From: a virus | DNA length: 26,166 nucleotides | IMG/VR virus record: IMGVR_UViG_3300047562_001616 | Coordinates: 1-26,166 of that record | Direction: 5' to 3' (one strand) | Shown here: positions 1 to 26,166 of the stretch, piece after piece | Layout of the letters: every line of letters begins with the position of its first letter | How positions within the stretch are numbered: position 1 is the stretch's first letter | The notes under the pieces: generated by a model | What the model was told of the DNA's origin: nothing | The model's input: only the letters and a program-made list of their open reading frames with translations | The model's database searches: none | Translations under genes and position numbers: made by a program

Positions 1-428
1 CAGCAATCATCCTACTCATAACCCTACTACCTACCCTTTGCTTTGCTCAAGGCAAAGTAGCCAATATAAAGAAGGGACAGGCTGCTCCATTCGACGGCAT
101 CTTATTAGACAAAGAAGCCGAAGCAACAATGGCAGCAAAAAGAGAATCGGCAGTCAAAATCTGCGAGATAGAAAAAGACTACGAAACTAAAAAATTAAAA
201 GCAGAATGCGATTTCGATAAAAGGCTTCTAACAATAGAAAAAGAAGCTGACGAAAAAAAGTATAATGGTCTAATGACTCTCAAGAATGCCGAGATTAAAA
301 GATTAGAAGATTCTCTTAAAAAGACAACTAAACCAGACTATACTCATTGGTGGTTTGCTGGCGGTGTTTTAGCTGGCATTGGATTATCGGTTGGAATTTT
401 TAAGATAGCCGTCGAAATTAGACAATGA
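1..428 (+). CDS. Secreted, C-terminally membrane-anchored small protein (5' partial)
   Basis: The reading frame is open from the window edge (first full codon at position 3) to the stop at 426-428, so the true start lies upstream. The upstream codons read as the core and end of a Sec signal peptide (AIILLITLLPTLCFA, then QGKVANIKKG), which makes the internal ATG at 129 an unlikely start. A middle section of about 70 residues is charged and helical (many Lys/Glu), and the C-terminus has one hydrophobic segment (WWFAGGVLAGIGLSVGIFKIAV). The layout, signal peptide then coiled coil then TM helix, suggests an envelope protein, with lysis-related or spanin-like roles possible but unproven. The stop overlaps the next gene's ATG (ATGA at 425-428), indicating translational coupling. 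I do not recognise a named family. Confidence 0.75.
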   Translation, partial: AIILLITLLPTLCFAQGKVANIKKGQAAPFDGILLDKEAEATMAAKRESAVKICEIEKDYETKKLKAECDFDKRLLTIEKEADEKKYNGLMTLKNAEIKRLEDSLKKTTKPDYTHWWFAGGVLAGIGLSVGIFKIAVEIRQ

Positions 429-805
429 AAAAAGACTTAAATTATATTGCCGGATTAGAAAAAGCAATAAAACAAAAGTACGGCGAAGATGCAATTCAGA
501 ATCCATCTTCCAACTGGACACCAGAAAAAGAAAAAGAATATCTTGAACAATTAAAAGAAAATAAAATCAAAGAAATGACTTCTGATCGCATTGAAGAACG
601 CGAAGGATTTTTATTTTCTGCAAAACTAATTAAGAAAGATAATAAAAGTGTTTGTACTATTTGTTCAAACATTTTAAAACAGCGGGATATGCTGTTTGAA
701 ACAAAATACGAATGCTGTCAGAACTGCTATGTGCATTATGTAGAAGGCAGAGAAGAGAGATGGAAACAAGGTTGGAGACCAGATAATGTCAAAAGAAGCA
801 CTTGA
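425..805 (+). CDS. Hypothetical zinc-ribbon-like protein
   Basis: 126 residues. The N-terminal 60 residues are charged and probably helical. The C-terminal half has a four-cysteine pattern of a treble-clef/zinc-ribbon type: C77-x2-C80 and C97C98-x2-C101, about 16 residues apart. A basic, Trp-containing tail (ERWKQGWRPDNVKRST) follows and could contact nucleic acid. It overlaps the upstream stop by ATGA and overlaps the next gene by 20 nt, so it is part of a coupled operon leading into the terminase. Zinc binding is inferred from cysteine spacing only; the role is unknown. Confidence 0.75.
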   Translation: MKKDLNYIAGLEKAIKQKYGEDAIQNPSSNWTPEKEKEYLEQLKENKIKEMTSDRIEEREGFLFSAKLIKKDNKSVCTICSNILKQRDMLFETKYECCQNCYVHYVEGREERWKQGWRPDNVKRST

Positions 806-1298
806 AGTTTTTAGAGGGATTAGCCAAGCAATGGGTTATGCCTATGATGGGGCAACCGATGAAAAAGGCGAACCAATTAAGATTGGTTTGCGCCGCGATG
901 ATAAAAACCCAATGCTACAATCCAGAGATGGTGATATGGATGGGTTTGGTGTAAAAATGGTCGGTGATAAGCTAATTGTTAATTATCATTCTGAGGCTCC
1001 AATGGGCGAAGTTCATAAGCTTGGTCCAAAAGCATATGAGGGTGAGGTTGAGCAAAGATTTGCCAACATCGTTAAATTCTTAAAAGAAAGATATAAAAAG
1101 GCGACTGGTAAAGCTTTGTCCCTTAAAGCAGACGGTGATGCTGAAATTCTACTTCAATATATGAACCGCAAAAGAAGTTGGATACAAGCAACAAAGTGCT
1201 ATACAATTGGCGGGTTAGGAAAAGCAGTTGCCCAACCAGAGAGAAAACCATTTGACCCAATTAGAGACTTCTTGCAAACACATAAATACGGGAAGTAA
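786..1298 (+). CDS. Hypothetical protein directly upstream of the large terminase
   Basis: 170 residues, with a GGAG ribosome-binding site just before ATG 786 and a stop overlapping the terminase start (TAATG at 1296-1300). The product is mixed alpha/beta, with a repeated-strand look in residues 30-75 (GLRRDD, GFGVKMVGDKLIVNYHSE) and a helical, basic segment about 88-110 (RFANIVKFLKERYKKATGKAL). In T4 this position is held by the small terminase gp16, of similar length, but gp16 is mostly coiled coil and this protein does not look like it. A packaging-related role is therefore only positional inference. Confidence 0.75.
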   Translation: MSKEALEVFRGISQAMGYAYDGATDEKGEPIKIGLRRDDKNPMLQSRDGDMDGFGVKMVGDKLIVNYHSEAPMGEVHKLGPKAYEGEVEQRFANIVKFLKERYKKATGKALSLKADGDAEILLQYMNRKRSWIQATKCYTIGGLGKAVAQPERKPFDPIRDFLQTHKYGK

Positions 1299-2887
1299 TG
1301 GCGCGTGGTTTAAACAAGTTACAAATAAAAAACGAAATTCTCACTTGCGGGAAAGATCCTGTATATTTTATTAACAATTACGGAAAGATTGCTCATCCAA
1401 TAAAGGGAACAATTCCCTTTACTATGTACCCTTTCCAGAAAGACGTTGTAAAAGATTTTCAAGATAATCGCTTCAATATTATTCTAAAAGCAAGACAGTT
1501 GGGCCTCTCAACTGTTTCTGCTGTTTATATTGCGTGGTTTGTCTTATTTCATAAAAATAAGAACGTTGTTGTGATGGCAACCAAGTTATCGACTGCATCC
1601 AACTTGGTCAGAAAAGTAAAGTTTGCCCTAAAAGCAATCCCTGAGTGGATGAAACTAACAGAATTGGTTATTGATAACAAGAACTCTTTTGAGTTATCCA
1701 ATGGATCACAAGTAAAGGCGATTTCAACATCCGGCGACGCTGGTCGTTCAGAAGCACTTTCTCTGCTTGTTATTGATGAGGCTGCAATCATTGATGGTCT
1801 TGATGATTTGTGGGCTGGTCTCTATCCAACTCTATCAACTGGTGGTGATTGTATTATACTTTCAACTCCAAATGGCGTTGGAAATCTATATCATAAACTT
1901 TATTCCGAAGCAGAGCAGGGTTTAAATGACTTTAATCCAATTATGCTACCCTGGTCTGTACACCCAGAAAGAGATCACATTTGGTTTGAAAAAGAGACTA
2001 AAAATATGTCTGCAAGAGAAATTGCTCAGGAATTAGAGTGTAGTTTTAATATGTCGGGTGATACTCTTATTCACGGTAAAGATTTATTGAGAATAGAAGG
2101 TGAAGAACTAACAGAACCAGAATATAAGACAGGGTTTGATCGAAATCTTTGGATATGGAATAATGCCGAAGACGGCAAAAAATATTTTATGGTTGCTGAC
2201 GTTGCAAGAGGCGACGGTAAAGATAATTCAACATTTTATGTCTTTGAGGCAGATACAATGGAGATATGTTGTGAATATCAAGGAAAATTACCTCTTGATA
2301 GTTTTGCGCGTTTAATATATGATACCTCTAAAAGTTATGGTATGTGTCTAACTGTTGTTGAAAATAATTCAGTTGGTATGACTGTTTTAACTAAACTTAA
2401 AGACTATGGTCACCCAAATATTTATCATTCCAAGAAGTCAACTCACGAATACATTGAGACTTCATATACAGAACAAATATCTGTAATAGCAGGATTTTCA
2501 ACAACCGTAAAGACTAGGCCGATGGTTATTGCAAAATTAGAAGAATTTATCAGAAACAAGGTTCTTAGAATTAGATCAAAAAGATTATTGAATGAATTAA
2601 AAACTTTTATTTGGAATAACGGCAAAGCAGAGGCAATGCGCTCCTATAACGACGATTTGGTTATGGCGTGTGCTATTGGATGCTGGGTTAGAGATACAGC
2701 ATTAACTGTAAATGAACAAGAAATTCAGTATAAAAAGTCAATGCTTTCTGCTATAATGACAAGCAATAGATCGCTTGATACAAGAATTGTTGGGATGGAA
2801 AGAAATCAGCAAGATAATTATATCTATAGCGGTAATAGAAAACAGCAAGATGTTCGATTAAACAAGTTGCCGTTTTTTATGAAATAG
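1298..2887 (+). CDS. terL: Terminase large subunit (gp17-like packaging ATPase/nuclease)
   Basis: 529 residues. This is the motor that drives DNA into the prohead through the portal and cuts the concatemer. The N-terminal ATPase has a Walker A-type loop ARQLGLST (residues 65-72), where the usual P-loop lysine position is Leu, as in other RQxGxS/T terminases. It also has Walker B LLVIDE (156-161) with catalytic E161, and coupling motif STPNG (189-193). The C-terminal RNase H-like nuclease shows its acidic triad as D301 in MVADVARGDGKD, E355 in VVENNSVG, and D452/D453 in YNDDLVMACAIG, matching T4 gp17 D401/E458/D542 in context. The length is shorter than T4 gp17 (610) at the N-terminus. It starts in a TAATG overlap with the previous gene and is followed 10 nt later by the portal gene. 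Confidence 0.97.
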   Translation: MARGLNKLQIKNEILTCGKDPVYFINNYGKIAHPIKGTIPFTMYPFQKDVVKDFQDNRFNIILKARQLGLSTVSAVYIAWFVLFHKNKNVVVMATKLSTASNLVRKVKFALKAIPEWMKLTELVIDNKNSFELSNGSQVKAISTSGDAGRSEALSLLVIDEAAIIDGLDDLWAGLYPTLSTGGDCIILSTPNGVGNLYHKLYSEAEQGLNDFNPIMLPWSVHPERDHIWFEKETKNMSAREIAQELECSFNMSGDTLIHGKDLLRIEGEELTEPEYKTGFDRNLWIWNNAEDGKKYFMVADVARGDGKDNSTFYVFEADTMEICCEYQGKLPLDSFARLIYDTSKSYGMCLTVVENNSVGMTVLTKLKDYGHPNIYHSKKSTHEYIETSYTEQISVIAGFSTTVKTRPMVIAKLEEFIRNKVLRIRSKRLLNELKTFIWNNGKAEAMRSYNDDLVMACAIGCWVRDTALTVNEQEIQYKKSMLSAIMTSNRSLDTRIVGMERNQQDNYIYSGNRKQQDVRLNKLPFFMK

Positions 2888-2897
2888 GAATTGAATA

Positions 2898-4904
2898 ATG
2901 GCAGATAGTAGAAACAATCCAAGAAATCCAAACAGCCCTCTCTTTCAAAGACTGACCAAACTATTTTCAGGTCCAATTGTCAACTATAGAGCACAGCAAG
3001 TCAGAAACAATAGAAGATATTCTGTTGATAAATACGCTCCAAAGTTTAGAACAATTGGTGGTCAAGGGTTTAAAAGACAAGCTTATAATCCCTATGAATC
3101 AATTTCGTCTGCCATGATGAATAATTTAAATCGAGCAGAAAGATATGCCGATTTTGATCAAATGGAGTTTATGCCTGAATTAGCTTCTGCATTGGACATT
3201 TATGCAGATGAAATCACAACCCATTCTGAATTTCACAAATCTTTAATAATCGATTGTCATAATGAGGAAATAAAAGAAATCCTTACTACACTATTTTTTA
3301 AAGTTCTTAATATTGATGCCAATCTTTTTGGTTGGACACGTTCAATGTGCAAATACGGAGATTTCTTTGGATACTTGGATATTGATGAACAACTTGGTAT
3401 TAAATCGTTAATTGGACTTCCGGTAAATGAAATAGAAAGAATGGAAGGCACCGATCCATCTAATCCTAACTATCTTCAATATCAGTGGAACACTGGAGGG
3501 TTAACATTTGAAAACTGGCAAGTTGCTCATTTCCGTGTGTTGGGAAATGATAAATACGTTCCATATGGTACATCTGTTTTAGATGCTGGTCGCAGAATCT
3601 GGAGACAACTAACCTTATTAGAAGATGCTATGATCGCATATAGAATTGTTCGTTCACCTTCAAGAAAACAATTCAAAGTCGATGTTGGAGGTATTCCGCC
3701 AGAAGAAGTAGAACAGTATATGCAAAAAATCATTACAATGATGAAACGACATCAAGTGGTTAATGATAAAACTGGTCAAGTAGATTTGAGATATAATCCG
3801 CTTTCAATTGAAGAAGATTATTATATTCCAACAAGAAACGGCCAAGCTTCTGTTGATATTAGTTCAGTTTCAGGAGATACTTGGGGAACTGCTATTGATG
3901 ATATCAAATATCTTCAAAACAAATTGTTTGCTGCAATAAAAATTCCAATGTCTTATCTCATCAAAGGCGAAGGTGCTTCAGAAGAACAAGCATCGCTTGC
4001 ACAAAAAGACATTAGATTTGCAAGAACAATTCAAAGAATTCAAAGGGCGGTTGTTGCAGAACTAGATAAAATGGCAACAATTCACCTCTACACGCTTGGT
4101 TATAGAGGAAATGATTTAATTAATTTTAATTTGAAGCTTCACAATCCATCAAGAGTTTCTATGCTCCAGGAAATAGAAACATTGAATAACAAAATAGATT
4201 CTGCAACAAAAGCAACTCAATATATTTATAGTAATCGATGGGCTGCAAAAAATATTTTAGGATTATCTAATGATGAGTTTGTTAGAAACATCAGAGAGAA
4301 ATTCTATGATAAGCAATTAGAAACAGCACTTGCCAAAGTCGCACAAACTCAAGGTGAGGGTCTTGCAGCGGAAACACTCACTGGGACCGGTTTCGGCGGC
4401 ATTGGCGATACGGGTTTCGGCATAGGTGGCCTAACCACCGCTTTAGGAGCCGCCACTGGTGGAGGAACATCCGAAACCGGACTAGGAGCAGATTTGGGCA
4501 CCGGAGTTTCCGGCAAGACTACACCAACTGAAGCACCGGCACCAGAAACGCCCGCACCAGAGGCAGGCGGTAGCGAAGATGTTCTTCTAGCCACTCCAGA
4601 AGGCGGCGGTAAAAGAGAGGGTGATAAATTAGCCGCAGTATACACCGAATATGAAGATGGATCACACACAACTAAAGGATCTAAAGGAAAAAAATATACG
4701 AGCGTTGAACACGATAGACGGCGCGAAGCTGGTCGCAAAGAATCTTGGGGTGTTGGAAAACCAAGAAAACAAAGAGACGTAACAAAAGCTTTGTCCATAG
4801 GTACGCTTGTTAAAGAAAACAAATCTAATTATAGTGAGGATTTTGAAAAAAGAATGTCCTCATTAAATGAGGAAATGGAAAGAATACTTTCAGAGGAATT
4901 ATAA
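2898..4904 (+). CDS. gp20: Portal vertex protein (gp20-like)
   Basis: 668 residues, longer than T4 gp20 (524). Residues 1-480 are the conserved portal body: residues 60-120 contain FDQMEFMPELASALDIYADE, then a WQVAHFRVLGND region, and residues about 340-420 the stem/crown region around IKIPMSYLIKGEG and QRIQRAVVAELDKMA. It forms the dodecameric DNA channel and docks the terminase and the neck. From about residue 490 to 580 there is a low-complexity Gly/Thr/Pro/Ala segment encoded by unusually GC-rich DNA, then a basic tail (KGSKGKKYTSVEHDRRREAGRK) and a C-terminal helix. The extra C-terminal part is not in T4. AGGAA upstream of ATG 2898 is the RBS. Confidence 0.93.
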   Translation: MADSRNNPRNPNSPLFQRLTKLFSGPIVNYRAQQVRNNRRYSVDKYAPKFRTIGGQGFKRQAYNPYESISSAMMNNLNRAERYADFDQMEFMPELASALDIYADEITTHSEFHKSLIIDCHNEEIKEILTTLFFKVLNIDANLFGWTRSMCKYGDFFGYLDIDEQLGIKSLIGLPVNEIERMEGTDPSNPNYLQYQWNTGGLTFENWQVAHFRVLGNDKYVPYGTSVLDAGRRIWRQLTLLEDAMIAYRIVRSPSRKQFKVDVGGIPPEEVEQYMQKIITMMKRHQVVNDKTGQVDLRYNPLSIEEDYYIPTRNGQASVDISSVSGDTWGTAIDDIKYLQNKLFAAIKIPMSYLIKGEGASEEQASLAQKDIRFARTIQRIQRAVVAELDKMATIHLYTLGYRGNDLINFNLKLHNPSRVSMLQEIETLNNKIDSATKATQYIYSNRWAAKNILGLSNDEFVRNIREKFYDKQLETALAKVAQTQGEGLAAETLTGTGFGGIGDTGFGIGGLTTALGAATGGGTSETGLGADLGTGVSGKTTPTEAPAPETPAPEAGGSEDVLLATPEGGGKREGDKLAAVYTEYEDGSHTTKGSKGKKYTSVEHDRRREAGRKESWGVGKPRKQRDVTKALSIGTLVKENKSNYSEDFEKRMSSLNEEMERILSEEL

Positions 4905-4905
4905 T

Positions 4906-5703
4906 ATGAATCACAATAAAAAGAGAAATACGGCCTTTTTATATGAAGTACTTATTAGAGAATTAACAAAAAGTGTTGTACAAAAAGATCTAAAAAGAAG
5001 AGCCGCCATTGTTGGTCTGGTAAAAGAATTTTTTAACAACAATTCTGTACTTAAGAGAGATCTCAAACTTTACAACGAAATTATTGAATCACGCGGCGTT
5101 AATAAGCAAGACGCAGAAAAGATTTTAGTATACGTTAAAAAAGAAAGAGATAATCTCAATTCTGAAAAATTATTCCAAGAGCAAACACAACTAGTAAATA
5201 AAATTCACAATACTCTGAGTGGTGATGTTCTTTCAAACTTTGTTCCAAATTATAAAGCACTTGCTAGCATTTATCAAATGTTTTCACCAACAACAAAAAT
5301 TAAAAATAAAGTTTTAGTTGAAAATGTTGTCGTAGATTATATGACAACTAAAATGGATACCATCACTGAAGAAAATAAAATTAACCACGCTACTATGAGA
5401 ATTTTTTCTTCAAAGTTCAACAATCATTATAATGGGCTGCTTGAGGAACAAAAAGTTCTTTTGTCTAAGTATGTTTCTTCTTTTTCCGATAATGGATTAG
5501 AATTAAAAGTTTATCTTAATGATGAGATTGGTCGTATTAAAGAAGAAATTCAAAAAGTAAAATATCAAGGTGAGTTAAAGGAAAAATTAAATAAAGTTTC
5601 TACAATAATTGAAAACTTTAAGGGTGAATTAATCAACGAAGATATGTTGAAACAAATTATGAAAATGCAACAACTTGTAAGAGAGATTCAAAGCAATGAT
5701 TAA
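4906..5703 (+). CDS. Helical protein of the portal-protease interval, function unknown
   Basis: 265 residues from ATG 4906. This start has an AGAGG(A) ribosome-binding site and follows the portal stop directly; an in-frame ATG at 4867 lies inside the portal gene without such a site and was not chosen. The protein begins MNHNKKRNTAFLYEVLIREL and is almost entirely helical and Lys/Glu-rich, with coiled-coil character toward the C-terminus (residues 200-260). No enzyme motif is visible. Its position between portal and prohead protease suggests a prohead assembly or core role, which is inference. It overlaps the next gene by 8 nt. Confidence 0.85.
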   Translation: MNHNKKRNTAFLYEVLIRELTKSVVQKDLKRRAAIVGLVKEFFNNNSVLKRDLKLYNEIIESRGVNKQDAEKILVYVKKERDNLNSEKLFQEQTQLVNKIHNTLSGDVLSNFVPNYKALASIYQMFSPTTKIKNKVLVENVVVDYMTTKMDTITEENKINHATMRIFSSKFNNHYNGLLEEQKVLLSKYVSSFSDNGLELKVYLNDEIGRIKEEIQKVKYQGELKEKLNKVSTIIENFKGELINEDMLKQIMKMQQLVREIQSND

Positions 5704-6295
5704 AATTGACGAAATAAAGGTTAAGATTGAGAATGAAAAAGAGGATCTAATAACAATTTCTGTTGTTGAACCACAACCAACATCAATAGAAATAGGCGTA
5801 GAACCAGTTCCTAGTCAACTTATTCACTTAGACATTCGTCGGACGTTAGATAATAATTATATTGTTTATGATCACCCCCTATTTGATATTGTAGTAAATC
5901 CAGATAAAAAGAAGATTATGACTTTTGTTAAAAAATTTGCTAAAACAGAAGCATATCCGCACCAAGACGCTTTCTTTAATTACCTTAAAACAAGGGGCGT
6001 TATTTTGCCCGACACTATTAAAGGTGGCAATATTTTTGGAAGTTTAGAGGCAACCTACCCAGCAAATAAAAAAATAGATGTTGTAAAAGTTGTTCTTTTA
6101 AATATTTTTATGTACCTAAGAGAAGAATTGCCAAAACTAAAGAAAGCTTTAGATTATGATTTTGAAGTTGATAATATGATGGTTGATCCAACGCCAGAAG
6201 ACAGCACTGAATATGGCGAAGTTCCACAGAGAAAAAAGAAGGGAACAATGGATCCTTTTTATACACAATATTACGGTTTGCTTTACAGGATATAA
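5696..6295 (+). CDS. Hypothetical protein in head-assembly cluster
   Basis: 199 residues starting at ATG 5696 inside the end of the previous gene, so probably translationally coupled. The N-terminal 60 residues are strand-rich with many Ile/Val/Glu. The middle (IMTFVKKFAKTEAYPHQDAFFNYLKTRGVILPDTIKGGNIFGSLEA) and the section VVLLNIFMYLREELPKLKKAL look helical. The C-terminus is acidic then basic (TEYGEVPQRKKKGTMDPFY). No family recognised. The stop is immediately followed by the next ATG at 6296. Confidence 0.78.
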   Translation: MIKIDEIKVKIENEKEDLITISVVEPQPTSIEIGVEPVPSQLIHLDIRRTLDNNYIVYDHPLFDIVVNPDKKKIMTFVKKFAKTEAYPHQDAFFNYLKTRGVILPDTIKGGNIFGSLEATYPANKKIDVVKVVLLNIFMYLREELPKLKKALDYDFEVDNMMVDPTPEDSTEYGEVPQRKKKGTMDPFYTQYYGLLYRI

Positions 6296-6580
6296 ATGTC
6301 TTTATTATATTTTATTTTAGTTTGCTATGGACTAACTCAAATCTTAGTCTATGGCTCGATCTTTAACAAAATAAGACCAGAACACCATTTCTTTCATTGT
6401 CCTATGTGTATGGGATTTTGGGTTGGTGTAATAGTTTGTTTGATTTCGCCCTGGACGGAACTATTTACTTTTGAACAGAATATAATCAATCTACTTTTAT
6501 GTGGTTGGTTAAGTTCAGGAACATCATATGTGTTCTGCAAATTATTTGGAGACGAGGGAATAAATGTCAAAAAAAATTAA
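6296..6580 (+). CDS. Small integral membrane protein with CPMCMGFW motif (DUF1360-like)
   Basis: 94 residues, AGGA ribosome-binding site, start adjacent to the previous stop. There are three predicted hydrophobic segments (about 2-20, 40-58 and 62-82). The motif CPMCMGFWVG at the start of the second segment resembles the C-x2-C-x-GFW signature of DUF1360-type membrane proteins of bacteria and phages, whose function is unknown. A membrane protein inside the head cluster recalls T4 gp40, a membrane protein that helps portal/prohead initiation, but there is no visible sequence link; that role is speculative. The last 17 nt overlap a probable 36-residue gene. Confidence 0.8.
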   Translation: MSLLYFILVCYGLTQILVYGSIFNKIRPEHHFFHCPMCMGFWVGVIVCLISPWTELFTFEQNIINLLLCGWLSSGTSYVFCKLFGDEGINVKKN

Positions 6581-6674
6581 TATTTATACTGAAATTCATT
6601 GGATGCTTAGACCCCCAAGCAACTGTTGCAAAGGTAGCTGTATCGGGCGGTTGACGACCGCAGGAGAATTTTAA
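6564..6674 (+). CDS. Probable 36-residue Cys-containing micro-protein
   Basis: ATG 6564 has a GAGG Shine-Dalgarno within the preceding gene. The frame stays open for 36 codons and ends in a TAATG overlap with the next start (TAA 6672-6674, ATG 6674). The product starts MSKKINIYTEIHWMLRPPSN and continues with CCKGSC and a GRLTTAGEF tail, so it has three cysteines in seven residues. The overlaps at both ends follow the coupled-gene pattern of the operon and argue for real translation. Against it, the 3' two thirds are GC-rich and form hairpins, so the tract could be a structured RNA leader instead. I do not recognise the peptide. Confidence 0.5.
   Translation: MSKKINIYTEIHWMLRPPSNCCKGSCIGRLTTAGEF
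6619..6666 (+). promoter_or_regulatory. Hairpins next to the ribosome-binding site of the 6674 gene
   Basis: Two perfect inverted repeats lie in a GC-rich island: GCAA-CTG-TTGC (6619-6629) and GCGGT-TGACG-ACCGC (6647-6661). The second stem ends immediately before the AGGAG (6662-6666) that serves ATG 6674. It could modulate access to that site or be opened by ribosomes translating the 36-codon ORF. No known riboswitch class is recognised. The pairing is read directly; regulation is inferred. Confidence 0.4.
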
Positions 6675-7030
6675 TGAACCTAAGTGAAGTTAAAAAGATG
6701 GTTATTACTTCTCTCATACAAGAGAGAGTTGGTTATTATGGTGCTCAAGACGGAATGTCTGGAGAGCCATCCGATAAACCAGATATCCAAGCAATCGTTG
6801 ATAATGCGGAAAAAGAAGTCAAGCAGTTGATGGCGGCTCAAAAAAATGTTTTAGATGCAGTAATTGCTCAAATAGCTGAGATCGCCGCACCTGCACTTGT
6901 ACAAGCGGGTGTTCCATCCGGTGAGGTTGTAAAGCTTGTGCAAGACTTCCTATCCCAAATTGAAGAGGCGGCTAGAAGAAATGCCGATAAGCAAGAGGTT
7001 AGATTAAACACCGACGTGGAGGGTGAATAA
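6674..7030 (+). CDS. Hypothetical helical protein upstream of prohead protease
   Basis: 118 residues with AGGAG 8 nt before the ATG and TAATG overlaps at both ends (with the 36-codon ORF and with the protease). It is predicted largely helical and acidic: residues 35-75 (PDIQAIVDNAEKEVKQLMAA...) and 75-108 (APALVQAGVPSGEVVKLVQDFLSQIEEAARR). The position directly before gp21 parallels the small prohead core genes 67/68 of T4, so a core component is possible, but no sequence similarity is evident by eye. Confidence 0.78.
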   Translation: MNLSEVKKMVITSLIQERVGYYGAQDGMSGEPSDKPDIQAIVDNAEKEVKQLMAAQKNVLDAVIAQIAEIAAPALVQAGVPSGEVVKLVQDFLSQIEEAARRNADKQEVRLNTDVEGE

Positions 7031-7644
7031 TGTCAGATAAGGTATTATTAAGAGAATACTATGCTCTTTGCGAAGGTGGATATTGCGAAGATCTTTTAAC
7101 CGAGTCTGAAAAGAAAGATATTCGCGAAAATAATGCTTGGTATTTAACAGGCATACTTCAAAAAGGTAATACGGAAAATGGAAATAAAAGAAAATATCCA
7201 TCTCACGTCCTTAGTAGAGAAATGAAAAACTATGACATGCTCATCAAGCAAAGACGAGCATTCGGTGAATTAGATCATCCAGACACTTCAGTTGTTGATC
7301 TAAAAAATGCATCGCATATGGTCACTCGTTGGTGGCAAGATGGTGATGCAATTATGGGAGCCATTAAGATTTTAGACACCCCTTGCGGTGAAATTGTTAA
7401 AGGAATCGTCAAATCAGGCGGTCAAGTCGGTATCTCATCAAGAGGGTTGGGCTCCGTTGTAACTGAAGGAAATGGTACATCTATTGTTCAAGAAGACTTT
7501 CAATTAATTTGTTTTGACATCGTTGCAGATCCTTCAACCCCAGGTGCTTTTATGAACCCGCAAAAGATAAGAGAGGCAAAAGAGTTAAAAGTGCATGATA
7601 AAGATTATCGTGTTAACTCAATATTAAATTCAATTATTGATTAA
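7030..7644 (+). CDS. gp21: Prohead core protease (gp21-like)
   Basis: 204 residues, close to T4 gp21 (212). It is a serine protease that matures the prohead by cleaving scaffold and capsid proteins and then itself. The fold is the herpesvirus-assemblin/HK97-protease type: after WYLTGILQKGNTENGNKRKYP comes GELDHP with catalytic H83, the strand block IMGAIKILDTPCGEIVKGIVKSGG, and the nucleophile motif GISSRG (S136/S137). FDIVADPSTPGA near 162-173 carries a conserved acidic residue. It is preceded by a strong GGAGGGTG ribosome-binding site and overlaps the upstream stop as TAATG. Its substrates, the scaffold at 9856 and capsid protein at 10895, are encoded just downstream. Confidence 0.93.
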   Translation: MSDKVLLREYYALCEGGYCEDLLTESEKKDIRENNAWYLTGILQKGNTENGNKRKYPSHVLSREMKNYDMLIKQRRAFGELDHPDTSVVDLKNASHMVTRWWQDGDAIMGAIKILDTPCGEIVKGIVKSGGQVGISSRGLGSVVTEGNGTSIVQEDFQLICFDIVADPSTPGAFMNPQKIREAKELKVHDKDYRVNSILNSIID

Positions 7645-7645
7645 A

Positions 7646-8065
7646 ATGAAGAAAGACCAATTTAAACAATTATTAAAACCAATTATTAAAGAGTGTATTC
7701 AAGAAACACTCGTTGAATCTAATTTAATTTCAGGGATAATATCAGAAGTTGTCAAGGGAATGGGTTCGAAGCCAGGACAAACAAAAATCACTGATTCAGA
7801 TAAAAAATATGAAAGCGACCAAGAAGCTAAAGAAAGGCGCAAAACAAGAGAAAAAAAATTAAATGAAACAAGAAAAGTTCTCTTGGATGCAATTAACAAA
7901 GATGCCTACGGTGGTGTTGATCTGTTTGAGGGTACAACACCAATTCAGGAAGAAAAATCATCCGGCAAAGGGGGTTCTTTAGCGGGGGTTGATCCTAACG
8001 ACGCAGGCGTCGATATTTCAGGTATCTTTAACTTAGGCGGCGATAAGTGGTCTAAACTAATATGA
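7646..8065 (+). CDS. Hypothetical protein after protease
   Basis: 139 residues from ATG 7646, one base after the protease stop. An in-frame TTG at 7637 would add three residues and overlap the protease; neither has a clear Shine-Dalgarno, so coupling is likely. The N-terminal 25 residues are a helix (MKKDQFKQLLKPIIKECIQE), followed by a highly charged Lys/Glu/Arg linker (residues 45-75). The C-terminal part is Gly/Asp-rich (GGSLAGVDPNDAGVDISGIFNLGGDKWSKLI). No family recognised. It may be a minor prohead or core component, judged from position only. Confidence 0.75.
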   Translation: MKKDQFKQLLKPIIKECIQETLVESNLISGIISEVVKGMGSKPGQTKITDSDKKYESDQEAKERRKTREKKLNETRKVLLDAINKDAYGGVDLFEGTTPIQEEKSSGKGGSLAGVDPNDAGVDISGIFNLGGDKWSKLI

Positions 8066-8072
8066 GGTTAAA

Positions 8073-8300
8073 ATGAGTGCAGTTCATGTGCAAGTAGAAG
8101 CAAGAAGAAACGAATCGACAGAATCACTTATAAGAAGATTCAGTAAAAAAGTAAAAAGAGAAGGAATTGTTGAAGAGTTTAATAAAAGACAATATTATGA
8201 AAAGCCTTCTGTTAAAAGACGATTAGATAAAATAAAAAGAAAAAGGGTCCTAAAGAAACTATTTATGGAACAGAACGGAGAAACAAATGCCAAATCCTAA
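8073..8300 (+). CDS. rpsU: Phage-encoded ribosomal protein bS21
   Basis: 75 residues against 71 in E. coli bS21. The hallmarks are visible: an N-terminal strand (VHVQVEARRNESTESLIRRF) with the NE and L-RRF positions, then KKVKREGIVEEFNKRQYYEKPSVKRR containing the G-[IV]-x-E and [FY]YEKP signatures, and a basic C-terminal helix (RLDKIKRKRVLKKLF). bS21 sits near the anti-Shine-Dalgarno on the 30S subunit. Phage copies are known in aquatic phages and are thought to replace or supplement host bS21 to favour phage translation. GAGG precedes ATG 8073. Its 3' end carries a CTATTTAT motif (8259-8266) and overlaps the next gene by 14 nt. Confidence 0.93.
   Translation: MSAVHVQVEARRNESTESLIRRFSKKVKREGIVEEFNKRQYYEKPSVKRRLDKIKRKRVLKKLFMEQNGETNAKS
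8259..8266 (+). promoter_or_regulatory. Putative late promoter -10 (CTATTTAT) inside rpsU
   Basis: AAACTATTTAT lies within the last codons of the bS21 gene, 20 nt before ATG 8287. It is the same octamer as at 9824, 12834 and 13940 and has comparable spacing to the next start. It would allow the virion genes 8287-9803 to be transcribed separately from bS21. Promoter function is inferred from recurrence. Confidence 0.55.
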
Positions 8301-8715
8301 TGAAAAATTCGCAGACCAAAGATTTCAATATAGCAGCCCAGGAATAGGGCAGGTTGGACAATACCAAATGAGTGGTATTCCGTTTGCTTCTGCTTCTATT
8401 GGAATTGAAAGCGGAGACAGCTTTGTTGTTTCTTTTCCATATGTAACAAAATTTGTAACCATAATCAATAGTCACACAGGATCACCCGAGCCATTAAGAT
8501 TTGGATTTAGTCAAAATGGTGTTGATGCTGTTGAAAATACAAACTATGTTGTATTGGATAACGGTGAATCTTATACAGGTGAATTAAGAGTTTCCAAAGT
8601 ATTTTTAAGACCAGATTTGGCAACTGCTACAACTGCATCGGTTATTGCTGGTATGACAGGTATTAACTCTGCATATTTAGCAACCAACTGGACAGGAACC
8701 TCCGGAGTGGGTTAA
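8287..8715 (+). CDS. Probable virion structural protein
   Basis: 142 residues, GGAG ribosome-binding site 6 nt before the ATG, overlapping the end of the bS21 gene. The sequence is beta-rich with few charges: segments such as GIESGDSFVVSFPYVTKFVT, a Gly/Pro/Ser-rich turn region, and NGESYTGELRVSKVFLRP alternate like a compact beta-sandwich. The C-terminal 30 residues are small-residue-rich (Thr/Ala/Gly). No signal peptide or catalytic motif. The composition and position between prohead protease and scaffold genes suggest a capsid-associated or decoration protein; which one is not determinable here. Confidence 0.72.
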   Translation: MPNPNEKFADQRFQYSSPGIGQVGQYQMSGIPFASASIGIESGDSFVVSFPYVTKFVTIINSHTGSPEPLRFGFSQNGVDAVENTNYVVLDNGESYTGELRVSKVFLRPDLATATTASVIAGMTGINSAYLATNWTGTSGVG

Positions 8716-8718
8716 TGA

Positions 8719-9582
8719 ATGAGAAGTGGGTTTGGTAGAAAAGATGGGTCTCTGTCAGCTAACACTCTTGGAGTCTCTACTGTAGAGGACAGAAGCGGCG
8801 GCTTCTTAAACCTTGTCAAATCTATCGGTGGATCAGATCTTATTTTTTGTTTAGATGCTTACGATATAAAAAATGTAGCAGTTGGCGGTCTAATACCCAA
8901 TTGGTATGACTCGGCAGATCAATTTGAATCATACTTTACGGAAGCTACAAACAAGCCGGCATTTGGATTATTTAGAAACAAACCATCGGTCTCTTTCAAT
9001 ACGACAGATATAATGGCTACTGCTACTTCTGTTGCGGCTTTAAACGGAGTCAAAGACCTTTCAATTGTATGGGCTCAAAAATTCGATAATACAGGCACGG
9101 GCTTTTTGCTTGAATGGGGTCCAAGATTTGATTTGAACCAATCGTTTGCTATCGGAGGCATTGGTTCGCCAGCCTCAAACTCTAGAGCTTTTATTATGTC
9201 ACAATACGATGGCGGGTATTGTACCAACGCGCCAAATTCAGATTATGTCCAAAATGATCAGCCAGTAGTCCTTGGCGCGGTATTCAACAGAAATAGCCCA
9301 GGCTCTGGTTACAATAAAAGCACCAAGCCCTATGTTAATGGCAAACTATTAAGCGAATCCGAACAAGCCAACGCATCAGGCTTGTTAGCCGATATGGCAA
9401 CCGCATTTACTAGTGATCTCAGTTTTTATTTGGGCGCCCGCGCGAACGGCACCAATGGTTGGGATGGTTATTTATTTTCAATGGTATTAGTTAAGCGACA
9501 ACTAACAGAGAGCGAAATGTCCAGAATTTCCCAAGCAATGCTCAGTAGATGGGCAATCGGCTCAACAGAGGCTCTGGTATGA
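8719..9582 (+). CDS. LamG/concanavalin-like jelly-roll domain protein
   Basis: 287 residues. After about 35 N-terminal residues, the sequence reads as a single lectin-like beta-sandwich: LIFCLDAYDIKN, WYDSADQFESYFTEAT, PAFGLFRNKPSVSFN, LSIVWAQKFDNTGTGFLLEWG, then the closing pattern SFYLGARANGTNGWDGYLFSMVLVKRQLTESEMSRISQAM typical of LamG/ConA-like domains, ending in a helix with RWA. Such domains bind glycans and occur in capsid decoration proteins and adhesins. The setting in the head cluster suggests a capsid-surface fibre or decoration. The start at ATG 8719 follows the previous stop by 3 nt; an overlapping ATG at 8715 is out of frame and soon stops. Its 3' half is more GC-rich than neighbouring genes. 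Confidence 0.78.
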   Translation: MRSGFGRKDGSLSANTLGVSTVEDRSGGFLNLVKSIGGSDLIFCLDAYDIKNVAVGGLIPNWYDSADQFESYFTEATNKPAFGLFRNKPSVSFNTTDIMATATSVAALNGVKDLSIVWAQKFDNTGTGFLLEWGPRFDLNQSFAIGGIGSPASNSRAFIMSQYDGGYCTNAPNSDYVQNDQPVVLGAVFNRNSPGSGYNKSTKPYVNGKLLSESEQANASGLLADMATAFTSDLSFYLGARANGTNGWDGYLFSMVLVKRQLTESEMSRISQAMLSRWAIGSTEALV

Positions 9583-9803
9583 AAATAACTTATTACATAA
9601 AGTCCTCAAAAGAACCGGGAGACAGAAACTCCATCACAATAAAGAAAGGCTTCTTTACAACAAACTATGCTTATGCTGTTTGGGGCGAATATGATCCAGG
9701 CGATACAGTCATAACAGAAATCCATGAATGGGAAAATAAGAAACTTTATCAGTGGATAACTGACCAAGGTTATACTTACGAAATTTCACCGGATATTATT
9801 TAA
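9579..9803 (+). CDS. Small hypothetical protein
   Basis: 74 residues from ATG 9579, chosen because it forms an ATGA overlap with the preceding stop and has GAGG just upstream; an in-frame ATG at 9549 would extend it ten residues into the upstream gene. The product is beta-rich and aromatic (MKITYYIKSSKEPGDRNSIT, TNYAYAVWGEYDPGDTVIT, ENKKLYQWITDQGYTYEI). No domain recognised. It is the last gene before the next putative late promoter. Confidence 0.72.
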   Translation: MKITYYIKSSKEPGDRNSITIKKGFFTTNYAYAVWGEYDPGDTVITEIHEWENKKLYQWITDQGYTYEISPDII

Positions 9804-9823
9804 GCATTTTCATTTTTCAACAA

Positions 9824-9831
9824 CTATTTAT
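9824..9831 (+). promoter_or_regulatory. Putative late promoter -10 (CTATTTAT) for scaffold-capsid unit
   Basis: CAACAACTATTTATTGTA lies in the 52-nt gap between genes, 24 nt before ATG 9856; AGGAG at 9844-9848 is the ribosome-binding site. The heptamer CTATTTA recurs upstream of six other virion genes in this window. A transcript from here would carry the scaffold and major capsid genes and end at the 12793 terminator. Confidence 0.65.
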
Positions 9832-9855
9832 TGTAGTATTTTCAGGAGTTTATCT

Positions 9856-10890
9856 ATGTCATCTATGTTAGATCAAGCAATTATTGACGCAACCGCCCTT
9901 AGAGAAGCAGCAATTAAAAGCGCTGAACAAGCAGTTGTAGAAAAATATTCAACAGAAATTAGAGAAGCCGTTGAAAAACTTATGGAAGAAAACGATTTTG
10001 AAGAAGATAAAACTGTTGATGAGCAAATTGTTGAAGCAGATGAAAAAGGAAAAGGTTATTCTTTTGTTGAAAACACAGAGTTAAGTGATCTTGAAGAAAA
10101 CGATTTAGTTGAGATCGATGTAAAAGCCTTATTTGAAGAAGTTCAAAAAGAGCGGATGAGTGAAGAACTAGAAATAAGCGACGATCTTTTCGAAGAGGAA
10201 TATGATCTTTCAGAAATGATGGCTGATGGCGAAGCTGATTATACCGCTGCACCATCCCCACCAGCAGACATGACAGAAGAGTTGGACGAAGATCTAGAGC
10301 TATCAGAAGATCTTGAAGAATCACTTAAGTTTGATTTTGAGCCAGTTCCCGAAGGACAAACAAGAGCCTATGGTGCTACAAATTCTCAAAAGAAAGAGCA
10401 GGCAATGTTAATGGATGTCATGCTTGCTGTTGAAGAAGAAAACTCCAAATTAGAAAAAAAGAACGAATCTTTGGTTAAGACCAATAAAAACTTAAAAGAG
10501 ACTAACCGAAGACTAAAAGAAACCGTGCAAAATATTGCTAATAAGTTTGATGAAATTAAACTAATGAACAGCAAGTTATTTTACACAAACAAAACTTTAA
10601 TGGACGACTCACTGAATGAGCGACAAAAGGGCAACCTTGTTGAGTCTATTAATAAAGCTCAGTCATCTGAGCAAGCGAAGATTGTCTATGAAACTCTTAA
10701 AAGCACAGTGGGCAATGCTCCATCAAAGAAGCAACCGGAATCATTGAGCGAGGCAGTAGGCAAGCGATCTTCAACATCTTTACTGTTAAAAGCTAGAAAG
10801 AGCGATGAAAAACCAAAGGTGAGCGAAAGTAGCATCTTTGCTAATCGTATGCAAATTTTAGCAGGCATTAAACATCATAAGGAGGATTAA
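9856..10890 (+). CDS. gp22: Prohead core scaffolding protein (gp22-like)
   Basis: 344 residues. Highly acidic and helical: residues 40-165 are dominated by Glu/Asp (for example LEENDLVEIDVKALFEEVQ and EELDEDLELSEDLEESL), and residues 185-240 form a long coiled coil (LEKKNESLVKTNKNLKETNRRLKETVQNI split by heptad Leu/Ile). The C-terminus becomes basic. These features, and the position immediately before the major capsid gene, match T4 gp22, the main component of the prohead core that is degraded by gp21. Several I/L-x-E triplets, the T4 protease preference, occur along the chain. Length exceeds T4 gp22 (269). Stop 10890 lies 4 nt before the capsid gene. Confidence 0.85.
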   Translation: MSSMLDQAIIDATALREAAIKSAEQAVVEKYSTEIREAVEKLMEENDFEEDKTVDEQIVEADEKGKGYSFVENTELSDLEENDLVEIDVKALFEEVQKERMSEELEISDDLFEEEYDLSEMMADGEADYTAAPSPPADMTEELDEDLELSEDLEESLKFDFEPVPEGQTRAYGATNSQKKEQAMLMDVMLAVEEENSKLEKKNESLVKTNKNLKETNRRLKETVQNIANKFDEIKLMNSKLFYTNKTLMDDSLNERQKGNLVESINKAQSSEQAKIVYETLKSTVGNAPSKKQPESLSEAVGKRSSTSLLLKARKSDEKPKVSESSIFANRMQILAGIKHHKED

Positions 10891-10894
10891 AACA

Positions 10895-12760
10895 ATGTCA
10901 AACATAATCGAAAGATTAACAGAAAATATTGTTGCTCGCGATCTCTCCAAGGAAGGCGCTGCCCTAGTTTCCAAATGGGAAAAAACAGGTCTACTTGAAG
11001 GTCTCGGTAATGATAGAATGAAGGACAATATGTCCCGTCTCTTAGAGAACCAAGCCAAGGAACTTCTTCGTGAAGCTTCCACAATGGCTGCTGGTGATGT
11101 CGAAGGCTTTGCTGCCGTCGCATTCCCAATCGTCCGTCGTGTATTCGGCGGTCTATTAGCTAACGATCTCGTTAGCGTTCAACCAATGAGCCTACCATCA
11201 GGTCTCATCTTCTTCTTGGATTTCACCAAGGGTAATGATGGTACCAACAACCGTCTCGGTGATGATCGCGACGATTCAGTTTACGGTGGTGGTGTATCAG
11301 GTTCACAAATCACTGGTGGTGTTAATCTAACAGGTCGTAACGCCGAGAAATCACTTTACAGCCTAAATAACGGTTACTCCTCACCAGTTTCAGGTGCGGA
11401 TCCAGGTAACTGGGCTACATTAGTTGTAACTTCTGGCGCTATTGATGCCAATGGTGAATTCCAAAGAATGAATGTAGATGCTGGTTCAGTAATCACCGTA
11501 CAAGAGGCTCGCAGAATTCTTCGCTACGATCCAGATATCGCTTCTGGTACAGGCGTAATTATTGCTCGCTTGCCAAGAAATACATATCTACAAAATCTAA
11601 ATGATGATGATCTTGTTGGTATTACTTGGGCTGCCAGTGCGGCTCAGGAACTCGACGGCGCAGCAGCGCGTTTTGGTCTTACACAGGTCCGTCGCCTAAC
11701 TCAGTACGGTACTGGTTCAGACGGCGCTGCTGATCGTAATAATATTTATACAGTTCTTACTATTACAGGTACAACTGACATTAACCAAACGGCAACAGTA
11801 GCCAATAATGCTTTAGCTCAGGCCATGGGTGCATTAAATACTACTGTTAACTTCCTATCATTCCCAGCGGCTGACGTTTTCGGTGCTGGTAATGGCCTTG
11901 GTTCAGTTAAGGGTGGTGCTGAATGGCTCTTAGAGTCCAAGGTGACTGCATTTGACGGTCCATTTGGTGATGATCAGGGTGCAAAAATTCCTGAAATTGA
12001 CATCCGTGTCGATTCAGTTGCTGTAACAGCACAAACCAAGAAGCTCCGTGCTAAGTGGTCACCAGAATTAGGTCAAGACCTAAATGCTTACCATAATCTC
12101 GACGCCGAGGTTGAGCTTACTGGTATTCTCTCAGAGCAAGTCGCTCTAGAAATTGATCGTGAGATCCTAGAAGACTTAATCAAGAGATCCACTGCTGGTA
12201 CTCTTCACTGGTCACGCAACCCAGGTCAATTCCTAAACCGCGAGACTGGTGCCGAAGTCGGCGCTGCTTCTGCTGCCCCTGACTTCACAGGTACCGTTTC
12301 TGAGTGGTATGAGACCCTCATTGAGACAATCAATGATGTTTCTGCTCGTATCCACAGAAAGACACTTCGTGGTGGCGCAAACTTCGTAGTTTGTGGTCCA
12401 GAAGTTGCTGGTATTCTTGAATTCACTGCTGGTTTCCGCGCCAGTGTCACAGTGGATAAAGACGGTTCAGCCGGTGCTGTAAATGTTGGTTCAATCTCCA
12501 AGAAGTTCGATGTTCATGTCGATCCATACTTCCCACGCAATGTGGTTCTAGTTGGTCGTAAGGGCTCAAGCTTCTTAGAGAGCGGCTACGTTTATGCTCC
12601 TTATGTCCCACTACAAGTCACACCAACAATCTTCGGTACTGAGGATTTTGCACCACGCAAGGGTGTAATGACTCGCTACGGCAAGAAGATGGTCCGTCCA
12701 GACATGTATGGTCTCGTTATCGTACACGGTCTTGTCGGATCAAGTGGTGCTTCAAGCTAA
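10895..12760 (+). CDS. gp23: Major capsid protein (gp23-like)
   Basis: 621 residues (T4 gp23 is 521). The N-terminus (LLENQAKELLREAS, residues 49-62) followed by FPIVRRVFGGLLANDLVSVQPMSLPSGLIFFLDF (77-110) is the characteristic gp23 opening; FVVCGPEVAGILEF and the C-terminal block around YVYAPYVPLQVTPT and TRYGKKMVRPDMYG are the conserved late domains. An N-terminal propeptide is probably removed by gp21; I/L-x-E candidates are LLE51 and LRE60, but the exact site is not certain. The start has a near-perfect GGAGG. Codon use differs sharply from neighbours (Arg mostly CGT/CGC rather than AGA, many ATC/CTC/GTC/AAG), consistent with very high expression. A strong terminator follows. Confidence 0.97.
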   Translation: MSNIIERLTENIVARDLSKEGAALVSKWEKTGLLEGLGNDRMKDNMSRLLENQAKELLREASTMAAGDVEGFAAVAFPIVRRVFGGLLANDLVSVQPMSLPSGLIFFLDFTKGNDGTNNRLGDDRDDSVYGGGVSGSQITGGVNLTGRNAEKSLYSLNNGYSSPVSGADPGNWATLVVTSGAIDANGEFQRMNVDAGSVITVQEARRILRYDPDIASGTGVIIARLPRNTYLQNLNDDDLVGITWAASAAQELDGAAARFGLTQVRRLTQYGTGSDGAADRNNIYTVLTITGTTDINQTATVANNALAQAMGALNTTVNFLSFPAADVFGAGNGLGSVKGGAEWLLESKVTAFDGPFGDDQGAKIPEIDIRVDSVAVTAQTKKLRAKWSPELGQDLNAYHNLDAEVELTGILSEQVALEIDREILEDLIKRSTAGTLHWSRNPGQFLNRETGAEVGAASAAPDFTGTVSEWYETLIETINDVSARIHRKTLRGGANFVVCGPEVAGILEFTAGFRASVTVDKDGSAGAVNVGSISKKFDVHVDPYFPRNVVLVGRKGSSFLESGYVYAPYVPLQVTPTIFGTEDFAPRKGVMTRYGKKMVRPDMYGLVIVHGLVGSSGASS

Positions 12761-12792
12761 ATTAGCTTGGTAAATTAAATGGAGTAATCCAG

Positions 12793-12827
12793 CCCCCTGT
12801 TCTTCGGAACAGGGGGTTTTCTTTTTT
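12793..12827 (+). terminator. Rho-independent terminator after major capsid gene
   Basis: Perfect 10-bp stem CCCCCTGTTC/GAACAGGGGG (12793-12802 with 12807-12816) closed by a TTCG tetraloop, followed by TTTTCTTTTTT. It ends the scaffold-capsid transcript 33 nt after the capsid stop codon. Confidence 0.95.
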
Positions 12828-12833
12828 AAACAA

Positions 12834-12841
12834 CTATTTAT
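12834..12841 (+). promoter_or_regulatory. Putative late promoter -10 (CTATTTAT)
   Basis: AACAACTATTTAT sits 6 nt past the T-tract of the capsid terminator and 56 nt before ATG 12898. It is part of a terminator-promoter cassette whose sequence from GGGGTTTTC to CTATTTAT is almost identical to that at 13919-13947. Confidence 0.62.
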
Positions 12842-12842
12842 G

Positions 12843-12860
12843 ATGTTGAGAAATCAACAT
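12843..12860 (+). other. GAAA-tetraloop hairpin in the 5' leader of the 12898 gene
   Basis: ATGTTGA-GAAA-TCAACAT is a perfect 7-bp stem with a GNRA tetraloop, beginning 2 nt after the CTATTTAT motif. It lies at about the expected 5' end of the transcript and could protect the leader from decay; if initiation is a few bases downstream it would be partly excluded. Structure is seen; role is inference. Confidence 0.5.
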
Positions 12861-12897
12861 ATAGTTTTGACATGATTATAAATGGAGGGTTTTAACT

Positions 12898-13869
12898 ATG
12901 GGAACAAAAAGAGTAGGACTTGCAAGAACACAAGCCTTAATAGAAAATTTAAAAAGAGATTTAAATTTAAATGGAACAACACTATCAGGTGCTAATACTT
13001 CACTACCCACTGCCGATGCAAGTGGTTATGCGTTTGGTAAAATAACTGTTGATGATGAAACGGCCATTACAAATGCTGAGACATTTGTTTTAGTTTCAAC
13101 AGATGGTACAGAGCACACTTTTACATTTAATACAAGCAATACCGTAACAACAAACAACAATGTTGGTATTAATGGCGAAAACACTAATGCTGTTGCGGCA
13201 AGTATCGCAGCGGCGATAAATGACAACTCTGCCACAACAAAAAATAAAATATCAGCAAGCGCGACTAATGCTGTGGTTAATCTTATACAACTCGCCAAGG
13301 GAGCGTCTGGCAATACAACAATTACAGACAACACAGGTGACGCCGCTTTAACAGTTGTAAATTTTGTTGGAGGCAATACTCCATATGGTCCAGGCGCTGT
13401 TAGTACAGAAATAGCACCACAAGTATTTACTCAAACAGTAAATGATGAAATAATTACAACAATTAAAGTTGATTTAACTGGACTTGGCAACACTAACCAA
13501 GCAAACGGTGTTTTGGGATTGGATTCTGGAGCAGCTTATCTTTTAAGATATGAAACAGCGGTACATGGAATTTTATACAAAGTAGAAATGTCTTGCTTAG
13601 AAACACCGGCTTCGGCAGGTGCAGAAACTAAAGATATTGATTTAACCTCCAATGCGAGCGGTCTTTTAATAAAAAATGATGATGGTGGGTCCAGTAAACT
13701 TTTGACAATGGGCGGCCCAGCAGCTAAGGGTACAACATTTCAAAACTTAGTAACTGGCGGTGGAACTGATGAAGAGTATCTTTACTTAACAGAGGGTGGC
13801 ACCCCGGCGGATATTGACTACACTGCTGGCAAGTTTGTCATTAAATTATATGGCAGAGCATCATTTTAA
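12898..13869 (+). CDS. Probable capsid-surface / virion structural protein with inserted domain
   Basis: 323 residues behind a GGAGGG ribosome-binding site and bounded by terminators on both sides, so it is a monocistronic unit. The N-terminus is a basic helix (KRVGLARTQALIENLKRDLNL). Residues about 45-165 form a self-contained Thr/Asn/Ala-rich domain (FVLVSTDGTEHTFTFNTSN, then NAVAASIAAAIND, then VVNFVGGN) of a kind that recurs as an inserted module in phage structural proteins. The C-terminal part is beta-rich (YLLRYETAVHGILYKVEMSC, then FVIKLYGRASF). Location next to the major capsid gene and solo expression fit an abundant decoration or vertex protein. No specific T4 homologue recognised. 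Confidence 0.75.
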   Translation: MGTKRVGLARTQALIENLKRDLNLNGTTLSGANTSLPTADASGYAFGKITVDDETAITNAETFVLVSTDGTEHTFTFNTSNTVTTNNNVGINGENTNAVAASIAAAINDNSATTKNKISASATNAVVNLIQLAKGASGNTTITDNTGDAALTVVNFVGGNTPYGPGAVSTEIAPQVFTQTVNDEIITTIKVDLTGLGNTNQANGVLGLDSGAAYLLRYETAVHGILYKVEMSCLETPASAGAETKDIDLTSNASGLLIKNDDGGSSKLLTMGGPAAKGTTFQNLVTGGGTDEEYLYLTEGGTPADIDYTAGKFVIKLYGRASF

Positions 13870-13898
13870 TTTAATATAAAGAAAAAAACTGCACTTCG

Positions 13899-13933
13899 CC
13901 CCGTCCTTTTCGGAGGACGGGGTTTTCTTTTTT
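13899..13933 (+). terminator. Rho-independent terminator after the 12898 gene
   Basis: Stem CCCCGTCCTT/GGAGGACGGGG region: 13899-13908 pairs with 13913-13922 (one G-T pair) around a TTCG loop, followed by TTTTCTTTTTT. It has the same loop and T-tract as the terminator at 12793. Confidence 0.95.
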
Positions 13934-13939
13934 AAATAA

Positions 13940-13947
13940 CTATTTAT
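13940..13947 (+). promoter_or_regulatory. Putative late promoter -10 (CTATTTAT)
   Basis: AAATAACTATTTATTATA sits 6 nt after the terminator T-tract and 27 nt before ATG 13975; AGGAG at 13964-13968 is the ribosome-binding site. Second copy of the terminator-promoter cassette. Confidence 0.63.
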
Positions 13948-13974
13948 TATACAAGTATTAAACAGGAGTTTATT

Positions 13975-14250
13975 ATGGGCAAAAAAAGAAAATTAATTTC
14001 ACACCCACAATTTTGGAATAAGTTTGCGGACCACCCCGCAGTTAAAGCCAGACAGGCAACAGAGGAACCAGTAAAGGTTGAACCAAAACCAGAACCAAAG
14101 GTTGAAGTTAAGAAAGTTAAACCAAATCCAGAACCAAAGGTTGAAGTTAAGAAGGTTGAGCCAAAACCAGTTATTGCCAAACCTACACTAAAATCAACAG
14201 TTCAAAAAAAAGTAGTTTCCACAAAGAAAGAAGATAAAAAGTCTGTTTAA
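13975..14250 (+). CDS. Small Lys/Pro-repeat basic protein
   Basis: 91 residues, AGGAG ribosome-binding site. The N-terminal 28 residues (KKRKLISHPQFWNKFADHPAVKARQ) look folded or helical. From residue 30 on the chain is an extended, strongly basic Pro/Glu/Val/Lys repeat with a 13-residue unit, PEPKVEVKKV plus three residues, present twice with a partial third, then a Lys-rich tail. It is transcribed alone between two terminators. The composition suits an extended linker or nucleic-acid/capsid-interior binding protein, but no function is recognised. It could be packaged in the head; this is untested. Confidence 0.75.
   Translation: MGKKRKLISHPQFWNKFADHPAVKARQATEEPVKVEPKPEPKVEVKKVKPNPEPKVEVKKVEPKPVIAKPTLKSTVQKKVVSTKKEDKKSV
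14081..14170 (+). repeat. 39-bp tandem repeat encoding a 13-residue KP-rich unit
   Basis: Two nearly identical 39-bp copies begin at 14081 (AACCAAAACCAGAACC...) and 14120 (AACCAAATCCAGAACC...), with only a few differences, and a partial third copy begins at about 14159. The period is a multiple of three, so copy-number change would keep the frame. Confidence 0.85.
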
Positions 14251-14282
14251 TTCATTTTGATTTTCACCTTTATAATCAAAAG

Positions 14283-14316
14283 ACCCTCCGGTGTTTTCAT
14301 CGGGGGGTTTCTGTTT
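14283..14316 (+). terminator. Rho-independent terminator after the KP-repeat gene
   Basis: 14283-14293 (ACCCTCCGGTG) pairs with 14298-14308 (CATCGGGGGGT) through 11 bp including two G-T pairs, with a TTTT loop, followed by TTCTGTTT. Confidence 0.88.
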
Positions 14317-14323
14317 AATAAAA

Positions 14324-14331
14324 CTATTTAG
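14324..14331 (+). promoter_or_regulatory. Putative late promoter -10 (CTATTTAG) for the neck-gene unit
   Basis: AATAAAACTATTTAGGG follows the terminator at 14283 and lies 19 nt before ATG 14351. It matches the first seven bases of the recurrent octamer. The AGGAG at 14337-14341 would fall very near the transcript 5' end. Confidence 0.55.
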
Positions 14332-14350
14332 GGTATAGGAGAATATGTGA

Positions 14351-15640
14351 ATGTCTGTACCGACCCTAACACCGACTAGTAGATCAAGTAAAGTTATTTT
14401 ACCAATTACGGGAACGCCTGGTAATGTAAACGCCCCCGAAAATCCTTTGCCATTTGGAATTTATATGGGAATGCCAAATGAATATCAGGCATTTGCATCA
14501 GGTGCAGCAGATCAAGTTAATTTTGTTTATAAGAAATTGGGTGGCGATGTATTAGATATTGAATTAACACAATATAATGTTTATGCAGCTTATGAAGAAG
14601 CGGTATTAGAATATTCATATCTGGTTAATATCCACCAAGCAAAGAATTCGTTAAATAATCTGCTTGGCGCTACAACGGCTTCTTTTGATGAAGATGGGCA
14701 GATTGTTGATGGCGACACTTTAAGTGGCTCTAACGTCGAATCTAAGCTCCCTAGATATACTTTTGACTATACTAGAAGAGTTGCAATGGGTATTTCAGCA
14801 GAGGCTGGAGTGGGTGGTGATGTAACTTATTACTCAGCTTCTTTTAATACAACTGCAAATGTTCAAGACTATGATCTGCAAGAAATTGTAGCAGCAGCAG
14901 TTGATGCTGGTGATTTAGTCTTAGACACGGGCGATACAATTGATTCTAACAGAATAACAATTAGACAAGTTTATTATAAAACCCCAAGAGCAATGTGGAG
15001 ATTTTTTGCTTATTATGGCGGCTTAAATGTAATTGGCAATCTATCAACTTACGGTCAATATGCCGATGATTCAACATTTGAAGTAGTTCCAACTTGGCAA
15101 AATAAACTTCAAGCTATGATGTATGAGGATTCAATTTATACAAGAACTTCACATTATTCATATGAAGTTATTAACAATAAATTAAGAATATATCCAACAC
15201 CAATAAACTCATCACCAGATAAATTCTATTTTAGGTTTACGGTAAAGAAAGATTCTTTTGATGAATACTCCGACAGAAAAACTGGGACAGATGGGGTAAA
15301 TAACTTAAACAATCTACCTCTCTCAAATATTCGCTATTCATCAATTAATTCTATTGGCAAGCAGTGGATACGCAGATTTGCTTTGGCGCTTTGTAAAGAG
15401 ATGTTGGGGCAGATTAGAGGTAAATTAAGTGGAGCCGTACCAATTCCAGGTGGCTCTGTCACGCTTAACTCAACTGCTCTTTTGAGCGAGGCTTCAAAAG
15501 AAATGTCTGATTTAAGAACAGAACTTAAAACAGTCTTAGATGAATTAACTTATGAAAAACTATTAACAAAAGACGCTAATATGACTAAAACAACTGCGGA
15601 TACATTAAGCAAAGTCCCAGTTCCATTATTTGTAGGATAA
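14351..15640 (+). CDS. gp13: Neck / head-completion adaptor protein (gp13-like)
   Basis: 429 residues (T4 gp13 is 309). The C-terminal third carries the diagnostic pattern QWIRRFALALCKEMLGQIRGKL, then PIPGGSVTLNSTALLSEASKEMSDL, which matches the helix-loop region of gp13/connector adaptors that bind the portal after packaging. The N-terminal half has segments such as QYNVYAAYEEAVLEYSYLVN (helical) and a beta-rich insert (FNTTANVQDYDLQE). It is the first gene of a three-gene neck unit (13-14-15), the same order as in T4. ATG 14351 has AGGAG 9 nt upstream. Confidence 0.82.
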   Translation: MSVPTLTPTSRSSKVILPITGTPGNVNAPENPLPFGIYMGMPNEYQAFASGAADQVNFVYKKLGGDVLDIELTQYNVYAAYEEAVLEYSYLVNIHQAKNSLNNLLGATTASFDEDGQIVDGDTLSGSNVESKLPRYTFDYTRRVAMGISAEAGVGGDVTYYSASFNTTANVQDYDLQEIVAAAVDAGDLVLDTGDTIDSNRITIRQVYYKTPRAMWRFFAYYGGLNVIGNLSTYGQYADDSTFEVVPTWQNKLQAMMYEDSIYTRTSHYSYEVINNKLRIYPTPINSSPDKFYFRFTVKKDSFDEYSDRKTGTDGVNNLNNLPLSNIRYSSINSIGKQWIRRFALALCKEMLGQIRGKLSGAVPIPGGSVTLNSTALLSEASKEMSDLRTELKTVLDELTYEKLLTKDANMTKTTADTLSKVPVPLFVG

Positions 15641-15646
15641 TAAAGA

Positions 15647-16132
15647 ATGGCAGATAATAAATGGACAAAACCTGATGCACCACCACCGCCACTTTTTACT
15701 GGTGAAAAAGAGGCTGACTTTGTTAAACAAATTAATGATGAAGTTATTGAACGGGTTGTTGGACAACAAATCCTTTATTTTGCTATTTCTAGAGAGCATT
15801 CAAACTATCACCCCCTTTACGGTGAAGCAATCGAAAAAACATATTTACCACCAGTTAGAGTTTACGCGCAAGTAACTTGGAGTGGATCAAAAACTGAATT
15901 TACAAAATACGGTGTTGATCGCAGGCCACAAATTAAAGTTGATTTTCATAAGAGGCGTTTAACAGAAGATCAAGACCTTTATATTCGTGTTGGTGATTTT
16001 GTGCGTTTTGGTGACTTTGATTATGAAATTGTTGAGTTGAGTGAACCAAAATTATTATTTGGACAAACAGATAAAAGTTTTGAGATTAGTGCAACTTGTA
16101 TATTGGCGAGAGAAGGAAAATTTAACCCATAG
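15647..16132 (+). CDS. gp14: Neck protein (gp14-like)
   Basis: 161 residues, shorter than T4 gp14 (256). The core parallels gp14: ILYFAISREHSNYHPLYGEAIEKTYLPP (the YY/F-x-P/S-R, L-x-GE pattern), then FTKYGVDRRPQIKVDFHKRRL, a GDFVRFGDFDYEIVE strand pair, and LLFGQ. The N-terminal tail is short and Pro-rich. The gene lies exactly between gp13-like and gp15-like genes, as in T4, which supports the call more than the sequence alone does. The role would be in the neck ring joining head and tail. AGGA is the weak ribosome-binding site. Confidence 0.7.
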   Translation: MADNKWTKPDAPPPPLFTGEKEADFVKQINDEVIERVVGQQILYFAISREHSNYHPLYGEAIEKTYLPPVRVYAQVTWSGSKTEFTKYGVDRRPQIKVDFHKRRLTEDQDLYIRVGDFVRFGDFDYEIVELSEPKLLFGQTDKSFEISATCILAREGKFNP

Positions 16133-16141
16133 GATTATTAA

Positions 16142-17110
16142 ATGCTACCAAAATATATTGAAGAAAATTATAAATTCAACAATTATCGTGACGCCCTCAA
16201 AAAAGCTGAAGACCTTGGATGTGTTGGAACTCACGCAGACGGCGGCTATTATTATCCTTGCAAAGACACTGACACTTTATTTAAGTCGGCTTATTCTGTT
16301 CAATATGATACTTTAGTTCCATCAACATTTGAAACTATTGATATGGCTATGTATAATTGGATTGATAAAACAATTGATGTCTTTGCAACAAGAAACGATG
16401 GCTGGCGTAAGGTTCCAATAATTTGGTTAACTCAAGAAAGGGCTTATCAAATTAAAGATGATCGTGAAATGAGGGAATTGGGAACAGAATCTTTAAAGTT
16501 TCCAATGATTTCTGTTGAAAGAACAACCGTCAAACAAACTGCTGCTAAAGATTGTCCAATCCCGGCTAGATTATTCGCTGGTAGTGACGGAACAACATTA
16601 ACAATTGCTAAAAAAGTAAAGCAATCTAAAACAAAAAAATTCGCCAATGCTACAAGTCAAAGGTTGTATAGCCAACCAACTTTTAAATTTAAAAACCAAA
16701 AGGTGGTTTATGAAATGGCAACAGTTCCTTTGCCAATTTATCACGATCTGGGATATACCATCAATTTAAGAGCAGAGTATCAACAACAAATAAATGATAT
16801 GATTCAGCCCTTTGCTACATTTAATAACAATATAAATCAATTTATGATTAGCGAAAATGGACATAGTTATGAGGCTTTCTTACAAACTGATTTTGGAATT
16901 ACAAACAATTTAAGTAATTTGGGAAATAGTGAAAAAATTTATGAATCAAAAATTCAAATTCGTGTAATTGGTTATATTATGGGTGGCGGTCCAAATCAAA
17001 AAGGACCTCAAGTTTCTAGAAAAGAAAATTTTGTTGAAGTGCGTTTCCCTAGAGAACACGTTATGCTTGGCGACATTAATGAATTCTCAGATGATGGATA
17101 TAGACCTTAG
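16142..17110 (+). CDS. gp15: Tail terminator / sheath-stabilising protein (gp15-like)
   Basis: 322 residues (T4 gp15 is 272). Features shared with gp15: YNWIDKTIDVFATR with VPIIWLTQERAYQ (gp15 has VPITYASKEHF), FPMISVERTTV, and the central strand-helix block VVYEMATVPLPIYHDLGYTINLRAEYQQQINDMIQPFATFNN, then IQIRVIGYIMGGG. gp15 caps the tail tube and sheath and provides the docking ring for the neck. The N-terminal extension (residues 1-60) contains two Cys in GCVGTHADGGYYYPC and is not in T4. It closes the neck unit; the sheath gene follows after a 52-nt gap holding a putative promoter. Confidence 0.82.
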   Translation: MLPKYIEENYKFNNYRDALKKAEDLGCVGTHADGGYYYPCKDTDTLFKSAYSVQYDTLVPSTFETIDMAMYNWIDKTIDVFATRNDGWRKVPIIWLTQERAYQIKDDREMRELGTESLKFPMISVERTTVKQTAAKDCPIPARLFAGSDGTTLTIAKKVKQSKTKKFANATSQRLYSQPTFKFKNQKVVYEMATVPLPIYHDLGYTINLRAEYQQQINDMIQPFATFNNNINQFMISENGHSYEAFLQTDFGITNNLSNLGNSEKIYESKIQIRVIGYIMGGGPNQKGPQVSRKENFVEVRFPREHVMLGDINEFSDDGYRP

Positions 17111-17129
17111 TCTTTAGGCTAATTCAAAA

Positions 17130-17137
17130 CTATTTAC
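17130..17137 (+). promoter_or_regulatory. Putative late promoter -10 (CTATTTAC) for the tail unit
   Basis: TCAAAACTATTTACTCT lies in the gap between neck and sheath genes, 25 nt before ATG 17163, with AGGAG at 17151-17155 as ribosome-binding site. It matches seven bases of the recurrent motif. No terminator is seen before it. Confidence 0.58.
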
Positions 17138-17162
17138 TCTAGCATAGTTTAGGAGATGTTTA

Positions 17163-20138
17163 ATGAGTGCCAGAAAATTTAAGTTTATTTCACCCGGTGT
17201 TTTCTTAAACGAAATAGATAATTCACAACTACCGAATGAGCCAAGAGAAGTTGGACCACTTTTTATCGGTAGAGCAAAATATGGCCCAGCAATGAGACCA
17301 GTTATTGTTGATTCGTTTGCTGATTTTGTGCAGTTATATGGTGAGCCAGTTCCAGGCGGCAAGTCAGATGACGTTTGGAGAAATGGTAATGAACAAACTC
17401 CAACTTATGGTGCTTATGCTGCTCAGTCTTGGTTGAGAAACTCTTCAACCTGTACTTATGTTCGTTTATTGGGTTCCCAAAATGCAGCCCACGAAACGGG
17501 CGGTGAAGCCGGATGGAAAATTAATGGTGCGAGCCCACTAGGCAAAGATATTGCTGCAATTCCTACATTTACCGGAGACGCCATGGGTTCAGCTTATGGA
17601 TTGTTTGTTTTCGGTAACAACCTTAGTGGTACTCAAACTGTTTCTGCTTACGGTACTGGTTCACTGGTCGCAACTTGGTATGTTGAAGATGGAATTGTTG
17701 GACTAGCTGGTGGAGTTGAAACAGGCGGCACGACAATTCTTTCCTCTCAGGCGGGAAGTGGATCTTGTCGTTTGGTATCCTCAGATGCAAATGGCAATTT
17801 TACCGTCTCAATTACTGGGTCTAGCAGTTATAAAAATCGTGTAATTAGCTTTTCATTAAACGAAAATAACAAAAATTACATTAGAAATGTATTCAATACA
17901 AATCCAGCTTTAATAAACACAGAAATTACTAAAGAATCACAAAGAGAAAGATACTGGCTTGGTGAAACATATGCAAATGAGTTTTTACAAAAAGTTAATA
18001 AAGGAATTGTAACTGGTTCAGGAGGCGCAATTGCAGCTTCGACCAGCGCCACCTATCTTGGTGTTATTTTACCGTTGGCATCTGGATCTGTTGTTCGTCA
18101 CAGTACAAGACAAACCCCATTTGAAGATGGTGCCACAAGATATAACCCAGCGACAGGTATGGTATTTGGTCAAGATTTAGGCGGTGCATCGGCTGCAGGT
18201 TCGTATACCTATGCTGGAATGAAAGAACTTTTTAAGTTCCACGCTTTAGATCACGCTGAATGGGCACAAAACAATCTTAAGATTTCAATTGCCAATATCA
18301 ATTATTCGCAAGATCAATTTAACAAGTACGGCTCGTTTGACGTTTTGGTGCGCCGCGCAAATGACACAGACGCAGCACCAATTATTCTTGAAAGATTCAG
18401 CAATTGTAATCTAGATGCTAACTCACTAGATTATGTTGCCAGAAAAATTGGTGACCAATACGTTCAATTTAATAGCACAACCAGAAGATTAGAAACAAGA
18501 GGCGATTACACAAATAATTCTAAATACATTAGAATTGAAATGGACACAGATGTGTACGATCCAGAGGATTTACCATTTGGTTTCTATGGTCCGCTCAAAT
18601 ATAAAGATTTTACTGTAACAATTGACACAAATGAAGCAGGAAATAATTTTGGTTCGGGCATAGTTGCACTTGGAGCTAAAAATATCTTAGCTTCAAATTA
18701 TGTAGCTGCCGAGGGTAATTCAGAAACTTGCCTTATTTTAACTGGATCTGGATTGGGAGCATCTGGTGCAAAAGGCCCAGAACTCAAATTCCTATTTCCA
18801 TCACACGAATTAAGAATTTCCGGAAATCAAGATAATCTTGCAGACCAAACAGACGCTTATTGGGGTGTTTGGACTGGTAGAACAAAGGCTAGCAATAAGT
18901 TCAATAGAGATTTTGCTGATTTAAATAGAAATAAATCAAGCGATCTTTCAAGCCAATACGACGCTGGCACATACACTGACTATCAATTTGTCTTTACACT
19001 TGATGAAGTTGTTTCAGGTTCAACAAACGGTCTCTTAACTTGGGTTTCAGGTTCTAGAGTGTTGGGCTCTGCTATTTCATCAACAGAGTCAAGCAACACT
19101 TACAAGACAGTAATTGATAAGGGTGTCAACAGCTTTACTATGCCAATGTATGGTGGCTCTGATGGTTTGGACATTACAGAAAAAGATCCCTTTAGAAATA
19201 CTGGTCTTTCAAGCAAAACAGAAACAACTAGTTACGCTTACAACTCAATTAAAGAAGCTATCGATATCGTTAGAGATCCTGAGTTCGTTCCTTACAACTT
19301 AGTATCCGTTCCAGGTATTACCAACGAGCAACTAACTACACACCTCATCAATACTGCTGAAGCAAGAGCAGACGCTCTCGCAGTTATCGATCTAAAGGGC
19401 GACTTCCAACCAGCGCACGAAGACGATGCTGGTAAGGTATATCCAAATCTAAGCGAAACAATTACCAATTTGAAAAATCGTCAAATTAATTCAAGTTATG
19501 GTTGTGCTTACTATCCCTTTGTTCAGGTTAGAGATACTCTACAAGGCAACTTAGTTTATATGCCAGCTTCCGTAGCAGCTATCGGTGCTATGTCCTACAC
19601 TGACAGAGTTAGAGCACCTTGGTTTGCACCAGCAGGATTTAATCGTGGCGGTCTTTCAGCGGGTATTGCAGGACTTCCAGTTGTTAATGTAACGCAGAAA
19701 CTTACATCACAAGATAGAGACCTTCTATACGACGCTAACATTAACCCAATCGCTTCATTCCCAAATGAGGGTATCGTAATCTTTGGTCAAAAGACACTAC
19801 AAGTTACAAGAAGTGCATTGGATAGAATTAATGTTCGTAGACTTCTCATCTTTATCAAGAAGGGCATTTCAAACATTGCATCAAATATCTTATTTGAGCC
19901 AAATGTTCGTGCCACTTGGGAAAGATTTATTGGTCAAGCCAACCCATTCCTTTCTGATGTACAAGCAAGATTTGGTTTAGATGATTTCAAGTTGGTTCTT
20001 GATGAAACCACAACAACTGCTGATCTTATCGATAGAAATATTCTATATGCTAAGGTTTATCTAAAGCCAACAAGAGCAATTGAGTTTGTTGCTGTCGATT
20101 TTATTATCAGTAATACTGGCGCATCTTTTGAGGACTAA
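17163..20138 (+). CDS. gp18: Tail sheath protein (gp18-like), enlarged
   Basis: 991 residues, far longer than T4 gp18 (659). The N-terminus (KFISPGVFLNEID, then GPLFIGRAKYGPAMRPVIV, SFADFVQLYGEPV) and the C-terminal block from about residue 680 (FVPYNLVSVPGITNEQL, then APWFAPAGFNRGG, NPIASFPNEGIVIFGQKTL, NVRRLLIFIKKGISNIASNILFEPN, then the closing FVAVDFIISNTG) are unmistakable contractile-sheath signatures. These form the inner, contracting ring around the tube. The extra length lies in the middle (about 120-650), likely outward-facing insertion domains rich in Gly/Ser/Thr. It is the first gene of the tail unit; the tube genes follow. Confidence 0.96.
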   Translation: MSARKFKFISPGVFLNEIDNSQLPNEPREVGPLFIGRAKYGPAMRPVIVDSFADFVQLYGEPVPGGKSDDVWRNGNEQTPTYGAYAAQSWLRNSSTCTYVRLLGSQNAAHETGGEAGWKINGASPLGKDIAAIPTFTGDAMGSAYGLFVFGNNLSGTQTVSAYGTGSLVATWYVEDGIVGLAGGVETGGTTILSSQAGSGSCRLVSSDANGNFTVSITGSSSYKNRVISFSLNENNKNYIRNVFNTNPALINTEITKESQRERYWLGETYANEFLQKVNKGIVTGSGGAIAASTSATYLGVILPLASGSVVRHSTRQTPFEDGATRYNPATGMVFGQDLGGASAAGSYTYAGMKELFKFHALDHAEWAQNNLKISIANINYSQDQFNKYGSFDVLVRRANDTDAAPIILERFSNCNLDANSLDYVARKIGDQYVQFNSTTRRLETRGDYTNNSKYIRIEMDTDVYDPEDLPFGFYGPLKYKDFTVTIDTNEAGNNFGSGIVALGAKNILASNYVAAEGNSETCLILTGSGLGASGAKGPELKFLFPSHELRISGNQDNLADQTDAYWGVWTGRTKASNKFNRDFADLNRNKSSDLSSQYDAGTYTDYQFVFTLDEVVSGSTNGLLTWVSGSRVLGSAISSTESSNTYKTVIDKGVNSFTMPMYGGSDGLDITEKDPFRNTGLSSKTETTSYAYNSIKEAIDIVRDPEFVPYNLVSVPGITNEQLTTHLINTAEARADALAVIDLKGDFQPAHEDDAGKVYPNLSETITNLKNRQINSSYGCAYYPFVQVRDTLQGNLVYMPASVAAIGAMSYTDRVRAPWFAPAGFNRGGLSAGIAGLPVVNVTQKLTSQDRDLLYDANINPIASFPNEGIVIFGQKTLQVTRSALDRINVRRLLIFIKKGISNIASNILFEPNVRATWERFIGQANPFLSDVQARFGLDDFKLVLDETTTTADLIDRNILYAKVYLKPTRAIEFVAVDFIISNTGASFED

Positions 20139-20139
20139 A

Positions 20140-20147
20140 CTAATTAT
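20140..20147 (+). promoter_or_regulatory. Weak variant of the late motif (CTAATTAT) before the tube gene
   Basis: AAACTAATTATAGG lies in the 29-nt gap before the tail tube gene, 20 nt from its ATG. It differs from CTATTTAT at one base. It could give extra transcription of the tube genes, but a chance match in AT-rich DNA is possible. Confidence 0.3.
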
Positions 20148-20167
20148 AGGAGATTAGGAGAACAACA

Positions 20168-20734
20168 ATGCCAAATAAAGCATCACCAATTCCACCCTGG
20201 GCGTCAGTAAAGATTGAGCCAAAAAGAGCGTTTAAATTCGTATTAACCCTTGGAGATATTCCAGCCTGGGTTGTTACTGACGTGTCACGCCCAAGTCCAA
20301 AATTTCAAGGTGGCGCAACCCACGACTTTTTAGGGCATCAATTTAAGTTCCCAGGTAAAGTACAGTGGAATGATGTTTCAGCAACACTTGTTGAACCAAT
20401 CGATCCTGACGTTTCAGGTCTTTTGCTGGATTCAATTAAAAAGGCTGGATATAATCCACCATCATCTTGGACTGTTGACAACGAAGGGTGGAGAACCACA
20501 CTTTCAAAAGAAAAGTTTGTCAATGGAAACTTGGGTAACATTGCTATTAGCGTTTTAGATTCAAATGGTAATGTTGTAGAAAAGTGGACCCTTTTCAATC
20601 CCTTTATTAGTTCAGTAACTTATTCTAAATTAGCTTACAACCAAAGCGGAATTAATACAATTGGTGTAGGTTTTACTTATGATTATGCAGATGTCGAGAT
20701 ATTTGAAATTGATCAAAATACAACTGTAGCATAA
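20168..20734 (+). CDS. gp19: Tail tube protein (gp19-like), copy 1
   Basis: 188 residues (T4 gp19 is 163). Typical tube pattern: FKFVLTLGDIPAWVVTDVSRPSPKF, then FKFPGKVQWNDVSATLVEPID, a variable middle, then GNIAISVLDSNGNVVEKWTLFNPFISSVTYSKLAYNQSG and a final strand pair. It forms stacked hexamers inside the sheath. It follows the sheath gene, as in T4 (18-19), and is preceded by GGAGA. Homologous throughout to the product of the next gene. Confidence 0.93.
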   Translation: MPNKASPIPPWASVKIEPKRAFKFVLTLGDIPAWVVTDVSRPSPKFQGGATHDFLGHQFKFPGKVQWNDVSATLVEPIDPDVSGLLLDSIKKAGYNPPSSWTVDNEGWRTTLSKEKFVNGNLGNIAISVLDSNGNVVEKWTLFNPFISSVTYSKLAYNQSGINTIGVGFTYDYADVEIFEIDQNTTVA

Positions 20735-20742
20735 TTACTTAG

Positions 20743-21300
20743 ATGGCAGAATTAATTGAACAATCTATCTATGAAAAGAAGCTCCAGAGTGGATTTCGGT
20801 TTCTACTCAGAGTACAAGATATACCATTTGCTTTAATTACTGATGTGTCTAGACCAAATCCACAGTTTGGTGCGGCTAGAGAATATCAATTGCTTAATTG
20901 GAAATTTAAATATCCAGCGGCTGTCGTTTCCTGGATGCCTATCTCTTTTACCATTAGAGAAACTTTTGACAACACCTTAACTGATTCAATCTCTGGATTA
21001 GTGTTGGACAAATATAAAAAATTAAGTTATGATAATCCAAATCAAGTTAGAGTTTCTAACGTAAAAAATATTAGCAAATCATCCTTAATGCAAGCGTTAG
21101 GAGATGTTATGATACAACTAATTGATCCGGATGGAAATGTTTATGAGCAATGGACACTATACGGGGCATTTATTTCAGGAATAAGTTTTAGTAAGCTTAG
21201 TTATACTGCATCTGGATTGATTGGAACAACTGTTACGCTTGCCTACGATTGGGCATCTCTAACTTATGTTAGTGATACAAATGTGCAAAAAACTTATTAA
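20743..21300 (+). CDS. Tail tube paralogue, copy 2
   Basis: 185 residues, clearly homologous to the preceding tube protein: FRFLLRVQDIPFALITDVSRPNPQF against its FKFVLTLGDIPAWVVTDVSRPSPKF, and IQLIDPDGNVYEQWTLYGAFISGISFSKLSYTASG against the same C-terminal block. The middle is diverged, so it is an old duplication. T4 uses tube-fold paralogues (gp54, gp48) to start the tube at the baseplate, so this copy may be a specialised tube ring or initiator instead of a second bulk subunit. No Shine-Dalgarno is evident before ATG 20743, suggesting lower or coupled translation. Confidence 0.88.
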   Translation: MAELIEQSIYEKKLQSGFRFLLRVQDIPFALITDVSRPNPQFGAAREYQLLNWKFKYPAAVVSWMPISFTIRETFDNTLTDSISGLVLDKYKKLSYDNPNQVRVSNVKNISKSSLMQALGDVMIQLIDPDGNVYEQWTLYGAFISGISFSKLSYTASGLIGTTVTLAYDWASLTYVSDTNVQKTY

Positions 21301-21313
21301 TTAAGAGGTTATA

Positions 21314-22102
21314 ATGAAACAATTTAATATGGAAGATGAAACATCTTCTGCAAAACATAATGGAATGACACATTATGTTGACTTACCAACAGGTGGATTT
21401 TATTATCCAGAGGGTCATCCTCTGTGTGGAGTGGCACAGGTTGAAGTTAAAATGATGACAACCAAAGAGGAAGACATATTAACAAATCAATCTTATATTG
21501 ATAATGGTATAGTGATTGATAAATTATTGGAAAGCATTATTCTTACCAAAGCCAGTCCAAAAGACATATACGAATCGGACAAAATGGCTGTGCTATTGGC
21601 ATCAAGAGTTGAGGCATACGGGTCAGATTACGAAGTTGTATCTATTTGTCCTCACTGCGGTGAAACACAAGAAGACACGATTGATTTAAACAATATTATA
21701 AGCAATGTTGTTGAAAGTGAATATGAGAAAACTGAGGCTGGTACAACAATTTTGGAATTGCCAAAATCAAAAAAAGTTATTGAGTTTAGAAATCTTTTAC
21801 CAAAAGATTTAGAATCAATTGAAAAAACTGTTGAAAGAATGAAAAAATTAAATATCAACACAAGTTTTAATATTGAATTTTTTAAAAGAATTATTATAAC
21901 AATGGACGGTGAAGACAACAAAGATGAAATTGGAAAGTTTGTTCAAAATATTCCAATTATGGATTCAAGAGCTTTAAACAAAGCATACTCTAAGTCAATA
22001 CCTAGAATTGACACAACAACAAAAACAGTTTGTAACTCTTGCAATAAAGAGAGTGAAGGGGGTCTGCCAATTCAGGCGAACTTTTTTTTCCCTGAACTCT
22101 AA
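21314..22102 (+). CDS. gp26: Baseplate hub / tail assembly chaperone (gp26-like) with zinc cysteines
   Basis: 262 residues. The opening YVDLPTGGFYYPEGHPL, then VEVKMMTTKEEDILTN, IDKLLESII and DKMAVLLASRVEAYGSDYEVVSICPHCGE follow the T4 gp26 baseplate family pattern. Four cysteines in two C-x2-C pairs (C112/C115 and C240/C243) could bind zinc. The position after tube and before a tape-measure candidate is where tail assembly chaperones are found. The 3' end has an unusual run of eight T (22082-22089) just before the stop, in an overlap with an open frame that contains the next small ORF; see findings on frameshifting. AGAGG precedes ATG 21314. Confidence 0.82.
   Translation: MKQFNMEDETSSAKHNGMTHYVDLPTGGFYYPEGHPLCGVAQVEVKMMTTKEEDILTNQSYIDNGIVIDKLLESIILTKASPKDIYESDKMAVLLASRVEAYGSDYEVVSICPHCGETQEDTIDLNNIISNVVESEYEKTEAGTTILELPKSKKVIEFRNLLPKDLESIEKTVERMKKLNINTSFNIEFFKRIIITMDGEDNKDEIGKFVQNIPIMDSRALNKAYSKSIPRIDTTTKTVCNSCNKESEGGLPIQANFFFPEL
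22082..22089 (+). other. Eight-T run, possible frameshift site
   Basis: The codons AAC TTT TTT TTC near the end of the gp26-like gene give a T8 run four codons before the stop. A -2 or +1 shift here enters the frame of the downstream small ORF, which is open from at least 22008 to 22253. A -1 shift does not. Slippage is inferred, not shown. Confidence 0.35.
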
Positions 22103-22112
22103 TTATTTGGAG

Positions 22113-22253
22113 ATGACTTATTCCAACATCATATCTTTAATTTCATCTGGTGGCTGGTCCTATAAAGACCTTCATTCGCTCCCTATATCTAAAAGAGATT
22201 GGATATTTCGTAAGTTTGCTGAATTAAATAATCCCAAAGAGGAGGACGAATAA
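22113..22253 (+). CDS. Small tail-chaperone-like ORF (gp51/G-T-extension position)
   Basis: 46 residues from ATG 22113, or two more from TTG 22107; the frame itself is open upstream into the gp26-like gene. The sequence (MTYSNIISLISSGGWSYKDL, then HSLPISKRDWIFRKFAELNN) has the short W-[ST]-Y-x-x-[LV]...LP...R-x-W pattern of the small C-terminal parts of tail assembly chaperones. GGAG abuts the ATG with no spacer, which is a poor initiation signal, so expression by frameshift fusion or by re-initiation after the gp26 stop (10 nt upstream) is likely. Its stop overlaps the next start as TAATG. Confidence 0.72.
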   Translation: MTYSNIISLISSGGWSYKDLHSLPISKRDWIFRKFAELNNPKEEDE

Positions 22254-23641
22254 TGCCAGCACAGGCAGGAAATAAAGAAAATACAGGTTTGGAGAAAATT
22301 CAAGACTTTAATACGGCGTTGGCGAAAGCCCTTCCTGATACATTTAAATTTAGGACTGAAGTACAATTAATAACAAAAAGCTTTGAGTTTTTAAATAACC
22401 GGCTTGGCGAAGGTTTTGAGGAATTAAATAAACTGCAAACAATGCAAGCGGCACTTAACAAAACTTTGGGAAAAGATGGTTTTGACGCAGTAAATAATAT
22501 TAGCGACGCATTTGTAAAATTGAATCAGGCCATGCGTGGTATTGAGGAGGCAAATATTCAAGGTGCTTTTGAAGGCATTAGAAAATCATTTGCGTTGACG
22601 AATAAAGAAATTGTTGAGCAAGCTGGTAGCACAGCCAAGCTTAAAAAAGCAATGGATGAAGCTTCCAAATCCATAGCAAAAAACTCAAATGTGATTGATC
22701 AATCAAAATTGGTTGATTTTACAAATAAGTTTACTTTTCAAACAAATAGTGCTGTTGATACGTCTGAAAAATTTGGTGAAAGATTGGTTGGTCTTGCTTA
22801 CAGACTTGGACTTCCAAATGAGCAGTTATTAACTTTAGGTCAAAATATGTTGTCCACCGGCAACTATTTTGGTGAGATAAATGGTAAAATTGAAGAAGCA
22901 ACTTTAAAGGCAACTGCATTTGGCCGAGCTTTGGGAACAACTGGCGATGTTGTTAATAAACAATTGGCGAGTATGCAAACAATCTCTGGCAGACAGCAGT
23001 TGGCGGCACGCTTATCTCAGATTGGCTCAATGGTTGGAGTTGATATTGATATATCAAAGTTGATGAGCGCTGACCCTGACGAACAAAGGCAGGGGTTGCG
23101 TGATGCTTTGAGAAAGTTTAGTTCATCTTCTAAAAATTTAACAGCAGCACAACAAAGAGCATTATCATTAAGTCTTAGCACGGCATTACCTTCTTTTGGG
23201 CGCGAAGCAATACAAACAGCGCTTGTAAGAGGTGTGGATATTGAAGACGCACAGAAAAAGATTGATGCAGCTAAAGATGATGTAAAAAAGGGCGCAATAA
23301 CTGAAGAAATGCGGCGACGCGCCACGACTTTTGAAAAAATGCGCGCACAATTTATTGCCGCCGAACGCAGACCGGTTGCTAATAAACAGCTTGAGGCGAT
23401 AGGCAAAGATTTTAATAGTGCTTCAGATAAATTTACAAACGCAGTAATAGGTTTCTCTAAAACAGCTGACAATCTCGCCGCGGCCATCGGCGCCAAGGAG
23501 GGAATAAAAGAAATTACAGAAATCCTCGCACCATTGGTGAAACTCGCTAAAGAAAATATTACCAACGAGGCGGTAGTGAAAGCGCTCTCGCTCGCCGGGT
23601 TGAGCCTTGGTTACCAAGCGGTCAAACCCCAAACAAAATAA
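22253..23641 (+). CDS. Tape-measure / hub protein candidate
   Basis: 462 residues with a strong GAGGAGG ribosome-binding site. The chain is almost wholly helical, with many Ala/Lys/Gln/Leu and repeated coiled-coil stretches (FEFLNNRLGEGFEELNKLQTMQ, AFVKLNQAMRGIEEANIQGAFEGIRK, TAKLKKAMDEASKSIAKN), and mildly hydrophobic Ala/Gly-rich helices near the end (SLAGLSLGYQAV). That composition and the place directly after the tail chaperone genes fit a tape-measure protein (T4 gp29 is 590 residues). No T4 gp29 sequence motif is obvious, so the call rests on composition and synteny. The last about 50 codons are notably more GC-rich than the rest. Confidence 0.62.
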   Translation: MPAQAGNKENTGLEKIQDFNTALAKALPDTFKFRTEVQLITKSFEFLNNRLGEGFEELNKLQTMQAALNKTLGKDGFDAVNNISDAFVKLNQAMRGIEEANIQGAFEGIRKSFALTNKEIVEQAGSTAKLKKAMDEASKSIAKNSNVIDQSKLVDFTNKFTFQTNSAVDTSEKFGERLVGLAYRLGLPNEQLLTLGQNMLSTGNYFGEINGKIEEATLKATAFGRALGTTGDVVNKQLASMQTISGRQQLAARLSQIGSMVGVDIDISKLMSADPDEQRQGLRDALRKFSSSSKNLTAAQQRALSLSLSTALPSFGREAIQTALVRGVDIEDAQKKIDAAKDDVKKGAITEEMRRRATTFEKMRAQFIAAERRPVANKQLEAIGKDFNSASDKFTNAVIGFSKTADNLAAAIGAKEGIKEITEILAPLVKLAKENITNEAVVKALSLAGLSLGYQAVKPQTK

Positions 23642-23659
23642 AATAATTTTTTATTTAAT

Positions 23660-23667
23660 CTATTTAT
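23660..23667 (+). promoter_or_regulatory. Putative late promoter -10 (CTATTTAT) almost touching the next start codon
   Basis: AATCTATTTATTGTATGG: only three bases separate the octamer from ATG 23671. The 12 bases CTATTTATTGTA are identical to those at 9824-9835. If it works as a promoter, the transcript would begin at or inside the start codon region, giving a leaderless or 5'-truncated message for that gene. Confidence 0.45.
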
Positions 23668-23670
23668 TGT

Positions 23671-24519
23671 ATGGCATTATCAGTAAAAAATCCCTTTACA
23701 CTTGGGAACACAGTAGAAGGTTTGTTGGGCGGTGGAACTGCCCTAGCCGATGCATTATTGTCAGGTCCCGGCAACGATCCAACACTTAACACTGCATTAC
23801 CAGCAGAAGCTTCTTTAAGAAATAGATTAAATTTTGCCAATATAAAAATAGGTTTTCCAACAAGTGGTGGTCCGCTTCCACTTGCCAATGTAATAACGGC
23901 AACTGCTTTAACCTTTCCAGCTTATTTAACAAACTTTATTCAGACTTTTAGTACAGGTTTTTCGTCTATACCAGTTTATGGTAGAAATGATGCAATTCCC
24001 ACCTATAAGGGGACAACAAGGTCAATTATAGTTGGATTAAAAATACCTTGTTTTGATGAACAAGATGCAAATGAAAATATGAAAAAATTAAATATTTTTA
24101 TTAAAAATATCTATCCTCATTATAATGAGTTTAAAGGTGATTTGATTATGGGATCACCACCATTGGCAAGGGTTAAATTTGCAAACTTGATTGTAGATCC
24201 GAGAATTTCCTTTAGAGGGTTATTGGGATACATTCAAAATTTTTCGTTTAGCTTTAATGCTCAAGATGGGTTTTTTATGGATAAGGACGAAGGATCGGGC
24301 GGTAATTTGTTTTTCAGAGAATTAAGCATTTCTTTTACACTCAATGTTTTACACGAAAAAGTAATCGGAACAATTGATGGTGAAGCAAATAATCCATCAG
24401 ATTTTCCCTTTAGAGTAAAACACGATATTTTTAACCCAGTACAACAAAGAAGCGCAACTGATTTAAAAAAACAGTTTGGATTATCTGGGGATTTAAGCGA
24501 AGCTAAAATTTTAAGATAG
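23671..24519 (+). CDS. Baseplate tail-tube cap-like protein
   Basis: 282 residues. Residues 1-70 are Gly/Leu-rich and flexible. The body has a pattern seen in tube-cap/inner baseplate proteins of aquatic T4-type phages: IPVYGRNDAIPTYKGTTRSI, then LNIFIKNIYPHYNEF, SPPLARVKFANLIVD, LLGYIQNFSFSFNAQDGFF and ISFTLNVLHEKVIG. In T4 the equivalent step is done by gp48/gp54, which also have the tube fold; direct similarity is not visible, so the T4 name is not assigned. No Shine-Dalgarno precedes ATG 23671; the motif CTATTTAT is immediately upstream. Confidence 0.65.
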   Translation: MALSVKNPFTLGNTVEGLLGGGTALADALLSGPGNDPTLNTALPAEASLRNRLNFANIKIGFPTSGGPLPLANVITATALTFPAYLTNFIQTFSTGFSSIPVYGRNDAIPTYKGTTRSIIVGLKIPCFDEQDANENMKKLNIFIKNIYPHYNEFKGDLIMGSPPLARVKFANLIVDPRISFRGLLGYIQNFSFSFNAQDGFFMDKDEGSGGNLFFRELSISFTLNVLHEKVIGTIDGEANNPSDFPFRVKHDIFNPVQQRSATDLKKQFGLSGDLSEAKILR

Positions 24520-24527
24520 GTGATTAA

Positions 24528-24878
24528 ATGGCATCAAGATACGAAAAAACAGGTATTACCTCCTTAAACGATATAGATTATCGCAAAGTCTATTGGGATA
24601 AATTTGACAAAGGCAGAAGATCTTACATACCTGTTTTTCAAACAACAGAAATTCAATATCCCACTTTTGAACAAATTTTACAGCTTAACTATAAAGAATA
24701 CGTTTGGGGTATGGGTGATAGGTATTATAAACTGGCTGCTTCTTTTTATGGGGATGCAAGATATTGGTGGATTATAGCTTGGTTTAATAAAAAACCAACC
24801 GAATCACACATAAAGGTGGGTGATATTATTAGAATACCAACTTCTTTAGGCGACATTTTGGCTGCTATGGGGTATTAA
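24528..24878 (+). CDS. Baseplate protein with LysM-like domain (gp53/gpX-like)
   Basis: 116 residues, AGGTG ribosome-binding site. The C-terminal part (YVWGMGDRYYKLAASFYGDARYWWIIAWFNKKP, then IKVGDIIRIPTSLGDIL; residues about 58-110) is a LysM-like fold with the typical D-x-Y-x-LA...Y-x-D...W-x-I-x-x-x-N and G-x-x-I-x-IP positions. LysM-bearing small tail proteins such as P2 gpX and the C-terminal part of T4 gp53 link wedge to hub in the baseplate. Placed between the tube-cap-like and large baseplate genes, it fits a wedge/hub connector. Confidence 0.75.
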   Translation: MASRYEKTGITSLNDIDYRKVYWDKFDKGRRSYIPVFQTTEIQYPTFEQILQLNYKEYVWGMGDRYYKLAASFYGDARYWWIIAWFNKKPTESHIKVGDIIRIPTSLGDILAAMGY

Positions 24879-24879
24879 A

Positions 24880-26166
24880 ATGTCTAGTGAGTTAGAATAT
24901 TTTTATCCAATTGACACATCAGATGGCGTAACGAAAGAGCAGGCCTTTTTAAATCAAATATTGGTTCCAAAAATAAGCAATAACGGACACGAACTTTCAC
25001 AATTTTTCAAAACAGAAGAAGTTGTGGTGGATGCTGAAAAACAGAGAAGCAAAAAAGCAAACGACAAAATTGTTTGTTTGAATGGAGAATATGAATGTGA
25101 TTTTGAAAATTATTTAAGAAATTCAAAAATTAAAGATAGAAAAGATCACGTTGAATTTATGCAACAAATAAAACCACATGAATTGGCTGCTTTAAGTCCA
25201 TATGCAAGATTTTATGTTGTAGATGCAAAAAATCTTAAAAAATCAAATTTTAAACAATCGTCAATACCAATCTCTTTTGGAAAAGGTTTTGATTTAGATT
25301 TTTTTCTCAAGAATACAAAATCATCATCACGCGGCGAAGGCGCAGGTATTGTTTCTATTCAAGCAAACCGTGTTTATAATATCACTGGTGATTACGACCC
25401 AATTACTTTAAATGCACAATTTTTCTTTTCATCATATGAGGTTTTGGTCAATAAGTTGGCAGTAGAGAAAGAGCATTTGGCCGGGTTTAGTTATGGCGGC
25501 AACAATCAACTTGCAAGATCTTTTTCATCTTCAGGTTTTGCCAACAAAGTGCAAGACCTAAGATATACAGAACTACTAAAAAGAAGTGATGATTTTAAAC
25601 TTGTTTTAGAATATGGATGGAATTATACACCAGGGATTGCGAGCGATATTTTAAGTCCAAAACAAAAAGAGCTTATTGATAAGTATGAAAAAGTATATTA
25701 TAAAATATCGCCAATAACACATACAATTAACTTTAACGAAGACGGAAGTTTCACACTCAATGTAACATATGTCCCAGCGCCATTAAGAGATTTAGAGATA
25801 AAACCTGGTGTAAAAGATACAATTTTTGATTTAATCATAGAACAAAAAAATTTCTCAATAGACGAAAAAAATGTTAGTGATATACGAAAGAAAATTAAAG
25901 ATTTAAAAGATAATATAAAAAAGGTTAATAAGGACCTTAAACTAACTCCAAACGATCAAACTCTCAAAGACGAGTTGAATACATATAACGCAAAATTAAA
26001 AGAATACGAAGCCGCCCTCAAAAGAGCTCTGGTTGATAAAACGCCAGTAATCACAAAATATATTATAGATGAGTTTCATAAAATAAACTTATTCAATTCA
26101 TACAAATTATTAATAAAAGAAGAAAATGATACCATAACAAGTAATCTCACCCTTAAAGTGGGCGAA
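24880..26166 (+). CDS. Large baseplate protein, 3' partial
   Basis: ATG 24880 follows the upstream stop by one base. The frame is open for 429 codons to the window end, so the gene continues. The product starts MSSELEYFYPIDTSDGVTKE. A strand-rich domain covers about 100-310, with ISFGKGFDLDFFL, GIVSIQANRVYNITGDYDPITLNAQFFFSS (split), FKLVLEYGWNYTPG and ITHTINFNEDGSFTLNVTYVPAPLRD, a layout seen in baseplate hub/wedge proteins. A Lys/Asp/Glu coiled coil follows at about 325-385. The module neighbours (tube cap, LysM protein) support a baseplate role. I cannot assign a T4 number. Confidence 0.78.
   Translation, partial: MSSELEYFYPIDTSDGVTKEQAFLNQILVPKISNNGHELSQFFKTEEVVVDAEKQRSKKANDKIVCLNGEYECDFENYLRNSKIKDRKDHVEFMQQIKPHELAALSPYARFYVVDAKNLKKSNFKQSSIPISFGKGFDLDFFLKNTKSSSRGEGAGIVSIQANRVYNITGDYDPITLNAQFFFSSYEVLVNKLAVEKEHLAGFSYGGNNQLARSFSSSGFANKVQDLRYTELLKRSDDFKLVLEYGWNYTPGIASDILSPKQKELIDKYEKVYYKISPITHTINFNEDGSFTLNVTYVPAPLRDLEIKPGVKDTIFDLIIEQKNFSIDEKNVSDIRKKIKDLKDNIKKVNKDLKLTPNDQTLKDELNTYNAKLKEYEAALKRALVDKTPVITKYIIDEFHKINLFNSYKLLIKEENDTITSNLTLKVGE

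Follow-up and report, generated by a model that had tools for sequence, protein, structure and literature searches.

A candidate programmed +1 frameshift in a viral tail-assembly chaperone gene related to T4 gp26 and gp51

The chaperone locus and its junction

The window analysed here is the whole 26,166-nucleotide stretch of IMG/VR virus record IMGVR_UViG_3300047562_001616. The locus of interest consists of a short chaperone gene (A), a small open frame that begins before A has ended (B), and a longer open reading frame in the tape-measure position. The relevant features are as follows, with the basis for each in brackets.

21314..22102, + strand: gene A, the short chaperone (TAC-N) of the T4 gp26/gp51 family, 262 aa (PF12322, phrog_150, AlphaFold2 model)
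22062..22077, + strand: weak, terminator-like stem TGCC..GGCG immediately 5' of the T8 run (fold of the sequence)
22079..22093, + strand: putative slip region AAC TTT TTT TTC CCT (near-absolute nucleotide conservation, codon freeze, +1 re-pairing possible)
22089..22253, + strand: B, the +1-frame extension or predicted TAC-C domain (SLNSNYLEMTYSNIIS...), ending at the stop TAA (open in 85 loci, protein-level constraint, three-helix model, linked by profiles to the C-terminus of T4 gp51)
22100..22102, + strand: zero-frame stop codon of TAC-N (TAA read in the sequence)
22109..22115, + strand: GGAG abutting an ATG, a poor separate start for B (sequence; ATG absent in L006-L010; helix 1 begins earlier)
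22253..23641, + strand: 462-aa open reading frame in the tape-measure position, with the good Shine-Dalgarno (SD) sequence GAGGAGG (position; just weak PHROG matches)

Gene A matched PF12322 over residues 42-258 (E 5.8e-13; 49.5 bits vs a curated cut-off of 24.5) and phrog_150 (E 3.2e-14), as the original prediction of a gp26-like chaperone had it. T4 gp26 matched the same family with an E value of 8.8e-64, as did residues 1-201 of T4 gp51 (E 3.9e-52), which carries an additional C-terminal part. In the AlphaFold2 model of gene A (pLDDT 90.7), the nearest solved structure was the HK97 tail assembly chaperone 2ob9, at residues 13-102 (Foldseek probability 0.80, E 0.2; VIA Z 5.7 over 78 residues, rmsd 3.2), a similarity too weak to prove a common fold. 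The next rows, 3klu (YqbN, VIA Z 5.2) and 5ir0 (Z 4.0), fell at residues 141-231, and all Z scores were below 8. The model thus hints at two chaperone-like domains. A sequence search of solved structures returned nothing significant. Gene A also contains two Cys-x-x-Cys pairs (residues 112-115 and 240-243) that are invariant in the window clade and could form one zinc site.

Tube genes lie upstream of the locus, the 462-aa open reading frame downstream is only weakly tape-measure-like, and an annotated tape measure lies downstream of the A/B locus in three relatives (L019, L022, L024). The two adjacent tail-tube-like genes (20168-20734 and 20743-21300) both matched phrog_4542 and represent a tube duplication. 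No clear SD sequence precedes the next gene, at 23671.

Gene A ends with the codons AAC (22079), TTT (22082), TTT (22085), TTC (22088), CCT, GAA, CTC and TAA (22100). The eight-T run at 22082-22089 is exactly as originally described, and no other run of eight T occurs on the + strand of the window. The frame lying +1 (which is the same as -2) relative to gene A is open from stop to stop between 21978 and 22253. The end of this opening was correctly predicted, although its supposed start at 22008 is merely the first TTG within it. In the -1 frame, a TGA at 22093-22095 leaves no canonical -1 arrangement (X XXY YYZ). Judged within the window alone, 151 nt of open alternative frame past a stop was unremarkable, since overlapping neighbour genes produce many similar cases; it was the comparison with relatives that raised the junction above chance.

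Conservation of the junction and of the extension

The +1 frame relation was kept in all 14 IMG/VR relatives, in which gene A identity ranged from 74 to 37%. Within the clade carrying the T8 run, the junction AACTTTTTTTTYCCTGAAYTCTAATTA was essentially invariant, and the exact T8 junction 27-mer was present in 20 viral contigs. Homopolymer runs are prone to sequencing and assembly error, and a true run of T7 would make A and B one ordinary gene. However, the in-frame T7 version of the 27-mer was found in none of the viral contigs searched, which, together with the 20 exact copies, rules out such an error; moreover, three relatives (L001-L003) carry T9CC in place of T8CCC with the total length unchanged, and complete phage genomes have the same frame relation. 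On these comparisons sequencing error is refuted at the family level, and for the locus as a whole it is scarcely credible.

A wider survey added 80 further viral loci and cultured phages, scored alike, to give 100 distinct loci. One of the two search peptides spanned the slip residues, so that amino-acid frequencies there are biased while codon choice is not. B lay in the +1 frame relative to A in 85 loci and in the -1 frame in 15; in those 85 it was found at the same junction site and open through the stop codon of A. On this comparison, a long form, in which a late change of frame adds a conserved C-terminal domain to the short form, is predicted in the 85 +1 loci and in about 12 of the -1 loci. 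Automated scoring put L058, L111 and L023 among the -1 loci, and the first two were excluded from the fusion set and the tree. In both of these, B seems to lie just past the stop codon of A in a broken or shifted frame despite an intact slip site, perhaps through an indel or an assembly error. The A of L023 (LR756511, a huge phage) runs beyond its usual end in an Arg-rich tail and is followed by B in the -1 frame, with no clear slip site at the A/B junction.

The commonest +1 site was TTT TTT TGG CCT (63 loci); others were TTT CTT TGG, TTT CTA TTC, TTC TTT TGG, TTC TTT CGT and CTG TTT CGC, besides the window type, TTT-TTT-TTC. Every +1 site contains an in-frame UUU whose next base is U or C, and in Listeria phage LIS04 (TTT TTT AGT) the first UUU alone qualifies. 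Synonymous change in the window clade was 0.085 in the last 10 codons of A vs 0.386 in the whole gene. In a set of 81 +1 loci, TTT was the first slip codon in 80 and the second in 77, and CCT encoded the Pro in 79; for comparison, gene-body usage was 578:161 for TTT:TTC and 262 of 775 for CCT. By these measures, conservation of the junction greatly exceeds what coding alone would require. The alignment of homologues proposed as a check on the original prediction therefore came out in its favour, as the site and the relative frame are conserved with no usable separate start in 85 of 100 loci, and the frameshift junction, as judged by this comparison, is real and strongly conserved.

Differences among the B frames of the +1 loci were distributed over codon positions 1, 2 and 3 as 2060, 1323 and 3447, as in a coding frame, which shows, at the level of sequence, that B is under protein-level constraint. 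A and B were modelled as two separate chains, and B was predicted to form three helices (pLDDT 87.9), the first of which begins upstream of the Met codon at 22113.

That ATG begins 11 nt past the UAA of gene A, an arrangement shared by two relatives (L001 and L004), and one could suppose that B is a separate small protein made from its own start or by reinitiation after the stop codon. In Pseudomonas phage Cygsa01 (L031), stop and start even overlap as TAATG. However, the GGAG at 22109-22112 touches the window's ATG with zero spacer, as originally noted, and SD sequences at normal spacing precede many other genes of the window. The ATG is missing in L006-L010. When the 85 +1 loci were scanned for ATG, GTG and TTG from the slip site to 36 nt beyond the stop codon of A, no start codon was found ahead of the core of B in 56, and a start with an SD sequence was found in only 2, so that relatives with a good separate ribosome-binding site, which would have spoken against a fusion, are rare. 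The frame is conserved through the stop codon and upstream of it, and initiation at the ATG would truncate helix 1 of the model. A separately started B is therefore unlikely, and for the family as a whole we consider it very improbable. In Cygsa01, the TAATG overlap replaces the heptamer at the A/B junction, and coupled reinitiation may occur there.

Proposed mechanism and direction of the slip

A and B very likely constitute a single tail-assembly chaperone gene in which a programmed +1 ribosomal frameshift would yield TAC-N (262 aa) and TAC-NC (312 aa). We propose that: most ribosomes read gene A to the UAA, giving TAC-N; a minority, with peptidyl-tRNA-Phe on a UUU of AAC-UUU-UUU-UUC, slip one base forward; the P-site tRNA-Phe re-pairs from UUU to UUU and translation enters B; and the slipped product, TAC-NC, contains ...QANFFSLNSNYLEM... 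at the junction. On the analogy of lambda G/GT, TAC-N and TAC-NC would both coat the tape measure while the tail is assembled, and the TAC-C part encoded by B would recruit the tube protein. The binding of tape measure and tube protein by the predicted TAC-N and TAC-NC is suggested by this analogy. What the analysis shows is the sequence, its conservation, the homology and the model folds; we infer that the slip occurs, at some ratio, in the +1 rather than the -2 direction, and that it serves assembly.

The original prediction allowed either a -2 or a +1 slip. The frame relation it implied was borne out in 85 of the 100 loci, and the choice between the two directions comes from the relatives. 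A -2 ribosomal slip, as used by phage Mu (PMC5009743), would give a product of 313 aa with one extra Phe, and the T run of the window permits -2 re-pairing at 22085 and 22088. In four relatives with the same frame relation (L020, L026, L038 and L043), however, the stretch from the last B-frame stop to the end of A offers no cognate -2 re-pairing, whereas cognate +1 re-pairing is possible in all 85 loci, and in the window at 22082 and 22085. The +1 direction is therefore favoured over -2, which is ruled out in those four relatives; as the window itself permits both, +1 is assigned to its T8 run by parsimony. For the locus under study, we regard a Mu-like -2 slip as quite improbable.

The same fusion could also arise in the mRNA. 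If RNA polymerase slipped on the T8 run, aided by the weak stem, some transcripts would carry U7 and encode a product identical to that of the +1 shift; the small stem 5' of the T run was found in the T8 clade too. Yet the frame relation is kept where there is no long run, as in TTT CTT TGG (L019, L038, L043), TTT CTA (L020) and CTG TTT CGC (L026), and in 63 loci the run is no longer than T7, with GG after it. Transcriptional slippage cannot account for these short-run variants, going by their sequences, and as a general explanation it is improbable, leaving the +1 ribosomal frameshift as the preferred reading.

Candidate stimulators of the +1 shift were examined and rejected. A downstream RNA structure was no better than shuffled sequences (z 0.70), and almost no covariation was seen in the alignment fold. 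An SD-like, G-rich stretch was found, for the most part 24-35 nt upstream, but at that distance it could not act as a prfB-type aid, and such stretches may reflect just Glu-Gly-Gly codons. The prfB arrangement itself, which combines an A-site stop codon with an SD sequence about 3 nt upstream, does not apply, the A-site codon being TTC or TTT; the UUC of the T8 clade is not obviously slow. Programmed +1 frameshifts without an A-site stop codon are uncommon.

Relation to known chaperones and switches of direction

T4 gp26 and gp51 share the PF12322 family with gene A. The C-terminal part of gp51 was connected to B through intermediates: a profile of the +1-group fusions matched an intermediate fusion profile (E 1e-40) in an alignment that crosses the junction, and the latter matched T4 gp51 along its length (E 2.8e-13). 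With B alone, the profile matched the cyanophage and rhizophage B (E 4e-7), which in turn matched the gp51 C-terminus (E 1.3e-10), while a reversed B profile, used as a control, gave no match. The link depends on these intermediates, since the match was weak (probability 9-22%) when the window fusion was compared directly with just T4 gp51. This chain of profiles makes B a homologue of the T4 gp51 C-terminus, in agreement with the earlier description of the small frame as a chaperone-like tail. In T4 the two forms come from separate genes on opposite strands, whereas here one gene with a slip site is predicted.

The 2022 study of Vladimirov et al. reportedly names gp26 and gp51 as the T4 chaperones, which agrees with the placement of both in PF12322, and its abstract is said to describe frameshifting as conserved in several T4-like groups.

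Lambda gpG/gpGT likewise consists of a short form and a frameshift-extended long form directly before the tape-measure position (PMC5009743), although lambda slips -1 and the slip here is predicted to be +1; no common sequence family was found between gpG/gpGT and A/B. Frameshifting of the lambda type has been called widely conserved, T4 excepted, and +1 and -2 shifts are both known among tail chaperones (PMC5009743). Phage Mu (-2) and haloarchaeal HSTV-2 (probably +1) have the same relative frame; they belong to other phage groups and are likened by frame alone, and the Mu-type shift is the one precluded in the four relatives above. No general motif for forward shifts is known (PMC10885494). 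Sullivan et al. (2010) described cyanophage gp51 as short and matching the C-terminus of T4 gp51 only (PMC3037559). Papers that cite Vladimirov, Gautam and Davidson (2022) credit that study with identifying the chaperone genes of T4-like phages, with short and long forms from separate genes in some (PMC10885494), and with poly-T -1 signals in T4-like TAC-N genes (PMC12846349). The original statement that frameshifting is not established for T4-type gp26/gp51 is, going by these citations, out of date, as separate genes or frameshifting had been proposed. A frameshifted or paired T4-like chaperone was thus already on record; the broad +1 version and the switches of direction were not found described in the literature searched, which includes that study as others cite it.

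Cyanophage, Rhizobium and Aeromonas phages of the T4 superfamily (L029, L030, L032, L033), with gp26 and a short 'gp51', have the same two domains and the same junction as the window, but B is in the -1 frame behind a heptamer T TTT TTC/G, where the window has +1. PA5oct, Atu_ph07 and the cyano-, rhizo- and phiAS5 phages likewise have the -1 site T TTT TTC or TTG. On a tree of A (97 rows, slip columns removed), made by a quick method and with some long branches, at least three changes between +1 and -1 are needed. L037, L040, L046 and L056 form a supported -1 group nested among +1 phages, with the site A AAT TTC, and L077 is a lone -1 case with the site A AAT TTT TTC. As placed on this tree, the group of four and L077 are independent switches of direction.

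These results suggest that: in the gp26/gp51 family, the long chaperone is probably made for the most part when tRNA-Phe slips +1 on UUU-Y, usually in the form UUU-UUU-UGG, both in a very large set of viruses from marine and fresh waters and in cultured phages of Microcystis, Flavobacterium, Bacillus, Listeria and Streptomyces; at the same position, the direction has probably changed at least three times between +1 and -1; and in T4 the slip has probably been replaced by two genes. The family would thus offer dozens of naturally occurring variants of a single simple site, together with independent -1 switches at the same place, making the determinants of direction and ratio directly testable. 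Current annotation misses the long chaperone in many phage genomes, labelling it a hypothetical protein or a short gp51. In the records of L018, L019, L022, L024, L025, L026 and L027, A is entered as a baseplate hub, a baseplate protein or a hypothetical protein, and B as hypothetical or omitted.
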